A stretch of 64,000 bases of DNA, taken from contig NZ_AP022332.1 in NCBI RefSeq assembly GCF_009936375.1, positions 2,698,501 to 2,762,500 of the forward strand, in the 5' to 3' direction. Below the pieces are notes generated by a model, which was not told where the DNA came from, searched no databases, and saw only the letters and a program-made list of their open reading frames with translations. A program made the translations under genes and the position numbers. This DNA is from Methylosinus sp. C49. Its GTDB lineage: Bacteria > Pseudomonadota > Alphaproteobacteria > Rhizobiales > Beijerinckiaceae. Below, piece after piece: positions 1-64,000 of the stretch (positions within the stretch are counted from its first letter, which is position 1; the number at the start of each line of letters is the position of its first letter).

Positions 1-740
1 TAGACGGCGCGAATCTCGTCCAGCATCACGCCGATGAAGGGGACGGCCTCGATATCCTCGAGCGAGAACAGGTTTGCGCGCAACCCGTCGTCTATGTCAT
101 GGGCGTCATAGGCGATATCGTCGGCGAGCGCGGCCGCCTGCGCCTCCGGCCCGGCGAATGTGTCCAGCTCGAGCGGAAACAGCGCGTCGAACTCCGCCAC
201 ATAGGGGGCGAGCGCGCGATTTGCGCGCGAGCCTCGCAAAGGGCCATTGTGCTTGACGAGGCCTTCCAGCGTCTCGAAGGTGAGGTCCAGCCCGTCATAG
301 CGGGCGTAGCGGCGCTCGAGCAGAGTGACCACGCGCAAAGCCTGGGCGTTGTGGTCGAACCCGCCATGGGCCTCCATGCACCGTTGCAGCGCATGCTCGC
401 CGGCATGGCCGAAGGGCGTATGGCCGAGATCATGGGCGAGCGCCACCGCCTCGGCGAGATCCTCGTCCAGCGCCAGAGCGCGGGCGAGCGCGCGGGCGAT
501 CTGCCCCACCTCTATCGTATGGGTCAGCCGCGTGCGGAAATGATCGCCGTCCAACGGCACGAAGACCTGCGTCTTATGCGCGAGGCGGCGGAAGGCCGTC
601 GAATGGATGATGCGGTCGCGGTCGCGCTGGAACTCGCTGCGCGTCGGCGAGGCCGATTCGGGAAAGAGGCGCCCGCGCGAGGCCGAAGGGTCACTGGCGC
701 AGGGGGCGCGGCCACGGACGCCGGGATCTTCGATCGCCAA
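1..740 (-). CDS. dgt: dGTPase-like dNTP triphosphohydrolase (3' end outside window)
   Basis: HD-domain hydrolase of the dGTPase family, expected to split dNTPs into a nucleoside and tripolyphosphate. About 246 codons are present and the C-terminus runs off the window. The minus-strand frame shows [14 protein letters not shown] near residues 37-50, [15 protein letters not shown] near 71-85 and the metal-binding HD pair in [15 protein letters not shown] at about residues 103-104. I chose a TTG start because AGGAGA lies six bases upstream and the conserved N-terminus follows at the right distance. The nearby ATG is in another frame. The gene is divergent from erpA with about 130 bases between them. 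The family call is firm; the true substrate is unknown. Confidence 0.9.
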
Positions 741-868
741 TCGTCTCTCCTGTCATTGCAAGGTCACGCGGGCGGCCATATTTTCGCTTCGCATATCCCG
801 CCCGACCCAGGGAGCGCAAGCGAGCTGGCCGGCGGGACAAAAGCCAAAAAAGAGGAAGGCGCGCCCAA

Positions 869-1213
869 ATGACCGACACGGCGACGATTGCGAAGATCGA
901 GATGAGCGAGCGCGCCGCCAAGCGCATCGAGGCCATTCTCGCCGGCGAGGCCCATGCGAAGGCGCTGCGGCTTTCGGTCGACGGCGGCGGCTGCTCCGGC
1001 CTGCAATACGCCTATACGGTCGAGACCGAGCCAAAGGCGGACGATATCGTCGTCGAGCGCGACGGGGCGAAGCTCGTCGTCGATTCGATTTCTGCGGCCT
1101 ATATCGCCGGCGCGCGCGTCGATTATGTCGAGGATCTGATGGGCCAGTCCTTCCGTGTCGAGAATCCCAACGCCACCGCCTCCTGCGGCTGCGGCTCCAG
1201 CTTCTCGGTCTGA
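869..1213 (+). CDS. erpA: Iron-sulfur cluster insertion protein, HesB/IscA/ErpA family
   Basis: A-type iron-sulfur carrier of 114 residues, the usual family length. It would receive nascent Fe-S clusters and hand them to apo-enzymes in the cytoplasm. The three conserved cysteines are visible: Cys42 in VDGGGCSGLQY and the C-terminal pair Cys106 and Cys108 in SCGCGSSF. A GAGGAAGG ribosome-binding site precedes the ATG. The gene is followed 31 bases later by the PfkB-type kinase on the same strand. ErpA rather than IscA or SufA is the most likely assignment for a lone copy away from isc/suf genes, but the sequence alone does not separate these paralogues completely. Confidence 0.9.
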   Translation: MTDTATIAKIEMSERAAKRIEAILAGEAHAKALRLSVDGGGCSGLQYAYTVETEPKADDIVVERDGAKLVVDSISAAYIAGARVDYVEDLMGQSFRVENPNATASCGCGSSFSV

Positions 1214-1244
1214 CGGCGCCCCCTCCTCCTTTCGGAGTCCTCGA

Positions 1245-2141
1245 TTGCAGTCTCTGTTCATCGGCCATTCCTATATCGACGTGACCATGCGCACGCAGGT
1301 CATGCCCAAGGGCGACGAGAAGGATGTGGCGGAGGATTACGCCGTCTCCTTCGGCGGCAACGCCGTGACCGCCGCCTTCGCCTGCTCCAAGCTGGTCGGC
1401 GACGGCGTCGATCTACTGACGCAGCTCGCGCCCGACTGGCTCGGCCATATGTTCATGGATATGGCCGCGACCTATGGGCTGCGCGTGCATCCGCGCCGTG
1501 TGCGGCGCTCGTCCCTATCCTTCGTGCTGCCCAAGGACGGCAAGCGCGCGATTCTGCGCGCCCGCGACAATAATTTCCTCGAGGACTTCCCGCGTCTCGA
1601 CCTCACCGGGGTGCGCGCCCTGCACAGCGACGGGCATATCGCCGACGCCGCTCTCCATTACGCGCGCGCCTGCCGCGAATCGGGCGCGCTGACCTCTCTG
1701 GACGGCGGCGCGCTGCGGTCGGGAATCACCGATCTGCTCGAATTCATCGACGTCGCCATCGTCGCCGAGCGGCTCTGCGAGCAGATGACGCTCTCGGAGG
1801 CCGATATGCTGGCCTATTTGAAGAGCAAGGGTTGCCGCATCGGCGGCGTCACCAATGGCGAGCGCGGCATGCTCTGGTACGACGAGAGTGGCGAGGTGCA
1901 GCGCCTGCCCTCGCTCCCCGTGCCGGCGGAGCGCATCGTCGACACATCGGGCGCGGGCGATGTGTTCCACGGCGCCTATATGGCGTCCTATCTCCAGCGG
2001 CCGGAAGCGCCCTGGCGCGAGCACTTCCGCTTCGCCCGCGCGGCCTCGGGATATAAGATTCAGCACCTCGGCAATGAGGCGGGCCTGCCGTCCCAGAATG
2101 ACATAGTAGCGACACTCGCGCTTTTTCCGCCTGCCGATTGA
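1245..2141 (+). CDS. PfkB-family sugar or nucleoside kinase
   Basis: Ribokinase/PfkB-family kinase of about 298 residues that would phosphorylate a sugar or nucleoside hydroxyl with ATP in the cytoplasm. The N-terminal substrate-binding glycines appear in YAVSFGGNAVTAAFA, and the PfkB signature 2 with the catalytic Asp is DTSGAGDVFHGAYMA near the C-terminus. The start is taken as a TTG at 1245, preceded by GGAG at seven bases and immediately followed by the beta-strand LQSLFIGHSYIDV where family members begin. An ATG at 1288 would remove that strand. The gene may be co-transcribed with erpA. The substrate cannot be read from the sequence. Confidence 0.85.
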   Translation: MQSLFIGHSYIDVTMRTQVMPKGDEKDVAEDYAVSFGGNAVTAAFACSKLVGDGVDLLTQLAPDWLGHMFMDMAATYGLRVHPRRVRRSSLSFVLPKDGKRAILRARDNNFLEDFPRLDLTGVRALHSDGHIADAALHYARACRESGALTSLDGGALRSGITDLLEFIDVAIVAERLCEQMTLSEADMLAYLKSKGCRIGGVTNGERGMLWYDESGEVQRLPSLPVPAERIVDTSGAGDVFHGAYMASYLQRPEAPWREHFRFARAASGYKIQHLGNEAGLPSQNDIVATLALFPPAD

Positions 2142-2190
2142 ATGGCTTGTGGGAAGCGCGAAAGAAATCGAGAAAGGCGGAGAACAGGGC

Positions 2191-2219
2191 TTGGCAAGAG
2201 TGCTTAGAGCTTGCTATAT
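2191..2219 (+). promoter_or_regulatory. Sigma-70-type promoter of tRNA-Asn
   Basis: A -35 box TTGGCA (2191-2196) and a -10 box CTATAT (2214-2219) are separated by 17 bases. The predicted start point falls around 2226, just before the mature tRNA 5' end at 2232. This is a pattern match only, but its position is what a tRNA promoter requires. Confidence 0.65.
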
Positions 2220-2231
2220 GCCCGCCACCGT

Positions 2232-2307
2232 TCCCCGATAGCTCAGCCGGTAGAGCAAGCGACTGTTAATCGCTGGGTCGCAGGTTCGAGTCCTGCTCGG
2301 GGAGCCA
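2232..2307 (+). tRNA. tRNA-Asn (anticodon GTT)
   Basis: Complete cloverleaf of 76 bases including an encoded CCA. The acceptor arms TCCCCGA and TCGGGGA pair perfectly. The D arm is GCTC/GAGC, the anticodon stem AGCGA/TCGCT encloses the loop CTGTTAA with GTT at 2265-2267, and the T arm is GCAGG-TTCGAGT-CCTGC. The discriminator base is G. It sits alone, not in a tRNA array. Confidence 0.97.
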
Positions 2308-2369
2308 GCAATCATCCCCCTGTGAAATCCGTCTCTCGACCCCTAGATTGGCGGCACGGGAGCCTCTTT

Positions 2370-2696
2370 ATGCAAAAATCCATCGTCATCACCGTGAGCC
2401 ATGATCTCGGCGTCGAGACCGCGCGGGCGCGCGTCGCCGCTGGGCTCGAGCAGCTGCGGCGGGACTATGTGGACAAGCTCGCCCATTCCGAGGTCGTCTG
2501 GACCGGGAACGCCGCCGATCTGAAGGTCGGCGCCTTCGGCCACAATATGCAGGCGCGCATAGACGTGCTCGCCGATTCGCTGCGCATAGAGGTCTGGCTG
2601 CCCTGGCTGCTGGCGGCTCTGGCGGGGCCGATTCAGACCGCGCTCGCCCATCGCGCCGGCGAGGCGCTGCGAATCGAGCACAAGCCGCAGGGCTGA
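2370..2696 (+). CDS. Polyhydroxyalkanoic acid system family protein
   Basis: Small protein of 108 residues resembling the putative polyhydroxyalkanoate-system family often called PHA_gran_rgn. Features that match are the N-terminal IVITVSHDLG, a middle segment ending in KVGAFGHNMQARIDV and a short hydrophobic stretch WLPWLLAALAGPIQ. Members are found in PHA producers and are thought to associate with or help control granules, but no biochemical role is established that I can name. GGGAG lies upstream of the ATG. The gene follows tRNA-Asn and converges with sciP, whose stop lies four bases away. The family call is moderate. Confidence 0.65.
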   Translation: MQKSIVITVSHDLGVETARARVAAGLEQLRRDYVDKLAHSEVVWTGNAADLKVGAFGHNMQARIDVLADSLRIEVWLPWLLAALAGPIQTALAHRAGEALRIEHKPQG

Positions 2697-2700
2697 CCGA

Positions 2701-3003
2701 TCAGCGTTTGCCAGCGGCGAGCCGCGCCGCGCGGCGGCGATAATATTGCAGACGAGTCGTGCGCAAGCTGTCGACGCCATGGCGGTCGATGCAGCTCGCC
2801 CAGGCCTCGAACTCGTCCCGCGTCAGCGAATAGCGCCGACAGACGTCGTCGAGCGAGACGACGCCGCTGCGCACAGCCGCCACCACCTCGGCCTTGCGGC
2901 GCACCACCCAGCGCGTCGTCGGCGGCGGCAGACAGGCGCAGGCGATTCGATTCGCGGCGTCGTCGCCGGCGGGATCGCATGTCGTCGGATCAAGCGTCAT
3001 CAT
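2701..3003 (-). CDS. sciP: SciP-like CtrA inhibitor (DUF1153 helix-turn-helix protein)
   Basis: Small DUF1153 protein of 100 residues. In Caulobacter, SciP binds CtrA and blocks transcription of CtrA-activated cell-cycle genes. The family core is clear: LPPPTTRWVVRRKAEVVAAV, a helix-turn-helix around VSLDDVCRRYSLTRDEFEAW, then IDRHGVDSLRTTRLQYYR. I took the first of two tandem ATGs at 3003 because GGAG lies seven bases upstream and because the length then matches the family; an upstream in-frame ATG at 3033 would add ten residues. It stands alone, convergent with the PHA-type gene. Function by family, not tested here. Confidence 0.8.
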   Translation of the reverse strand: MMTLDPTTCDPAGDDAANRIACACLPPPTTRWVVRRKAEVVAAVRSGVVSLDDVCRRYSLTRDEFEAWASCIDRHGVDSLRTTRLQYYRRRAARLAAGKR

Positions 3004-3217
3004 GGCGCCGCTCCACAAATGGAATTTTCGCATCACATCGCGAAAAACAAGCCGCCGCCTCGGGCGGCGAGATCTGTGACATTTCCAGCAAAGGTTGAAA
3101 AAAACGTTGCGGCGCGCGCAGGCGAGAGAGAAGAGCTTAACCACATCCGTTCGCGCCGCCGGCCAGCCGCCGCGCCATGGTTTAGACTAGGCTTCCATTC
3201 GCAATCGGAGGCGTCCC

Positions 3218-3595
3218 ATGTCGAAAGCCCGGCTCGTCGCATCGATCGTCGTTGCAGGCGTCGCAATCGCGACCTCGGCGCTCGCAGAGCCATTCGCGCG
3301 GGACCACGAGGGCGGCGCGGGACCTTCGCGCGCGCAGGCCGCCGAGCAACGTCACGAGCTGTGGGAGGCGCGCGAGCGGGCGCGCGAGCAGCGCCGGCTT
3401 CAGCGCGAGCGACGCAGACAATCCGACGCCCTCGGCGCGAACGCCGGAGGCCCGGCGCCTTACGGCTATGGCGCGCCTTACGGCTATGGCGCGCCGTACG
3501 GCGGCTATGGCGGCGGCGATTACGTCGATCCGCCGCCGCGCCCGGCGCCGCCGCCCTCGCCGCGCGGGCTACACGACGGCCTCTGGTATTACTGA
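3218..3595 (+). CDS. Exported Gly/Tyr/Pro-rich protein of unknown function
   Basis: 125-residue protein that I do not recognise. It has a clear signal peptide (LVASIVVAGVAIATSALA, predicted cleavage near residue 23), then a charged Arg/Glu/Gln-rich stretch (RERAREQRRLQRERRRQ) and a low-complexity tail with tandem APYGYG units followed by a proline run. An SD-like GGAG precedes the ATG. It overlaps the tail of the convergent response regulator by seven bases. Similar short exported Gly/Tyr-rich proteins occur elsewhere in this window (10749, 11232, 32695), so it may be a structural or envelope-associated protein. That last point is only inference. Confidence 0.7.
   Translation: MSKARLVASIVVAGVAIATSALAEPFARDHEGGAGPSRAQAAEQRHELWEARERAREQRRLQRERRRQSDALGANAGGPAPYGYGAPYGYGAPYGGYGGGDYVDPPPRPAPPPSPRGLHDGLWYY
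3455..3511 (+). repeat. Short in-frame tandem repeat (APYGYG units)
   Basis: Two exact 18-base copies (3455-3472 and 3473-3490) and a third longer variant (3491-3511) lie inside the exported protein's tail. Each encodes an Ala-Pro-Tyr-Gly-Tyr-Gly-like unit. Exact 18-base copies can expand or contract by slippage without changing frame. Confidence 0.85.
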
Positions 3596-4062
3596 CGCGT
3601 CGCCGGCTCGCCGCGCCGCTCCAACGCCGAGCTCACGATCTCCAGCGCGATGGCGAGCAACGCCTCTGCGTCATTGGGCTTGACGAAAACCTTGTCGGCG
3701 CCGGCCCGCATCGCCTCCTCATGGATCGAGGGCGCGGTGGAGGTCGTCAGCACGAACACCGGCAGATCCTTCAGCAGCAGCGAGCGGCGCAGCGACTTCA
3801 AGAACTTCACGCCGTCGAGCCGCGGCATGTTGAGGTCCAGCACCAGCACATCCGGGAGCTTGTCCGTAATCTCCTCGCGCGATACGAGAAAGATCGCGTC
3901 CAGCCCATTGTCGACCTGCTCGCATTCTATGTCGCGCTCCAGCAAGGAGCGCACGGAATCGAGGGCGCGCTTGAAAAGGAAGACGTCGTCCTGATCATCC
4001 TCGATGATCAATACGCGGCAGGCCCGATTCTTCGTCTCGACAGCGGACATCACAATCCCCAT
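3589..4062 (-). CDS. Single-domain response regulator (Rcp1-like receiver)
   Basis: Stand-alone receiver domain of up to 157 residues without an output domain. The acidic pocket EDDQDD, the phospho-acceptor Asp in DVLVLDLNMPRLDGVKFL, the switch Thr in VFVLTTS and the Lys in VFVKPND are all present. This arrangement resembles Rcp1-type regulators that partner phytochrome-like kinases. A PAS histidine kinase begins 107 bases away on the opposite strand, making a likely divergent two-component pair that signals by phosphotransfer or protein contact rather than DNA binding. A second in-frame ATG at 4050 has a better-spaced purine-rich site and may be the true start. Confidence 0.88.
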   Translation of the reverse strand: MGIVMSAVETKNRACRVLIIEDDQDDVFLFKRALDSVRSLLERDIECEQVDNGLDAIFLVSREEITDKLPDVLVLDLNMPRLDGVKFLKSLRRSLLLKDLPVFVLTTSTAPSIHEEAMRAGADKVFVKPNDAEALLAIALEIVSSALERRGEPATRQ

Positions 4063-4169
4063 CTTCTCGACTTGCGCTCGTTTTTCCCACGCTGTTTCCT
4101 TAAATAGGATGCGGTCGCCCCGCGCGCAGCAACGAGCGCTGACAAATGCGCGCGACGAGGGGTGCGAGG

Positions 4170-5285
4170 ATGAGCTTCGACAGCATAGGCGACGATCATT
4201 TTCGCCTCGCGGTAGAGTCGGCGCCTGCCGCCATGATCGTCAGCAGCGCCGATGGACTCATCCAATTCGTCAACGCGGAGACCGAGCGTATGTTCGGTTA
4301 TCGTAGCGACGAACTGGTTGGAAAGTCCATCGATATTCTCGTCCCCGCGCGCATGCGGGCGGCGCATTCCTCCTTGCGCCAGAGCTTTCTTGCGCATCCG
4401 AGCAAGCGGCCGATGGGCGCCGGCCGCGATCTGAAGGCGACGCGGCGCGACGGCAGCGAATTTCCGGTCGAGATCGGGCTGACGCCGATCGAGAGCGAGA
4501 GCGGCGCGATCGTGCTGGCGACCGTGCTCGACATCACCGCTCGGCGCGAGGCGGAGAATGCGCTGTCGCAGCGCGCGGCGGAGCTGGAGCGCGCCAACGA
4601 GCGTCTGGCGCAATTCGCCTATGTCGCCTCGCATGATCTACAGGAGCCGCTGCGCAAGATCGCCGCATTCGCGGATATTCTCGAGCAAGCGATCTCCAGC
4701 GCCAATGAGACCGACATGAGCTACGCCAATAGCGTGATGCGCTCCTCGGCGATGCGCGCACGCGAGCTCGTCGACGATCTCCTCACCTATTCACGCGCGA
4801 TCAATGATGCGCAGAATGTGCAGGAGCTCGATCTGCGCGACGAAATAGACCTCGCGGTCGACGACCTCTCCGAGGCGATCGCGGAGAGCGGCGCAAAGCT
4901 GAGCATAGAGGCGCCGCATGTCGCCTTTCGCGCCGACCGCTCGCAATTCGCGCGGCTGACGCATAATATCGTCTCCAACGCGCTCAAATATCGCAAGCAA
5001 GATTGCGCGCCGGAGATCGTCATACGGGCGACGCAGAGCGAGCGCGAGATCGTCGTCGCCTTCGCCGATAATGGCATAGGCTTCGAGAGCAAATATGCGC
5101 AGCTCGTCTTCGAGCCGTTCAAACGGCTGCATCCCAAGGGCAAATATCCCGGCACCGGCATAGGCCTCGCGATCTGCCGATCCATCGCCGATCGCCATGG
5201 CTGGCGGCTGTCGGTGACATCGCAGCCGGGACAAGGATCGACCTTTTATGTCACGATTCCGGCGGGACGAGCGAATAGCGAGTAG
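4170..5285 (+). CDS. PAS-domain sensor histidine kinase
   Basis: Cytoplasmic histidine kinase of about 371 residues with no membrane segment. It has an N-terminal PAS domain (about 8-125, with YRSDELVGKSIDILVP and the PAC-like DGSEFPVEIGLTPIE) and a short coiled coil. A phytochrome-type HisKA domain follows with the H-box FAYVASHDLQEPLRKI, His near 154, then a HATPase_c domain with the N-box HNIVSNALKYRKQD, G1 ADNGIGFE and G2 GKYPGTGIGLAICRSI. GCGAGG precedes the chosen ATG. The divergent receiver protein is the likely partner. The stimulus is unknown; no heme or flavin signature is evident in the PAS domain. Confidence 0.9.
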   Translation: MSFDSIGDDHFRLAVESAPAAMIVSSADGLIQFVNAETERMFGYRSDELVGKSIDILVPARMRAAHSSLRQSFLAHPSKRPMGAGRDLKATRRDGSEFPVEIGLTPIESESGAIVLATVLDITARREAENALSQRAAELERANERLAQFAYVASHDLQEPLRKIAAFADILEQAISSANETDMSYANSVMRSSAMRARELVDDLLTYSRAINDAQNVQELDLRDEIDLAVDDLSEAIAESGAKLSIEAPHVAFRADRSQFARLTHNIVSNALKYRKQDCAPEIVIRATQSEREIVVAFADNGIGFESKYAQLVFEPFKRLHPKGKYPGTGIGLAICRSIADRHGWRLSVTSQPGQGSTFYVTIPAGRANSE

Positions 5286-5314
5286 CAAGTCCTCGCACGA
5301 CACGGAGATCTCAT

Positions 5315-6022
5315 ATGATCGACCTCCATTTTTGGCCCACGCCCAATGGCCACAAGATCACGATCTTTCTCGAGGAGGCGGGGCTCGCCTATAAAATCGT
5401 CCCCGTCGACATATCGAAGGGCGAGCAATTCTCCCCCGCCTTTCTCGCCATCTCGCCGAACAACCGCATGCCAGCCATCGTCGACCATGCGCCGGCCGAC
5501 GGCGGCGCCGCGGTCTCACTGTTCGAATCCGGCGCGATCCTCGTCTATCTCGCCGAGAAGACGGGGCGCTTTCTGCCGAGCGATCTGCGCGGCCGCGCGC
5601 GCGTGCTCGAATGGCTGTTCTGGCAAGTCGGCGGGCTCGGCCCCATGGCGGGGCAGAACCATCATTTCCGCAATTACGCGCCGGAGAAGATTCCTTACGC
5701 CATCGATCGCTATGTGAATGAGACCAATCGCCTCTATGGCGTGCTGGACAAGCGCCTCGCGGGACGAGACTACATCGCCGATGATTATTCCGTCGCCGAT
5801 ATGGCCGCCTATCCCTGGATCGTTCCCTATGAGCGGCAGGGACAGTCGCTCGACGACTTTCCCAATGTGCGGCGCTGGCTCGAGACGATGCGCGCGCGGC
5901 CAGCGGTCGAGCGCGCCTATGCGAAAGGCGAGGCCCTCTCCCGCCCGCGCGACGGCTTCACGGAAGAGGAGCGCAAAATCCTCTTCGGCCAGACGGCGGC
6001 GAGCCTGCGCGGCGCCGTTTGA
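5315..6022 (+). CDS. Glutathione S-transferase family protein, YfcG/YghU-like
   Basis: Cytoplasmic thiol transferase of 235 residues. The N-terminal thioredoxin-fold half shows LHFWPTPNGHKITIFLEEAG and the glutathione-binding SPNNRMPAIVDH followed by LFESGAILVYLAEKTG. The all-helical C-terminal half contains WQVGGLGPMAGQNHHFRNYA and ADMAAYPWI. The TPNGHK signature and the GGLGPMAGQ block match the disulfide-bond oxidoreductase branch (YfcG/YghU), which reduces disulfides with glutathione and typically lacks a catalytic Cys or Tyr at the usual position. GGAG lies upstream of the ATG. It follows the histidine kinase by 29 bases and could be read through from it. Confidence 0.87.
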   Translation: MIDLHFWPTPNGHKITIFLEEAGLAYKIVPVDISKGEQFSPAFLAISPNNRMPAIVDHAPADGGAAVSLFESGAILVYLAEKTGRFLPSDLRGRARVLEWLFWQVGGLGPMAGQNHHFRNYAPEKIPYAIDRYVNETNRLYGVLDKRLAGRDYIADDYSVADMAAYPWIVPYERQGQSLDDFPNVRRWLETMRARPAVERAYAKGEALSRPRDGFTEEERKILFGQTAASLRGAV

Positions 6023-6028
6023 GCGCGC

Positions 6029-6163
6029 TCACTCGCCCTGCTTCTGGCGGCGCTTCTTGTTCCGCCAGGAGGCGAAGAAGATGATCGCGAGAAAGACATT
6101 GATGGCGAGGACCCATTTGTCGCTCCACGTCAAATAGCCCCAGATCGTGTGCAGATAGGACAA
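6029..6163 (-). CDS. 44-residue single-pass membrane peptide
   Basis: A short minus-strand reading frame begins with TTG behind a good GGGAG site and ends in TGA. The product starts MSYLHTIWGYLTW, then has one strongly hydrophobic segment VLAINVFLAIIFFASW and a very basic tail RNKKRRQKQ. That positive tail predicts an N-out, C-in topology. It lies 109 bases downstream of recG on the same strand and ends seven bases from the convergent glutathione transferase. The codon use resembles neighbouring genes, which is why I believe it is real. I do not recognise a family. Confidence 0.55.
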   Translation of the reverse strand: MSYLHTIWGYLTWSDKWVLAINVFLAIIFFASWRNKKRRQKQGE

Positions 6164-6272
6164 TTCGCTCTCCCTTTGCGGGCGCTCGCCGCCCGCTTTT
6201 TTCATTTTCGCCGTCGCCGCGGCTCGGGTCTGGAATTTACGCGCATTGGCGCGCGCGATAAAGGCCCGGCGC

Positions 6273-8375
6273 TCATCCCGCCCGCAGCAGTTTCACCGCC
6301 TCGTCGCGCTCGAAGAGGTAGAGCAGAACCCTCAGCGCCTCGCCCCGCGGGCCGGAGAGGTCCGGGTCGCGGCGCAGCGTGAGCTCCACATCGTCGCGCG
6401 CTATGGCCAGCAGCCGCGCATGGGCGGTGAGATCGGCCAGGCGGAAGCCGGGCAGGCCGGATTGCCGCGCGCCGAGAATTTCCCCCTCCCCACGCAGGCG
6501 CAAATCTTCTTCCGCTATGCGGAAGCCGTCCTCGGTCTGGCGCAGCATCACCAGCCGCGCTTTGGCGGTCTCGCCGAGCGGACCTTTGTAGAGCAGCAGG
6601 CAGGAGGATTTGCCGGAGCCGCGGCCGACGCGCCCGCGCAGCTGATGCAATTGCGCGAGGCCGAAACGCTCGGCGTGCTCGATCACCATGACCGTCGCCT
6701 CGGGCACGTCGACGCCGACCTCTATGACCGTGGTGGCGACGAGTATGCGCGTTTCGCCCTGCTTGAACGCCTCCATTGCGGCGTCGCGCTCGGGCGCTTT
6801 CATGCGGCCGTGGACGAGGCCGACGATCTCGCCGAAAATGCGCGTCAGATCCTCGTGACGATCCTGCGCGGCGGCGAGATCGAGGTCCTCATTCTCCTCC
6901 ACCAGCGGGCACACCCAATAGACGCGCGCGCCGGAGGCCAGAGCGCGGCGCACGCCCTCCACCACATCGCCGATGCGCGAGACCGGCAGAGCGCGCGTGT
7001 CGATGGGCGAGCGGCCGGGCGGCTTCTCGTCGAGGATGGAGCTGTCCATGTCGCCGAAATAGGTGAGCGCCAGCGAGCGCGGAATCGGCGTCGCCGTCAT
7101 CACCAGAACATCGACGCTCTCGCCCTTGGCGCCCAGCGCCAGACGCTGCTGCACGCCGAAACGATGCTGCTCATCGACGACGGCGAGGCCCAGATCGGCA
7201 AAAGCGAGCTCGCTCTGCACCAGGGCGTGAGTGCCGATGACGATATCGACAGCGCCCGCCGCAATGGTCTCGTAGAGACGCGCGCGCTCGGAGGGCTTGG
7301 CTCTCCCCGTGAGCAGGCAGAGGCGCAGGCCGGCGGCTTCGGCGAGCGGCAGCAGGCGCTCATAATGCTGGCGCGCGAGAATTTCCGTCGGCGCCATCAG
7401 CGCCGCCTGCCTTCCGCATTCGACGACGCTGGCCATTGCGAGCAGCGCGACAATGGTCTTGCCGGCGCCGACATCGCCCTGCAGCAGCCGCAACATGCGC
7501 CGCGAGGACGCCAAATCCTCGCGTATCTCGACGAGCGCACGCTGCTGCGCGCCGGTGAGCGCATAGGGAAGCGCGGCTTCTATGACGCGCGTGATGCGTC
7601 CGTCGCCGGCGTTCTCGCGGCCGGGCTCGCGGCGCATTTTCGAACGGATGAGGCGCAGCGCCAATTGTTGCGACAGCAGCTCATCGAGCGCGAGGCGTTG
7701 GCGCGCCTTGCTGGCCGGCTCTATGTCGGCCGGCGATTTGGGGTTTTGCGCCGCGGCCAGCGCGCTCGCGAAATCGGGAAGGCCATTGGCCGCAAGCACC
7801 GAGGCGTCCTGCCACTCCGGCAGCTTGGGCAAGCGCTCCAGCGCGCCGGCGACCGCGCGCTGCACAAAGCGCTCTTGCAGCCCTTCCGTCAGCCCATGCA
7901 CCGCCTCCGCCGGCGGCAGCTTGGCGAGGCCCGCCTCGTCCAGCACGCGATCGGGATGCACGATCTGCCGGCGCCCGTCATAGAGCTCGATCTTGCCGGA
8001 GACCCAGCGCGTCGCGCCTATGGGCAGGCTGCGCTCGATCCAATCGGCGTTGGAAAGGAAGAAGACCAGCTCGGCGTCGCCGGTGTCGTCCTCGACATGG
8101 ACTTTGAACGGCGCCTTGGCGTAGCGCCCCTGCGGCTTGCGATGCTCGGCGACGCGCACCTTCAGCACGACCACGCGATCCGTCGGCGCTTCCGCGATGG
8201 TGGGACGCAGGCTGCGATCGACGAGATTGATCGGCAGATGAAACAGCACGTCGATGAGACGCGTCTCCTTGCCCGGCCGGGCGAGCAGCCGGTCGAAATG
8301 CTTGGCCGTCTTGGGGCCTATGCCCGGAAGGGCGGCGGCGCGGCCGAACAACGGATCGAGGATCGAGGGACGCAT
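6273..8375 (-). CDS. recG: ATP-dependent DNA helicase RecG
   Basis: Replication-fork-remodelling helicase of 700 residues, the normal RecG length. It drives branch migration and fork regression in recombinational repair. The N-terminal wedge domain carries the typical GIGPKTAKHFDRLLARPG start. The helicase core has Walker A GDVGAGKTIVALLA, the DEQH box in AVVDEQHRFGVQQRLALG, motif III MTATPIPRSLALT, and the C-terminal block VIEVGVDVPEATVMVIEHA followed by QLHQLRGRVGRG. No truncation or frameshift is visible. It is 41 bases downstream of the SDR gene on the same strand, so the two may share a transcript. Confidence 0.97.
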   Translation of the reverse strand: MRPSILDPLFGRAAALPGIGPKTAKHFDRLLARPGKETRLIDVLFHLPINLVDRSLRPTIAEAPTDRVVVLKVRVAEHRKPQGRYAKAPFKVHVEDDTGDAELVFFLSNADWIERSLPIGATRWVSGKIELYDGRRQIVHPDRVLDEAGLAKLPPAEAVHGLTEGLQERFVQRAVAGALERLPKLPEWQDASVLAANGLPDFASALAAAQNPKSPADIEPASKARQRLALDELLSQQLALRLIRSKMRREPGRENAGDGRITRVIEAALPYALTGAQQRALVEIREDLASSRRMLRLLQGDVGAGKTIVALLAMASVVECGRQAALMAPTEILARQHYERLLPLAEAAGLRLCLLTGRAKPSERARLYETIAAGAVDIVIGTHALVQSELAFADLGLAVVDEQHRFGVQQRLALGAKGESVDVLVMTATPIPRSLALTYFGDMDSSILDEKPPGRSPIDTRALPVSRIGDVVEGVRRALASGARVYWVCPLVEENEDLDLAAAQDRHEDLTRIFGEIVGLVHGRMKAPERDAAMEAFKQGETRILVATTVIEVGVDVPEATVMVIEHAERFGLAQLHQLRGRVGRGSGKSSCLLLYKGPLGETAKARLVMLRQTEDGFRIAEEDLRLRGEGEILGARQSGLPGFRLADLTAHARLLAIARDDVELTLRRDPDLSGPRGEALRVLLYLFERDEAVKLLRAG

Positions 8376-8417
8376 TCGCGCCTTTTCCCCTATCGCGAAG
8401 GCTTTGTCGAACGCGCT

Positions 8418-9191
8418 CTAATCCGGCAGCACGTCCGGCGTCTCCCAGGCGAGATGCTGCCCGCCGTCGACGGCGATCATCTGCCCGGTGACGCTGCGCG
8501 CCTCGGCGAGGAACACCACCGCGTCGACGACGCCGGACACATCCGCCGGACGGCGCAGCGGCACGCCGCGCGCTTCGGTCTCGAAGCCCTTCTGACCATG
8601 CACGGCGTTGGGAAACACCGGCCCCGGCCCCACGGCGTTGACGCGAATGCGCGGCGCGAAAGCCTGCGCCATTGTGCGCGTCGCCGTCCATAGAGCGGAC
8701 TTGGCCAGCGTATAGGTGAAGTAGCGCGGCGTCAGACGAAACACGCGCTGATCGATGATATTGACGATCGCCCCTTCCGCTTCCTCCGGCAATTGCGCGG
8801 CCATGTCGCGCGCCAGCAGCAGCGGCGCACGCAGATCGACGGCGAATTGCCGATCGAAGACCTCGACCGAAAAATCCTGCGCGGCGTCGAGCTCGAACAA
8901 GGAGGCGTTGTTGACGAGCAGCGTCACCGGCCCGAAAGCGCGCGCGGCGAGCCCCATCAGCGCCTCTGTCTCGCGCGCGTCGGAGAGATCGGCGCCGACC
9001 ACGGCGGCGCGGCCGCCCTTGGCGCGGATCGCCCCGGCCGCGAGTTCCGCCTCCTCTATGGAGCGATGCGAGGCGTGCAGCACCACCGGGCGCCCGCCAT
9101 GCGCCAGCCGCGCGGCGATCGCCAAGCCGATGCGCCGCGCCGCGCCCGTCACCAGAACCGGCCCCGAACCGCCTGCGCCGCCAGCGCTCAT
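8418..9191 (-). CDS. SDR-family oxidoreductase, pteridine-reductase-like (FolM type)
   Basis: Short-chain dehydrogenase of about 257 residues. The cofactor loop reads TGAARRIGLAIA, and the TGxxxRxG pattern with arginine is the one that distinguishes pteridine reductase/FolM-like members and favours NADPH. NNAS follows in the VTLLVNNASLF strand. The catalytic Tyr and Lys are in YFTYTLAKSALW, while the usual catalytic Ser strand reads VNIIDQRV, with Asp in place of Ser as in PTR1. PGPVFP and GQMIAVDGGQHL complete the fold. Start uncertain: I used an ATG at 9191, but an ATG at 9206 or GTG at 9233 is possible. Substrate is inferred only. Confidence 0.82.
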   Translation of the reverse strand: MSAGGAGGSGPVLVTGAARRIGLAIAARLAHGGRPVVLHASHRSIEEAELAAGAIRAKGGRAAVVGADLSDARETEALMGLAARAFGPVTLLVNNASLFELDAAQDFSVEVFDRQFAVDLRAPLLLARDMAAQLPEEAEGAIVNIIDQRVFRLTPRYFTYTLAKSALWTATRTMAQAFAPRIRVNAVGPGPVFPNAVHGQKGFETEARGVPLRRPADVSGVVDAVVFLAEARSVTGQMIAVDGGQHLAWETPDVLPD

Positions 9192-9580
9192 CGCCCGAAT
9201 CCCCATCTTGCCGCCGTACAAGGCAATTCTCACGCCGCGCCGACGCGGTCAATGCGTCGCCCAGACGTAACCACGGGCGATTTTACGAATTATTAGGCAA
9301 CCTCAGCGGCCCTATGCGACGTGACGATCAAAATAGAATGGATAATGACGAAAATTGCTCGGTTAATTCTAAATATAACATGGTTTCGACACAATCAATA
9401 CATTACCGCGCGCCGCGGTTTTGCTTCGCCGTGAGCGCGGGCTCGGGCGAGGAAAGGTTCCGTTAACGTGAACGATTTTAATTCGACTGAGCTCTGGCTG
9501 GGCCTTGCCCCTCGCCTGCGCCGAGTTTTGTGACCGCGAGCCCAACGCCCCGAAGGCGCGCGAATGTGGAGTCGAGTTCG
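9192..9580. other. Intergenic region between SDR gene and porin-like gene
   Basis: 389 bases without a convincing gene. The part from about 9280 to 9410 is strikingly A+T-rich for this genome (for example aattctaaatataac near 9364) and probably holds the divergent promoters, but I could not assign -35 and -10 boxes with confidence. No RNA-like hairpin stands out. Confidence 0.6.
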
Positions 9581-10264
9581 ATGAGACCTATGCTGCTTCC
9601 TGCGCTGCTGGCGCCCGCCCTGCTCTGCGCCGGCGCCTCCGCCCTCGCCGCCGATCTGCCGCGGCGCTCCGCCCCCGCCGCCGATTACTACAGCCCGCCG
9701 CCCGCCTTCACTTGGCAGGGCTTCTACATCGGCATCAACGGCGGCTATGCGCTGGGCTCGTTCCAGAACGGCAGCAGCAATCTGCTCGGCCAGCCGAACG
9801 GGTGGGTCGTGGGCGGCACCGCCGGCTATAATCTCACCTTCGCGCCCAACTTCCTCGTCGGCGTCGAAGGCGACTTCGATTTCAACAGCTCGAAGGACGG
9901 ACGCTCGCCTTTCGTCGGCGTCTCCGGCAATGGCTCTGTCGACAACACGCTCACCATTCGCGCGCGCGCCGGCGTCACTGTCGATCGCGCTCTGCTGTTC
10001 GTCACCGGCGGCTTCGCCGGCAGCAACACGACGGCGAGCGTGAGCAACGCCTTCCAAGGCTTCTACGGCCAGCAGTCGAAATTCCTCGCCGGCTGGGCGC
10101 TCGGCGCCGGCATCGAATTCGGCGTCGCGCCCAATCTCTCCGCCAAGGCGGAATATCTCTTCACCTCGGTCGGCGGCGATCGCTATTTCGATTTCTCGGC
10201 CAATGCGCTGCAGACGAATATCGACACGTCGACGATCCGCGGCGGCCTCAACTATCATTTCTAG
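9581..10264 (+). CDS. Outer-membrane beta-barrel protein, Omp25/Omp31-like
   Basis: Outer-membrane protein of about 227 residues with a signal peptide (LLPALLAPALLCAGASALA, cleavage before ADLPRR). The mature part begins with the proline-rich linker and FTWQGFYIGINGGYALG, which is the hallmark of the small alphaproteobacterial Omp25/Omp31 family. Alternating hydrophobic strands follow (GWVVGGTAGYNLTF, LTIRARAGVTVDRALLFVTG, AGWALGAGIEFGVAPNLSAK), ending in the barrel-terminal pattern GGLNYHF with a C-terminal phenylalanine recognised by BamA. An in-frame ATG further upstream at 9530 would precede the signal peptide and is unlikely. It is transcribed alone behind an A+T-rich leader. Confidence 0.88.
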   Translation: MRPMLLPALLAPALLCAGASALAADLPRRSAPAADYYSPPPAFTWQGFYIGINGGYALGSFQNGSSNLLGQPNGWVVGGTAGYNLTFAPNFLVGVEGDFDFNSSKDGRSPFVGVSGNGSVDNTLTIRARAGVTVDRALLFVTGGFAGSNTTASVSNAFQGFYGQQSKFLAGWALGAGIEFGVAPNLSAKAEYLFTSVGGDRYFDFSANALQTNIDTSTIRGGLNYHF

Positions 10265-10325
10265 TCCATGACGACGCCGATCCCGTCGAAAGACGGGGTC
10301 GGCTCGCGCGCGCGCTTTCGATTCT

Positions 10326-10469
10326 TCAATGCGCGTGTGGCTTGCTCAACGCGCTGGCGCCGGCTTTGAACAGCAGATAGCCGACGATCGAGACCGCGAC
10401 GACGGCGATCACCACGGCTTCGGTGAGCAAGGTGAAAACGATCGGATCATTGGCTCCGTAGGTGGACAT
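10326..10469 (-). CDS. 47-residue single-pass membrane protein
   Basis: Tiny protein beginning MSTYGANDPIVF behind a perfect GGAGG site, followed by one long hydrophobic helix (VVIAVVAVSIVGYLLF) and a short C-terminal tail ending SKPHAH. I do not recognise a family. It is flanked by the porin-like gene (convergent, 61 bases away) and a divergent exported-protein gene. The strong ribosome-binding site and the clean membrane segment support expression. Confidence 0.65.
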   Translation of the reverse strand: MSTYGANDPIVFTLLTEAVVIAVVAVSIVGYLLFKAGASALSKPHAH

Positions 10470-10748
10470 TGCCGATTCCTCCAGTCGCCTGTGCGATATT
10501 TCGAGACGCCAGGCTTGCATGAGAGATTAGGCCTTCGCAGCGGAACACGGCGAGCGAGCGCGTGGCCGCAGCGTCAATCGACCGCAATCACGAAAATCTC
10601 GGACAAAACGCGACGAATTTGATTTTCGTCAAAAGACACATCGCTGCGTCGCATCGAAAGAAACGCACTCGCCGCTGCGGATCGGCGACATAGGTTCAAC
10701 CGCGTTCGCGCACATTCGTTCCAAGCGCAGACGAAGGAGAACCGCATC

Positions 10749-11114
10749 ATGAGCACAGTCGTCAGATTGTCGTTGATCTGCGCTTCGGCGCTCGTCATCG
10801 GCGCGCTCGGCACCGACGCCGCCGTCGCCAAGGAGAAGCGCTGTCGGCAAGTTTGCGAGGACAGAACCGAGTACGAGCCGCCGAAAGTCGAGCAGCCGAC
10901 TTGCGAGCACAGGACGAGCTATGTGCGCCGCATCGTCGAGCGTCGGACGGTGTATGTGGCCCAGCCCGAGATGGTGGCGACGCCGGTGATCGCCTACCCC
11001 GCCTATACCTATGGCTATGCCTATCCGTACGGCTATAGCGGCTACGGAGGAGGCTACGGCGCCGGCTATGGCCTCGTCGGCGCGAGCTTCGGTGGCTGGG
11101 GCTGGGGCTGGTAG
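10749..11114 (+). CDS. Exported Cys-containing, Tyr/Gly-rich protein of unknown function
   Basis: 121-residue protein with an AAGGAG site and a signal peptide (LSLICASALVIGALGTDAAVA). The mature part has a short charged head with three cysteines (KRCRQVCED and PTCEHR), a repeated Arg/Glu/Val-rich segment (YVRRIVERRTVYVAQPE) and a tail of YGYAYPYGYSGYGGGYG ending in GGWGWGW. The layout, signal peptide plus charged head plus Tyr/Gly tail, recalls small surface proteins of this order. No enzymatic motif is visible and I assign no function. Confidence 0.7.
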   Translation: MSTVVRLSLICASALVIGALGTDAAVAKEKRCRQVCEDRTEYEPPKVEQPTCEHRTSYVRRIVERRTVYVAQPEMVATPVIAYPAYTYGYAYPYGYSGYGGGYGAGYGLVGASFGGWGWGW

Positions 11115-11231
11115 ATTTGGCGGAGCCGCGGCGCGACCCGAATCGTCGCGCCGCGAGCGAGGCAGAGCGCGTTTGACAATGTCGAGGCCGCACCTGATAG
11201 TTCAAGCGGGGAATTTTTCAGGCTGACGAAG

Positions 11232-11606
11232 ATGATCGACGAACATAGTGGCGAATTGCATGACAAATCCTCATCGAAGGATTTGCCGAAACTCTCCCGC
11301 CGTGGGCTGCTGGCGGGGCTCCTCGCGCTGCCCATCGCCGCGCTCGACGCCGGTTCCGCCAATGCGCAATATATCGGATTCGGCCCCTTCCGGCTGCATC
11401 TGCCGACAGGCGGCGGATATGGCGGCGGCTACAGCGGCGGCTATCGCCCGCGCAGACCCGCGCGCCATGTCGGCCACCATCAAAGCGGCGGCGGCGGCGG
11501 GCGTCACGCCTCACGGCGCGGCCGTCATGGCGGCAGCGGCGGCGGCGATAACGGCGGCGGAACGTCCACCAAAGGCGCGACAGGGCTCGGCAAGGCGGAT
11601 TACTGA
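11232..11606 (+). CDS. Exported Gly/His/Arg-rich protein with twin-arginine-like leader
   Basis: 124-residue protein whose N-terminus LPKLSRRGLLAGLLALPIAALDAGSA contains SRRGLLAG, a twin-arginine motif followed by a hydrophobic core and an ANA cleavage site near residue 45, so Tat export is plausible. The mature part is YIGFGPFRLHLP followed by glycine, histidine and arginine repeats (GGGYGGGYSGGYRP and HASRRGRHGGSGGG). No domain is recognised. A His- and Gly-rich exported chain could bind metal, but nothing here proves it. It converges on the kinase gene, 16 bases away. Confidence 0.65.
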   Translation: MIDEHSGELHDKSSSKDLPKLSRRGLLAGLLALPIAALDAGSANAQYIGFGPFRLHLPTGGGYGGGYSGGYRPRRPARHVGHHQSGGGGGRHASRRGRHGGSGGGDNGGGTSTKGATGLGKADY

Positions 11607-11622
11607 TCCGCCCAGCGCAGCA

Positions 11623-13434
11623 TCAATATTTGCCGGATTTGCGGAGCGCCTCGAGCGCCTCCGCGGCGCCCGGAAAATCCTGGGCCTTGGCGAGGCGAAA
11701 CAGATCGCCCGCCTTTTTCGCGTCTTTCTTCAGCACATTGGGCACGCCCTTCTCAAAGGCCTTGCCCAGCCAGAATTGGCCGCGCGGATTATTCTGGTCC
11801 GCCGCTTTCTTATACCAGCGCAGGGCCTCCTCGACATTCTCGCCGCCGTCGGCGTCGCCGTTCTGATACATATTGCCGAGCACGGCCTGCGCCTCGGGAA
11901 AGTCTTTGTCGGCGGCCTTCTTGATCCATTTGAAGGCTGTCGGAAGATGTTGCGGTCGCCCCTGCCCTTTCAGCGCAATCATGCCGATGATGAATTGCGC
12001 CTCGCGCTCCCCTGAAGCGGCGAGCGACTCGCCGATCGACGAAGCGCGGTCGAACTCTTTCTCCTTCACCGCTCTGCGCAGATCAGCGATGGTCGAGGAG
12101 GCGCCGAGGGACGCCTGCTCGACGGTCGCGGTCTTCTGGCCGGGAACGGTCGAGGGCTGGCAATCGGCGATGCTGAAGCCCTCATTGCATTTGGGCTTGG
12201 CTGGCGGCGCATCATTCGTCAATGCGGCCGGACGCTCGATCTCGTTTCGCGCCGGCTTGATCTCGCCGGTCTGACCGAAATCCAAGGTCTTCGCCGTCTG
12301 GCGACGCTCGCTCTCGAGCTCCGCGGCCGCGCGCCGCTCGCGCTCCACCTTGTCGAGCTCGCGCTTCTTATTGACGCTATCGCCATCGCCGCCGAACAGA
12401 AGCGGCGCGACGGCCGCAAAGGCGACGACAGCCACCGACACGCCCTGCACGGCCGGATGCAGCGATTTGAATCGCCGCGCCAGCGAGGTCGAACGGCTCT
12501 TGGCGACGGCCAGCGCGACGGAGGGCAGAGAGGCGGCGGAGCCGGCGCTCGCGCTCGTCTGCGTCGCTTTGTCGAGAAGATGAGCGGGGCTCTGCACGAT
12601 CGACGTGGCGTCGACGCGCAAGACGGTCGCGCCAATGGCGTCGCTGAAGGCGCGGATCGACGGATAGCGCTGCTCCGGCCGCTTGGCCAGCGCCTTCATG
12701 ATCGCGGCTTCCAGCTCCGGCGTCACGCCGGGGATGCGCGGCACCAGCGGCGGCGGATCTCTGCCGATCTGCGCCTGCAGCAGTTCCACCTCGTCGAGCC
12801 CCGCGAAAGGCGCCGCGCCGGAGAGAATTTCGTAGAGAACGACGGCGAGCGCATAGAGATCGCTGCGCTCATCGCCCTCGCTGCCGCGACGCTGCTCCGG
12901 CGCCATATAGAGCGGCGTGCCGATCGCCGTGCCGGCGCGCGTCATGCGCACGCTGCCCTGCACGCGGGCGATGCCGAAATCCATGATCTTCACGCGGCCG
13001 TCATTGCCGATCATGAGATTGGACGGCTTTATGTCGCGATGGATGACGCCCATCTGATGCGCATAGGCGACGCCATCGGCCGCCTGCGAGATGATGGCCA
13101 GGCATTCCTTCACGCCGAGCGGGCCGCCGCGCTCGCGCAGCACATCGTCGAGCGCGCGTCCGCGCACCAGCTCCATCACCATATAGAGCTCATTGCCATC
13201 GGGCAGCAGCGAATAGAGCGTGGTGATATTGGGATGGTTGAGGCGCGCGAGGCTCTGCGCCTCCGCCTTGAAGCGCCCGACGAATTCGGGATCCTGCGTC
13301 AGCTCGGGGCGCAGCGATTTGATCGCGACCTCGCGCTCGATGAATGTGTCGAAGGCGACATGCACCTTGCCCATTGCGCCGGCGCCGAGAAGCTCGACGA
13401 TGCGGTAATGGCCGATCATTTTTTGGTCGCTCAT
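11623..13434 (-). CDS. Membrane Ser/Thr protein kinase with C-terminal Sel1 repeats
   Basis: 603-residue Hanks-type kinase. The N-terminal domain is complete: glycine loop GAGAMG at 17-22, Lys39 in VAIKSL, catalytic HRDIKPSN at 132-139 and DFG at 152-154, with the activation-segment APEQRRG. A hydrophobic segment (VSVAVVAFAAVAPLLF) near residues 330-350 places the rest outside the cytoplasm. The C-terminal 120 residues form about three Sel1-like repeats (AFKWIKKAADKDFPEAQ, ALRWYKKAADQNNPRGQ). It is the last gene of an operon after an FHA protein and a PP2C phosphatase, with only 12 bases to the latter. Substrates are unknown. Confidence 0.92.
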   Translation of the reverse strand: MSDQKMIGHYRIVELLGAGAMGKVHVAFDTFIEREVAIKSLRPELTQDPEFVGRFKAEAQSLARLNHPNITTLYSLLPDGNELYMVMELVRGRALDDVLRERGGPLGVKECLAIISQAADGVAYAHQMGVIHRDIKPSNLMIGNDGRVKIMDFGIARVQGSVRMTRAGTAIGTPLYMAPEQRRGSEGDERSDLYALAVVLYEILSGAAPFAGLDEVELLQAQIGRDPPPLVPRIPGVTPELEAAIMKALAKRPEQRYPSIRAFSDAIGATVLRVDATSIVQSPAHLLDKATQTSASAGSAASLPSVALAVAKSRSTSLARRFKSLHPAVQGVSVAVVAFAAVAPLLFGGDGDSVNKKRELDKVERERRAAAELESERRQTAKTLDFGQTGEIKPARNEIERPAALTNDAPPAKPKCNEGFSIADCQPSTVPGQKTATVEQASLGASSTIADLRRAVKEKEFDRASSIGESLAASGEREAQFIIGMIALKGQGRPQHLPTAFKWIKKAADKDFPEAQAVLGNMYQNGDADGGENVEEALRWYKKAADQNNPRGQFWLGKAFEKGVPNVLKKDAKKAGDLFRLAKAQDFPGAAEALEALRKSGKY

Positions 13435-13446
13435 GACCTCATGCCT

Positions 13447-14316
13447 CTATCGAACGACGATGACGCGCGTCGGCGGCGCGCCGTCCGCGACGACGGAAAT
13501 TTTCTGTGTCGCGGCTTGATCGCGCGCGCCGGGCGGCGGCGCGACGATCTGAAACACGCCGACGGAAATATTGTCGTGCCCGCCCGCCGCGAGCGCGGCC
13601 TCCACCAGCAAATGGCAGGAATCCTGCGGCGCGCGATCGGGAACGACGGCGGCGAGCTCGGCCTCGGAAACCAGATTGGAGAGGCCGTCCGAGCATAGAA
13701 TGATCGCGTCGCCGATCGCGAGCGGCAGGCCCTCCGACCAAATGGTCGGCGCCACCTCCTTGCGCGTTCCGACCGCCTGCAGAATGACATTGCCGCCGGG
13801 GCTGCGCTCGGCCTCCGCCTGCGTCATCACGCCCTCGCGCACCAATTGCGCGTGGAGCGTCTGATCGTCGGAGAGCTGCGTCACCTCGCGGCCGCGCAAG
13901 ATATAAGCGCGGCTGTCGCCGACATGAGCGAGCCACAGTCTACCGTCGCGAATGACGACGGCGGTGCAGGTCGTGCCCATGCCCTTGCATTCGGGCTCGC
14001 GCACGCTCTGCTCGAATATGGCGCGATTGGCGGCCTCGAAAGCCGCCTTCAGCGCGCGCGGCGGCTCGACGTCGAGCGAGTAGAACACCCGGCGCACGAC
14101 TTCCGTCGCGAGCGCGCTCGCCACCTCGCCGGCGGCGTGTCCGCCCATTCCATCGGCGACGATGGCGAGATAGCCCTGTCTCGCCTCCGGCGCATCGGGC
14201 GCCGGCGCGACAAAGGCGACGCTGTCCTCATTGGAGGAGCGCACGCGGCCGACGTCGGTCCGCATTGCGCCGACAACGCGGAAAGCGCCCAATGGAGCCT
14301 CGCGCCCCGTCGCCAT
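13447..14316 (-). CDS. PP2C-family Ser/Thr phosphatase
   Basis: 289-residue metal-dependent phosphatase expected to reverse phosphorylation by the kinase encoded next door. All PP2C metal and phosphate motifs are present: VGRVRSSNEDS near 22-33, VADGMGGHAAGE near 54-65, AHVGDSRAYILRG, ILCSDGLSN and GGHDNISVGVF. There is no membrane segment, so it acts in the cytoplasm. It is the middle gene of the FHA-PP2C-kinase operon, 15 bases after the FHA gene and 12 before the kinase. This is the same kinase/phosphatase/FHA trio known from bacterial threonine-phosphorylation switches. Confidence 0.94.
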   Translation of the reverse strand: MATGREAPLGAFRVVGAMRTDVGRVRSSNEDSVAFVAPAPDAPEARQGYLAIVADGMGGHAAGEVASALATEVVRRVFYSLDVEPPRALKAAFEAANRAIFEQSVREPECKGMGTTCTAVVIRDGRLWLAHVGDSRAYILRGREVTQLSDDQTLHAQLVREGVMTQAEAERSPGGNVILQAVGTRKEVAPTIWSEGLPLAIGDAIILCSDGLSNLVSEAELAAVVPDRAPQDSCHLLVEAALAAGGHDNISVGVFQIVAPPPGARDQAATQKISVVADGAPPTRVIVVR

Positions 14317-14331
14317 TTTCCCGACCTTCGA

Positions 14332-16140
14332 TCAGTTGCGCTGCGCGCGCAGCAGGTCTCGCCCGAATTTGATCGGCACGGCGAGCGTCACGCGCGCGTC
14401 GCCGCGGCTGCGGCTGTAGGTGAACAGGCCGATGACCTTGCCATTGGCGTTGAACACCGGGCCGCCGCTATTGCCGGAGCCCGTGGCCAGCACGCTGAGC
14501 TGAATGCGCTCGCCGGCGCTGGTCAGCGTGACGCCGTCCTTCTCCTTATAGCCAGTGGAGAGCTTGGATACGATGCCATCCGTCACCGTCGCCTCGGGAA
14601 TGACCTCGTTCTGAACGCGTGTCAGGCCGTTCTCGACCGTCACCTGACGCTGAACATTCTCCACCGAAATGCCCGGATAGCCGAGCACGATGACCTTTTC
14701 GCCGATCGTCACCTGATCGTCGTCGGCGAGCTCGACCTTGTCGAGCAGCTGCGGCGAGTCGATCTTGATGAGCGCGGCGTCGGAATCCGCGGAAGCGCGC
14801 ACCAGCGCCGCATTGACGCCGAGCCGCGCGCCGGGAAAACGCACCTCGAGCTGCTCGTTGCGGCCCTCGAAAGTGCGCTGCTCATTGCGCGTCATGTCGG
14901 GGATGTTGTTGCGGCCGATCGGAATGGCGACGCTCGACGGGAAAATGACGCCGCCCGCTTCCGGCACCCACATGTTCAGATCGGCGTAGTCCTCGGATTC
15001 GAGATCGATGACCCCGATGGGCTTTCGCACCTTCGCATTCTTGGCGCCGGGGCCGCCGCCGAGATCGAACACATAGCCGAGGCGCGGCGAATCGTAAGTC
15101 ACCTTCCAGCCGGCGGCGACATGCTTGTTGGTGAGCAGATAGCCCTGCTCGCTGATGACGAAGCCGGAGCCCCGCCCGGCGCCGGCGATCTGCAGATTGG
15201 AGCGCTGATCGTCCTCGAGCGTCAGCCAGCGCACGACCTTGCCATTGGGCAGGCGCACATAGGCGGGCAGCGTGTCCTTTCCGAACCGGAAGGTCTGATG
15301 GAAGATCGGCTTGCCGGTCTGCGTGTCGAAGAGACGCCAGCGCAGATCGATGCGCGCGGTGGCGTTGGAATATTTATTGTAGATGTCGAGCGGCGTCATG
15401 CCGATCAGATTGGTCTTCACCTCGCCCTGCAGCGCGGCGCTGCGCTGATCGGCGTGCTTGGCGTCCGCCTTCACATCGGCGAGATCGGCCTGATGGCGCT
15501 CGTCATCCTTGATCTGCTTCCAATAGACGGCGCCGCCGCCGAGCGCGATGAAGGCGAGCAGTCCCGCCGCCACGGCGCCCCAGGTGCGGCTCACCGAGCG
15601 GCGCTCCTCGACGATCAGCCGCTGCACCGTCTCCTGGCCGACGCCGACCTTGTGCGGGGGCGCCTCAGTCGATGTCGAGCTTACCTGGGCGACGGCGGTG
15701 GAGGCCGCCGTCTGCGCCGTCTCGATCAGCCGGGTCGCAGCGGAATCGTCTATTCCGATGACGCGCGTGCGCGCCGCGAAGCTGGCCGGCCGCGGCTGCA
15801 GATCGAAGGCGAATTTCGGGCCCTTGGCGCCGCCGAGCTCGATCTTGTCCTCGGGCAGCAGCTCCGCGTCTTGCGAGATGCGCTGGCCGTTCAGGAAAGT
15901 GCCATTGCTGGAATTGAGGTCGATCAGCTTGAACTTCAGATCGTCGCCTTCGCCCTCGATGCGGATGACGGCGTGCTGCCGGCTGACGACGCCGTCTATG
16001 GTGGGGTCGAAAGCGATTTTCGATGTCGGATCGCGGCCGATGGTGATCTCTTTCAGATCGCCGATCGGAAGCTGCTCGATCTGATTGGCCTTCGACCCAG
16101 ACAAATGCCGAATGACGACGCGCTCGACGACTCCACCCAT
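14332..16140 (-). CDS. FHA-domain, membrane-anchored trypsin-like serine protease
   Basis: 602-residue fusion. Residues about 10-105 are an FHA phosphothreonine-binding domain (TIGRDPTSKIAFD, VVSRQHAVIRI and LNSSNGTFLNGQ). After a linker comes one membrane helix (WGAVAAGLLAFIALGGGAVY, near 190-210), then a periplasmic trypsin-like domain with the His in LLTNKHVAAG, the Asp in SDAALIKID and the nucleophile in GSGNSGGPVFN. There is no PDZ domain, so it is not a classical HtrA. The start ATG at 16140 begins MGGVVERVVIRHL; upstream codons look non-coding. It is first in the operon with PP2C and kinase, suggesting phosphorylation inside controls proteolysis outside. The link is inferred. Confidence 0.88.
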   Translation of the reverse strand: MGGVVERVVIRHLSGSKANQIEQLPIGDLKEITIGRDPTSKIAFDPTIDGVVSRQHAVIRIEGEGDDLKFKLIDLNSSNGTFLNGQRISQDAELLPEDKIELGGAKGPKFAFDLQPRPASFAARTRVIGIDDSAATRLIETAQTAASTAVAQVSSTSTEAPPHKVGVGQETVQRLIVEERRSVSRTWGAVAAGLLAFIALGGGAVYWKQIKDDERHQADLADVKADAKHADQRSAALQGEVKTNLIGMTPLDIYNKYSNATARIDLRWRLFDTQTGKPIFHQTFRFGKDTLPAYVRLPNGKVVRWLTLEDDQRSNLQIAGAGRGSGFVISEQGYLLTNKHVAAGWKVTYDSPRLGYVFDLGGGPGAKNAKVRKPIGVIDLESEDYADLNMWVPEAGGVIFPSSVAIPIGRNNIPDMTRNEQRTFEGRNEQLEVRFPGARLGVNAALVRASADSDAALIKIDSPQLLDKVELADDDQVTIGEKVIVLGYPGISVENVQRQVTVENGLTRVQNEVIPEATVTDGIVSKLSTGYKEKDGVTLTSAGERIQLSVLATGSGNSGGPVFNANGKVIGLFTYSRSRGDARVTLAVPIKFGRDLLRAQRN

Positions 16141-16347
16141 AGCCCCGCCCCTGAAAAAAAACAGCGACTTTGCGTCAACGCGCGAAAAAACAAAACAAAG
16201 CGCCCGCGTCGCCCCCAATTACAGAATACCAGCGGCGCGCGGCCCATCGCAAGAGGCGTTCCGCGGCCTCCGGGGCGCCGACTTGCGCCGAGCCGGCCGA
16301 TCGTATAGCAGGTTCCTCTGGACGATGAGCGCGGAGTCCCTCGCCCG

Positions 16348-16578
16348 ATGAGCAAGAAGCCGTTGAACTTGGTGCATTTGTCGACCCTGATCGCCGTCGC
16401 GATCCTGGTCGGCACGGAGCTCGTCGCGACCTCCTGGGCCGCCGGCTGGGCGCTCGGCGGTCTGTTTCAGCTCGACCCGGCCGTGAGCCGCATTTTCGAA
16501 ATCGTCTTCGCGCTGGCCGGCTTGGTCGGCCTGTATTTCTTCATGCGCACAGCCGTCCGCCACGAGCCTATCCGCTGA
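16348..16578 (+). CDS. 76-residue two-helix membrane protein
   Basis: Small protein with two hydrophobic segments (LIAVAILVGTELVATSWAAG and IFEIVFALAGLVGLYFFM) joined by a short loop and ending in a basic tail RTAVRHEPIR. No family recognised with confidence. It starts 207 bases from the divergent FHA-protease gene and is followed 54 bases later by opgD on the same strand, so it might be co-transcribed with opgD. Confidence 0.7.
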   Translation: MSKKPLNLVHLSTLIAVAILVGTELVATSWAAGWALGGLFQLDPAVSRIFEIVFALAGLVGLYFFMRTAVRHEPIR

Positions 16579-16632
16579 TTTTTCGACCCTAGGCCGACGA
16601 CAGGCGCTTCCCCGCCCCGCGAGGTTCCCTGC

Positions 16633-18213
16633 ATGATCGACGACACGGATCGCCGCTCCTTCCTGAAGGCCGCGGCTGCTACGGGCGCGCTCGGCGCGAT
16701 GAGCGCGAATGAGGCCGCGGCCCAGCCTGCCCCCGGCCGTCTCGACCTCGGCCCGGCCGAGCCCTTCTCCTTCGAGCGACTGAAGGAGACAGCCCGCCGC
16801 CGCGTCGCGGAGCCTTTCCGCCCGCCGAGCCAGCCCGATCCGCAGATCACTTCCAAGATCGACTATGAGGCCTGGGGCAAGATCAGCTACGACACGAATT
16901 ACGCGCTCACCACGGGCGCCGGCCGTTTCCCGGTCGAATTCTTCCACCTCGGCATGTTCTTCAAAAAAGCCGTCCGCTTCTATGCGGTCGAGAACGGCCA
17001 GGCGCGCGAGGTGCTCTACAACCCCAAATATTTCGACATGCCGGAGGATTCGATCGCCCGCCAGCTGCCGCCGGGCGCGGGCTTCGCCGGCTTTCGCATT
17101 CAGGAGCCGAAAGACGGGCCGCTCGACTGGCGCAAGAATGATTGGGCGGCTTTTCTCGGCGCCTCCTATTTCCGCGCCATCGGCGAATTGCGCCAATATG
17201 GGCTCTCTGCGCGCGGCGTCGCGCTCGACACTTGGGCGCCCGATCGGCCGGAGGAGTTTCCAGACTTCACCAATATCTATATCGGCCCGGAGACGGAAGA
17301 CGGTCTGCCGCTGCATCTCTTGCTCGAAGGCCCGTCCATCGTCGGCGCCTTTCGCATTTTGGCGAAGCGCGGCAAGGGCGTCGTGATGGACGTCGACTGC
17401 TCGCTGCATTTGCGCGGCTCCTTCACGCGCTTCGGCATAGCGCCGCTCACCTCCATGTATTGGTTCTCCGAGACCAAGAAGCCGACCGCCGTCGATTGGC
17501 GGCCGGAGGTGCATGATTCCGACGGCCTCGCAATGTGGACCGGCCGCGGCGAGCGTCTATGGCGCCCGCTCAACAATCCCGACCGCGTGATGGCTTCCGC
17601 CTTCGCCGACGAAAATCCGAAAGGCTTCGGCCTGCTGCAGCGCGACCGCAATTTCGATCACTATCTCGACGGCGTTTTCTATGATCGCCGTCCGAGCGTG
17701 TGGATCGAGCCCAAGGGCGATTGGGGCAAGGGCACGATTCAGCTCGTCGAGATTCCGACCGACGACGAGATCCACGACAATATCGTCGCAATGTGGGTGC
17801 CGGCGAAGCCCGCCGTTCCCGGCTCGTCTTTCGACTTCTCCTATCGCCTGCATTGGCTCGCCGATGAGCCCGATCCGACGCCGCTCGCACGCTGCGTCGC
17901 GACGCGGCTCGGCAATGGCGGCCAACCCGGCAAGCCACGCCCCAAAGGCGTGCGCAAATTCATGGTGGAGTTTCTCGGCGGACCGCTCGAGCGTCTGCCC
18001 TTCGGCGTGAAGCCGGAGCCGGTGCTGTGGTCGTCGCGCGGATCCTTCTCCTACATCTACACGGAAGCCGTATTCGACGGCGTGCCGGGACATTGGCGCG
18101 CGCAATTCGATCTGACCGTCGACGGACATGATCCTGTCGAGATGCGGCTCTTCCTCGCGCATAAGAACGAAGCGCTGTCGGAGAACTGGCTCTTCCAATA
18201 TCACCCGTTCTGA
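16633..18213 (+). CDS. opgD: Periplasmic glucan biosynthesis protein OpgD (MdoD)
   Basis: 526-residue protein of the MdoG/OpgG-OpgD family, which remodels or branches osmoregulated periplasmic glucans. The N-terminus RRSFLKAAAATGALGAMSA is a twin-arginine leader, the feature that separates Tat-exported OpgD from Sec-exported OpgG. Family blocks follow, including YDTNYALTTGAGRFPVEFF-type N-terminal sequence, SYFRAIGELRQYGLSARG, TSMYWFSE, DGLAMWTGRGERLWRPL and FGLLQRDRNFDHYLD. Length is normal. The glucosyltransferase OpgH is not next to it. Its stop codon lies in a perfect hairpin shared with the convergent glycosyltransferase gene. Confidence 0.92.
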   Translation: MIDDTDRRSFLKAAAATGALGAMSANEAAAQPAPGRLDLGPAEPFSFERLKETARRRVAEPFRPPSQPDPQITSKIDYEAWGKISYDTNYALTTGAGRFPVEFFHLGMFFKKAVRFYAVENGQAREVLYNPKYFDMPEDSIARQLPPGAGFAGFRIQEPKDGPLDWRKNDWAAFLGASYFRAIGELRQYGLSARGVALDTWAPDRPEEFPDFTNIYIGPETEDGLPLHLLLEGPSIVGAFRILAKRGKGVVMDVDCSLHLRGSFTRFGIAPLTSMYWFSETKKPTAVDWRPEVHDSDGLAMWTGRGERLWRPLNNPDRVMASAFADENPKGFGLLQRDRNFDHYLDGVFYDRRPSVWIEPKGDWGKGTIQLVEIPTDDEIHDNIVAMWVPAKPAVPGSSFDFSYRLHWLADEPDPTPLARCVATRLGNGGQPGKPRPKGVRKFMVEFLGGPLERLPFGVKPEPVLWSSRGSFSYIYTEAVFDGVPGHWRAQFDLTVDGHDPVEMRLFLAHKNEALSENWLFQYHPF

Positions 18214-18231
18214 GGCGCGTCAGCGCGCCTC
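18212..18231. terminator. Hairpin overlapping both convergent stop codons
   Basis: GAGGCGCG (18212-18219) and CGCGCCTC (18224-18231) form a perfect 8-bp stem with loop TCAG. The hairpin begins inside the opgD stop codon and contains the stop codon of the opposite-strand glycosyltransferase. It lacks a strong T run, so bidirectional termination is a suggestion from position and symmetry. Confidence 0.4.
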
Positions 18232-19602
18232 CAGGGCGACGTTTTCCGACATCCGAGCAGGATAGTCGCCCTCGCGCAGAAGGCGCGCCAGCGCCTCTGC
18301 GGAGCGGCGCCAGGACAATATGTCGCAGGTCGGCGGGGCGAGTGGAGAGGCGAGCGCCTCCTTCAGCCGGGCGAGCAGAGCGTCGCTGTCGCCCGCATCG
18401 AAGTAGGACGCCCAGTCGCCGCCGACCTCGCGAAAGACGGGAATGTCGCTCGCTATGGCGCGCGCGCCGAAATGCGCCGCCTCGACGAGCGGCAGGCCGA
18501 AGCCCTCGGCGATGGAGGGAAACACGAGCGCATGCGTCCGCTCGTAGAGATAGCGCAGATCGGCGTCGTTCGCGCCGCGCAGCCAGAACAAGCGTCGGCC
18601 GAATTCAGGATGCTCCAGAATTCGCCGCTCGAGCGCGCGCACATTCCAGCCTTTCGAGCCGACGATGACGTAGCGGACATCGGCGCCCTGCTCCCACCAG
18701 CGATCGAAGGCTCCGAGCGCGACCGCATGGCCCTTGCGCGGCTCCAGCGTGCCGACGCTCAGAAAGAGCGGCTGTCCTCCCGCCGCGGCCTCGACAGCGT
18801 GCGGTGAAGGCGTCTCGTCGCCGGGCGCGCGAAAATCCGCGCCGAGCGGCCACCAGCCGAGCCGCAAGCCGCGCTTGCACGGCAGCCCATGGTCCTGCGC
18901 ATAGGCCTGGAAATCATCGATGACCGCCTTGGAGATGCCGACGATCGCGTCACTCTCGCGAATGAGGAGATCGAACCATTCCACAAAGGCCCGATGCGCG
19001 GAATTCGTCACCACGGAGGGATAGAGGATCGGAATGAGATCGTAGAGACAGCCGATCGTCTCGCCGCCGGCCCGCGCGACAATTTCGATCATTCGCGAAT
19101 ATTCCGCCGTGAGGTGCCAGCCGGCGTCGAGCAGAAGAAATTTATCGCCGGCGGCCGGCGTCACCTCGTCTGGAAGATTGTCATTTGTGAAATGGGAAAA
19201 GAGCCGCCCATCCTCCATGAAGACGGGAATTCCGGCGCCGCTCTCGACCATGGCGCGCGCGATCTCGCGAACGACGCGCTGAATGCCGGTGCGGCCTATG
19301 GTGCGATGCGTCGCCGTCATATCGACGAGCAGACGCGCCTGCGTCGCAGGCGCCGGAATATCGCCGGCGAGCGCTGTGCGCCATGCTCTCGCCTTCTCGC
19401 CGCTCGGCTTGCGCCATACGCCGTCATGCAGGCGGCCGAGGCCGAGCAGACGCGTCACCGTCCAGTAGAATTCGCGGGCTCGCGCATAGAGAAATTTCGT
19501 GGCGTCATCGACCTCGCTGCGCGCGAGCTCGTCGATCTCCGCCTTCATCTCCTGCAGAAGATAGGCCTCTATACGGCCATCTCCCGACCTTCTTTCGACC
19601 AT
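18220..19602 (-). CDS. Family 4 glycosyltransferase
   Basis: 460-residue GT-B-fold glycosyltransferase that would move a sugar from a nucleotide donor to an unknown acceptor. The C-terminal donor-binding half is clear: FLSVGTLEPRKGHAVALGAF, VIVGSKGWN, LFWLRGANDADLRYLYERTH and the ER-type motif FPSIAEGFGLPLVEAAHFGA. The N-terminal half includes TGIQRVVREIARAM, as in glycosyltransferases of polysaccharide and O-antigen loci. ATG at 19602 is chosen because the upstream part is an arginine-rich low-quality extension. A closely related layout is seen in the protein encoded at 57568-58866. It is convergent with opgD and not linked to an obvious acceptor gene. Confidence 0.87.
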   Translation of the reverse strand: MVERRSGDGRIEAYLLQEMKAEIDELARSEVDDATKFLYARAREFYWTVTRLLGLGRLHDGVWRKPSGEKARAWRTALAGDIPAPATQARLLVDMTATHRTIGRTGIQRVVREIARAMVESGAGIPVFMEDGRLFSHFTNDNLPDEVTPAAGDKFLLLDAGWHLTAEYSRMIEIVARAGGETIGCLYDLIPILYPSVVTNSAHRAFVEWFDLLIRESDAIVGISKAVIDDFQAYAQDHGLPCKRGLRLGWWPLGADFRAPGDETPSPHAVEAAAGGQPLFLSVGTLEPRKGHAVALGAFDRWWEQGADVRYVIVGSKGWNVRALERRILEHPEFGRRLFWLRGANDADLRYLYERTHALVFPSIAEGFGLPLVEAAHFGARAIASDIPVFREVGGDWASYFDAGDSDALLARLKEALASPLAPPTCDILSWRRSAEALARLLREGDYPARMSENVALEAR

Positions 19603-19681
19603 TTGCTCGCGACCTCGCTGCCGTCGTCGCGACAATAGCGGCATGGCCGGGCAATTCCAAACGCGCTTTCAGCGCCGATAG

Positions 19682-19707
19682 GGCCCCGCATGCGTCCCCG
19701 CGGGGCC
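19682..19707 (-). terminator. GC-rich hairpin after the 38-residue peptide gene
   Basis: GGCCCCGC (19682-19689) pairs perfectly with GCGGGGCC (19700-19707) across a ten-base loop. It lies between the stop of the small peptide gene and the start of the downstream glycosyltransferase. No T run follows on either strand, so termination activity is uncertain. Confidence 0.35.
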
Positions 19708-19778
19708 TCGAATGCAGAGACGCCGACCGTGATCGCCGATGGATCGCGGCCGGCGTGGCGAGAACAAAAATGTTCCGC

Positions 19779-19895
19779 TCAGCCCCCGTGGGAAATGATG
19801 GGGGCGAAATGAACCAGGGTGATGATCAGCGCGATCGCGCCGATGAACCACGCCAGCGACTTGACGATGTCCTTCCCAGAGGTCTGCAGAGCCAT
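19779..19895 (-). CDS. 38-residue single-pass membrane peptide next to copper-type genes
   Basis: Short frame starting MALQTSGKDIVKSLAWF behind GGAGAAG, with one hydrophobic helix (AWFIGAIALIITLVHF) and a short end APIISHGG. It lies 142 bases downstream of the PCu(A)C-like gene on the same strand. An ATG four codons upstream (19907) is in frame but lacks a ribosome-binding site. Two histidines flank the helix exit. I recognise no family. The strong ribosome-binding site, clean stop and membrane helix argue that it is real. Confidence 0.6.
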   Translation of the reverse strand: MALQTSGKDIVKSLAWFIGAIALIITLVHFAPIISHGG

Positions 19896-20037
19896 TTTCT
19901 TCTCCATTGGTACGCCGCCGCTCGTTGTTTCGAATTGGCTGCGCGCAGAGGCGTCAGGGGTCGCAGCTTGACCTATCGAATGGCGACATATCGCGTCGCG
20001 CGCAAGTTAATTTTTCGAGCAGCTTCGGGAAAAGGGC

Positions 20038-20646
20038 TCACTGCGCCGGCTGCGGCTCGCCCAGCCCCGGCTGCGCCTCGCCCTGGCCCTTCTGCTCCTC
20101 ATGGCCCGAACGATGATCCTCGACCGGCGCGTCGCCGGCCTGTGGCGTCCGATGCGCCTTCTCCCATCTCTCCATCGCTTCCGCATCATGCGCATGCGCG
20201 GCGTCGGGCGCGTCGATCGCCGCATCGATGAGCAGCTCGCCGGCCTTCTCGAACACGAGAGTGAGCTCGAAGCCCCAGCCGACGGGGTTGATCTTCTTTA
20301 TGCCGGAGAGATGGACGAAGGAGGCGCCCGGCGCGAGCGTCACCTTCGAGCCCGTAGGAAGGAAAATCGCATCGGTGGCGACCGCGAATTGAGGAGCGAC
20401 ATGCAGATCGAAGCCGCCGATCTCGGGAGATTTCACTCCGATGAGACGATCGGCGGCGTCGCTACGATTATAGACGACCATGAACAGATTGGCGTCGCTC
20501 TCGCCGTCGCGCGGCGCGCGCAGCCAAGGATGCTCCACCTTGATGCCGCCTTTTTCATATTCATGCGCGCTCACGCGAGAAAGGCCGCTCGCAGCCAGCG
20601 CAGCGCCTCCGGTCAAAAGCAGAACGCGCCGTCGATCGATAGACAT
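20038..20646 (-). CDS. PCu(A)C-like periplasmic copper-binding protein, Met-ligand-free type
   Basis: About 202 residues. A twin-arginine-like signal (IDRRRVLLLTGGAALAASGL) ends in VSA, so the predicted mature protein begins HEYEKGGIKVEHPWLRAP with an N-terminal histidine. The cupredoxin-like PCu(A)C core follows. The canonical H-M-x10-M-x21-H-x-M copper motif is altered: both His are kept (GGFDLHVAPQ and SFVHLSGIK), but the three Met positions read Val, Ile and Ser. From recalled literature, methanotroph PCu(A)C proteins (PmoF type) bind copper through a histidine brace, which fits this sequence. The last 50 residues are His/Glu/Gln-rich. AGGGAGG lies upstream. Second gene of a likely operon, 68 bases after the anchored protein. 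Confidence 0.8.
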   Translation of the reverse strand: MSIDRRRVLLLTGGAALAASGLSRVSAHEYEKGGIKVEHPWLRAPRDGESDANLFMVVYNRSDAADRLIGVKSPEIGGFDLHVAPQFAVATDAIFLPTGSKVTLAPGASFVHLSGIKKINPVGWGFELTLVFEKAGELLIDAAIDAPDAAHAHDAEAMERWEKAHRTPQAGDAPVEDHRSGHEEQKGQGEAQPGLGEPQPAQ

Positions 20647-20714
20647 GCTCGCCTCCCTTTCGGCGCGCCGCAGGAGTCGCGGCGCCACACGCAATGACGG
20701 CGAAGGCGCCGCGA

Positions 20715-21278
20715 TCACGCGCGCGGCGGCTTCGCCTTGAAAGAGTTTTTGTACCAGAGACCGAATCCGACCAGTCCCAGCCCCGCAAAAAAAGTCGCGA
20801 TGGTGATGTCGCGGCTTTCGGTCTCACCGACGGAGAAGGGAAAGCGCGAGACATATTCTTTCGTCCCGTCGTCGGTCTTCGCCTTGACCAGGCCGATGAA
20901 CTTTCCCTTGTTCTTGAAGTCGTATTCGAAGTTGAGCGTGCCGGTGCGATATTTCTTCGCCGGCACATAGGTCTCGGTGTTTTTCTCGAGGTTCTCGTCG
21001 TCGCTCGCCTGACCGACATCGCGCAGAATGCGGATCTCCAAATTCATGTCGCGCAGCTCGTCCTGCACGGCGTCGAGGACGATGATCGTCGGGCCGATAT
21101 CGGGAATGTCGTCGCAGAATTGCTCGCGCGACTTCAGCGGCTGATAGCCGGTAAAATTCATCTGATCGGGTCCGATCTTCATCTTGCATTGGCCTTCGTC
21201 GATGCTGACGCCGCCATGCGCCTGCGCCTGCGTCGCCATGCCGATGAAAATCGCCGCGGCAAAAAATCGAACGATCAT
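20715..21278 (-). CDS. Periplasmic, C-terminally anchored protein with mature N-terminal His
   Basis: 187 residues with a signal peptide ending QAQA before HGGVSIDEGQCKMKIGPD, so the mature chain also begins with histidine. It has CKMK and a later Cys in SREQFCDDIPDIGPTIIVLD, a charged middle (ELRDMNLEIRILRDVG), a beta-rich part and one C-terminal helix (TIATFFAGLGLVGFGLWY) with a basic tail, so the domain would sit in the periplasm tied to the inner membrane. The FTGYQP and FCDDIP blocks recur in an uncharacterised family as far as I recall. The layout resembles PmoD-like proteins, but I cannot claim homology. First gene of the set, with GGGAGAG upstream. Confidence 0.7.
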   Translation of the reverse strand: MIVRFFAAAIFIGMATQAQAHGGVSIDEGQCKMKIGPDQMNFTGYQPLKSREQFCDDIPDIGPTIIVLDAVQDELRDMNLEIRILRDVGQASDDENLEKNTETYVPAKKYRTGTLNFEYDFKNKGKFIGLVKAKTDDGTKEYVSRFPFSVGETESRDITIATFFAGLGLVGFGLWYKNSFKAKPPRA

Positions 21279-21365
21279 GTCTCTCTCCCGATCGCGCGTC
21301 TTTGAAGGGGCGCGCTTTTCCCCGAGCGCCGCCGCCGCATCGGCTGCTCATCGTGACACGATGAA

Positions 21366-21386
21366 TATAGATCGTATAGCGATATA
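21366..21386. promoter_or_regulatory. Candidate operator between the divergent MarR and anchored-protein genes
   Basis: The A+T-rich stretch TATAGATCGTATAGCGATATA contains arms ATCG and CGAT around the five-base spacer TATAG, with looser symmetry extending outwards (TATA and TATA). It lies 88 bases before the anchored-protein ATG and 136 bases before the MarR ATG, in an otherwise G+C-rich gap. The size and symmetry suit a MarR dimer. Pattern-based only. Confidence 0.35.
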
Positions 21387-21521
21387 AATGCAAGCGCGCG
21401 CCCGCTGCGCCGCATGGCCGCGCCGGTCCCGGGCGGAACGCCTTGACCCCGCGCGGGGCGAAGGCCATCATGGGCGCTTGGCCGAAGATCGCGGGCAGCG
21501 AATCCGAGGAGAATGAGAAAA

Positions 21522-21998
21522 ATGTCGACGGCGCTCGAGAGCCGCCCTCAGGAAGCCGAAGACGACGGACGCCCCTCCGAGGAGGAGCTTCGCGCCCTCG
21601 CCGATTTTCGCTATGCGCTGCGGCAATTCCTCGCCTTCAGCGAGCAGGCGGCCGCGGATGTCGGCCTGACCACGCAGCGCTACCAGGCGCTGCTCGCCAT
21701 CAAGACGTTTCGCGAAGGGGCGCATATCAGCGTCGGCGAGCTCGCCGAGCAATTGCTGATCCGCGATCACAGCGCCGCGGAGCTGGTCTCGCGCCTCGAG
21801 CAAGCCAAGCTCGTCAAGCGCAAGAACGACCCTCTCGATCGGCGTCGCTCGCTCATCGTGCTGACGGCGCTCGGCGACCGTCGGCTGGCGCAGCTCGCTT
21901 TCGTGCATTTGCGCAAGCTACGCGCCGAAAAAAGCGCCTTTCTGCATCTCTTCGACACGCAATCGGACAGCGAGCCGCAAGATCAGACGCCGCGCTGA
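21522..21998 (+). CDS. MarR-family transcriptional regulator
   Basis: 158-residue winged-helix regulator. The MarR core is visible: FSEQAAADVGLTTQRYQALL, the recognition region ISVGELAEQLLIRDHSAAEL with VSRLEQAKLVKRK, and the wing DPLDRRRSLIVLTALGDR containing the DxRxxxxxLT signature. GAGGAG sits ten bases before the ATG at 21522; an ATG at 21513 is too close to it. The gene is divergent from the anchored-protein/PCu(A)C operon and is therefore the prime candidate to control it and itself. The ligand (copper, oxidant or small organic acid) cannot be deduced; only generic features are visible. Confidence 0.88.
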   Translation: MSTALESRPQEAEDDGRPSEEELRALADFRYALRQFLAFSEQAAADVGLTTQRYQALLAIKTFREGAHISVGELAEQLLIRDHSAAELVSRLEQAKLVKRKNDPLDRRRSLIVLTALGDRRLAQLAFVHLRKLRAEKSAFLHLFDTQSDSEPQDQTPR

Positions 21999-22070
21999 CG
22001 CGGCGGCTTCACGCGGCTCGACGACCCCCGGAGCCGTCTTCGTCACGGCTCCGAGAGACGAGCGGCCGGA

Positions 22071-22769
22071 TCAGGACTGCGAAGACGACCACGGACGCAT
22101 GAAGCTCAGCACCGTCGCGCTCAGCGTGCTGCCGGTGAGCACGACCGTCGCGCCGAGCGCCAGCAGAGCCACGAGATTGAGCACGAGATCATTGGTGTTT
22201 CCCGCGACGGCGAGAACGCCGAGCACGATCGCGGCCAAGCCGGCCAGAGCCTGAATGCCCGCCGAGCCAGAAGCCATCTCGCTCGCCAGAAACTCGCCGC
22301 CGATATTCTGCGACTGCGCGGCCTCGCTCTTCGCCTGCGCATGGCGCAGCGTGTAGAGATGCCACACGGCATTGCTGCTGAGCACGAGCGCCGTGCCGAA
22401 AGCGATCGTCGCGATCGGGGTCAGCACGCCGGAATTGATGCCGAGCAATGAGAGAACGCCGAGCACAATTCCCGCCGCTCCCACGAGGAAGACGGCCGAG
22501 AGGCTACCGCCTCCGAAATGCTCGAAATTCGCAGTCTTCGCGCCCGCAGGGAACATGATCTGCGCATATTCCGACAGCATCGCGCCGCCTTGAATGAGCA
22601 GAGCGACGCCGAACACGATCGTCGCTATGCCGGCCATGAGCGGCGGATTGATTCCGGCGAGCCCACACACGGCGAGGACTATCGTTGCGATGCCTCCCAC
22701 CGCATCGACGAGGCCGCCATAGACTGCGGCGTTTTCTTGCGCTGTCGCCTCTCGGAAGGTCATGGACAT
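22071..22769 (-). CDS. Six-helix membrane protein made of three repeated hairpins
   Basis: 232-residue integral membrane protein without a recognised family. Three homologous two-helix units are visible: GIATIVLAVCGLAGINP with IATIVFGVALLIQGG; AAGIVLGVLSLLGINSG with PIATIAFGTALVLSS; and LAAIVLGVLAVAGNTND with ALGATVVLTGSTL. Each starts with an (A/G)xIVLGVL helix, a loop with GIN or GNT and a second helix ending in a small-residue stretch. Soluble loops carry short charged segments (HAQAKSEAAQSQ). GGAG precedes ATG 22769. It is convergent with the MarR gene. Possibly a vitamin-K-epoxide-free, DoxX- or HPP-like structural protein, but none of these matches well, so I leave it unnamed. Confidence 0.75.
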   Translation of the reverse strand: MSMTFREATAQENAAVYGGLVDAVGGIATIVLAVCGLAGINPPLMAGIATIVFGVALLIQGGAMLSEYAQIMFPAGAKTANFEHFGGGSLSAVFLVGAAGIVLGVLSLLGINSGVLTPIATIAFGTALVLSSNAVWHLYTLRHAQAKSEAAQSQNIGGEFLASEMASGSAGIQALAGLAAIVLGVLAVAGNTNDLVLNLVALLALGATVVLTGSTLSATVLSFMRPWSSSQS

Positions 22770-22986
22770 GAGGATCTCCGTTCCTGCAGCCCGTCCTGCA
22801 ACCCCGCGAAGCATCTAGTCGCGCTGTCCGAGCCGGCAAGAGCGACGATCGCGCCCGTCGACGCGAGCGTCGCCATATCCTCTCCGACAGCGGAAAGCCG
22901 CAGGAACCAATCTTCGTCGAATGTGTTCAGTCGAGTCGGGGATTTGTTTTGTCGGGCGAAGGGCCCCATTGGCGACGGAGGGCGTG

Positions 22987-23433
22987 ATGAAATACAGAAC
23001 TCTCGAAGAAATAACCAAGCTCGCGGGCGTCGAGCCTGTCGAGGCGAAGCGCGAGCAGACGTCGCTGCGTCGCGCGCGCTTGGAGCGGCTCGCGGCTCTC
23101 ATCGAAGCGCATGTCGGACGCATCCGCCTCTTCTCGATGATGGAATATGTGCCCGTGAAGGAGCGCGTGAAGCTGCGTCAGGACGAGTCGCCCTTGTCGA
23201 TCGCCTTTCGCGACGCCGCCTTTCGCGAGGAAGGCTTGAAAGGCGACAAGCTCGGCGATGCGATCGATTTTTTCCAGCTCTCCATGCGCGAGGCGCATCA
23301 CATTTTCTGCGATTGCAATTATTCCGGCGCGATCACGCCCGGCGCCGTCGCCGCTCGCGCCCGCTCCGTCGCGGAGAAGAAATCGCTCGGCGAGCTGTGG
23401 CGCAGCTTTACGCAGCGTCTCGGCTTCGCCTGA
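22987..23433 (+). CDS. Hypothetical cytoplasmic protein
   Basis: 148-residue protein with no signal peptide or membrane segment. It starts MKYRTLEEITKLAG after a good GGAGG site. The middle contains MMEYVPVKERVKLRQDESPL and a helical segment ending REAHHIFCDCNYSGAI, with two Cys and two His close together. That HHIFCDCN cluster could be a metal or Fe-S site, but no known motif fits. The N-terminal extension to 22921 is probably not translated. It converges on the deacetylase gene. I do not recognise it. Confidence 0.65.
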   Translation: MKYRTLEEITKLAGVEPVEAKREQTSLRRARLERLAALIEAHVGRIRLFSMMEYVPVKERVKLRQDESPLSIAFRDAAFREEGLKGDKLGDAIDFFQLSMREAHHIFCDCNYSGAITPGAVAARARSVAEKKSLGELWRSFTQRLGFA

Positions 23434-23464
23434 TTGGATATTGGACTGACTGGATAAAGCTGGA

Positions 23465-24481
23465 TCAGGCCGCCGCCACGCGGCGGCCTCCGTTCATCAG
23501 AACGAATGGCGCGCCGGACAGGAGAATGTCCAGCGCGGCCAACGACTGATGTCGTCCATTCACCGAGAGCCGCGGCAGCGACATGAGACGCCCGCGATGC
23601 TCGGGAAAGATCATGCCCGGACGCGTCGTCACGGCGCTGGCGAAGCCGAGCCGCGCCGCGAGCTCGAACTCGCGTCGCGCCGCCGAGGTCGCATCGCCGA
23701 CCGGGTAGCAAAAATGCGGGACGGGCCGTCGCAGCTCGGACTCTAGGCGCAGCCGACTCTCGGCCATCTCATAGATCGCGGCCGCGCAATCCACTTTGGC
23801 CAGTCGCGCATGCGTCACCGAATGCGCGCCGATCGTCGCCAGCGCATGATCGGCCAGCGCGCGCAGCTCGCTCCATCCGAGGCACAGCCGTCGCGTGAGC
23901 GCGTGAGGCTCGATGCGCGCCTCGGCAGAGAGAGCGGTGACGACGCGCAGCAGTTCCGCCTCGTCGCCGCCGCGCAGCTGCGCATAGACTTCGGCGAATG
24001 CGAGACGCTTCTGCGCCGCCGTCGCCGCCGCGCAACAGATGCGCTTGCCGCCGGCGATGACGTCGAGACGATCGAGGCGTCGGATCGCCTCCTCCAGTTC
24101 CACCCACCACAGCCGCGCGGAAGCGTCCGCGTAACCCGCGGTGATATAGAGCGTGAATGGCGCATTATGGCGCTCCAGCACCGGTAGCGCATGCTCGACG
24201 AAATCGCGATAGCCGTCGTCGAAGGTGAGAACGGCGAAGGGCGCCGCCTCGCCGGCGCGCAGCCGCGCGAGCGCCGTCTCCAGCGAGACGATGTCGACGC
24301 CGCGCTGACGCAGCCGCGCAATCAGCGCGTTCAAAAATTCCGGCGTGATCTCCAGCGGCTGATTGGGCTCGAAAGCCTGCTCGAGCCGCGGCCGCACGCG
24401 ATGGAACATCAATATCGCGCCCAGCCCGCGCGTATAGGGCTCGGCCAGGCGGTGCGCGCCGCTCGCGCGGAAGAATTCCAT
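23465..24481 (-). CDS. Polysaccharide deacetylase family protein
   Basis: 338-residue carbohydrate esterase 4-type enzyme that would remove N- or O-acetyl groups from a polysaccharide or lipid-linked sugar. The metal-binding Asp pair is in VLTFDDGYRDFVEHALPVL near residue 85, ILMFHRVRP is in the first strand, and the His-x-x-x-His motif reads GAHSVTHARLAKV. HFCYPVGDATSAARRE is the C-terminal family block. ATG 24481 has GAGG five bases upstream; another ATG lies 18 bases earlier. No signal peptide is evident, so it may act on cytoplasmic intermediates. It begins 192 bases from the divergent acyltransferase gene in the exopolysaccharide region. Confidence 0.87.
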   Translation of the reverse strand: MEFFRASGAHRLAEPYTRGLGAILMFHRVRPRLEQAFEPNQPLEITPEFLNALIARLRQRGVDIVSLETALARLRAGEAAPFAVLTFDDGYRDFVEHALPVLERHNAPFTLYITAGYADASARLWWVELEEAIRRLDRLDVIAGGKRICCAAATAAQKRLAFAEVYAQLRGGDEAELLRVVTALSAEARIEPHALTRRLCLGWSELRALADHALATIGAHSVTHARLAKVDCAAAIYEMAESRLRLESELRRPVPHFCYPVGDATSAARREFELAARLGFASAVTTRPGMIFPEHRGRLMSLPRLSVNGRHQSLAALDILLSGAPFVLMNGGRRVAAA

Positions 24482-24673
24482 TCCCGCCTCTATGGCCATT
24501 CGACGCCATTTCGTCACCGCCCAGCGCCTCCCCGCGCATTTCTTATTTCTGCGTCCACCATCTCGAGGTCTCGTTGACCTTTCCTTGCTAGTGTCGCGAA
24601 GAAACGCAAACATCAGCAATGCGGCGACGATATGGTTAACGCAAGAGCAGAGAATCTCACAGAAGAAAGCCTC

Positions 24674-25798
24674 ATGGAGCAGTCGCGACCAGAGACCACC
24701 ATGGATAGAATCTCGCTCGACGTCTTCTCCTCCTTCGAGGCGGCGCGCGCGGATTGGGAGGTTCTGTTCGCCAATGCGCCGGCCAGCGCCTATCAATCTT
24801 TCGGCTTCGCGCGCGACTGGTTCGAGACTTTCGGACGCGCGCGCGGCCTCACCCCGATGATCGTCGTCGCGCGACATGGCGACGGCGCGCGCCCTCTCGC
24901 GCTGCTCGCGCTGGCGAGGTCGCGTCTCGGCCCGCTGCCGATCGCGCAATTTCTCGGCGGCAAGGAGAGCAATTTCAATCTCGGCCTTTTCGCAGCGGAT
25001 ATGCGCCTCGACGCCGAGGCGCTTCGCGCTCTGCTGCGCCGCGCCGCGCGCGTGGGCGGCGTCGATCTCTATCGTCTCGGCAATCAGCCGCAGGCTTTCG
25101 AAGGCGTCGCCAATCCCCTCGCCCTGCCCGGCTCGAGCGCGAGCCCGAGCTTCGCCTATGGGACGAGCCTTCCTGCGACAGCGGGCGAGCTCGATGCGCG
25201 CTTCTCCGCCGATGCGCGCAAAAAGCTGCGCAAGAAGCAGGCGCGGCTCGAGAAGATGGGCGCGCTCGTCTTCGAGCATGGCGCGACAGGAGCGCGCGCG
25301 AGAGAAATTCTCGAGGCGCTGCTCGCGCAAAAGGCGGAGCGCTTGCAGGATCCCTCCTTTGCGAGCGGCGCCATGCGCGACTTCGTGCTCGGCCTGTGTG
25401 GCGGCGCGCTCGAGGTCCATGCGCTGACGCTGGACGCGCGCATCATCGCGACCTATGCGGGCTTCACCCATCGCGGGCGCTTTTCGGCGATGCTCAATTC
25501 CTTCGTGGCGGAGGAAGAGATCGCACGCTCCTCGCCCGGCGATCTGCTGCTGCATTCGCTGCTGCGCGATCTTCTCTCGCGCGGCGTCGCGCGCTTCGAT
25601 CTCGGCGTCGGCGAGGCGCGCTACAAGAACGCCGTCTGCGACGAGACGATCGCGCTCGTCGACACGCTCGTTCCAGCGACTCTGCTCGGCGCGCTCGCGG
25701 CGCCCGCGCTGTCCGCGCTCATCCGCGCCAAGCGCGCGGTGAAGCAGAATCCGCGTCTTCTCGCAAAGCTCACCGAGTTGCGCAGACTCGCGCGCTGA
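24674..25798 (+). CDS. BcsL/CelD-family GNAT-like acyltransferase
   Basis: 374-residue protein of the CelD/BcsL (BioF2-like double-GNAT) acetyltransferase family found in exopolysaccharide and cellulose loci. Matching features are WEVLFANAPASAYQSFGFARDWF near the N-terminus, the ARKKLRKKQARLEKMG helix with FEHG, the second GNAT half with LHALTLDARIIATYAGF-like sequence, then PGDLLLHSLLRDLLSRG and FDLGVGEARYKN. It is likely cytoplasmic and would acylate a sugar or a lipid-linked precursor. It ends two bases before the convergent GumC/ExoP-type gene. The acyl donor is not identifiable. Confidence 0.82.
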   Translation: MEQSRPETTMDRISLDVFSSFEAARADWEVLFANAPASAYQSFGFARDWFETFGRARGLTPMIVVARHGDGARPLALLALARSRLGPLPIAQFLGGKESNFNLGLFAADMRLDAEALRALLRRAARVGGVDLYRLGNQPQAFEGVANPLALPGSSASPSFAYGTSLPATAGELDARFSADARKKLRKKQARLEKMGALVFEHGATGARAREILEALLAQKAERLQDPSFASGAMRDFVLGLCGGALEVHALTLDARIIATYAGFTHRGRFSAMLNSFVAEEEIARSSPGDLLLHSLLRDLLSRGVARFDLGVGEARYKNAVCDETIALVDTLVPATLLGALAAPALSALIRAKRAVKQNPRLLAKLTELRRLAR

Positions 25799-25800
25799 CT

Positions 25801-28062
25801 TTATGCGGCCGAAGCGTCGGCGGAAGCGGTCTCGTCCTCGAACAGAAAGGCGTCGCTGACGCCCGCTTGCGCCAGTTCGTCTATCACCGCCTCGGCCGCG
25901 CGCTCGGAGCCGCTCACCAGAACGATATCGAAGGACGGCGCGAGGAACATGGCGCGATCATAATCGCGCGTGGCGAAGACGATGAAATCATAGGTCTGCG
26001 CCAGCGCCTCCAGCACGGGCTCGGCGTCCTGGTCATAGTCCGCCGCGGCGCGGCCGCCCGGCATCACATGCAAACGCGAATCCGCGTCGCGATGAATGGC
26101 CTCGGCGAAGGTCGCGGCGCCGCTCGAGAGATCGGCGAGACCGAGCGGCCGGGCGCGATCGACATCGAGGATCAGCCGATCATAGAGCTCGCCCCGCTCC
26201 CGCGCATCGGCCGCGACGATGATGGCGAGGCCACGCCGCGCGAGCGCGCGCGACAATGTCACAGCGCTGTCGAAACTATGCTCGGCGTCGGCGCAGCCGA
26301 CCACCAGGACCTTCACCGAGAGCGTCGCCATGCGCGCCGCATCGATCTTTCCGACAACGCTCGATCGATAGGCGCGCGTCGATCTGCTCTCGAGCTTGGG
26401 TGTGCGCGCCGGCGCCAGGCGCGTCCGCGGCTCGGAGACGAGGCTCGCCGTCGGCGAAGGCGACTCCTCCTCTTCTTCTTCGTGCTCGACAAAGGTCGGC
26501 TCGCGCCGATCGCCGGCCGCGATACGAGCCTTGGGCGGCGCCTCCAGCTCCTCATCCTCGCGCTCCACGAGGCGCGGCGCCGAAAGCGGAGGCGCAGCGC
26601 GTACGCGAGCGCGGCCGCTCAGCAGCTCGATCGCGACGATCGATCCGGCGGAGAGAACAAAAGCGGCGATCGTCGCGAATGCGGTGATCGGAACCTTCTT
26701 CGGAAAGGAGGGAATCGGCGGCGCGACGGCGCGCTGAATGACGCGGGCGTCGGCGGGCGAGGCCTTGGGCCCCTCGCGCGCCAGCGCCTCCTGATATTTG
26801 GCCGAATCCGCCTCGAGCTGATCCTTGAGCACGCGCGCGGCGCGCTCGAGCTCGCGCAGCTGCACCTCATCCACGCCTGCGGCGCCGGCGACGCGCTTCT
26901 GCTCGTCCATCGCCCGCACGAGATTTTCGACGCGCGCGGAAGCGATATGCGCCTCATTCTCCAAAGTGCGCGCGGTGCGCTCGGCGGCGCGACGCCAATC
27001 GGCGTCGAGATCGGCGAGCTGCGCCTGCAGCTCCTTTATGCGCGGATGGCCGGGCAGCAGCGTGCGCGATTCGAGCGCGAGCTGAGCACGCAGTGACACG
27101 CGATGCTCGCCGATGCGGCGGATCATCTCATTATTGGCGACGTCGGGAATTTCTCCCACGCGATTTTGCCGAAGCATGTCGCGCACCAGCTTGGCCTTGG
27201 CCTCGGCGTCGGCCTGCGCGGTGCGCGAGATAGAGAGCTGATTGGTGAGATCGCCGAGCTGCTGCGTGGCGATCGTCATATTATTCGTGCCGGCGAACAG
27301 GCCGGAGCGCGAGCGGAACGCCTCCACCTTGGCCTCTGCCCGCGCGAGCCGCTCGCGCAGATCGGCGACCAGCGGGCTCAGCGATTGTGCGGCGTCGCGG
27401 GCGTTCTCGCGCTTCGCCTCGCGTTGGATGTCTATATAGAAGGAGGCGATGGCGTTGGCGGCGCGCGCCGCGAGATCGGGATCGCGCGCGGAAAATTCGA
27501 TCTGTAGAACGCGCGTCTTGGTCGGCGAGAGCACGAGCAGCTTGTCGAAATAGGCGTCCAGCATGCGCTCTTCCGGCGCGAGCTTGGACGGATCGCGCGT
27601 CAGCCCCAACATCACGCCGATCTTCGTGCCGAGCCCGAGGCCATTGGCGATCGGATCGAATTCGGAATTGCCCTGCAGATCGAGCGATTTCAGCACGCGG
27701 CGCGCGAGATCGCGCGAGGTGAGCATTTGAATCTGGCTCTGCACGGCCTCGGCGTCGGGCGCTGCGGCGGGGTCGGCGCGCTCCTTATCGGCGCGGGTCA
27801 GATAGCTCTCTTGATTCTCGAGCAGAACGCGCGCCTCGGCCGTGTAGCGCGGCTTGACGATATTGACGAAAGCCAGCGCCCCGACAAAGGCCGCGAGCGT
27901 CACGCCGATGACGATGCGGCGGCGGCGCGACAAGGCGTCGACGATCTGTCCGAGATCGATCTCGCCGGTCGAGACGTCCCCATGCGAAATCTCGCGCGAT
28001 ATCTCGCGTCCCGTCTCGCCCCGCGGGCTCCCCGCGTCATCGTGAGGGTGGCCGAAACTCAT
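25801..28062 (-). CDS. Exopolysaccharide co-polymerase, GumC/ExoP type, degenerate kinase domain
   Basis: 753-residue inner-membrane protein that would govern chain length and export of exopolysaccharide. Residues about 30-75 hold the Wzz domain with its first helix (VIGVTLAAFVGALAFVNIV) and PRYTAEARVLLEN. A long coiled-coil periplasmic region follows, then the second helix near 470-490 (ITAFATIAAFVLSAGSIVAI). A cytoplasmic BY-kinase-like domain comes last, but its P-loop reads VVGCADAEHSFDSAVTL, without the GxxxxGKS/T lysine, and no tyrosine-rich tail is present. It is therefore probably not an active kinase. It is divergent from the Wza-like gene with 189 bases between. Confidence 0.9.
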   Translation of the reverse strand: MSFGHPHDDAGSPRGETGREISREISHGDVSTGEIDLGQIVDALSRRRRIVIGVTLAAFVGALAFVNIVKPRYTAEARVLLENQESYLTRADKERADPAAAPDAEAVQSQIQMLTSRDLARRVLKSLDLQGNSEFDPIANGLGLGTKIGVMLGLTRDPSKLAPEERMLDAYFDKLLVLSPTKTRVLQIEFSARDPDLAARAANAIASFYIDIQREAKRENARDAAQSLSPLVADLRERLARAEAKVEAFRSRSGLFAGTNNMTIATQQLGDLTNQLSISRTAQADAEAKAKLVRDMLRQNRVGEIPDVANNEMIRRIGEHRVSLRAQLALESRTLLPGHPRIKELQAQLADLDADWRRAAERTARTLENEAHIASARVENLVRAMDEQKRVAGAAGVDEVQLRELERAARVLKDQLEADSAKYQEALAREGPKASPADARVIQRAVAPPIPSFPKKVPITAFATIAAFVLSAGSIVAIELLSGRARVRAAPPLSAPRLVEREDEELEAPPKARIAAGDRREPTFVEHEEEEEESPSPTASLVSEPRTRLAPARTPKLESRSTRAYRSSVVGKIDAARMATLSVKVLVVGCADAEHSFDSAVTLSRALARRGLAIIVAADARERGELYDRLILDVDRARPLGLADLSSGAATFAEAIHRDADSRLHVMPGGRAAADYDQDAEPVLEALAQTYDFIVFATRDYDRAMFLAPSFDIVLVSGSERAAEAVIDELAQAGVSDAFLFEDETASADASAA

Positions 28063-28110
28063 CTCGCGAACTCCAATTGGCGCTCGGACCTTGTACCGAG
28101 ATTATGGTTT

Positions 28111-28199
28111 CCGCGGGGTTAACCGCGGCGAGACGGCGCCATTGAAGAGGCGACGAAGCGGCTCGCGACGATCAGGCTTTGTTAACCATGAACCGTTAA
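28111..28199. promoter_or_regulatory. Two inverted repeats in the divergent exopolysaccharide promoter region
   Basis: Between the GumC/ExoP-type and Wza-like genes lie CCGCGG-GGTTAA-CCGCGG (28111-28128) and TTAAC-8 bases-GTTAA (28182-28199). TTAA-type half-sites recall CtrA-like or other alphaproteobacterial operators, but the spacing does not fit the CtrA TTAA-N7-TTAA consensus. They may be operators for coordinated control of the divergent genes. Confidence 0.35.
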
Positions 28200-28251
28200 A
28201 AAATTTTCCCGGGACACGTTCTTAAGCTGTTCCTCGAGCCCGAGATTCTAA

Positions 28252-28818
28252 ATGCCGAGATATGGCTTTCTCCTGTTCTGGCTGATGATGTGCGCGACAT
28301 TGTCGGGATGCGCCCTGCCGGGCGCCTATATTCCAGAGCTTTTGACCTCCTCCACCGAGGAGCCCTACACGCTCGCCGCCGGCGATCGGCTTCGCGTGAT
28401 CGTCTTCGGCCAGGACGCGATCTCCAACAGCTACACGGTCGACGGCTCCGGCCATATTTCGATGCCGCTCATCGGCATCGTTCCGGCGGCCGGCCTCACG
28501 ACCCAGGCGCTGCAACATGAAATCGCCGCACGCTTGCGCAACGGATTCATCCGCGACCCTCGCGTTTCGGTGGAAGTCGAGGCGTATCGTCCCTTCTTCG
28601 TGCTCGGAGAAGTGATGAGCGCCGGACAATATCCATTCGTCGAGGGTCTCACCGTGCAGAAGGCGATCGCCATAGCCGGCGGCTTCAACCCGCGCGGCTA
28701 TCAAGGCGAGGTCGATTTGACGCGCGACTACGGCGGCGTTCCCGTCACCGGCCGCGTGCCTTTGCTGCAGGCGGTGCGGCCAGGAGACACGATCACCGTT
28801 CGCGAACGGATTTTCTAA
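28252..28818 (+). CDS. Polysaccharide export lipoprotein, Wza/GumB-like (short form)
   Basis: 188-residue outer-membrane export protein. Its signal peptide ends in the lipobox LSGC (Cys near residue 20), so it is a lipoprotein. The Poly_export domain follows with YTLAAGDRLRVIVFGQDAIS, VDGSGHISMPLIGIVPAAG and LTTQALQHEIAARL, and an SLBB-like segment (FFVLGEVMSAGQYPFVEG, VQKAIAIAGGFNPR). It lacks extra SLBB repeats, so it is the GumB-like short type. It starts a run of three genes with the glycosyltransferase eight bases behind and the polyprenyl transferase after it. It pairs with the divergent co-polymerase. Confidence 0.92.
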   Translation: MPRYGFLLFWLMMCATLSGCALPGAYIPELLTSSTEEPYTLAAGDRLRVIVFGQDAISNSYTVDGSGHISMPLIGIVPAAGLTTQALQHEIAARLRNGFIRDPRVSVEVEAYRPFFVLGEVMSAGQYPFVEGLTVQKAIAIAGGFNPRGYQGEVDLTRDYGGVPVTGRVPLLQAVRPGDTITVRERIF

Positions 28819-28826
28819 GAAGAAAG

Positions 28827-30056
28827 ATGCGCGAGAACCGGCAGAGCCAGACGAGCGACGACGAGAGCCCCGGACGGCTGCGCATCGTGCATGTGATGCG
28901 CGCGCCGATCGGCGGGCTCTTTCGTCATGTCGTCGATCTCGCCGGCGCGCAGGCGGCGCGCGGACATGCGGTCGGCGTCATCGCCGATTCCTCCACCGGA
29001 GGCGAGCGCGCGGAGGCGACGCTGCGAATGCTCGAGCCCTCGCTGGAGCTCGGCGTCACGCGTCTGTGCATGCGCCGGCTGCCGAGCTGGAGCGATCCGA
29101 TCGTCGCCTTTCGCATCGCCGCTGCGCTGAAGCGGCTCGCGCCCGATGTCGTGCATGGCCACGGCGCAAAGGGCGGGCTCTATGCGCGCCTTCCGGCGCT
29201 GCTGCCCTTGTTTCCGACGCTGCCGCATCCGCATGTCCGCGTCTACACGCCGCATGGCGGCAGCCTCCATTACGACCCCGACGCGCTCGTCAATCGTCTC
29301 TATCTCTCGGTGGAGAAGGCGTTGGAGCGCGTGACGGATTTCATTCCCTTCGAGAGCGCCTATGCGCAAGAGCGCTTCGCCAGAGCGATCGGCTTCTCCG
29401 GCTCCGCGACGCGCGTCGTGCCCAATGGGCTGCGGCCGGAGGAGTTCGAGCCGATCGCGCCGATCGCCGAGGCGGCGGATTTTCTCTATGTCGGCGAATG
29501 GCGCCGCTTCAAGGGCGTGGACACGCTGATCGAGGCGCTGTCGCTCATTCGCGACGCGACCGGCGAAGCGCCGCGGCTCGCCCTCGTCGGCTCCGGGCCG
29601 GATGAGGCGGCGCTGCGCGCCTGCGCCGAGCGGTTCGGCGTGAGCGAGCGGCTCTCCTTCGCGCCGCCCATGCCGGCGCGCGAGGCGCTGCGTCTGGGGC
29701 GCATATTGGTGGTGCCGAGCCGGGCCGAGTCGCTTCCCTATATCGTGCTAGAGGCTATCGCCGCGCGCACGCCGCTCATCGCCACCAATGTCGGCGGCAT
29801 TCCAGAGATTTTCGGCGAGCACGCGAATTGTCTCGTCGAGAGCGACGACCCAGCGGCGCTGGCGCGCGCGATGATCGCCGCGAGCGGCATGGACGAGGAG
29901 GCGCAAAGGCGCGCAGCCGACCAGCTCGCTGAACGAGTAGCAGAAAATTTCTCTTTGACTGCAATGGTCGAGGCCGTGCTGCGCGGATATCGCGAAGCGC
30001 TGGAGGCCGCCGGACATCGCAGCGCCGCGGAGGCCGTTCTGCCGCAGCGAGCCTGA
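28827..30056 (+). CDS. Family 4 glycosyltransferase of the exopolysaccharide operon
   Basis: 409-residue GT4 enzyme, with GT-B fold. The N-terminal half has IVHVMRAPIGGLFRHVVDLA and VVHGHGAKGGLYARLPALL. The donor-binding half has LYVGEWRRFKGVDTLIEALS, LALVGSGPDEAALRACAERF, and VVPSRAESLPYIVLEAIAAR with NVGGIPEIFG. It acts in the cytoplasm on a lipid-linked sugar. It sits eight bases after the Wza-like gene and 16 bases before the polyprenyl-phosphate transferase, consistent with adding the next sugar of a repeat unit. Donor and acceptor are not identifiable. Confidence 0.9.
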   Translation: MRENRQSQTSDDESPGRLRIVHVMRAPIGGLFRHVVDLAGAQAARGHAVGVIADSSTGGERAEATLRMLEPSLELGVTRLCMRRLPSWSDPIVAFRIAAALKRLAPDVVHGHGAKGGLYARLPALLPLFPTLPHPHVRVYTPHGGSLHYDPDALVNRLYLSVEKALERVTDFIPFESAYAQERFARAIGFSGSATRVVPNGLRPEEFEPIAPIAEAADFLYVGEWRRFKGVDTLIEALSLIRDATGEAPRLALVGSGPDEAALRACAERFGVSERLSFAPPMPAREALRLGRILVVPSRAESLPYIVLEAIAARTPLIATNVGGIPEIFGEHANCLVESDDPAALARAMIAASGMDEEAQRRAADQLAERVAENFSLTAMVEAVLRGYREALEAAGHRSAAEAVLPQRA

Positions 30057-30072
30057 TGAGTGGAGTGACGTC

Positions 30073-31590
30073 ATGTGTGCTTTCGCCCTACGCGACATCA
30101 AAGCGGCCCCGCCGGCCAATGACGATAGTCGCGTCGCCTCGCGGCTGGCGGAAATCTCCGCCGACGCCCGGCCGATTCCCGCCTATTCGCCGGTCGTGCT
30201 CGCGGGCCTCGTCCGCATTCTCGAATTCACGCTGATAACGGCGGCCGGCTTCGCCGTGCATCGGATGCATGTCGCGCCCGGCTATGGCTATGGCGTCGAA
30301 TATTTCATCGTCATACCCGGAATGGCGCTGCTCGCGATCATCGCTTGGCAGGCGCTCGACCTCTACACGCCCGCCGCCTTTCGCACGCCCATCGGCCAAG
30401 GGCTCAAGCTCGCCGGCGGCTGGACTTTGGTCTTTCTCGCGGCGCTCGCGGCGATCTTTTTCCTGAAGCTCGACAACGCCCTGTCGCGCGTCTGGCTGCT
30501 CGGCTGGTACGCGGGCGGTCTCGCCGTGCTGGCGGCGGAGCGCTTCGCCGTCGCCGCCGTGGTGCGCTCGCTGACGCAGCAGGGCAAGCTCGACCGTCGC
30601 ACTGTCGTCGTGGGCGGCGGCCCGGCGGCCGAGCCCGTGCTGCGCGCGCTCGCCGCCTCGCAGCAGGACAGCGATCTGCGCATATTGGGCGTCTTCGACG
30701 ATCGTCGCGACGATCGCTCGCCGGATGTCGTCGCCGGCTATCCCAAGCTCGGCACGATCGACGATCTCGTCGAATTCGCCCGCCACACGCGGCTCGATCT
30801 CGTGATCTTCACCCTGCCCATCTCGGCCGAGACGCGCCTTCTGCAAATGTTGCGCAAGCTCTGGGTGCTGCCGATCGACATTCGGCTGGCGGCGCACACC
30901 AACAAGCTGCGCTTTCGCCCGCGCTCCTATTCCTATATCGGCAATGTTCCGGTGCTCGACGTCTTCGACAAGCCCATCGCCGATTGGGACGTGCTGATCA
31001 AATCCGCCTTCGACAAGATCGTCGGCGCGTTCTGCCTCCTGCTCTTCGCTCCGGTGATGGCGGCCGTGGCGCTCGCAATCAAGCTCGATTCGCGCGGTCC
31101 AGTGCTGTTCCGCCAGACGCGCTACGGCTTCAACAATGAGAAGATCGAGGTCTATAAATTCCGCTCCATGTATGCGGACAAGCTCGATCCCGCCGCGGCC
31201 AAGCTCGTCACCAAGGGCGACCCGCGCGTGACCCGCGTCGGCCGCTTCATTCGCAAGACCTCGCTGGACGAGCTGCCGCAGCTGTTCAATGTCGTGTTCC
31301 AGGGCAATCTGTCGCTGGTCGGCCCCCGCCCCCACGCCATGCATGCGCGCGCCGCCGAGCATCTCTATGACGATGTCGTCGACGGCTATTTCGCACGCCA
31401 CCGCGTCAAGCCGGGCCTCACCGGCTGGGCGCAGATCAATGGCTGGCGCGGCGAGACCGACACGCCGGAGAAGATCCAGAAGCGCGTCGAATGCGATCTC
31501 TATTACATAGAGAACTGGTCGATCCTGCTGGATATGTACATTCTCGCACTCACGCCGATCGCGCTGCTGAAGACCGAGAACGCCTACTGA
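30073..31590 (+). CDS. Undecaprenyl-phosphate sugar phosphotransferase, WcaJ/GumD-like
   Basis: 505-residue priming enzyme that transfers a hexose-1-phosphate from UDP-sugar to undecaprenyl phosphate, starting the exopolysaccharide repeat. It has four N-terminal membrane helices, a Rossmann-like CoA-binding-type domain ([18 protein letters not shown]), then the catalytic Bac_transf domain with a re-entrant helix ([20 protein letters not shown]), [47 protein letters not shown] and GPRPHAM. The length and layout match UndP-glucose phosphotransferases; the exact sugar is unproven. It is third in the Wza-GT-transferase operon and is followed by a stable hairpin. Confidence 0.93.
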
Positions 31591-31621
31591 GAGGCTCACG
31601 GCCCAAAACGCTTCCTGGACC

Positions 31622-31639
31622 GCGAGCCTTCAGGCTCGC
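31622..31639 (+). terminator. Hairpin after the exopolysaccharide operon
   Basis: GCGAGCC (31622-31628) and GGCTCGC (31633-31639) form a perfect 7-bp stem with a TTCA loop, followed by TCTCC. It lies 31 bases after the stop codon of the phosphotransferase gene. The T tract is weak. Confidence 0.5.
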
Positions 31640-31760
31640 TCTCCAAAAAACCTATCCTGGCCTTCACCGCGAAGCGCGAGCCCTGCGCCAGACACCTCAT
31701 CCAGAACAGCAACATGAGCAGGATTATCATTGTTCTGCTTATATTTATAACGAGAATCTA

Positions 31761-32135
31761 ATGCAGCGCCCGAGCCTTCTCATCGTCTTTCTCGCCGCGC
31801 TCTCGGGCGCGGCGGGCGTCGCGCTCGCGGCCGCGAGCGCGCATATTTCCAACGCCGCCAATCTCGAGACGGCGAGCCGCTTCCTGATGATTCACGCGGC
31901 GGCGGCGCTCGGCCTCGGCGCGCTGCTGGCGGCAAAGCCGCCGCTCGCGCGCTGGCTCGCCGGAACGAGCTTCGCCCTCATCGCAGGCGTCGCGCTGTTT
32001 TCCAGCGACCTCGCAGCGCGCAGTTTCGCCGGCGATCGGCTGTTTCCTTACGCGGCCCCCATAGGCGGCTCGCTGACGATCGGAAGCTGGCTGGCGCTGG
32101 CGGTTTGGGCGATCGCCGCGCGGCGGGCAAGATAG
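31761..32135 (+). CDS. DUF423-family membrane protein
   Basis: 124-residue protein of the DUF423 (YgdD-like) family, with four membrane helices. The N-terminal block LAALSGAAGVALAAASAH is typical of the family, followed by RFLMIHAAAALGLGALLA and LFSSDLAARSFAGDRLFPYAAPIGG. Function is not known for the family. The ATG at 31761 is preceded by only a weak purine-rich site (CGAGAATCTA). It follows the exopolysaccharide operon after about 170 bases that contain a hairpin and an A+T-rich stretch. Confidence 0.85.
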   Translation: MQRPSLLIVFLAALSGAAGVALAAASAHISNAANLETASRFLMIHAAAALGLGALLAAKPPLARWLAGTSFALIAGVALFSSDLAARSFAGDRLFPYAAPIGGSLTIGSWLALAVWAIAARRAR

Positions 32136-32202
32136 AGCCCGCGCTTTCCCGCTCTGGACAGAGGCCGAAATCGACCCCACCCTCGCGAGCGTGGGGGCCG
32201 AG

Positions 32203-32601
32203 ATGGGGACAGAACATTGGAGCGCGGAGGCGGCGCTCGGTCGGCGCGTGCTCGTCGTCGAGGATGAGCCGCTGATCGCGCTCGCGCTCGAGGAGACGCT
32301 CGCCGAGCATGGCTTCCGCGTCGTGGCCTCGGCCCAGACCGTCGCCGTCGCATTGCGGAACATCGCCGATGCGCAATTCGACGTCGCCCTGCTGGATCTG
32401 CGCATCGGCGCCGAGAGCGTCGAGCCGGTCGCCGATCGCCTCGCCGCGATGGGCGTTCCTTTCGTCTTCACGACAGGCTATGGCCGCTCGGCGCTGCCCT
32501 CGGCCCACGCCACGCGGCTGATCGTCCAAAAACCCTTCCGCACCGACGCGCTGATCGCGGCCCTGGTCGCGGCGTCGCGCCGCGCCGCGCAAGACGCCTG
32601 A
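32203..32601 (+). CDS. Single-domain response regulator
   Basis: 132-residue receiver domain with no output domain. EDEP near the N-terminus, the phospho-acceptor Asp in VALLDLRIGAESVEP, the Thr in VFTTGYG and the Lys in LIVQKPFRTDAL are the conserved positions. LGRRVLVVEDEPLIALALEET is the first strand and helix. ATG 32203 is preceded by GGGGG at a good spacing; a GTG at 32191 would add four residues. No histidine kinase is adjacent. Such CheY-like proteins in this order often act downstream of hybrid kinases. Confidence 0.88.
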   Translation: MGTEHWSAEAALGRRVLVVEDEPLIALALEETLAEHGFRVVASAQTVAVALRNIADAQFDVALLDLRIGAESVEPVADRLAAMGVPFVFTTGYGRSALPSAHATRLIVQKPFRTDALIAALVAASRRAAQDA

Positions 32602-32694
32602 GGCAGAGACGGCGAGATACCGAGGACCGGACGGCTTGTCTCTTGCGATCACGCTCCATGTAAGGGGGAGTTGCCTCAAAACGGGTGCCGCGTC

Positions 32695-33600
32695 ATGTCT
32701 TCGCGTAAAAGCGGCGATCGGGAATGCTCCCGACGTCGCCTCGCCGCTCTCGGCGGCTTGGTCTTGAGCCTGGTGATCGCGACGCTCGAGCCTTCTTCCG
32801 CATCGGCCCAGGATTTCTTCCAGCAATTGTTCGGCGGCGGAGGCGGCGGCTATTCGGATTATGGCGGCGCTGGCGGCTATCCGAGCTACCGCCGCCACGG
32901 CCACGCCCGGCGCCATAGCGCCGCCCAGCAGGAGCGTCGCGTCTATGTCCCGAGAGAGCGCCGGGGCGCGCCCGCGCGCAGGGCCTCCCGCGGCGGCGAG
33001 CCGGAACGCTCCGTCTATACGGAGACCGCGGCCGGCGGACGCTCGTACTGCGTGCGCGAATGCGACGGCTATTTCTTCCCCGTCGGCCTCTATTCGAGCG
33101 CCAATGACACGGCGAGCCACCAGCGCGCCTGCGGGCGCCTCTGCCCCGGCGCACGCACGACGCTCTATGTGATGCGCGGCGGCTCCGACAAGATGGAGGA
33201 CGCCGTGGCGGCGCGCGGCGGCGCGACCTATGCGCGGCTGATGGCCTCCCTGCAGCGCAAGAACGAGGGTGAGAAGGACAAGGAATGCTCCTGCCACGCC
33301 GGCCAGACCAATGAGAGCTCGATCGAGGCGATCTATCTCGACCCGACGCTGCGGCGCGGCGACGCCGTGATGACGACTCACGGCGTCGAAATCTTCCACG
33401 GCGCCAGCCGCTATCCTTATTCGAAGAACGATTTCCGCCCCCTCGCCCGCTCCCCCGATCTCGACGAGCCGATCCGCCGCCGCCTCGCGGCGCTGGAGCG
33501 CGCCAGCAAGCATGGCCGGCCGAGCGTCGAGCGCCGCGCCGCGCGGCCGGTGAGCGAGCGCCGCAGCCAGTCCTCCGGCGGACGCGAGCCGCACGACTGA
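32695..33600 (+). CDS. DUF2865-family exported protein
   Basis: 301-residue protein with a Sec-type signal (LAALGGLVLSLVIATLEPSSASA). A Gly/Tyr-rich head (FGGGGGGYSDYGGAGGYP) and an Arg-rich linker are followed by the Hyphomicrobiales-specific DUF2865 domain. That domain has SYCVRECDGYFFPVGLYS, RACGRLCPGA, TTLYVMRGGSDKMEDAV, ECSCHA, and RRGDAVMTTHGVEIF. The paired cysteines (four in the core plus ECSC) suggest disulfides in the periplasm. Function is unknown. The start is uncertain: ATG 32695 has a weak site, while a TTG at 32671 sits directly against a purine-rich run. Confidence 0.85.
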   Translation: MSSRKSGDRECSRRRLAALGGLVLSLVIATLEPSSASAQDFFQQLFGGGGGGYSDYGGAGGYPSYRRHGHARRHSAAQQERRVYVPRERRGAPARRASRGGEPERSVYTETAAGGRSYCVRECDGYFFPVGLYSSANDTASHQRACGRLCPGARTTLYVMRGGSDKMEDAVAARGGATYARLMASLQRKNEGEKDKECSCHAGQTNESSIEAIYLDPTLRRGDAVMTTHGVEIFHGASRYPYSKNDFRPLARSPDLDEPIRRRLAALERASKHGRPSVERRAARPVSERRSQSSGGREPHD

Positions 33601-33639
33601 CCCTTCCCGCGGCCGATCAGCGACGATCTGGATAAAAAA

Positions 33640-33663
33640 GGCGAGCCCGATTGCGGGCTTGCC
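33640..33663 (+). terminator. Hairpin after the DUF2865 gene
   Basis: GGCGAGCCCG (33640-33649) pairs with CGGGCTTGCC (33654-33663) with one G-T wobble and a four-base loop. It follows the DUF2865 stop by 40 bases. An A6 run precedes it on the plus strand, giving a T run if read from the minus strand, so it could act in both directions. Confidence 0.55.
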
Positions 33664-33808
33664 TTCGTCCTCCGGTGTCGATATGCCCATTGCACCGCAC
33701 AAGTCGGGACGATGCGCAGCGGCGGCCCTTGCTTTCATCTCTTTCGAACGTCGGCCATTGCGGCGCCGAGAGACGACCGGGTCGCCACGACTTTCAGGAG
33801 GTGATCCG

Positions 33809-34855
33809 ATGGGCAATCCATATGCGACGAAGGGGCCTTCCCAATTCTGGCGCACGGCTGTCGCCGACCTCGCTCCCGAGGATGTCAGCCCGATCCCGCA
33901 CAAGAAATTCCTCATCGGCGAGGAAGACCGCATAGCGACCGCGGGCAGCTGCTTCGCGCAGCATGTGTCCCGCTACATTGAGGCGATGCCGGGCGTCCGC
34001 TTCCTGCAGACCGAGGCGAGCCCCGCCGATCAGCCGGTGTTCTCGGCGCGCTACGGCAATATCTACACGGTCGCCCAGCTGCGCCAGCTGCTGCTCGAGG
34101 CCACCGGCCAGCTGAGCCTGCCGCCGCTCGTCCTTCCGCGTCCCGACGGCCGCTTGGTCGACGCTTTTCGTCCGACGACCTATGCGGAAGGCTTTGCGAG
34201 CCTCGAGGATGTCGCCGCCGCCCGGCGCGCGCATCTCGAGGCGGTGCGCCGTGTGTTCACCGATTGCACCGTGTTCGTCTTCACGCTGGGGCTCATCGAA
34301 GGCTGGACGACGCCGGACGGCCAGTTCGTTCTGCCCATCCACCCCGGCGTCACGACCGATGATCCGCAAGCCGCCGCCGCCCTCTTCCATCGCTACTCCT
34401 ATGAGGAAGTGAAGGCCGATCTCGAAGAGTTCCTAGCCGGGCTGCGCAAGATCAATCCGGGCGCGCGCGTCATTCTGACCGTCTCGCCCGTGCCGCTCAC
34501 GGCGACCTACACCGACGAGCATGTGCTGTCGGCGACCGTCTACAGCAAATCGGTGCTGCGCGCCGTCTGCGGCAGCGTCGAAAACTCTGTCGAGAACGCC
34601 TATTATTTTCCGTCCTACGAGATTATCTCGAGCCATTTCAACGATGGAAAATATTACGACAGCAATAAGCGCACCGTGCCCGAAATCGGCGTCTCGCATG
34701 TCATGCGCGTCTTCAAGACCGCTTATTTCGGCCAGACGTCGGAGCCCGTCGCCCCGCCCCCGAAGCCGGCCACAGAAAGCAGCGTGCTGGACCAGTCCTA
34801 TGCGGGACGCATCATCTGCGACGAAGAGAAATACGGCACGAACATAGGGTTCTGA
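33809..34855 (+). CDS. GSCFA-domain protein
   Basis: 348-residue protein of the GSCFA family, related to SGNH/GDSL-like esterases and found in capsule and exopolysaccharide loci. The name motif reads TAGSCFAQHVSRYIE near residue 46, followed by SARYGNIYTVAQLRQLL, VFVFTLGLIEGW, RVILTVSPVPLTATYTDEHV, SKSVLRAVC and NAYYFPSYEII. A near-perfect ribosome-binding site (AGGAGGTGATC) fixes the start. It is followed after one base by the WcbI-like gene, so the two are translationally linked. It may act on an acyl group of a surface sugar, but the activity is unproven. Confidence 0.88.
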   Translation: MGNPYATKGPSQFWRTAVADLAPEDVSPIPHKKFLIGEEDRIATAGSCFAQHVSRYIEAMPGVRFLQTEASPADQPVFSARYGNIYTVAQLRQLLLEATGQLSLPPLVLPRPDGRLVDAFRPTTYAEGFASLEDVAAARRAHLEAVRRVFTDCTVFVFTLGLIEGWTTPDGQFVLPIHPGVTTDDPQAAAALFHRYSYEEVKADLEEFLAGLRKINPGARVILTVSPVPLTATYTDEHVLSATVYSKSVLRAVCGSVENSVENAYYFPSYEIISSHFNDGKYYDSNKRTVPEIGVSHVMRVFKTAYFGQTSEPVAPPPKPATESSVLDQSYAGRIICDEEKYGTNIGF

Positions 34856-34856
34856 G

Positions 34857-35735
34857 ATGAAGGTCATCGTTGTTTCGAACTGCGCGACATCCACCTATTA
34901 CGAGGTGGTCCAGACGCTGTTCCCCGATTGGACGATCAAGGCCGCTGGATTCAACGAGGCGGAACGATGGCTCCTGACCGGCGAGAAGCCCGAGTTCGAG
35001 AATTATCTCAGAGAATGCGACCTCTATATCGGCTGGCCGCTCGACGGGCTCCGCCTGGCGAGCGTGCTCAATCCGAACGCCGAGCGCGTGATCATTCCCG
35101 AAATCTATTTTCGAGGCCTGCATCCAGACGTCGCCATGCTGGACGGCTTCTGGGGACCTTTCAGTGAAGGCGCGCCACATACTCAGACCTCGCTGATCGC
35201 TCTCGGCGCGAAAGCGATCGGCAAGACGGCGGAGGAAACGCAAGCGCTCTTCCGAGAAGACGTCTATGAGAAGCTCGGCTATTTCGATCTGTACAAGACC
35301 GAGAAAAGCCGCCTTGTCGAGGACTTCGGCAAATATGGCATTCGGCTGGAGGAGGCGTTCGAGTTTTGGGAGACGCAGAACGACTTCTTCTACGTCTGCC
35401 ATCATCCGCGCAGCTTCGTTCTCGTCGATATCACTCGGAACGCCCTCAAGGGGCGCTTTCTCGACGAAGACGCATTCACCCGCTCAGAGGGGCTGCGCAG
35501 CACGCAACCCGATAGGCTCGCCATTTCGGAAGTTTGGCCCGTCTACCCCGAAATCGCGCGTCGCTTCGGGTTCGAGGGCGGCCTCACTTGGCTCAAGCAG
35601 CCCCAATCCGCGCCTCGCGAAATGTCTCTGTCCCGCGTGATCGACATCATCTTCGAATCCCTCGGGAGAATGGACGACGCTTGGAAGTCCGTGCCCTTCA
35701 TCGCTGAATGCGCCAAGACGCTCGAGCGCGTCTGA
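34857..35735 (+). CDS. WcbI-like polysaccharide biosynthesis protein
   Basis: 292-residue protein whose start VIVVSNCATSTYYEVVQTLF and block RVIIPEIYFRGLHPDVAML match the WcbI family. WcbI is a capsule-biosynthesis protein reported to bind coenzyme A with a GDSL-like fold. The C-terminal part contains FFYVCHHPRSFVLVDI and EVWPVYPEIARRFGF. Its base composition is visibly less G+C-rich than its neighbours. It follows the GSCFA gene after one base and ends two bases before the convergent comEC. The GSCFA-WcbI pairing suggests a shared sugar-modification job. The call is good at family level; activity is unknown. Confidence 0.78.
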   Translation: MKVIVVSNCATSTYYEVVQTLFPDWTIKAAGFNEAERWLLTGEKPEFENYLRECDLYIGWPLDGLRLASVLNPNAERVIIPEIYFRGLHPDVAMLDGFWGPFSEGAPHTQTSLIALGAKAIGKTAEETQALFREDVYEKLGYFDLYKTEKSRLVEDFGKYGIRLEEAFEFWETQNDFFYVCHHPRSFVLVDITRNALKGRFLDEDAFTRSEGLRSTQPDRLAISEVWPVYPEIARRFGFEGGLTWLKQPQSAPREMSLSRVIDIIFESLGRMDDAWKSVPFIAECAKTLERV

Positions 35736-35736
35736 T

Positions 35737-38028
35737 CTAATTTTGCCGCTCCTCCTCGACGGGCGGCTCGCCGCCGGGAGACGAAGCGCTCATCGCCCTC
35801 TGCTTCGGCGCGCGCGACCAAGGCCGGTCCTCGCCCGGCGAGCGGGCGGTTCGCCACTCCACTCGCTCGCCGATAAAGCGCAGGGTCGCCGCGCCGGTCT
35901 CGGCGAGCTTGCGGCGATCGAGAAGGATAGGCGCGCCGCAGCCCGCGGGCGCGTAAAAGGGCGCGATGACGATCGCCGCGCGGGCGCAATCCTCGATCAG
36001 CGCCTTGCGATCCGTCACCAGAGCGACCGCGCGGCCGTCGACCGCTCTCGCCACGCAGCCGAGATCGTCGCAGGAGACGCCGCCGCGGGCGTCGGCCGGC
36101 GCTCTTGTGTCGGCGTCCGCCCGCAGCCATTGCTCGCCGACGAAGGCGAGCTTTCCACGGCCGAGCAGCGCCAGCTCGCCCGACGGCAGGCGCAGCGTCG
36201 CGGAGTCGCCGCCGGGCGCGACGGCGAGATCGAAGCCCTCCCCGCTGGCGGCGCCGAACAGGCCGAGCAGGGCGAAGGGAATGCTCGTCGCCCGGAACAG
36301 CCATGTCCGCCACAGCACGAGCGACAGAACCGCGAGCGACAGGAAAATAATCGCGAAAGGGGCGAAGCTCTTCACCGGCAGGCTGGCGCCCGGCGCGGCG
36401 CCGATGAGCCGCGCTATGGCGGTGACGAGATCGATGCCGAAGCCGACATAGCGCCAGACCGGGCCGTCGAGGCCGAAAGGATAAAGGAACGCGCCGAGCA
36501 GCGCCCCCGGCACGGCGAAGAATTCGATGATGGCGAGCGTCAGCGGATTGCCGATCAGCACATAGGGGCTCAATTCGTGAAAATCGCCAGCCATGAAGGA
36601 GGCGGTCGCCGATGTGGCGCAGAGCGTCGCGAAGATCGGCGCCGCCGGCCCGCGCAGCAATAGCTCGCTCATATTCTCGCGCCAGCGCATTAAGCGCGTC
36701 GGCGTTCGGCCGAAGGCGGGCGGCTCGCGCCGACGCTCGATGAGCGCGCCGCGCGCCTCATAGACGGCGACCAGCGCCGCCACTGCAGCGAAGGAGAGCT
36801 GAAAGCTGGCGCCCAGCAGCGCCTCCGGCTGGAAGGCGACGATAACGAAAACCGCCAGCGCCAGATTGCGCATGGACAGCGACGGCCGATCGAAGAGCAC
36901 GGCGATCAGCATGATCGTCGTCATGATGAGCGCGCGCTCCGTGCCGACGCGCGAGCCGGTGCCGATATCGTAGAGAACGGCGCCGATGATGGCGACGCCG
37001 GCCGCCCATTTCTTTATGGGATAATTCAGCGCCAAAGTGCGCGAGAGCGCCAGCAGCCGCCGCAGCCCGACGAAAAAAATGCCGGCGACCAATGTCATCT
37101 GCACGCCGGAAATCGTGATGATGTGGAATATGCCGGCGCGGCGGATCAGCTCTTTCGCCTCCTCGCTCAGAAAATCGCGCTTGCCCGTGACCATTGCGGC
37201 GGCGATGGCGCCGGTGTCGCCGCCGAGCGCGCGATAGACCCGCGCCGCCAGCGCATTGCGCAGCCGATCGACGGCGGCGAAGAAGCGCAGCGACATTGGC
37301 GCAGGATCGGGCGGCGGCAAGACGTCTATGCGGCCGAGCGCATTGCCGACGCCGCCGAGGCCGGCGAAATAAGCGTCGCGCGAGAAATCATAGCCGCCCG
37401 GCAGAGCGGCGTGGGCCGGCGGCAGCACGCGCGCCTTCAGCGCGATGAAATCGCCGGCCGAAAATTTCGCCTCGCCCCGCGTGGTCAGCCGCACGCGAAA
37501 CGGCGCGACGTCATTGGGCAATCCTTCCGCGCTGGCGAGCCGCAGAATGAAGCGCGCGCCATTGGGGCGCGGATCCAGCTCCTCGACGAAGCCGGTGAGA
37601 AAGCCGATGCCGGCGCGTGAGACGATCGGCGCATCGACGCGCGCGGCGCGCCAGACGGCGGCGAAGAAGCCGCCCGAGAGGCAGGCGAGCAGGAGAAGCA
37701 GAGCGCGCGCCCTATGCGCGCGCAGAAGGACGGCGAGCGCCGCCAGAATGGCGAGGCCCGCCGCCGAGAATGCGAGCGAGGGCTCGCGATCGGCCACGAA
37801 ATAGAGCAGGACGCCGGCGCCGGAGGCCACCGGTAGCCACAGAAACGGCCGCCGCAGCGCGATCTCTTCTTCCAGCGCGGCGCGGGCGGCTTCGGCGAGC
37901 GACGCGAAAGCGGCCGAAAAGGCGGGGCGTATGACGCCCCTCGCCCGATCGGTCGCGCCGGCGACGGCTTTCGCGCTCCAACTCACCAAAGGCCCCGGAT
38001 ATCGCAGCTCGAGCAAGGTCTCGCTCAT
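35737..38028 (-). CDS. ComEC/Rec2-family competence protein
   Basis: 763-residue inner-membrane protein of the DNA-uptake channel family. N-terminal helices (LWLPVASGAGVLLYFVAD, LAILAALAVLLRAHRA) precede the DUF4131-type part. The Competence domain contains HIITISGVQMTLVAGIFF, ALIMTTIMLIAVLFDRPSLSMRNLAL and PEALLGASFQLSFAAVAAL. The C-terminal part is a short periplasmic tail rather than a full metallo-beta-lactamase domain; I see no HxHxDH motif. This two-part type is common in alphaproteobacteria. Transformation competence is possible but not shown. It ends two bases from wcbI. Confidence 0.9.
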   Translation of the reverse strand: MSETLLELRYPGPLVSWSAKAVAGATDRARGVIRPAFSAAFASLAEAARAALEEEIALRRPFLWLPVASGAGVLLYFVADREPSLAFSAAGLAILAALAVLLRAHRARALLLLLACLSGGFFAAVWRAARVDAPIVSRAGIGFLTGFVEELDPRPNGARFILRLASAEGLPNDVAPFRVRLTTRGEAKFSAGDFIALKARVLPPAHAALPGGYDFSRDAYFAGLGGVGNALGRIDVLPPPDPAPMSLRFFAAVDRLRNALAARVYRALGGDTGAIAAAMVTGKRDFLSEEAKELIRRAGIFHIITISGVQMTLVAGIFFVGLRRLLALSRTLALNYPIKKWAAGVAIIGAVLYDIGTGSRVGTERALIMTTIMLIAVLFDRPSLSMRNLALAVFVIVAFQPEALLGASFQLSFAAVAALVAVYEARGALIERRREPPAFGRTPTRLMRWRENMSELLLRGPAAPIFATLCATSATASFMAGDFHELSPYVLIGNPLTLAIIEFFAVPGALLGAFLYPFGLDGPVWRYVGFGIDLVTAIARLIGAAPGASLPVKSFAPFAIIFLSLAVLSLVLWRTWLFRATSIPFALLGLFGAASGEGFDLAVAPGGDSATLRLPSGELALLGRGKLAFVGEQWLRADADTRAPADARGGVSCDDLGCVARAVDGRAVALVTDRKALIEDCARAAIVIAPFYAPAGCGAPILLDRRKLAETGAATLRFIGERVEWRTARSPGEDRPWSRAPKQRAMSASSPGGEPPVEEERQN

Positions 38029-38068
38029 GCTATATCCGAAACCACCGAGTGCGCGAGCGCCGCGACGA

Positions 38069-38797
38069 TCAAAAACGCGTCGTCAGCTCGGTCAGCCATT
38101 CCGGCGAGGCGACGACCAGCGCCGCCTCCAGCGGCTTGTCGAGCCCGGTGGCGATCATGAGGCCGATGGAGGCCAGCGTCGCGCCGAGCGTGCCCTTGCC
38201 CCATTTGCCGCCGACGAGCAGCGACTGCCGCAGCCGCATAGCCAGCCCCCGCGAGACGGAGCCGAGCGCGACCAGAGGCAGGCCGGCCCCCAGCCCGAAG
38301 AACGCCATCACCAGTCCGACCTGGCCGAGATTTTGGCCCTGCGCCGCGAGCAGCGAGGCCGCGCCCAGAGTCGGCCCGGCGCAGGGACTCCACACCGCGC
38401 CGAGCAGCAGGCCGAGCGCCAATTGGCCGCGCAGCCCATGGGTCGAGAAGCCGGAGAAGCGCCGCTCGATCCAATCCGCGACCGGTCCGCCAGCGGCGGC
38501 GATCCTGACTTGCAGCGCCGGCGCCGCCAGCAGCACGCCCAGAGCCACCATCAGCAACGCCGCGCCGAAGCGCAGACTATCGCCGTCTATCCCCGCCCCG
38601 AAGCCGATGAGCGCCAGAAACAGGCCGATGGCGACGAAGGAGGAGGCGACGCCGAGCGCCAGCGCCGCCGGCCCCAGCCTGTGCTCGGAGGCCGCCGCGC
38701 CGAGAATGATCGGCAGCAACGGCAGCACGCAGGGCGAGAGCGTCGAGAACAGCCCCGCCAGAAAGGCGAGGCCGGCTCCGGCGAAATCGACCGTCAT
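38069..38797 (-). CDS. ccdA: Cytochrome c biogenesis/thiol transporter CcdA
   Basis: 242-residue inner-membrane protein of the CcdA/DsbD-membrane-domain family. It carries electrons from cytoplasmic thioredoxin to periplasmic thiol proteins. The two redox cysteines lie in GLFSTLSPCVLPLLPII and LGAVWSPCAGPTLGAASLL. Six helices are visible, with APALQVRI and GLPLVALGSVSRG between them. ATG 38797 overlaps the stop of the upstream thioredoxin gene by an ATGA, so the pair is translationally coupled. The partner is almost certainly that periplasmic thioredoxin. Confidence 0.92.
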   Translation of the reverse strand: MTVDFAGAGLAFLAGLFSTLSPCVLPLLPIILGAAASEHRLGPAALALGVASSFVAIGLFLALIGFGAGIDGDSLRFGAALLMVALGVLLAAPALQVRIAAAGGPVADWIERRFSGFSTHGLRGQLALGLLLGAVWSPCAGPTLGAASLLAAQGQNLGQVGLVMAFFGLGAGLPLVALGSVSRGLAMRLRQSLLVGGKWGKGTLGATLASIGLMIATGLDKPLEAALVVASPEWLTELTTRF

Positions 38798-39180
38798 CAC
38801 AGCGCCTTGTCGAGCAGCGCCGCTATCGAGGCGGCGCTGGTGTCGCCGACCGAGCGGCCGGTCTCGCTCTTGCCCTTGAAGACGATGAGCGTGCTCTGCG
38901 TCGTCGCGTGGAAGCCGCGCAGCGCGTCCTTCTGGCTGTCGAAATCGACCTCGAACACCTGCAGCGTTCCGAATTTGGGATCCTTGCCGAGCTTCTCGAC
39001 GATCGGCTGCTGCGCCTTGCAGGTGGGGCACCAGGGCGCGTGAATCTCGACGAGGATCGGCTTGCCGGCCGTTTGCGCCGCCTCGAAGCCTTGCGGCGTG
39101 AAGGCGTGCTTCTCGGCGGCGAAAAGCGGCGTGGCGAACAGCGCGGCGGAGAAAAGCGCGGAAGCGAAGCGAAGCCTCAT
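38797..39180 (-). CDS. Periplasmic thioredoxin-like protein
   Basis: 127-residue exported thioredoxin with a signal peptide ([17 protein letters not shown]) and the active site [13 protein letters not shown] near residues 48-60. [16 protein letters not shown] and the cis-Pro-type region [12 protein letters not shown] follow, with Ser-Thr replacing the usual Thr-Pro before the last strand, which is a small departure from the family. It overlaps the ccdA start, so CcdA would keep it reduced. Possible substrates include apocytochromes or copper-site cysteines, but nothing here identifies them. Confidence 0.88.
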
Positions 39181-39385
39181 GGGTGAAATCCTCCTTATGA
39201 ATCTAGTCCGCTGGAGCGCGGGCGAAATGGATTGCGGCGCAGGCCGTCCGCCCGGTTCGCTCGTCTATACGCGATCGGGCCATAGGATGTTACGCGCCGT
39301 CGAAGGCCCCCCGCAGTTCCCCCCTGGCCCGCACCGTGCTAGACGGGCCTCCGCTCTAAATTCTCAAGGACCGTCAGCCGCGCTC

Positions 39386-40804
39386 ATGCCCCAGGTCGTC
39401 ACGCGCTTCGCCCCCTCCCCCACCGGCTTCCTCCATATCGGCGGCGCGCGCACGGCGCTGTTCAATTGGCTCTACGCCAAGCGTCACGGCGGGCGTTTCC
39501 TGCTGCGCATCGAAGACACCGACCGCGAGCGCTCCACCCAGGGCGCCATAGACGCCATTCTCGATGGAATGCGCTGGCTCGGCCTCGATTGGGATGGCGA
39601 CGTCACCTATCAATTCGCGCGCGCGCCGCGTCATCGCGAGATCGCCGGGGAGCTGCTCGCCAAAGGCAAGGCCTATCGCTGCTACGCCAGCGCGCAGGAG
39701 CTGGAGGAGATGCGCGAGACCGCGCGCGCCGAGGGCCGTCCGCCGCGCTATGACGGGCGCTGGCGCGATCGCGATCCCAGCGAGGCGCCCGCCGGCGTCG
39801 CGCCGGTCATTCGGCTGAAGACGCCGCAAGAGGGCGAGACGGTTATCGAGGACGCCGTGCAGGGCCGCGTCGTGTTTCCGAACAAGGATATCGACGATTT
39901 CGTGCTGCTACGCTCGGATGGCGCGCCGACCTATATGCTCGCCGTCGTCGTCGACGATCACGATATGGGCGTCACGCAGATCATCCGCGGCGACGATCAC
40001 CTCACCAACGCCGCGCGGCAAAAGCACATCTATGACGCGCTGGGATGGGAGACGCCGAGGCTCGCCCATATTCCGCTCATCCATGGGCCGGACGGCGCCA
40101 AGCTGTCGAAGCGCCATGGCGCGCTCGGCGTGGACGCCTATCGCGGCATGGGCTATCTGCCGGCGGCGCTGCGGAACTATCTCCTGCGTCTCGGCTGGAG
40201 CCAGGGCGACCGCGAGTTTTTCTCGACCGCGGAGATGATCGAGGCTTTCGATCTCGAGAGCATTCATCGCTCGCCGGCGCGCTTCGATTTCGTGAAGCTC
40301 GAGAATATGAACGGCCATTATCTGCGCAGCAGCGAGGATTCCGAGCTGCTCGAGGCGCTGATCGCGACGCTGCCCTATCTCGAGGGCGGCGCGGCGCTCG
40401 CGGCAAAACTCGACGACAAGCGCAAAGCGCAGCTCGCCGCCGCAATGCCCGGCCTCAAGGCGCGCGCCAAGACGCTCAATGAGCTGGTCGACGGCGCCGG
40501 CTTCCTCTTCGCCGAGCGGCCGCTGGCGCTGGACGCAAAGGCCGCCGCGCTGCTGTCGCCGGCGGCGAAGGCGCATCTCGCCGCGCTGACGGAAAAGCTC
40601 GCCACGCTCGAGGAGTGGAGCGCCGCTGCGACCGAGAATATCGTGCGCGAGACGGCCGCGGCTCAGGGCGTCAAGCTCGGCGATCTGGCGCAGCCGCTTC
40701 GCGCCGCGCTCACCGGGCGCACCACCTCGCCCGGCATTTTCGACGTGCTGGCCATCCTCGGCAAGGAGGAGAGCCTCGCCCGCCTGCGCGACCAGGCGGC
40801 GTAA
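39386..40804 (+). CDS. gltX: Glutamyl-tRNA synthetase
   Basis: 472-residue class I aminoacyl-tRNA synthetase that charges tRNA-Glu (and possibly tRNA-Gln before amidation). HIGH-type motif is [13 protein letters not shown] near residue 15, and the KMSKS-type motif is [13 protein letters not shown]. The intervening [21 protein letters not shown] and [20 protein letters not shown] blocks are typical. The C-terminal anticodon-binding domain is intact. ATG 39386 begins [14 protein letters not shown], the usual family start. It is divergent from the thioredoxin gene. Many alphaproteobacteria carry two glutamyl-tRNA synthetase genes; whether a second exists is outside the window. Confidence 0.96.
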
Positions 40805-41155
40805 CTCGCTTGAACCGCAGACGCGGGATGCTATAGTTTGTGCAACGCACAAGAGTTCCTCTGCTCGACCATATGCGCCGCATTGCCCTCTTCCTGCCCG
40901 CTGCGCATGCGCCGCAACGGCGCGGCGACCGACGCAATTCCGCCGCCCATTCGCAGGAGGGTTTGAATTTAAAGCGATTTATGTCCGGTCGAGCGGGCGC
41001 GGCGGCCCCTGGGCGCAAAAGCGCCCGCGCACGGACGTTTTCGCTGGCGAGGTCGAGCCGCGGGGGAAAGCGCGGCTCGGGCGTGGCGTAAAATATGCTG
41101 CGGCGTTTCGCCGAAGCACCGCGAAACTGCACGGATAACGCGAGAAGGTGGGGCC
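40805..41155. other. Intergenic region before gltA
   Basis: 351 bases without a convincing gene. It starts with the promoter-like boxes at 40810-40837. The rest is G+C-rich and contains an AGGAGGG near 40953 followed by a short A+T patch (GAATTTAAAGCGATTTATG) that leads into only a short arginine- and serine-rich frame, which I do not accept as a gene. A long leader for gltA is the simplest reading. Confidence 0.55.
40810..40837 (+). promoter_or_regulatory. Candidate sigma-70 promoter between gltX and gltA
   Basis: TTGAAC (40810-40815) and TATAGT (40832-40837) are 16 bases apart, immediately after the gltX stop codon. A transcript starting near 40844 would reach gltA with an untranslated leader of about 310 bases. 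The boxes are good matches for a housekeeping promoter. Confidence 0.5.
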
Positions 41156-42442
41156 ATGACGAAAAAAGAAGCGTCCTTTCACACCGGCGAGAAAACCGTG
41201 AGCCTGCCGATCATGGAGGGCACGATCGGCCCCAGCGTCGCCGACATCCGCAAGCTCTACGGCGATACGGGCATGTTCACCTATGACCCGGGCTTCACCT
41301 CCACGGCGAGCTGCGAGTCGAAAATCACCTATATCGACGGCGATGAGGGCGTTCTCCTCTATCGCGGCTATCCGATCGACCAGCTCGCCGAGCACGGGGA
41401 CTTTCTCGAGACCTGCTATCTGCTGCTCTATGGCGAATTGCCGACGGCGACTCAAAAGGCCGATTTCGACTATCGCATCACGCGCCATACGATGGTGCAT
41501 GAGCAGATGGCGCGCTTCTTCCAGGGCTTCCGCCGGGACGCGCATCCGATGGCGGTGATGGTGGCGTCGGTGGGCGCGCTCTCGGCCTTCTATCACGACT
41601 CGACGAATATCGCCGATCCGGTCGAGCGCATGGTCGCCTCGACGCGCATGATCGCGAAAATTCCGACGCTGGCGGCAATGGCCTATAAATATTCGATCGG
41701 CCAGCCCTTCGTCTATCCGAAGAACGATCTCGACTACACGTCGAACTTCCTGCGCATGTGCTTCGCCGTTCCTTGCGAGGAATATAAGGTCAATCCGGTA
41801 ATGTCGCGGGCGCTCGACCGCTTCTTCATGCTGCACGCCGATCACGAGCAGAACGCCTCCACCTCCACCGTGCGCCTCGCCGGCTCGTCCGGCGCCAATC
41901 CTTTCGCATGTGTGGCGGCGGGCATCGCCTCGCTGTGGGGTCCGGCCCATGGAGGCGCAAACGAGGCGGTGCTGAAGATGCTCGCCGAGATCGGCACGCC
42001 GGATCGCATTCCGATCTACATCGCCAAGGCCAAGGACAAGAACGACCCGTTCCGCCTGATGGGCTTCGGCCATCGCGTCTATAAGAATTACGACCCGCGC
42101 GCGAAGATCATGCAGCGCACGACGCGCGAGGTGCTGGCCGAGCTCGGCGTCAAGGACGATCTGCTCGATGTGGCGATCGAGCTCGAGCGCATCGCGCTGC
42201 ACGACGAATATTTCATCGAGAAGAAGCTCTATCCGAACATCGACTTCTATTCCGGCATCACGCTGAAGGCGATGGGCCTGCCGACCACAATGTTCACCGT
42301 GCTCTTCGCTGTGGCGCGCACGGTCGGCTGGATCGCGCAATGGAAGGAGATGATCGAGGATCCTGGCTCCAAGATCGGCCGCCCGCGCCAGCTCTACACG
42401 GGCGAGAAGCAGCGCGACTACCTGCCCATGTCCAAGCGCTGA
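41156..42442 (+). CDS. gltA: Citrate synthase (type II)
   Basis: 428-residue citrate synthase that condenses oxaloacetate with acetyl-CoA at the head of the TCA cycle. Catalytic residues are in the expected blocks: [20 protein letters not shown] and [15 protein letters not shown] contain the two His, and the late Asp lies in [17 protein letters not shown]. The N-terminal beta-domain ([12 protein letters not shown]-like, here [20 protein letters not shown]) identifies the hexameric type II enzyme, which is inhibited by NADH in Gram-negative bacteria. AGGTGGGG precedes the ATG. A stable hairpin lies directly after the stop codon. Confidence 0.97.
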
Positions 42443-42454
42443 TCTATTTCGCCA

Positions 42455-42484
42455 CGGCCTTCGCGTTTCGAGATGCGAAGGCCG
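42455..42484 (+). terminator. Perfect 10-bp hairpin after gltA
   Basis: CGGCCTTCGC (42455-42464) and GCGAAGGCCG (42475-42484) pair without mismatch across a ten-base loop, 13 bases after the gltA stop. There is no T run, so Rho or another factor may be needed. Confidence 0.5.
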
Positions 42485-42560
42485 AAACGTCTTGTGCGCT
42501 CACGCACAGATTTACGGCTCCGCTCCCGCCATTGTCTCCTCACCAAATGAGGAGGCGGAA

Positions 42561-43208
42561 ATGATCGAGACGGGGTCCTATGAATTGCTCTCTTTCGAGG
42601 AGGCGCGCCAGAAGCTGCGCTTCGATCGCGAGATCAGCCTCGGCCTCTTCGATCTCTCCTCTTTCCGCATCGCCTATTGCCCAGGCGATTTCGCCTATGT
42701 CGGCGACATAGAGCTCTATCAATGGATGTGGTGCGACAAGATCGCAGGGCTCGTCGTCGATGGCGATATGACGATCGACGGCGATCTCATGGACAATTCC
42801 TTCGACGGCTCGGCGGCCTTTGTGCTGGCGCGCGGCAATCTCCGCGCACGCACGGTCACGCTCGGCGGCGCAGAGGTGGTGGTGCGCGGCGATCTGCGCG
42901 CGGAAGGCGCGGTCTTCAACAGCTCGAGCGCCGGCCGCTGCGAGATCGGCGGCTCGCTCCATGCGAGCCATCTCGTCACCGACGATCATGCGACCGTCGT
43001 CGCCGGGCGCACGCCCGCGCTCTCTTTCGCGCTCGGCTATGTCGATCCCACGATGAGCGAGAAGCTTCGCGTCGCCTCGTCCTATCTCGACATATTGACG
43101 CCGGAGGCGGCGACGGAGTTCGATGCGCGCAACCGCCGCACGGGCTCGGAGATCGTCGTTCGCATCGTCTCCGCCATTCGCTCCGGCCGCGCCGTCCTGC
43201 GCGCGTGA
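42561..43208 (+). CDS. Bactofilin-like or polymer-forming beta-helical protein
   Basis: 215-residue cytoplasmic protein that I cannot place firmly. After an N-terminal segment (SFEEARQKLRFDREISLGLF) comes a run of short repeats of the form xVxGDxxxDGDLxD: LVVDGDMTIDGDLMD, FVLARGNLRARTVTLGG, VVVRGDLRAEGAVFN and CEIGGSLHASHLVTD. That is the pattern of right-handed beta-helix proteins such as bactofilins. AGGAGGCGGAA precedes the ATG. It follows the gltA hairpin and appears to be transcribed alone. Possible role: a scaffold; this rests on repeat shape only. Confidence 0.6.
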   Translation: MIETGSYELLSFEEARQKLRFDREISLGLFDLSSFRIAYCPGDFAYVGDIELYQWMWCDKIAGLVVDGDMTIDGDLMDNSFDGSAAFVLARGNLRARTVTLGGAEVVVRGDLRAEGAVFNSSSAGRCEIGGSLHASHLVTDDHATVVAGRTPALSFALGYVDPTMSEKLRVASSYLDILTPEAATEFDARNRRTGSEIVVRIVSAIRSGRAVLRA

Positions 43209-43618
43209 TCGTCGAGCGGCCGGCGCCGGCTTTTCCGTAAGTTGCACGGGAGCCCGCGCGCGACTCGAAATCGACATGTTCGTCGCCGCCAATGGCGACG
43301 TTCGCCCCTCGATTCACGCGAGCATTTTTCGCCCTGCGCGTGCTTTTCGTCGCTGCGTTTCAATCATCGATTTCAGCCCCGGCGAATCGCCGAATCGCAT
43401 CCCGCGCGATTCGCCATGATCGGATCATTCGTCATGAGCGAAACGCCCCCGCCCCGCCCGCGGCAAAATCCCCCGTGTCCCAAGGGACCGCCCGTGAACT
43501 CCGTCGTCGCCGCCGCGACGACGGCGCATGATTTGGACGAGCGCCGCAAATCCGTATTAGAAACCGAACGTGATCGAACGACCGCGCAGCGGCCGAGAGC
43601 ACGAAGCGGGAGACGACG
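43209..43618. other. Intergenic region before the PAN-domain gene
   Basis: 410 bases with no secure gene. A possible small frame begins at an ATG at 43434 and reads MSETPPPRPRQNPPCPKGPP, running on to 43631 and overlapping the next gene by 13 bases. The first half looks protein-like but there is no ribosome-binding site and the second half is arginine-rich. I keep it as a note rather than a gene. Confidence 0.45.
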
Positions 43619-45040
43619 ATGGGTGCTGTGAACGATGTGGCGCGGCGCGAGGCGAGCGCTCCCGACGCGCGACGTTCATGGGACGAGGTCGAGGCGCAAT
43701 ATCGCGAGGAATGCGCGACGATGCTGCGCGACGCGCGCCGTCATTACGAGCAGCGCGCCGCGCGCGAGCAGACGACGGTCGAGAATGTGCTCGCCGCTTT
43801 CGCCCGCGATTTCGACGCCTGGCTCGATCGCGAGCGGCGCGGAATTTCCACGCCCAAGCCGAACCTCTCCACACTGTTCGAGATCTGGCTGGAGCGCGGC
43901 GCCCGGCGGCTGGAGCCGCCCAGCCCGCCGAGCGAAAGCTCCGAAGCCGATGCGCGATCGCAGGAGCTGGAGCAACGCCTCGACGAAGGCGCCCGACATA
44001 TTCAGCAATTGGAAGAGCGCCTCGCCGAGGCGCAGCGGCGCGCCGCGCAAAGGGCGGCCGAGACGGCGGCCGCTATCGCCGCCGCGCCGCCGCCGCGCCG
44101 CCGCGGACGCGCCCTTCTCGTCGCGGCGCTCGTCCTTTTCGCCGCCCTCATCGGCGGCGGACAATGGGCGCGGCGTTCGGAGGCGGCGCCGCCCGAGCTG
44201 CGCGCGGCGCTCGCGCATCTCGACGCTTCCGCGAGCGAGCTGGAGACGCGCGCCCGCGCGACGCTCGGCGATCTCGCGGCGAGCCGGGCGCGCGAGGAGG
44301 CGCTCGCGGCGCTGCTGCGCGAGGACAAGGCCTTTGTGATCGCACGCGCGATCGCCGCCGATCCCGAGCTCGCGCGCGCGAAAATTCCCCCGCTCGCGCC
44401 GAGCGGCCCGGCTCCCGCCGCTCGAGCGCCATCCGAGCCGCCGGCGAAAGCGGAGATCGCCGCTCTGCCTCAGATCGCGCCGCGAGCGGAGACGCCAGCG
44501 CCGGAGGCGACGACAACGCTCACGCCGGAGGAGGAACCGGAGCGGCTTCCGCCCGCCGTCATCGGCCAGCAAAAGCCCGCCGCCTTTCGCGGCTTCGACA
44601 ATCGCGACCTCGCGGGGCCGACGCTCGCCACTCTGCGCAAGCTCGATCAGCCCGCCTGCGTCGCCGCCTGCCGCGGCCGCGCCGATTGCCGGGCCTATGC
44701 CTTCGATCGCTGGAATCGCATCTGCCGCCTCAAATCCGCGTCCGTCGCTTTCGCGCTCAATCCGCGCATGACCAGCGGCCTGCGCGAGGATATTCGCATT
44801 CCGCGCGCGCCCTCCGGCGCGCTCGCGATGGAGCGCTACCCGTCTAAGGCCTTCCCCGGCGCCGGCTATAAGACGGCCTCCGTCGAAGGTCCCGACGCCT
44901 GCGAGGCGGCCTGCCGCGAGGAAGACGCCTGCGTCGCTTTCACCTTCCGTCTCGACGAGAGCGCCTGTCATCTGTTCAAATCGACCGGAGAATATTTTTC
45001 CAATGAGCTGGCCGACAGCGGCGGCAAACGTCAGGAGTAG
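43619..45040 (+). CDS. Membrane protein with coiled coil and two PAN/Apple-like modules
   Basis: 473-residue protein. A cytoplasmic Arg/Glu-rich coiled coil (about 1-145, ELEQRLDEGARHIQQLEERL) precedes a single membrane helix (ALLVAALVLFAALIGGG near 165-180). An Ala/Pro-rich linker then leads to two Cys-rich modules at the C-terminus. Module 1 is CVAACRGRADCRAYAFDRW then CRLK; module 2 is CEAACREEDACVAFTFRLD then CHLF. The C-x3-C and C-x-AF/AY pattern is typical of PAN/Apple domains, which bind sugars or proteins. The modules lie outside the cytoplasm. I infer a binding role; the ligand is unknown. A terminator-like hairpin follows. Confidence 0.75.
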   Translation: MGAVNDVARREASAPDARRSWDEVEAQYREECATMLRDARRHYEQRAAREQTTVENVLAAFARDFDAWLDRERRGISTPKPNLSTLFEIWLERGARRLEPPSPPSESSEADARSQELEQRLDEGARHIQQLEERLAEAQRRAAQRAAETAAAIAAAPPPRRRGRALLVAALVLFAALIGGGQWARRSEAAPPELRAALAHLDASASELETRARATLGDLAASRAREEALAALLREDKAFVIARAIAADPELARAKIPPLAPSGPAPAARAPSEPPAKAEIAALPQIAPRAETPAPEATTTLTPEEEPERLPPAVIGQQKPAAFRGFDNRDLAGPTLATLRKLDQPACVAACRGRADCRAYAFDRWNRICRLKSASVAFALNPRMTSGLREDIRIPRAPSGALAMERYPSKAFPGAGYKTASVEGPDACEAACREEDACVAFTFRLDESACHLFKSTGEYFSNELADSGGKRQE

Positions 45041-45201
45041 CGCGAGACGGCGTAAGTCGCTCCCGAAAAAGCAGACGAGACGGTCACGACGAGGCTCTGC
45101 TCGCGAATTTTGCGCGATCTATCCCAAATGGGGGATGCAGCGGCGGCGGAGCGGAGCTAATGCTCGAGCGTTGTTGCTGGTCGATACGTTTTACATATTG
45201 C

Positions 45202-45235
45202 GGGGAGGTCACGCGTCCGGAAGCGCGGCCTCCCC
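45202..45235. terminator. Bidirectional terminator between PAN-domain gene and lpxB
   Basis: GGGGAGG (45202-45208) pairs with CCTCCCC (45229-45235), with an inner CGCG/CGCG stem, and is followed on the plus strand by TATTTATTTA. It lies between the two convergent genes, 160 bases after one stop and 16 bases from the other. Confidence 0.65.
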
Positions 45236-45251
45236 TATTTATTTACGCCGC

Positions 45252-46412
45252 TCAGGCATTCGCCCGTCCCTCCATCCATGCGAGCACGCGCTCGGCGGCG
45301 CGCGCGCTGGGGCTGCGCCCATCCGCCAGCATGCGCTCGCGCACGCGCTCGAGACCGCTCGATTGCGCCGCGCGCTCGCCGCCGCCGCGCAGGAGCGGCT
45401 CCAACGCCGCCGCGAGCGCCTTGGGCTCCGCGCGTTGCTGCAGAAATTCGGGAATGAGCCGCTCGCCGAGCACCAGATTGGGCAGCACGATGCTGTCGAC
45501 GCGGATGAGCACGCGTAGCGGCCATTCGATGGGAGCGACCTTATAGGCGACGACCATGGGAACGCCGGCGAGCGCCAGCTCCAATGTCGCCGCGCCCGAG
45601 GCGACCAGCGCCGCGCGCGCCCGGCGGAAAGCCGCTGGCTTCTCCTCTTGCGACAGAAGCCGCGGCCGCAGCGGCCAGCCGGCGAGGCGCGCTTCGATTT
45701 CTTCGGCCACATGAGGCACCACAGGCAGGCCGACGTCCAACGGCCCACATCGCGCGGCGAGCGTCGCCAATGTCTCGCCGAAAGGCGGCATGAGCCGCGC
45801 GACCTCGGCGCGGCGCGAGCCCGGCAGGACGAGCAGCAGCGGCCTCCCCTCCTCGCGCGCCGCCAGCTCGGCCGCGGATGGCGTCAGCGCATCGAGACAA
45901 TCGAGCAGCGGATGGCCCACATGGACGCAGGCCGGGCCGCCGAGCCGCAGATGCGCCGCCGGCTCGAAGGGCAGAACGGCCAGCACCTCGTCAATATAGT
46001 CGCGCATCGCCCGCGCGCGCCCGGGCCGCCAGGCCCAGACGGTCGGGCTCACATAATCGAGGATCGGCAGTTCCGGCCGCGCGCGCCGCACCCGCCGCGC
46101 CACGCGATGGGTGAAGTCCGGCGCGTCGATCAGCACGAGGCAATCGGGCTGCGTCTCCACGACCGCGCGCGCTGTTCGGTCTATGCGCTCCAGCAGCCTG
46201 GGCAGGCGGCGCAGCACCGGAACGAGGCCCATGACGGCGATATCGCCTAGGGGAAAGAGGCTCGCGAGCCCTTCGCGCGCCATCGCCTCGCCGCCGACGC
46301 CAGAAAAGCGAATATCCGGCCGCTCGGCGCGCAGCGCGCGCATCAGCAGCGCGCCGAGGAGATCGCCGGAGGCTTCCCCGGCGATGAGAAACACATGGCC
46401 GGGCCTTGCCAC
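45252..46412 (-). CDS. lpxB: Lipid-A-disaccharide synthase
   Basis: 386-residue membrane-associated glycosyltransferase (GT19) that joins UDP-2,3-diacylglucosamine and lipid X to make the lipid A disaccharide. Typical blocks are VFLIAGEASGDLLGALLMRA, FSGVGGEAMAREGL, DCLVLIDAPDFTHRVARRV, VWAWRPGRARAMRDYIDEVL, HVGHPLLD, and ALVASGAATLELALAGVPMV. It is the last gene of the envelope block and starts only four bases after the lpxA stop. In most alphaproteobacteria lpxI lies between these two genes; here it does not. Lipid X must be supplied by an LpxH- or LpxI-type enzyme encoded elsewhere. Confidence 0.96.
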   Translation of the reverse strand: MARPGHVFLIAGEASGDLLGALLMRALRAERPDIRFSGVGGEAMAREGLASLFPLGDIAVMGLVPVLRRLPRLLERIDRTARAVVETQPDCLVLIDAPDFTHRVARRVRRARPELPILDYVSPTVWAWRPGRARAMRDYIDEVLAVLPFEPAAHLRLGGPACVHVGHPLLDCLDALTPSAAELAAREEGRPLLLVLPGSRRAEVARLMPPFGETLATLAARCGPLDVGLPVVPHVAEEIEARLAGWPLRPRLLSQEEKPAAFRRARAALVASGAATLELALAGVPMVVAYKVAPIEWPLRVLIRVDSIVLPNLVLGERLIPEFLQQRAEPKALAAALEPLLRGGGERAAQSSGLERVRERMLADGRSPSARAAERVLAWMEGRANA

Positions 46413-46416
46413 CGCC

Positions 46417-47241
46417 CTAGCCCCGCGCCGGGCGCGGCGCGCAGAGCGGCCGCTCCCGCTCGGCGCGCAGAAAGGCGATCAGCGCCGCGACATCCTCGGC
46501 GCCGGCGAAATCCCGAGCAGCGGTTTCGACGCGCTCGGCCAGCACCTCCGCGCCCGTCTCCTGCGGGAACAAGCAGCGAAACGCCTCGCGCAAAACAGCG
46601 AGGCGTGCATCCGAAAAGCCGCGCCGTCGCAGGCCGACGAGATTGAGGCCGAACAAATGCGCGCGATTGCCGCCCGCGAGGCCGTAGGGAATGAGATCGC
46701 CCTCGACGCCCGAGAGGCCGGCAACGAAACTATGCGCGCCGATGCGCACGCGCTGATGCACGACCGTCGCGCCGCCGATCGCCGCATGATCGCCGATGCG
46801 GACATGGCCGCCGAGCAGCACATTATTGGAGAGCACCACGCCATCGCCGATCGAGCAGTCGTGGCCGATATGGGAATAGGCGAGAAAAGCGCAATCGTCG
46901 CCGATGCGCGTCTCGCCGCCGCCCGCCGGCGTTCCGGCGTTGATGGTGACGCCCTCTCGCGCGAGACATCCGCGGCCGATGACGAGCGTCCCCGACAGGC
47001 CGCGGGATTTCAAATCCTGCGCCGCGGCGCCGAGCGCGGCGAAAGGATGGATTTCCGCATCCGGTCCGATGCGCGTGCGCCCCGCCAAAACCACATGCGA
47101 GAGGAGGCGCGCCCCGGCGCCGAGCTCGACCTCGGCGCCGATATGGCAGAATGGCCCGATGACGACGTCCTCGCCGAGGCGAGCGCCGGCCTCGACCACA
47201 GCGGAAGGATGGATGCGCGCGCTCGATGTCATGAGGCCCAT
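46417..47241 (-). CDS. lpxA: UDP-N-acetylglucosamine acyltransferase
   Basis: 274-residue hexapeptide-repeat acyltransferase that adds a 3-hydroxyacyl chain to UDP-GlcNAc (or its 3-amino analogue), the first step of lipid A synthesis. The left-handed beta-helix is visible in repeats such as ARIHPSAVVEAGARLGEDVV and IGDHAAIGGATVVHQRVRIG, with the catalytic His in FLAYSHIGHDCSIGDGVVLS. The C-terminal helical part has LVGLRRRGFSDARLAVLREA. Start could be ATG 47241 or 47232. It lies 19 bases after fabZ and four bases before lpxB. Confidence 0.96.
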   Translation of the reverse strand: MGLMTSSARIHPSAVVEAGARLGEDVVIGPFCHIGAEVELGAGARLLSHVVLAGRTRIGPDAEIHPFAALGAAAQDLKSRGLSGTLVIGRGCLAREGVTINAGTPAGGGETRIGDDCAFLAYSHIGHDCSIGDGVVLSNNVLLGGHVRIGDHAAIGGATVVHQRVRIGAHSFVAGLSGVEGDLIPYGLAGGNRAHLFGLNLVGLRRRGFSDARLAVLREAFRCLFPQETGAEVLAERVETAARDFAGAEDVAALIAFLRAERERPLCAPRPARG

Positions 47242-47260
47242 CCGGGCGATGCTGCGGCGC

Positions 47261-47722
47261 TCAGGCGCCGATCATCACGCTCAGCTCCGCCTCGCAGACC
47301 AGCGCGCCATCGACCAGCGCCCGGCAGGCATACCAATAGATGTTGCGCTTGCGAGCCTTTTTGGCGACATGGAACTCGAGACGATCGCCGGGCGTCACCG
47401 GACGCCGAAATTTCGCTTTGTCGATCGTCGTGAAGAAGACCTTGCGAGTCGAGCCCGTCGGCTGCATGCGAGCAGCTATCGCGCCCGCCGTCTGCGCCAT
47501 GGCCTCTACCATCAGCACGCCCGGAAACACCGGATTCTCGGGGAAATGGCCCTGAAACTGAGGCTCGTTGAAAGTGACGTTCTTCAGCCCGACGCCGCTC
47601 TCGTCGCCGCGAATATCGATGATGCGATCGACGAGCAGAAACGGATAACGGTGCGGCAGCAGCTCCAAAATCTGATGGACGCCGAGGGTTTCCGGCGCAT
47701 CGGCCGTTGCTTCTTCGTTCAT
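47261..47722 (-). CDS. fabZ: 3-hydroxyacyl-ACP dehydratase FabZ
   Basis: 153-residue hot-dog-fold dehydratase of fatty-acid synthesis, which also competes with LpxA for 3-hydroxyacyl-ACP. The catalytic His is in [14 protein letters not shown] and the acidic partner in [34 protein letters not shown] and [20 protein letters not shown] complete the fold. It lies between lpxD and lpxA, its normal place. FabZ and LpxA expression from one operon helps balance membrane lipid against lipid A. Confidence 0.97.
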
Positions 47723-47800
47723 TTTCTTTTCTCCCCTCCGGGTCCGGGCGTCTCTCTCCCGCCGGCCCGTCTCTCATTCCTCCGGCGTCCGGCGCCGGTT

Positions 47801-48844
47801 CTACCTCGCCTCGCGGCGGGATTGACGATCGAGCAGAAGCTCGCCGCGCAAATGGCGCCGCACCGGGCGCGCCGGTGCGCCGCTCCAGCGCGCGCCGGCC
47901 GGCACATCGCGGGTCACGCCGGATTTGGCGGCGATCTGCGCGCCCTCGCCGATAGTGATATGGCCGCCGATCGCCGATTGGCCGCCGAGGGCGACGAAAT
48001 CGCCGAGCTCGCAGGAGCCGGCGAGCCCCGATTGCGCAACGATGACGCAGCCGCGGCCGATCACCACGTTGTGGCCGATCTGGACGAGATTGTCGATCTT
48101 GGTCCCTTCCCCGATGATGGTGTCGCGCGTCGCGCCGCGGTCGATCGTCGTATTGGCGCCGATCTCCACATCGTCCTGAACGATGACGCGGCCGATCTGC
48201 GGCGCCTTCACATGCCCCTCCGGCGACAGCGCGAAGCCGAAGCCGTCCTGGCCGAGCCGCGCCCCCGGATGAAGGATGACGCGATCGCCGATAAGCGCGC
48301 AAACCACACTGACATTGGCCCCGATGGAGCAGTCGCGGCCGATGCGCACATCCGGGCCGATCACCGCCTGCGGGCCGATCACGCTGCCCGAGCCAATCTC
48401 CGCGCGCGGGCCGATGACGGCGCCGGGGTCGACCGAGACGCCCGGCTCCAGCCGCGCCGTCGGGTGGATGATCGCGCCGGGCGAGACGCCGCTCGCCGAG
48501 AATAGCGACTGCGGCCGCAGCGCATCGGGAAACAGCCGCGCCATGACTCTCGCCATGGCTTTGTGCGGCTCGGACGTCACCAGCGGAATGACGCCGCTCG
48601 GCAGCGAGTCGAGATCGCGCGCGCGCAACAGGCAGGCGGTGGCGCGGCAGAGACGCAGCGCCGACGCATAGCGTCTGCGATCATAGAAGGCGAGCTCGCC
48701 CGGCCGCGCCAGATCGAGCGGCGCGACGCCGACGATGATTTCCTGCACGCCCGATCCGGCCTCGTGAAGGCGCGCGCCGGCGATCTCGGCGACCTCCGCC
48801 GGCGTCAGCGGCCGGTCGAGGCGGAAAAACCCAGCGGCGCCCAT
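47801..48844 (-). CDS. lpxD: UDP-3-O-acylglucosamine N-acyltransferase
   Basis: 347-residue hexapeptide acyltransferase that adds the second (amide) hydroxyacyl chain in lipid A synthesis. The N-terminal UDP-binding domain ([30 protein letters not shown]) is followed by a long left-handed beta-helix with repeats such as [20 protein letters not shown] and the His-containing [20 protein letters not shown]. The C-terminal part ends with [17 protein letters not shown]. It comes after bamA with a hairpin between them and 78 bases before fabZ. Substrate chain length cannot be read. Confidence 0.95.
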
Positions 48845-48942
48845 GCCCCGCTCCTCCCCGTCGCGCCCGGCCGCGGCCGGGACGAAAAACGCAAGGAGAG
48901 CGCCGGCCGGCCCAAAGCCATTGCGGCGCCCTCGACGAAAAC

Positions 48943-48977
48943 GATCCCCGAGAGGCGGGTGTCGCCGCTCGGGGATC
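48943..48977 (-). terminator. Strong hairpin with T run between bamA and lpxD
   Basis: Read on the minus strand, GATCCCCGAG and CTCGGGGATC form a perfect 10-bp stem with a 15-base loop, followed by GTTTTCG. It sits 45 bases after the bamA stop and 98 bases before the lpxD start, so it may terminate or attenuate transcription between them. Confidence 0.6.
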
Positions 48978-49021
48978 GCAAATTCTAGTCGCTGTGTGGC
49001 GGCGGCGCCAGCGCGTCGCTT

Positions 49022-51511
49022 TTAGAAATTGGTGCCGCCCGAGAAGCGGAAGCGCTGCGTGATATCGCCATAGGCCTTGGACAGCACGACCGCATAGTCG
49101 AAGCGGATCGGCCCGAGCGGCGATTGCCACAGCGCCGAGGCGCCGACCGAGGAGCGGATCTGCGCCTTGTCACCCGAGACGACGATGCAAGAGCCCTGGC
49201 CATAGGTGGGGGCAGTATAGGGATAGACGCAGGGCAGGTTGGCGACGCCATACAGAGAATCGCTGAAGTTGGTCTGGCCTTTGTAGCCCCACAGCGTTCC
49301 GGCGTCGGCGAACAGCGCGCCGCGCAGGCCGATGTCCTTCGGCAAGCCCCAGATCGGGAACTGCACCTCGAGCGAGCCGCCGATATAATTGCTGCCGCCG
49401 AGCGAGTTGCCGCGCGAGCTGGTCCAATTGGAAATATCGCGCGGGCCGAGGCCGCCGGGCGCGAAACCACGCACCAATGTCGGGCCGAGATTGAAATTGT
49501 CCATCACCCGCATCTTATAGTCGCCGAGCGCAAACATATTGCCGCCCTGCACGCGCGCGATGCCGACCACATCGTCCACGAAAGGAATCTCGTGGAAATA
49601 GCGCAAGTCGCCCGTCGTGCGCACATAGCGGCTGTCCCCGCCGAGGCCGGCGATGTCCTGCGACGCCTGCGCATGAACTCCGTTCTTCGGATTGCGGAAA
49701 TTGTCGAGCGAGTTGTACGACACGGTATAGCCGACGAGCGAGGTCAGACGCGATCCCACCGATTCTTTGATGGCCAGCGAGGCCTCGCCGTTCGACTGAC
49801 AATTATACAGCACGCTGAGATCGGCCGGGGTCGGCGCGAAGATATAGCCGAAGCCCGGCGTATATCCCGGCAGCGGCGTCTGACAGTCGTTGTAGGGACG
49901 ATTGCTGTCGTTGGGGATGGAGATCGTCGTATTGTAGATCGAATAGCGCGGCGAGAGGCTGATCTCCTCGGTGATCGGAATGCCGAAGCGCAGCGTGCCG
50001 CCGATCGAGGTGGTCGAATAGTAGGAGTAGTTATAGGCGTCCGACTTCTTCGCGAAGAGATCGAAGCCCGCCGAGAAGCGCTGATCGAGGAAGTAAGGCT
50101 CGGTGAAGCTGAAGGACACGCCGCGAGCGCGCTGGCCGGCCTGCACCGAGAGGCGCGTCGCCTGGCCGCGGCCGAGGAAGTTGCTCTCCGACACCGAAAC
50201 TTCGCCGATGAAGCCTTCCGTCGTCGAATAGCCGCCCGACACGCCGAAATTGCCGGTCGCCTGATCCTCGACGTCCACATTGACGATGACGCGATCGGCC
50301 GCCGAGCCCGGCTCGTTGGTGACGCGGACCTTTTTGAAGAAGCCGAGGCCGTTGAGGCGACGTTCGGCGCGATCGATCAGCACGCGATTATAGGCGTCGC
50401 CCTCGCCGATCTCGAACTCGCGGCGAATGACGTAATCGCGCGTGCGCGTGTTGCCGCGAATATTGATGCGCTCGATATAGACGCGCGGACCCTCGTCGAC
50501 GACGAAGCGGATCGCCACTGTCTGTGCGGCGGGATTGCGCTCGCCGCGCGGGCGCGCCTGCGAGAAGGCGTAGCCCTTCTTGGCGATCTCGCGGGTCAGC
50601 GATTCGACTGTCTTCTCCACCGCGTCGCCATTATAGACGTCGCCGGCGGAAAGACGCAGATAGGGCTGCAGAGAGGCCGGATCGATATCGGGCAGATGCG
50701 ATTCGATATCGACGTTGGAGACGCGATACTGCGGCCCCTCCTCCACGACGACCGTGATGACATAGCCGCCCTGGCCCGGATCGAACACGGCGTCGGAGCT
50801 GACGACGTGGAAGTCGGCGTAGCCGTTCTTCAGATAGAAGCGGCGCACCAATTCGAGATCGGAGGCGATGCGGTCGGGATCATAGACGTCGCTCGTCTTG
50901 ATGAACGACAGGAAGTTCATCTCCGTCGTTTCCATCAGATCGACGAGACGGCCGGTCGAGAAGACGGTGTTGCCGACGAATTTGATCTCCTTGACGCCGG
51001 TCTTGTCGCCCTCCTCCACCGTGAACACCACATCGATGCGGCCATTGGGCAGCTGCACGGTGCGATAGGTGATCTTGGCGGCGGCGCGGCCGGAGCGCTT
51101 GTAGATCTCGAGCAGGCGCGCAATGTCCTGCTGCACGACGGTCTGATTGAAGGAGCCATGCGCGCGCGTGCGCACTTCCGAGGTCAGCGTGTCGGTCTTG
51201 ACCTTGCTGTTGCCCTCGAAGACGACGCGGTTGATGAGATTGGTCTCCGACACATGGATGACCACGCGTCCCTTCTCGTGGGTGGCGCTCACATTGGCGA
51301 AGCGGCCGCTGTTGCGCAGCGCTTCGAGCCCCTTCTCGATCTCTTCCGGGCTAGTGCCGGAGAAATAGGAGCGGATCACGTCGGAATCGCCGCGGGCGTT
51401 GCCGACGACGACGATATCCTGAGCAAAAGAAGGAAGAGAGAAGCCGAGGACCGCCGATACCACGGCTGCCAAGAGATAGGAACGATTCCGAAAAGCCTCG
51501 ATGGACCGCAT
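49022..51511 (-). CDS. bamA: Outer-membrane assembly factor BamA
   Basis: 829-residue core of the BAM complex, which inserts beta-barrel proteins into the outer membrane. A signal peptide (YLLAAVVSAVLGFSLPSFA) is followed by five POTRA domains (about 25-420, for example VVFEGNSKVKTDTLTSEVR and ERINIRGNTRTRDYVIRREF) and a C-terminal barrel. The barrel has SVQAGQRARGVSFSFTEPYF, YTVSYNSLDNFRNPKNGVHA and ends SKAYGDITQRFRFSGGTNF with a terminal Phe. The conserved VRGF-type barrel loop is present as LVRGFAPGGLGPRD. The start ATG at 51511 was chosen for the signal peptide. It follows rseP with a 352-base gap and likely has its own promoter. Confidence 0.97.
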   Translation of the reverse strand: MRSIEAFRNRSYLLAAVVSAVLGFSLPSFAQDIVVVGNARGDSDVIRSYFSGTSPEEIEKGLEALRNSGRFANVSATHEKGRVVIHVSETNLINRVVFEGNSKVKTDTLTSEVRTRAHGSFNQTVVQQDIARLLEIYKRSGRAAAKITYRTVQLPNGRIDVVFTVEEGDKTGVKEIKFVGNTVFSTGRLVDLMETTEMNFLSFIKTSDVYDPDRIASDLELVRRFYLKNGYADFHVVSSDAVFDPGQGGYVITVVVEEGPQYRVSNVDIESHLPDIDPASLQPYLRLSAGDVYNGDAVEKTVESLTREIAKKGYAFSQARPRGERNPAAQTVAIRFVVDEGPRVYIERINIRGNTRTRDYVIRREFEIGEGDAYNRVLIDRAERRLNGLGFFKKVRVTNEPGSAADRVIVNVDVEDQATGNFGVSGGYSTTEGFIGEVSVSESNFLGRGQATRLSVQAGQRARGVSFSFTEPYFLDQRFSAGFDLFAKKSDAYNYSYYSTTSIGGTLRFGIPITEEISLSPRYSIYNTTISIPNDSNRPYNDCQTPLPGYTPGFGYIFAPTPADLSVLYNCQSNGEASLAIKESVGSRLTSLVGYTVSYNSLDNFRNPKNGVHAQASQDIAGLGGDSRYVRTTGDLRYFHEIPFVDDVVGIARVQGGNMFALGDYKMRVMDNFNLGPTLVRGFAPGGLGPRDISNWTSSRGNSLGGSNYIGGSLEVQFPIWGLPKDIGLRGALFADAGTLWGYKGQTNFSDSLYGVANLPCVYPYTAPTYGQGSCIVVSGDKAQIRSSVGASALWQSPLGPIRFDYAVVLSKAYGDITQRFRFSGGTNF

Positions 51512-51863
51512 TGTCAATCCTAAGTCCTCGTCGCGCCGTCGCCCGCCGAAAGCGGCGCGGCTCACGAACTGGGACAACGCACGCACGCTACCGCACGCCG
51601 TCCGATCCGATGTTCACCTTCTACAAGGTTTACCGTTTACTGCAAATGCCGAACGCTGCGAGTTTCCCCGTTTTGCCCGGCCCATCGCCGCGAAGCCACT
51701 TTTTATGGTCAGCGTCGCGTTAACGTCGGGAACCCGCGGCGCCGGCCGCGAGTCCCATGAGGCGATCCTCCCCAGAATGATGGCGAAAAGCGGTCATAAC
51801 CGCCGGTCTCGCCCCTTTCGCCCCGAATTTCAGTGGGAAGAAAAGAACGAGACACGAAGCCGG
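51512..51863. other. Gap between rseP and bamA
   Basis: 352 bases inside the envelope block without a gene. On the minus strand TTTGCA and TAGAAG lie 17 bases apart near 51617-51645, a possible weak promoter for bamA. An A+T-richer patch with GTTTACCGTTTACTG near 51630 and CGCGTTAACG near 51720 stand out. I see no RNA gene. Confidence 0.45.
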
Positions 51864-53021
51864 TCAGTCGACCCCTGCGCCGGTGACGCGGCGCAACAAC
51901 CTGGCGAGGTCATTGTAGGTGGAGAACACCATCAAGGTGCAGACCATGGCGAGCCCGACACGGAACGCGTATTCTTGCGTACGTTCCGCGAGCGCGCGGC
52001 CGCGCGCGGCCTCGATCAGATAGAAGAGCAGATGTCCGCCGTCGAGAAGCGGCACCGGCGCGAGATTGAGCAGGCCGATCGAGATCGACAGGATCGCGAT
52101 GAGATTGAACAGCGGCCCGACGCCCACCTTGTCGATCGCCTTCGCCATTTGGCCGGAGACCTGCGCAATGCCGATCGGGCCGGACAATTGGTCGGTCGCC
52201 TCGCGGCCGACGACGAGGCCGCCGAGATAGGAGGCGGTCCGTCCGATGATCGTCCAGGTCTCATTGACCGCGAGGACGAAGGACTGGCCGAGGTCGAAGC
52301 GCTCCTCGCGCTGGTCGGCGGGGTCCGAGCTCGCCTGCAGGCCGATCATGCCGATTTTGGTCTTGCCCAGAGCGGTCTCGATCTCGCGCAATTGCGGGGT
52401 CGCCTGCAGCGGCACATCCTCGCCGGCGCGGCGCACGACGATGCTGAGCGGCTTGCCGGTGGAGGCGGAGACGATCTCCTGCATCTTGCCGAAGCTGTCG
52501 ATCGGCTCGCCGTCTATGGTGAGGACGAGATCGCCCTTCTGGAAGCCGGCCTGCTCGGCCGCGCCGCCCGCCTGCACGGCGGCGACCTTGGGCAGCAGCA
52601 CATTGCGGCCGAAGGAGGCGTAGAGAAGGGTGAAGATGACGATCGCCAGCACGAAATTGGCGAGCGGCCCCGCCACCACTATGGCGGCGCGTTTCCACAC
52701 CGGCTGGCCGAAGAAAGTGACCTTGCGCTCCTCCTCCGGCATGGCTTCGATGCGCTCGGGATCGGGCACGCTGGCGCCATTGGCGTCGCCGTGGAACTTC
52801 ACATAGCCGCCGAGCGGAATCGCCGCCACGCGCCAGCGCGTGCCGTAGCGGTCATGGAAAGCCCAGAGCTCCGGCCCGAAGCCGATCGAGAAGGCGTCGA
52901 TCTTGACCCCGCACCAGCGGCCGACGAGGAAATGGCCGAGCTCGTGGAAGAAGACCACCATCGTCAGCACGAAGACGAAGGGGACGACATAGATGAGGAT
53001 CGTCATGAGCAAGTCCAGCAA
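51864..53021 (-). CDS. rseP: Site-2 protease RseP (RIP metalloprotease)
   Basis: 385-residue intramembrane zinc metalloprotease that cleaves anti-sigma factors and signal-peptide remnants. Zinc ligands HExxH lie in VVFFHELGHFLVGRWCGVKI in the first helix and the third ligand in NLAPVPLLDGGHLLFYLIE near the C-terminus. A PDZ domain between carries AAEQAGFQKGDLVLTIDGEP. GFGPELWAFHDRYGTRWRVA and IPLGGYVKFHGD are typical. Four membrane helices are visible. It lies 60 bases after dxr and upstream of bamA, its normal alphaproteobacterial place. Confidence 0.96.
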   Translation of the reverse strand: MLDLLMTILIYVVPFVFVLTMVVFFHELGHFLVGRWCGVKIDAFSIGFGPELWAFHDRYGTRWRVAAIPLGGYVKFHGDANGASVPDPERIEAMPEEERKVTFFGQPVWKRAAIVVAGPLANFVLAIVIFTLLYASFGRNVLLPKVAAVQAGGAAEQAGFQKGDLVLTIDGEPIDSFGKMQEIVSASTGKPLSIVVRRAGEDVPLQATPQLREIETALGKTKIGMIGLQASSDPADQREERFDLGQSFVLAVNETWTIIGRTASYLGGLVVGREATDQLSGPIGIAQVSGQMAKAIDKVGVGPLFNLIAILSISIGLLNLAPVPLLDGGHLLFYLIEAARGRALAERTQEYAFRVGLAMVCTLMVFSTYNDLARLLRRVTGAGVD

Positions 53022-53081
53022 AGCGATACTCCTGGCAAACGCTACTCACCAAGAGTCCGCCACGCGGCCTCGCCCTCTTGG

Positions 53082-54329
53082 TTACTGAAGCGTTAACATG
53101 CCCGAAGCCTGGTTCATCGCCAAGGCGCCGCGCGATCTTTCTCTCACAATATGGTCAATATCGAGGGCGTCCTCAACGGTGGCCGGCTCACGCGCCGTGC
53201 CGTCCTTGATCGCGGCCTCCAGCGCCTTCTCGACCTCGCGGGCGATTCCGTTGAAGCCGATGCGGCCGGAAAGGAAAGCCTCGACCGCGATCTCATTGGC
53301 GGCATTGAGAACCGTGGGCAAGGCGCCCCCCTCGCGCAGCGCGTCGAGCGCGAGGCCGAGCGCCGGAAAACGGTCGAGATCGGGCTTCTCGAAAGTCAGC
53401 GCGCCGAGCGCGACGAGATCGAGCCGCGGCGCCGGCGTCTCGATTCGCTCGGGATAGGCGAGACAATGGGCGATCGGCACGCGCATGTCCGGGCGGGCCA
53501 GCCCGGCCGTGACCGACCCGTCTGAAAAGCTGACGAGCCCATGCACGATGGATTGCGGATGCACGATGACGTCGAGCTTTGCCGCCGGCACGGCGAAAAT
53601 ATGATGCGCCTCGATCAGCTCGAGGCCCTTGTTCATCAGGCTCGCCGAATCGATCGTGTTCTTCGGCCCCATCGCCCAATTGGGATGGTTGAGCGCCTGC
53701 TCCACCGTGGCGGCCTCGATCGCCTCCCTCGTCCAGGTGCGGAACGGGCCGCCGGAGGCGGTGATGGTCATTTTCTCGATGCGCGAGACGTCCTCGCCGC
53801 CGAGCGCCTGGAAAATGGCGTTATGCTCGCTGTCGATGGGCAGCAGCCGCGCCTTTTTCTGCTGCGCCGTGCGCATGAAGGGCCCGCCGGCGCAGACGAG
53901 GCATTCCTTATTGGCGAGGGCGACGACGCGGCCGAGCGTGAGCGCCGCATGAGTCGGCTCGACCCCGGCCGCGCCGACGATCGCCGATACGACGAGATCG
54001 GCCTCGCGCGTCGCGGCCTCGATCACGGCCTCGCGTCCGGCGGCGACCTGAATATTGGTGCCGGAGAGCGCCTCCTTCAGCGCCGCATAGCCATCCTCGT
54101 CGCGAATGGCGACGAATTCGGCCTTCACCGCCAGCGCCGTCCGCGCCAGAGCGGCGTGGTCGCGCCCGCCGGCGATGGCCGAGACGGAATAGGCTTCCGG
54201 GTTGCGCAGCAGCAGATCGACAGTGGAGCGCCCGATCGATCCCGTCGCGCCGAGCAGCGCGATGCGCTTCGGCGAACGGCCGCGACGCGGCTCCACCCCA
54301 CTCTGCTCCGATCCTGTCCCTTTCGCCAT
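53082..54329 (-). CDS. dxr: 1-deoxy-D-xylulose 5-phosphate reductoisomerase
   Basis: 415-residue NADPH- and metal-dependent enzyme that makes MEP from DXP, the committed step of the methylerythritol pathway to isoprenoids (undecaprenol, hopanoids, quinones). NADPH motif is IALLGATGSIGRSTVDLLL near residue 24. ANKECLVCAGG and LLPIDSEHNAIFQAL contain metal and substrate residues, and ITASGGPFRTW, GPKNTIDSASLMNKGLELIE and HPQSIVHGLVSFSDG complete the active site. It lies ten bases after cdsA and 60 before rseP. It feeds uppS encoded in the same operon. Confidence 0.96.
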   Translation of the reverse strand: MAKGTGSEQSGVEPRRGRSPKRIALLGATGSIGRSTVDLLLRNPEAYSVSAIAGGRDHAALARTALAVKAEFVAIRDEDGYAALKEALSGTNIQVAAGREAVIEAATREADLVVSAIVGAAGVEPTHAALTLGRVVALANKECLVCAGGPFMRTAQQKKARLLPIDSEHNAIFQALGGEDVSRIEKMTITASGGPFRTWTREAIEAATVEQALNHPNWAMGPKNTIDSASLMNKGLELIEAHHIFAVPAAKLDVIVHPQSIVHGLVSFSDGSVTAGLARPDMRVPIAHCLAYPERIETPAPRLDLVALGALTFEKPDLDRFPALGLALDALREGGALPTVLNAANEIAVEAFLSGRIGFNGIAREVEKALEAAIKDGTAREPATVEDALDIDHIVRERSRGALAMNQASGMLTLQ

Positions 54330-54339
54330 GTGACGCCGC

Positions 54340-55206
54340 CTACCAGATGAAAATGCCGGCGGCCAGGGACTCCTGACCGCGCAAACCGCCGAGCATGGCC
54401 GCGAAGGCGCTGGCGAAGATGAAGCCGTCGACCCGATCCATCACGCCGCCGTGACCGGGGATGAGCCGGCTCGAATCTTTCACTCCGAAACGGCGCTTGA
54501 TCCAGGATTCGAAGAGATCCCCCGCCTGCGCCAGCGCCGCCGCGACAATGCCGACGAAAAACAGCGGCAGGGTCGCCGCCGCGCTCCAGCGGCTGAGATA
54601 GACGACGCCGACGCCCGCCAGCGCGCCGCTGGCGACGCCGACCAGCGTTCCCGACCAGGTCTTGCCGGGCGACACGCGCGGCCACAGCTTCGGCCCGCCG
54701 ATCAGGCGGCCGCCGAAATAGGCCATCACATCCGTGCCCCAGACCACGGCGAACAGCCAGGCGATGGAGAGCGCGCCAAAATCGGGCGAATGGCGCAGCA
54801 CATTGGTGGAGACGATCAACGAGCCGGCGTAGAGCAGGCCCGCCGGCGCCCACAGCCGGCATCCCGGCCCGGCGAGAATCGCGAGAATCGCCGAGAAGAA
54901 GACGAGCGAGGCGAGCGCGGCCGGGCCGCCGCCATGGGCGGCGAAGGCCGTCGCGCCGGCGAGAGAGGCGCCGCCGAGCGCGAAACGCGCGAGCGCCATC
55001 TTGCCGCCGACGATGCTCTGCCACTCCCAGGAGACGGCGAAGCCGGCGAGCAGCCAAAACAGCGCGAAAGCGTCGCCGCCGACATAGAGCGCGACCACCG
55101 CGGTCGCGATCAGCGCCGCAGCCGAGCCGATGCGCGGACCGAGATCGGAGAATTGACCGCCCCTCACGCCGGCTTTGGCGGCGGGTGGCTCGGAAGATTC
55201 GCTCAT
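54340..55206 (-). CDS. cdsA: Phosphatidate cytidylyltransferase
   Basis: 288-residue integral membrane enzyme that makes CDP-diacylglycerol from phosphatidic acid and CTP, the precursor of all phospholipids. The family signature is SRLIPGHGGVMDRVDGFIFA near the C-terminus, preceded by AQAGDLFESWIKRRFGVKDS and SPGKTWSGTLVGVASGAL. About eight helices are visible. The ATG at 55206 overlaps the uppS stop by an ATGA, indicating translational coupling. CDP-DAG made here could feed the CDP-alcohol phosphatidyltransferase encoded at 60431, though the two are not in one operon. Confidence 0.95.
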   Translation of the reverse strand: MSESSEPPAAKAGVRGGQFSDLGPRIGSAAALIATAVVALYVGGDAFALFWLLAGFAVSWEWQSIVGGKMALARFALGGASLAGATAFAAHGGGPAALASLVFFSAILAILAGPGCRLWAPAGLLYAGSLIVSTNVLRHSPDFGALSIAWLFAVVWGTDVMAYFGGRLIGGPKLWPRVSPGKTWSGTLVGVASGALAGVGVVYLSRWSAAATLPLFFVGIVAAALAQAGDLFESWIKRRFGVKDSSRLIPGHGGVMDRVDGFIFASAFAAMLGGLRGQESLAAGIFIW

Positions 55207-55982
55207 GAAGCGGTCTTCGCTCTGCGGTCGACCGGCGCGAGGCCGCCGAAACGCCGATCGCGCTGCGCATATTCGTCGATCGCCGCCTCGAAATCCGCCC
55301 GGCCGAAGTCCGGCCAATGAACCGGCACGAACAGCAGTTCCGCATAGGCGGCCTGCCACAGCATGAAATTGGACAGGCGCTGCTCGCCGCTGGTGCGGAT
55401 GATGAGGTCTGGATCGGGAATATCGGCCGTGTCGAGACGTCGGGCGATCGCCTCGGCGTCTATGTCCTGCGGTCGCAGCCGGCCGGCGGCGACCTCCTCC
55501 GCGAGCGCGCGCGCCGCGGCGGCGATCTCCTGCCGCGCGCCATAATTGAAGGCGACGACGAGCGTGAGGCCGGTGTTGGCGGCGGTCGTCTGCTCGGCCT
55601 CGCGCAACAGCGCGGCGATCTCGGCCGCGAGATCCTCGCGCGCGCCGATGACCTTCACGCGGACATTATTGCCCTGCAGCTCGGCGAGGTCGTTGCGGAT
55701 GAATCGATGCAGCAGCGCGAGCAGGCTCTGCACCTCCTCGGGCGGACGGGACCAATTTTCCACAGAAAAGGAATAGACCGTCAGAAAATCCACACCGAGC
55801 TCGATCGCCGCGCGCACGGTCTTGCGCAGGGCGTCGACGCCACGCCTATGACCCTCGAATCGCGGCAGGCCTCGCGCGGCCGCCCAGCGACCGTTGCCGT
55901 CCATGATCAAAGCGACATGACGCGGCGCGGATCTCGGCGCCAATGCCGGCGCTCCCAGTTCCAATATCCCACCATCTCCCAT
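55203..55982 (-). CDS. uppS: Isoprenyl transferase (undecaprenyl-diphosphate synthase)
   Basis: 259-residue cis-prenyltransferase that extends farnesyl diphosphate to the C55 carrier lipid used for peptidoglycan and surface polysaccharides. The catalytic Asp is in HVALIMDGNGRWAAARGLPR near residue 29. GHRRGVDALRKTVRAAIELG, LTVYSFSVENWSRP and PDLIIRTSGEQRLSNFMLWQ carry the substrate-binding residues, and YAELLFVPVHWPDF is near the end. It precedes cdsA with an ATGA overlap and follows frr after 71 bases. Confidence 0.96.
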   Translation of the reverse strand: MGDGGILELGAPALAPRSAPRHVALIMDGNGRWAAARGLPRFEGHRRGVDALRKTVRAAIELGVDFLTVYSFSVENWSRPPEEVQSLLALLHRFIRNDLAELQGNNVRVKVIGAREDLAAEIAALLREAEQTTAANTGLTLVVAFNYGARQEIAAAARALAEEVAAGRLRPQDIDAEAIARRLDTADIPDPDLIIRTSGEQRLSNFMLWQAAYAELLFVPVHWPDFGRADFEAAIDEYAQRDRRFGGLAPVDRRAKTAS

Positions 55983-56053
55983 TTTTTTGTTCCGCGCCTA
56001 CTCGAGAGCTCGGACCGGATCGGCCGGCGTCCCGTGAAAATCGAAAAGGCAAA

Positions 56054-56614
56054 TCAAACTTGCATGATCTCTTTTTCTTTTTGCGCGAGCATGGCGTCGA
56101 TCTCGCGCACCGACTCGTCGGTCGCCTTCTGCACCTCGGCCTCGTGACGCTTGGAGTCGTCCTCGGGAAGAGCGTGATCCTTCAGCAGCTTCTTCAATAT
56201 GTCGATGCCGTCGCGCCGAACGTGGCGCACCGAGACCCGCGCATCCTCGGCATATTTGTGCGCGACCTTCACCAGCTCCTTGCGGCGCTGCTCGTTGAGC
56301 TCCGGCGTGCGAATGCGCAGCACTTGCCCCTCGACCGTCGGCGAGAGCCCGAGATTGGAATCGCGAATCGCCTTGTCGACGGCGCCGACGAGGCCCTTGT
56401 CCCACACCTGCACGGCCAGCATGCGCGATTCCGGCACGCTGATCGTCGCCACCTGGTTGAGCGGCGTCGCCTGGCCATAGGCCTCGACGTGGATCGGCTC
56501 CAGCAGGCTCGCCGAGGCGCGTCCGGTGCGAAGCCCGCCGAGCTCGTGCTTGAGGGTCGCCAGCGCGCCCTGCATGCGGCGTTTCAGTTCGGGCAGATCG
56601 AAAGTCTGAGCCAT
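56054..56614 (-). CDS. frr: Ribosome recycling factor
   Basis: 186-residue factor that splits post-termination ribosomes together with EF-G. The family core is present: [20 protein letters not shown] at the N-terminus, [54 protein letters not shown] and [20 protein letters not shown]. Length is standard. It follows pyrH after about 130 bases and precedes uppS. No unusual features. Confidence 0.97.
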
Positions 56615-56745
56615 AGGAAACTTTGCCTATTCGTGAAGTCTTCGGTTCGAACGAGCGGGCCGCGCCGGCTCAGGGGTCGGAGCGTCTCATAGAACATAAT
56701 CCGCCGAGGCGGAAATCGCCGCCGCATCCAGAGGGCGCCCGTCCG

Positions 56746-57474
56746 CTAAGGAACGACATGGGTGGCCCGCCCTCTTCCTTCCAGCACCGCGCGGATCGCG
56801 CCCGCCTCGGCGATGGAGAAGACGATTATGGGAATCTTGTTCTCACGGGCAAGAGCGAAGGCGGCAGTGTCCATCACGGCGAGGCTTTTCGCGATGGCCT
56901 CGTCATGGGTCAGCTGCTCATAGCGGCGCGCGGAAGGATCGCGCTTGGGATCGGCGGTGTAGACGCCATCGACCTGAGTGGCTTTCAGCACGGCGTCGGC
57001 CGAAAGCTCGGCGGCGCGCACCACGGCGGGCGTGTCGGTGGTGAAGAAGGGCAGGCCCGTGCCGCCGGCGGCGATGACGACCCGGCCCTTGTCGAGATGA
57101 TGCAGCGCCGCCCGCCGCGAATAGGATTCGCAGAGCGACGGCATGGGCACGGCCGAGAGCGCGCGCGCCTGGCGGCCCTGCGCCTCTATCGCCTGCTCGA
57201 GCGCGAGCCCGTTCATCACCGTCGCCAGCATGCCGATCGAATCGGCGCGAGCACGCTCTATGCCCTTGTCGGCGCCCTGAATGCCGCGAAAGAAATTGCC
57301 GCCGCCGACGACGACCGCGATCTGCGCGCCGAGCGCGGCGGAAGCGGCGAGATCCTTGGCGATGCGCTCCAATGTCGGGGCGTGCAGCCCGTGCGGGGCG
57401 TCGCCCATCAGCGCCTCGCCCGAGAGCTTGACGACGACCCGCTTCCATTTCGGCGGGCTCGAAGGGTCCGTCAT
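56746..57474 (-). CDS. pyrH: UMP kinase
   Basis: 242-residue bacterial UMP kinase (amino-acid kinase fold), which phosphorylates UMP to UDP and is regulated by GTP and UTP. RVVVKLSGEALMGDAPHGLH begins the fold, then AVVVGGGNFFRGIQGADKGI, DSIGMLATVMNGLALEQAI, AAGGTGLPFFTTDTPAVVRA and KATQVDGVYTADPKRDPSAR. The start ATG at 57474 gives MTDPSSPPKWKRVVVK. Upstream is a glycosyltransferase rather than the usual rpsB-tsf pair, so the block has been separated from the ribosomal genes in this organism. Confidence 0.97.
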   Translation of the reverse strand: MTDPSSPPKWKRVVVKLSGEALMGDAPHGLHAPTLERIAKDLAASAALGAQIAVVVGGGNFFRGIQGADKGIERARADSIGMLATVMNGLALEQAIEAQGRQARALSAVPMPSLCESYSRRAALHHLDKGRVVIAAGGTGLPFFTTDTPAVVRAAELSADAVLKATQVDGVYTADPKRDPSARRYEQLTHDEAIAKSLAVMDTAAFALARENKIPIIVFSIAEAGAIRAVLEGRGRATHVVP

Positions 57475-57567
57475 CGACGCCTCTCTTTCGCTGGTGGGCC
57501 TTTGTTCGACCTTAATAGGAAACCGCCGCCGCTCCGGCAAGGCGCGCCGCAGCGGAAACGGGCGCGC

Positions 57568-58866
57568 TCACAAAGCGCGGAGAAATTCGTCGATCGTCTC
57601 GAAAAAAGAAGCGGCGTCGCGCCGCGGAAACCCCGTGATTCGACGCAAGGCGGCGGCGCGGCGCGGAGAATCGGGGGCGCTATAGTCGAGGATCGCGTCG
57701 CGCCAGCCGAGGCCGTCGAGCGGATCGATATAGTCGAGCGTGTCGTCGGCGATCTCGCGAAAAATCTCTATGTCGGAGGCGATGATCGGGGCGCCGCAGG
57801 CCGCGGCCTCGGCGATGGGGAGCCCGAATCCTTCCGCGAAGGAGGGCGCGAGCGCGGCGCGAGCGCCGGCCAGCAGCCGCCGCATCGCCGGCGTCGACAG
57901 GCCGGAGGCCTCCACCACATGCGGGCGCAGGGCCGCGCAGCGCTCCAGCATGCGGAGCACGTTCTGATTGTGCCAGCCGCGCTTGCCGACGAGAACGAGC
58001 TTCGGCGCGCGCACGCCCTCGCGCTCGGCCAGCTCGCGCCAGACGTCGAGCATCAGCATGTGATTTTTGCGCGGCTCGATCGTGCTGCAGAAAACGAAAT
58101 AGGGCGTGTCGGCGAGCCGCGGATCGGCGACCGCCGCGCGCTCGAAGGCGGGCGCCGCCGGAAGGCCGGCGACGCAGACCGGCAGATCGCCCCTGCCCTT
58201 CTCTGTCGCATAGTTCGTGAACCGGCGCGCGACCGAAGCGGATGCGACGACGACTCCCGCCGCCCGCCGCACGATATTGTCCATGACCAGACGATGCTTG
58301 TCGCGCTCGGCCGGGCGGAAGAACTCGGGCGCGTCCAGCGGCAGGAGATCATAGACGAAGAAGACAGGCTTCACGTCGGGCCGCGCGTCGAGCCAGCGCA
58401 AATGCCATTCCTTATGCACGGGAAACTGGCTCGCATTGAAGAACACGGCGGCCGCCGGCGCTTCCGACGGCGGCCGTCCGAGACGCAGAGCCCAGCGCCG
58501 CATAGCGCGCCAATTCTCTCGAACGATCGCCCAATCGCGACGCGCCACCCGCGGCGCCCGCGGCCCCTGCGGCGTCGCGCCGAGCGAGGCGACAAGGCGC
58601 TCGTACATCTCGTCCGTGGAGGAGCCGTCGGCCGTGGAGGAATCGCGAAGCTCGTTCCAATAGGTCTCTATGTCGTCGAGCGTGCGCAGCCCGGCCTCGG
58701 CGGCGGCGAGCCGCGGCCCGAGCGCCGCCGCGGCCAGCGCGACGCCGCCCTCGCCCGAGAGAAAATGCCGCGCCAGAGCGAAATCGACCCGATCAATGCC
58801 ATTGGGCGTCGGATTGAGCGCGCGCGTGACGAGCCGCGTGACGTCATAGACCACGGGCCGTTTCAT
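57568..58866 (-). CDS. Family 4 glycosyltransferase
   Basis: 432-residue GT-B glycosyltransferase. The N-terminus VVYDVTRLVTRALNPTPNGI and DRVDFALARHFLSG resemble the opening of the enzyme encoded at 18220-19602, although the two are diverged. Donor-binding blocks are YFVFCSTIEPRKNHMLMLDV, KLVLVGKRGWHNQNVLRMLE, and APSFAEGFGLPIAEAAACGA followed by PIIASDIEIFREIADDT. The ATG overlaps the stop of the upstream small exported-protein gene by an ATGA, so the start is well supported. It lies 93 bases upstream of pyrH on the same strand. Substrate unknown. Confidence 0.88.
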   Translation of the reverse strand: MKRPVVYDVTRLVTRALNPTPNGIDRVDFALARHFLSGEGGVALAAAALGPRLAAAEAGLRTLDDIETYWNELRDSSTADGSSTDEMYERLVASLGATPQGPRAPRVARRDWAIVRENWRAMRRWALRLGRPPSEAPAAAVFFNASQFPVHKEWHLRWLDARPDVKPVFFVYDLLPLDAPEFFRPAERDKHRLVMDNIVRRAAGVVVASASVARRFTNYATEKGRGDLPVCVAGLPAAPAFERAAVADPRLADTPYFVFCSTIEPRKNHMLMLDVWRELAEREGVRAPKLVLVGKRGWHNQNVLRMLERCAALRPHVVEASGLSTPAMRRLLAGARAALAPSFAEGFGLPIAEAAACGAPIIASDIEIFREIADDTLDYIDPLDGLGWRDAILDYSAPDSPRRAAALRRITGFPRRDAASFFETIDEFLRAL

Positions 58867-59201
58867 TGGCGGCATCGTTCGCCGCGCTCGCGGCATCGCC
58901 AATGGTCGATGATGTCGTTCGATTCGCGAATCGCGCGCTCGCTCTCCTTGGAGAGACATTCGCGATAATGGAAGACAGAGGCGATATAGGCCTCGACCTC
59001 GGCCCCGCAGGCCTCCGCCGCCCGGCCGGGCATGAAGACGCAAGGGGGCGAGCCCGGCTGCACGCAGAGATTGAAGCCGGGAGCCGCCTGCGGGTAAGCC
59101 GCCTCGGGAATCGTGAACGCCGTCGCCGATGCGGCGAGACGCATGAGGAACAGCAGGCGCCGTCCCGCGCCGCGCGCCGGCGTACGCCGATCGATGATCA
59201 T
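58863..59201 (-). CDS. Small exported Cys-containing protein coupled to a glycosyltransferase
   Basis: 112-residue protein with a basic N-terminus and hydrophobic signal (RLLFLMRLAASATAFTIPEA). The mature part has five or six cysteines: NLCVQPGSPPCVFMPG, AAEACGAEVEAY, HYRECLSKE and DHWRCRERGERC. These could form disulfides in the periplasm. No family is recognised. Its stop codon overlaps the ATG of the downstream glycosyltransferase, which implies coupled expression, and it begins 77 bases after hpnA. That coupling of an exported Cys protein with a cytoplasmic glycosyltransferase is unusual. Confidence 0.65.
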   Translation of the reverse strand: MIIDRRTPARGAGRRLLFLMRLAASATAFTIPEAAYPQAAPGFNLCVQPGSPPCVFMPGRAAEACGAEVEAYIASVFHYRECLSKESERAIRESNDIIDHWRCRERGERCRQ

Positions 59202-59278
59202 CAGACGCTCGTCATGAGAAAAGCCAGCCACGCGCGGAGAATTGCCTCGTCGCGCGGCCATGCGCAAGAGCGCTGACG

Positions 59279-60331
59279 CTATTCTCCGGGCGCTCCGCCC
59301 GGCGTGCGGCGCGCGTCGCGCGGAGCCCGCCGCGTCTCCGCGGCGCGGGCGCCGAACCATTCCACCGCATCGGCGAGCGCATTGCGATAGGGACGCGAGC
59401 GATAGCCGAGCTCGCGGCGCGCCTTGGAGTCGTCGAAGAACATGGTCGTCGCCGAGAGGCGCAGGCTCTCGACATTGAGGAAAGGCTCACGGCCGGTGAG
59501 CCGCGCCAAAGCCTCATTGGCGTGAGCGAGCGGCAGCAGCGGCCAGCGCGGCAGGCGCACGAGCGGCGGACGCCCGCCGATGAGGCTCGCCACCTCGGCG
59601 AGCAGCTCGGAGAGCTCGACATTCTCGCCGCCGAGAATATAACGCTCGCCGATGCGCCCCTGGCGCAGAGCGGCGAGATGGCCGGCCGCGACATCCGCCA
59701 CATGAACCACGGCGAGGCCGGTGTCGACATAGGCCGGCATATTGCCGCGCATCGCCTCGAGGACGATGCGGCCGGTCGGCGTCGGGCGGACGTCTCCGGG
59801 GCCGAGCGGCGCAGAGGGATTGACGATAATGGCCGGCAGCTGCAGCCGCTCGACCATATCCTCGACGAGCCGCTCCGAGAGGAGCTTGCTGCGCTTATAG
59901 GCGCCGAGCCGGTCGCAGGCCGCGAGCCGGCGCGTCTCGTCGCAGAGGCCGGAGGCGTCGGGCGCGAGCGTCGCGACGCTGCTGGTATGGACGATTCGCT
60001 CGACGCCGGCGCGCAGCGCCTCCTCCATGACGATGCGCGTTCCCTCGAGATTGGTGCGCATGACGACGCGGGGATCGGGCGCCCAGAGGCGATAGTCGGC
60101 GGCGACATGGAAGAGATAGCGCACGCCTGTGAGCGCAGCGCGCAGGCTCTCGCGCTCGGTCACATCGCCTTCGAAAATCTCATATTGCGGGCGGAGATTG
60201 GCGCGCGGGCTCGTCGGCCGGACGAAAGCGCGCACGCGAAAGCCCTGCTGGTGCAGCAGGGCTGCGACCGCCCCTCCGATGAAACCGCTCGCGCCGGTGA
60301 CGAGGGCGATATCACGCATGTCGCTCGTCAT
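59279..60331 (-). CDS. hpnA: Hopanoid-associated sugar epimerase HpnA
   Basis: 350-residue NAD(P)-dependent epimerase/dehydratase of the extended SDR family. The cofactor loop is VTGASGFIGGAVAALLHQQG, followed by YEIFEGDVTE, YLFHVAADYRLWAPDP, a feature of the HpnA group, then IVHTSSVATLAP, the catalytic YKRSKLLSERLV, and IVNPSAPLGPGDVRPTPTGR. HpnA members sit near hopanoid genes and are linked to making the sugar-derived side chain. Here no other hpn gene is adjacent. Start may be ATG 60331 or 60319. The C-terminal 25 residues are Arg/Pro-rich. Confidence 0.88.
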   Translation of the reverse strand: MTSDMRDIALVTGASGFIGGAVAALLHQQGFRVRAFVRPTSPRANLRPQYEIFEGDVTERESLRAALTGVRYLFHVAADYRLWAPDPRVVMRTNLEGTRIVMEEALRAGVERIVHTSSVATLAPDASGLCDETRRLAACDRLGAYKRSKLLSERLVEDMVERLQLPAIIVNPSAPLGPGDVRPTPTGRIVLEAMRGNMPAYVDTGLAVVHVADVAAGHLAALRQGRIGERYILGGENVELSELLAEVASLIGGRPPLVRLPRWPLLPLAHANEALARLTGREPFLNVESLRLSATTMFFDDSKARRELGYRSRPYRNALADAVEWFGARAAETRRAPRDARRTPGGAPGE

Positions 60332-60430
60332 GGCCAAAACGTCGACAAGCTCCGTTGTGGCGGCGCCGGAAGCGCCGCTCTCACGGCGCATCTGGGGCGT
60401 GCGCCCATAAAAGCAAGTCCCGCCAAAGCG

Positions 60431-61180
60431 TCAGCCGGCCGAGACGCCGGGAAGCTCGCGCGCGGGCTCGGCCGCAGCCGGCTCGGCCGCGGAGCGGCGC
60501 GTCGGCAGGCGGTGGATGGTCGCCGATTCCTGGTCGTCGCGGTCCATCCGCGACAGATCCTGACGCACCATCAGCACGAAGAGCGCGAAGGCGATGGCCG
60601 ACATCGTTCCGATGGTCACGTCGAGGACGGAGAAGCGCCACAGCCGCGCCTCCACCACCTGCGGGCCGAGCCAGCAGGCGAAGAGGCTCCAGCCGGCGAC
60701 CAGAATGCGGAACTCCGTCGCCCCCATGCCGCCATAGGACAGGCGATGCACGCCCGCCGTCGCCACGCGCAAATAAGTGTAGGAGCTCATCAGCAGATAG
60801 AGCGAGAGCACGAAAAGCGCCGACGGAAGCGTGAAATAGGGTGAGACGCCGAGGCCGACCACGATCAGGCTCTGCGCGATCAGATCGCTCGAATGATCGA
60901 GGAGGAAGCCGTAGCGCGGACGCTCGATCCCGCGGTAGCGGGCCAGAGTGCCGTCGAGCGAATCGCCGAACCAGTTCAGGAACAGGCCGGCCACCACCAG
61001 TGTGAGGAAACCGGCCGACCAATGGCTGAGCGCGAAGCCCGCCGCCGTCATCGCCGCGCCGACCAGCCCGGCCGCCGTCAGATGATCCGGCGTGGTCCAG
61101 GCGGGGAGCCGCGGAGCCAGCGCCTGCAGCACGCGCCGCTCGCCGATCGCCAAAAGGCTCGTGTTCAATCGGTTCGCCAA
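60431..61180 (-). CDS. CDP-alcohol phosphatidyltransferase family protein
   Basis: 249-residue integral membrane enzyme. The family active site is complete: DSLDGTLARYRGIERPRYG followed by FLLDHSSD, matching D-x2-D-G-x2-A-R-x8/9-G-x3-D-x3-D. Several helices surround it (LTAAGLVGAAMTAAGFAL, LTLVVAGLFLNWFG, FVLSLYLLMSSYTYL). It would transfer a phospholipid or phospho-alcohol from a CDP-linked donor; the acceptor is unknown. The N-terminus TPDHLTAAGL is typical of the PgsA/PssA-like group. The C-terminal 35 residues are polar and Ala/Pro-rich. It lies 99 bases upstream of hpnA on the same strand. Confidence 0.87.
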   Translation of the reverse strand: MANRLNTSLLAIGERRVLQALAPRLPAWTTPDHLTAAGLVGAAMTAAGFALSHWSAGFLTLVVAGLFLNWFGDSLDGTLARYRGIERPRYGFLLDHSSDLIAQSLIVVGLGVSPYFTLPSALFVLSLYLLMSSYTYLRVATAGVHRLSYGGMGATEFRILVAGWSLFACWLGPQVVEARLWRFSVLDVTIGTMSAIAFALFVLMVRQDLSRMDRDDQESATIHRLPTRRSAAEPAAAEPARELPGVSAG

Positions 61181-61370
61181 GAAACCCCCTCGAAAACCAA
61201 GCCCGCCCTCGCAGCCCAGACCGTGGCGAGACAGTATCGCCGGGGGCCGCGCGTCTTTTGCACCGCAATATACCGACCTTCAGCTTGCCCGCGGCTGGCC
61301 CTCGCGTCAATCGCTATCGAGCCTCCGACCGAATTTCAGACGTCCCGATAAAGGCTTCGCGCGTAAGTGG

Positions 61371-62558
61371 TCATTTCACCGCAGCGCCGACCGCGGCGCC
61401 CTGAATCGCCGGCTGCGTCAGCATGGAGACGAGCTGGAACGCCTTGGCGATCTCGGTCACAGGCGCATTGGACACATACAATATGTCCTTGTCCCGCATC
61501 GCGAACCGACGCGCCGTGAACAGGGACGCCGGATTGCGCATGTCGAGATGATAGGCGACCGGGATCAGCCGTTGCGAGGCCAGCAGCGGCGAAACGGTCG
61601 GATAATCCGCGATCACCGCCGTCTGCTCATAGCGCAGCACGAACAAGCCGCTCGGATCGGCGCGCTGGTCCGCGAGGCCGCCGGCCTTGCCGATCGCCTC
61701 CTCCAGAGTGATTCCCCGCGCGTCGAAAGGCACCACGGCGTTGGCCCCGGTCGCGCCGGCGACGGTAAAAGTCTGCGGCGTGCGCTCCACCGTCAGCACA
61801 TCGCCCGGACGCACGAAAATATTCTCGCGCGGATTGGCCAGCAGCGCCTGGATCGGAGCCCGCGCGGTGCGGTCGCCGCGCGTCAGGCTGACGAAGGTCT
61901 CGTGCACCGGCGAGCGGAAGCCGCCGGCCTGGGCGATGACGTCCATCACACGGTCGCCGCGCAGCGTCAGCGGCACGCGCGCGCCCTGCGTCACCTCGCC
62001 CGTCACCGTCGCCGTATTGCTGATGTTGCGCGACACATTGACCAGCGCCTGCGGCTCGATCGCCTTGCCGCGCAGCCGCTCGATAATGACCGCCTCCACC
62101 TCCTGCTGGGTGCGGCCGGCGACCTGTATGCGCCCGGCGTAGGGAACCGTCACCGAGCCGTCACGCCCCACCGTCTGATCGGGAATCGCCGCCGAGCGTG
62201 AGCCCGGACTGGTTCGATCCATCGCCGGCGAGGAGAAGAGGCCGCCCGCGGCCGCCTCCCAAAGAGTGATCTGCAGCGTGTCGCCGACGCCGATCGGCTG
62301 CGAGGCCGGCGGACGATAATCGCCGAAGGAGCCGCGCAGGCCGGGCGCGCCATGCTTGGCCAGCGCCGCCACCACCTGCCCGTCGATCTCGACGAGGGCA
62401 AAGGCCGTCTCCGGCTGCGATTCGCTCGGCATGCCGGCGGTCATCACCGCATCGCCGGAAGGGCCGCTGCCCGGGAGCAGGCTGCAGCCGGAAAGCGAAG
62501 CAGCCGCCAAAACACCGAAAATACGAAGCGTCTTCAAAACCACGCCGCCCCCGACCAA
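61371..62558 (-). CDS. Polysaccharide export lipoprotein, Wza-like with SLBB domains
   Basis: 395-residue outer-membrane export lipoprotein with lipobox LSGCSLLPG near residue 22-25. The Poly_export domain has PIGVGDTLQITLWEAAAGG and DGSVTVPYAGRIQVAGRTQQ. Two SLBB-type segments follow: TATVTGEVTQGARVPLTLRG and TFTVAGATGANAVVPFDARG, with EAIGKAGGLADQRADPSGLF and YHLDMRNPASLFTARRFAM near the end, typical of the KpsD/BexD-like group. It is the longer counterpart of the short Wza-like protein at 28252. No synthase or co-polymerase gene accompanies it, so it is an orphan here. Confidence 0.92.
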   Translation of the reverse strand: MVGGGVVLKTLRIFGVLAAASLSGCSLLPGSGPSGDAVMTAGMPSESQPETAFALVEIDGQVVAALAKHGAPGLRGSFGDYRPPASQPIGVGDTLQITLWEAAAGGLFSSPAMDRTSPGSRSAAIPDQTVGRDGSVTVPYAGRIQVAGRTQQEVEAVIIERLRGKAIEPQALVNVSRNISNTATVTGEVTQGARVPLTLRGDRVMDVIAQAGGFRSPVHETFVSLTRGDRTARAPIQALLANPRENIFVRPGDVLTVERTPQTFTVAGATGANAVVPFDARGITLEEAIGKAGGLADQRADPSGLFVLRYEQTAVIADYPTVSPLLASQRLIPVAYHLDMRNPASLFTARRFAMRDKDILYVSNAPVTEIAKAFQLVSMLTQPAIQGAAVGAAVK

Positions 62559-62689
62559 TGCTCCGAGCCGCTCCCGGAGCTTCGCCGCGCGCCCAAATGA
62601 CCCTGTCTCTTTGGCGAAGACAAGGCCTTCCCCGCCGCATCCGCCGTTTATCGCCCGGCTGTGACCAGTTCGCTACAGGCCATGGTTAA

Positions 62690-62722
62690 TAAAAAAAGGA
62701 CGCCCCGAGAGTCGGAGCGTCC
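62690..62722 (-). terminator. Rho-independent terminator of the FixJ-type gene
   Basis: On the minus strand a hairpin (62698-62722) with stem GGACGC/GCGTCC and CCGA/TCGG around a CTC loop, one G-T pair, is followed by seven T residues (62690-62697). It lies 47 bases after the regulator's stop codon. Confidence 0.9.
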
Positions 62723-62769
62723 CCGAAAGATGCAGGATCGCGTCACGCGCGGCGATAGCGGGCCGCGCG

Positions 62770-63417
62770 TCAGCCCTTGCCGCGCGCCTGCTCGGCGGCG
62801 AGCGACATGCGCACCAGCTCGGAGAGGCTGCCTGCGTTCATTTTCAGCATGACATTGGCGCGATGGACCTCCACCGTGCGCACGCTGATGCCGAGCTCGC
62901 GGCCGATGACCTTGTTCGGCATGCCGTGCAGCAGACGCTCGAGGACCTCGCTTTCGCGCGCGGTGAGAGTCTGCAGCCGCGCCTCTATGGTCTGCGTCTC
63001 CGCGGCGCGGAACTGCTCCTCGCGCTCATAGGCGAGCGCGAGACGCACGCAGGCGATCAGCGCCTCATTGTCGAAGGGCTTCTCCAGAAAGTCGAAGGCG
63101 CCCTGCTTCATCGCCTGCACGGCGAGCGACACATCGGCATAGGCGGTGATGACGACGACCGGCAGCGACAATCGCCGCGCCTTCATCGCTTCCAGCAGCT
63201 CTATGCCGGTCATCTCCGGCATGCGCGCATCCGTCACCACACAGCCGGTGTCGCCCGGCTCCACCGACGCCAGAAGATGGCTGGCGCTCTCATGGGCGCG
63301 GACCCGAAAGCCGTCCGTGGACAGCAGCAGGCTGAGGGAATCCCGGACGGCGTCGTCGTCGTCGACAATATGGATCGTGGCGTCTCGACTCGTCCTCTCC
63401 TGCGGAATGGAGCACAT
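62770..63417 (-). CDS. FixJ/NodW-type two-component response regulator
   Basis: 215-residue regulator. The receiver domain has TIHIVDDDDAVRDSLSLLLS, the phospho-acceptor Asp in GCVVTDARMPEMTGIELLEA, the switch Thr in VVITAYADVSLAVQAMK and the Lys in FLEKPFDNEALIACV. A LuxR-type helix-turn-helix follows: TARESEVLERLLHGMPNKVI, GRELGISVRTVEVHRANVM and KMNAGSLSELVRMSL. This is the FixJ/TtrR layout. ATG 63417 begins MCSIPQERTSRDA; the upstream in-frame extension looks untranslated. No cognate kinase is in the window. A clear terminator follows. Its target genes are unknown. Confidence 0.92.
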   Translation of the reverse strand: MCSIPQERTSRDATIHIVDDDDAVRDSLSLLLSTDGFRVRAHESASHLLASVEPGDTGCVVTDARMPEMTGIELLEAMKARRLSLPVVVITAYADVSLAVQAMKQGAFDFLEKPFDNEALIACVRLALAYEREEQFRAAETQTIEARLQTLTARESEVLERLLHGMPNKVIGRELGISVRTVEVHRANVMLKMNAGSLSELVRMSLAAEQARGKG

Positions 63418-63785
63418 CCGCCGAGACGTATCGTCGACGAGCGCGCCCGTCAGCGGCATCTGGACCATGTGCATCGCTCGTCTCGAGAGAAAAAGGCGGC
63501 GCATTGGCGCGCCGGCACAGGAAACGCGACGCATCGTTGCGCATCGCGTGGCGGCGGACAGATCATCATCAAGAACCTCGGAATAACCAACCGCGGAAAA
63601 GCTCTGCGCTCGACCCATGCGCCGACTTTCGATCGGCGTGACCCGCGCTATAATCATTATTCGGGCGCTGGAGAGATTGACAAACTGGGGAATGCACGTA
63701 CTCGGGAAATGCGCAGGTGCGAATCACGAACGCATGTTCGAACATTATTCACGCAGCGCGGCGCAGCGCGGTTTTTCGGCGCGCC
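63418..63785. other. Divergent promoter region of the FixJ-type gene and the next gene
   Basis: 368 bases without a gene. A perfect TATAAT lies at 63649-63654 but no good -35 box is at the right distance; a TTGACA lies at 63677-63682, also without a matching -10. The region between 63640 and 63760 is richer in A+T than its surroundings and probably contains the promoter of the gene at 63786. Confidence 0.5.
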
Positions 63786-64000
63786 ATGGCGACGACGAGG
63801 GGCTTCTTCCACGCATGCCTGCTGACGGCGACGCTCCATGGAGCCTGCGCGCAAGAGGTCGCGCGCGCGGATGATGACACACGCGCGCAATGGCGACGGC
63901 AGATCAACGAAGCGCGCGAGCGCTATGACGCTTTCGCGTCGCGCGTCGTCGCCGATCTCGATCGCATAGCGGAGGCTCACGCGGAACGCGAGGACGCGCA
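63786..64000 (+). CDS. Exported protein, 5' part only (runs off the window)
   Basis: Seventy-one codons are present up to the window end. The product starts MATTRGFFHACLLTATLHG with a signal peptide ending ACA before QEV, then a strongly helical charged segment (RAQWRRQINEARERYDAF, VVADLDRIAEAHAERED). The frame has the G+C pattern at third codon positions of a real gene. There is no strong ribosome-binding site. No domain can be recognised from this fragment, although a coiled coil is likely. Confidence 0.55.
   Translation, partial: MATTRGFFHACLLTATLHGACAQEVARADDDTRAQWRRQINEARERYDAFASRVVADLDRIAEAHAEREDA

Follow-up and report, generated by a model that had tools for sequence, protein, structure and literature searches.

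Genes of the locus and their neighborhood

Four genes occupy positions 19779 to 21998 of the window, the whole 64,000-nucleotide stretch of DNA analyzed here. Three lie on the minus strand and encode a 187-residue PmoD-family protein (gene 1, 20715..21278), a 202-residue PmoF protein with a PCuAC domain (gene 2, 20038..20646) and a one-helix membrane peptide of 38 residues that ends in HFAPIISHGG (gene 3, 19779..19895). The fourth, on the plus strand and divergent from pmoD, encodes a MarR-family regulator (21513 or 21522..21998). All four genes, and the divergence of the three minus-strand genes from MarR, are as the original prediction placed them. Rfam gave no match at E 0.1. The genome is that of a Methylosinus-type methanotroph with pMMO, and carries eight PmoD genes, three PCuAC genes, an extended pmo operon (pmoC-A-B-pmoD-copC-copD-pmoF1) and a second pmoCAB copy. 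A role in copper handling, as a gene set of alphaproteobacterial methanotrophs, is well supported for the locus and is largely known already.

Nine other loci, which were picked for having both genes, likewise have a MarR homologue pointing away from PmoD. The MarR and PmoD pair with PmoF, the peptide or both recurs in other genomes, which makes the arrangement more than a chance one. In locus L024, a CuA-type PmoD, a CopD-like gene, PmoF and the peptide come after the MarR-linked PmoD; in locus L031, that PmoD precedes genes resembling CopC and CopD and then PmoF, and no peptide was found. The CopC and CopD assignments in both loci were made by inspection. Gene order in these two loci connects the module with pmo accessory genes.

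Exported proteins of the PmoF and PmoD families

Gene 2 was assigned from Pfam and PDB chain matches. Its PCuAC domain (PF04314, E 8.7e-14) scored 51.8 bits against a cut-off of 29.4, and the protein matched chains 6p1g (E 1.3e-49), 6p1f (4.8e-49) and 6p17, which is PmoF1 (9.4e-36). The structure table names 6p1g and 6p1f copper chaperone PCu(A)C, and we take both to be PmoF2 of M. trichosporium OB3b. In genome G128 the syntenic PmoF aligns with 6p1g through query residues 28-159 and is identical to it from HEY to the chain end, the sole mismatch being the residue that precedes the His; because its PmoF equals this presumed OB3b PmoF2, G128 is taken as OB3b. The window PmoF occupies the same genomic place as the G128 protein and resembles PmoF1 and PmoF2 (6p16, 6p17, 6p1f, 6p1g) in its HEY start and PCuAC domain. 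It differs from the PmoF2 structures in being 53% identical, over 196 residues, to the 6p1g-equal G128 protein, and its copper binding is a prediction.

The cleavage sites of both exported proteins were deduced from A-x-A and V-x-A motifs, motif conservation and the solved chain 6p1f. By inspection, gene 2 is cleaved between VSA and HEY, and 6p1f begins at HEY, as does the predicted mature protein. Gene 1 shows, also by inspection, a signal peptide cleaved between AQA and HGG and a C-terminal transmembrane helix. The earlier expectation that both mature proteins begin with His (HGG and HEY) agrees with the motif reading, the conservation and, for gene 2, the start of 6p1f. PmoF proteins are described as binding through a histidine brace (available portions of PMC8424229 and PMC10952591; original in J Biol Chem 2019), and the predicted N-terminal His of gene 2 fits this brace. 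In the PmoF of genome G017 (L155 2410..3228, minus strand) the sequence is AQEY in place of the AHEY found elsewhere, and the mature N-terminal His is apparently missing.

Gene 1 has no match in Pfam or NCBIfam; its assignment comes from phmmer (E 2.9e-23 against PDB 6cpd, a PmoD), alignment and inspection. Its mature protein starts H21-G-G and contains C31, M40 and C55, with C31 and C55 invariant in the PmoD alignment. PmoD/AmoD proteins are defined by two invariant Cys residues, an N-terminal signal peptide and a C-terminal transmembrane helix (PMC6189053, in the portion available), all of which gene 1 possesses, the last two by inspection. The CuA-forming Cx7MxHxnC motif is absent, with C-x8-M-N and no internal His in its place. 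Gene 1 is by its sequence a member of the non-CuA Cx8MxnC class described in the available text of PMC6189053, whereas the PmoD of the pmo operon belongs to the CuA-forming Cx7MxHxnC class. Since H21 is the sole His of the mature protein, a single chain cannot build a two-histidine brace; a copper site might instead be mono-histidine or inter-chain. The likeness to histidine-brace proteins suggested for both exported proteins therefore fits gene 2 and lacks a second mature His in gene 1.

An AHG start, with cleavage before the His, is present in 22 of 26 genuine non-CuA PmoD rows, many of them orthologous to one another (27 rows less one spurious frame), and in none of 13 alphaproteobacterial CuA-motif rows. 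This count is a sample, as at least two PmoDs of the window genome escaped the pattern, L015 at 15341 (AHGG) and L020 (start differs). The idea that His-Gly at the N-terminus and the CuA motif never occur together was considered and fails in genome G327, where one of two CuA-motif PmoD rows reads AHG and the other GHG. Published PmoD constructs bear a vector-derived Ser-Met at the N-terminus (PMC6189053, available text), and the 6cpd chain starts SMGNMC, within the mature protein. Because of the extra Ser-Met, these constructs could not probe a free N-terminal His as a ligand; this points to a gap and is no sign that copper binds, and the free N-terminal His of non-CuA PmoDs is a candidate copper ligand. 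The covered native N-terminus offers a testable reason why non-CuA PmoDs are without CuA-like features in vitro. Term searches of the main text of PMC6189053 returned no mature N-terminal His for the Cx8MxnC class and no MarR, and no peptide like the 38-residue one was met in the portion available.

The same source, in its available text, counts eight pmoD genes in OB3b and reports that the PCuAC-adjacent pmoD MettrDRAFT_3934 is copper up-regulated and correlated with the pmo operon and csp1. On the strength of its PCuAC neighbor, MettrDRAFT_3934 is probably the G128 counterpart of the module's pmoD; the extended pmo operon of OB3b also has a PCuAC gene, but the tag of its pmoD is 0381 (PMC6189053, available text). 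The copper-handling role originally proposed for the locus is upheld by PmoD and PmoF family membership and by this reported up-regulation.

Two PmoD variants were observed in passing. A PmoD beside a second pmoCAB (L016 6145..6723) is without the CuA-motif Met/His and without the N-terminal His, starting ARGD. Another (L022 5450..5928 and L041 204..682, possibly one strain) is apparently frameshifted, with three match pieces; PmoF2 and the peptide are intact in both loci, and MarR also in L022.

The MarR regulator and a conserved class of operator-like dyads

The regulator contains a MarR winged-helix domain (PF12802, MarR_2, E 5.7e-12, 46.1 bits against a cut-off of 27). Its sequence has no Cys and no evident sensing site. 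Between it and pmoD, a pattern scan located two tandem operator-like dyads. Dyad 1 (21367..21387; TATATCGCTATACGATCTAT on the pmoD strand) adjoins a -10-like TATATT, a promoter by inspection only, as a consensus promoter scan listed none at dyad 1; dyad 2 (21346..21366; TCATCGTGTCACGATGA) has 8-bp arms. Several copies depart from the consensus, ATCGTnnnACGAT. A dyad of the form TCGnnnnnCGA, flanked by AT-rich sequence, occurs in all ten MarR–pmoD regions (the window, L022, L023, L024, L031, L052, L053, L092, L096 and L101; in L092 the PmoD start is out of view and the region end was guessed), and in seven of the ten it is tandem at a spacing of 21 to 23 bp. A matrix was trained on 17 of the 20 pattern matches in these regions, three having been dropped as unlike the rest, so that matrix scores at the MarR–pmoD sites themselves are circular.

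Sites elsewhere provide evidence from outside the training regions. A weaker dyad (19971..19991; score 15.3 with the final matrix, outside the training set) lies upstream of the window's peptide gene. After removal of L068, which is not a peptide, from 27 rows, 8 of the 11 loci with PmoD nearby carry a dyad scoring at least 15 ahead of the peptide gene (6 of 9 where MarR is in view), and none of the 15 loci without a nearby PmoD does (best 12.6). Random 330-nt segments reached this score in 52 of 3000 cases; they were drawn from the collected loci, module loci included, and the Methylosinus copies are not mutually independent.

The same class of dyad precedes the pmo-operon pmoD in all five Methylosinus-type loci (L015, L027, L033, L034 and G128), about 400 to 450 nt ahead of the first pmoD Cys codon in the four L loci. 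It lies between pmoB and pmoD in L015, the sole one of those four with pmoB placed, and likewise in the extended copy of G128, the second pmoCAB copy there being without a dyad. Among the matches listed, exact dyads lie about 130 bp past the pmoB match in G146 and G174; the listed multi-genome matches to the symmetric pattern come from six of twelve genomes, one of them covered in part. A dyad tandem also stands before a MarR and PmoF pair in G017, and a strong dyad lies ahead of a small Cys-rich exported protein in the window genome, L031 and G146.

Within the window genome, the asymmetric pattern (at most two mismatches) gave 13 matches, where the control had 5, and its best two sites are the MarR–pmoD gap and the Cys-rich gene. 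The symmetric pattern (at most one mismatch) gave 16 against 4, from which a fair share of its sites must be unrelated or unknown. In 158 kb of this genome (the window and seven PmoD/PCuAC loci), five sites scored at least 15; four of them, of which two are training sites, belong to the module or to the pmo operon.

These results predict a MarR regulon that would reach into the pmo operon, the best supported of our inferences. The principal alternative is that MarR governs only its own gene and pmoD, that the other dyads serve different MarR-family regulators with similar operators, and that the copper link is by gene order alone. The class is indeed not exclusive to copper genes: one window-genome dyad sits between convergent genes, the strongest in G089 precedes a transporter that looks MFS-type, and the strongest in G199 has no clear gene beside it (the last two by inspection). 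Consistent with such a narrow role, the score-15 dyads before peptides are confined to the PmoD-linked loci, and none of seven Methylocystis-type pmo loci has a dyad before pmoD, which counts against the wider regulon. On the other side, the same class separately precedes the peptide, the pmo accessory half and the Cys-rich gene, and the clustering of four of the five high-scoring sites in the module or pmo operon, even with two of them in the training set, is not what a narrow role would lead one to expect. We regard a regulator restricted to its own gene and pmoD as unlikely, at perhaps one chance in four.

The Cys-rich exported protein (SC...ARCxxxCD...CxxxCGC) is encoded at L125 1787..2056 (window genome, C1, about 3.15 Mb), L031 8292..8573 and L159 3535..3933; the two examples compared with Pfam had no match.

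A conserved one-helix peptide

Gene 3 was evaluated by alignment, genome counts and codon pattern. MALQ is the preferred start, since some homologues have no ATG just upstream. An alignment of 19 representatives shows K12, W16, A31, P32, I34, S35 and H36 to be invariant, and the peptide is predicted, by inspection of K8/K12, to lie N-in/C-out. Between the window and L024 copies, differences at codon positions 1, 2 and 3 number 7, 2 and 14, and identity is 79% in the coding sequence and 20% over the preceding 140 nt (a count without gaps, which any indel would reduce); upstream identity to the window copy is 67% for L023 and 64% for L022. The codon-position pattern and the coding versus upstream identity indicate that the peptide evolves as a coding gene. 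Neither Pfam nor NCBIfam has a match to it, and neither does the plasmid collection. A degenerate second copy adjoins the intact gene in G128 (L042 1944..1997).

After removal of false matches, the peptide was detected in 11 of 199 family genomes (12 before), in 9 of 10 genomes of the window's genus (10 before), in 12 of 39 sister-genus genomes (13 before; the draft G209 has five matches) and in 2 of 398 genomes across the phylum (3 before). The rejected matches were that of G078 (E 0.004 to 0.006), whose peptide is another one and lacks the APxISH tail, that of G114 (E 0.015), that of G476, within a 448-codon frame, and others above E 1e-10, including the MNNxIW...LGLR peptides of pmoB-negative genomes (nine inspected). 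A weak second match in the window genome (E 1.3, two places) was taken as chance, both places lying inside pmoA by coordinates. In the sister genus the peptide is mostly distant from pmoD and pmoF, and is near MarR and PmoD in G199, G202 and one G209 copy.

This distribution bears on a further alternative, in which the peptide belongs to the pMMO complex as an accessory transmembrane helix and is not a partner of PmoD or PmoF; its production alongside the copper proteins would then reflect the fact that pMMO is made when copper is replete. Of the 199 family genomes, the peptide occurs in 10 of the 20 with pmoB (PF04744) and in one of the 179 without a pmoB match, the 2.1-Mb sister-genus draft G164, and is thus almost restricted to pMMO-bearing genomes. 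Its single helix with strongly conserved residues, its usual distance from pmoD and pmoF in the sister genus and the operator class that it has in common with the extended pmo operon of Methylosinus-type genomes also agree with a pMMO helix. Alphaproteobacterial pMMO crystal structures show an unidentified helix, and native-membrane pMMO and AMO structures show supernumerary helices. In the available portions of the reports, the in-membrane pMMO map of M. capsulatus has extra densities that the model does not fit (PMC9445010), and additional small subunits are described for archaeal AMO (PMC10030591). These include AmoX, AmoY and AmoZ, which are proposed to be small membrane proteins accompanying subunits A, B and C, and to which the peptide is likened by description only. 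Unlike a universal subunit, the peptide is not a constant companion of pMMO: complete co-occurrence had been expected and was not found, 10 of 20 pmoB-positive genomes having no detectable peptide, which argues against a universal pMMO subunit unless the sequence has diverged past detection. Furthermore, no PDB chain matches the peptide by single sequence or profile, in a set of chains with assigned residues. A pMMO subunit is a doubtful identity for the peptide, slightly less probable than the restricted regulator considered above. The intact peptide beside an apparently broken PmoD in L022/L041 implies that it need not act with PmoD.

A predicted copper regulon

With a probability of roughly 0.55, we favor a copper-handling unit under a MarR-family repressor, with a copper route from PmoF2 through PmoD to pMMO and the peptide as a helper. 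MarR dimers would occupy the dyads that overlie the divergent promoter, releasing them once copper suffices or pMMO is in use. In the periplasm, the histidine brace of PmoF2 would capture Cu(II), which would then go to PmoD, whose copper site would combine the N-terminal His with the Cys/Met cluster; from PmoD the metal would reach pMMO or some other cuproenzyme of the membrane. As a neighbor of PmoD or pMMO in the inner membrane, the peptide would expose its conserved APxISH tail on the periplasmic side, for docking or for contact with copper. The family assignments and dyad conservation are sequence results, and from them we infer MarR binding, a copper response, the copper route and the role of the peptide.

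One dyad class covers the MarR–pmoD gap, the region upstream of the peptide and, in Methylosinus-type genomes, the pmoD-copC-copD-pmoF1 half of the extended pmo operon. Its presence at these places lends the functional link more than gene order alone. The original prediction drew that link from gene order and N-termini; the dyads add to this, and a role for the peptide is as yet a proposal. A more ambitious joint reading, in which the MarR copper regulon comprises the module, the pmo accessory half, the Cys-rich protein and the peptide, the peptide truly partners pMMO or PmoD through a copper-contacting APxISH, and the His-Gly PmoDs hold an N-terminal-His copper site hidden in the Ser-Met constructs, is unlikely.

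The two exported proteins are, by sequence, PmoD and PmoF, families that were already known, so their pairing can be named and this part of the gene combination is not new. The earlier statement that the combination could not be named holds for the peptide and the MarR: among the matches listed from a literature search reaching few subscription journals, no account of either was found. Apparently new is that one class of DNA site may let MarR govern pmoD, pmoF, the 38-residue peptide and part of the pmo operon. The conserved peptide family, the shared dyad class and the usual His-Gly start predicted for non-CuA PmoDs are likewise new. How pMMO obtains copper and electrons, and which components are lost from purified preparations, are posed as open questions in the available text of PMC6189053; a regulator with predicted sites in the extended pmo operon, a conserved peptide encoded beside its targets and the covered N-terminus of the non-CuA PmoD constructs each offer a direct experiment.

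PmoD loci also encode a further exported family. The two members compared with Pfam (L031 and L020) had no match there; proteins of this family start with (F)C(L/W)FGC and are encoded at L031 6792..7268, L092 4380..4850, L096 5102..5572 and L020 10980..11453.
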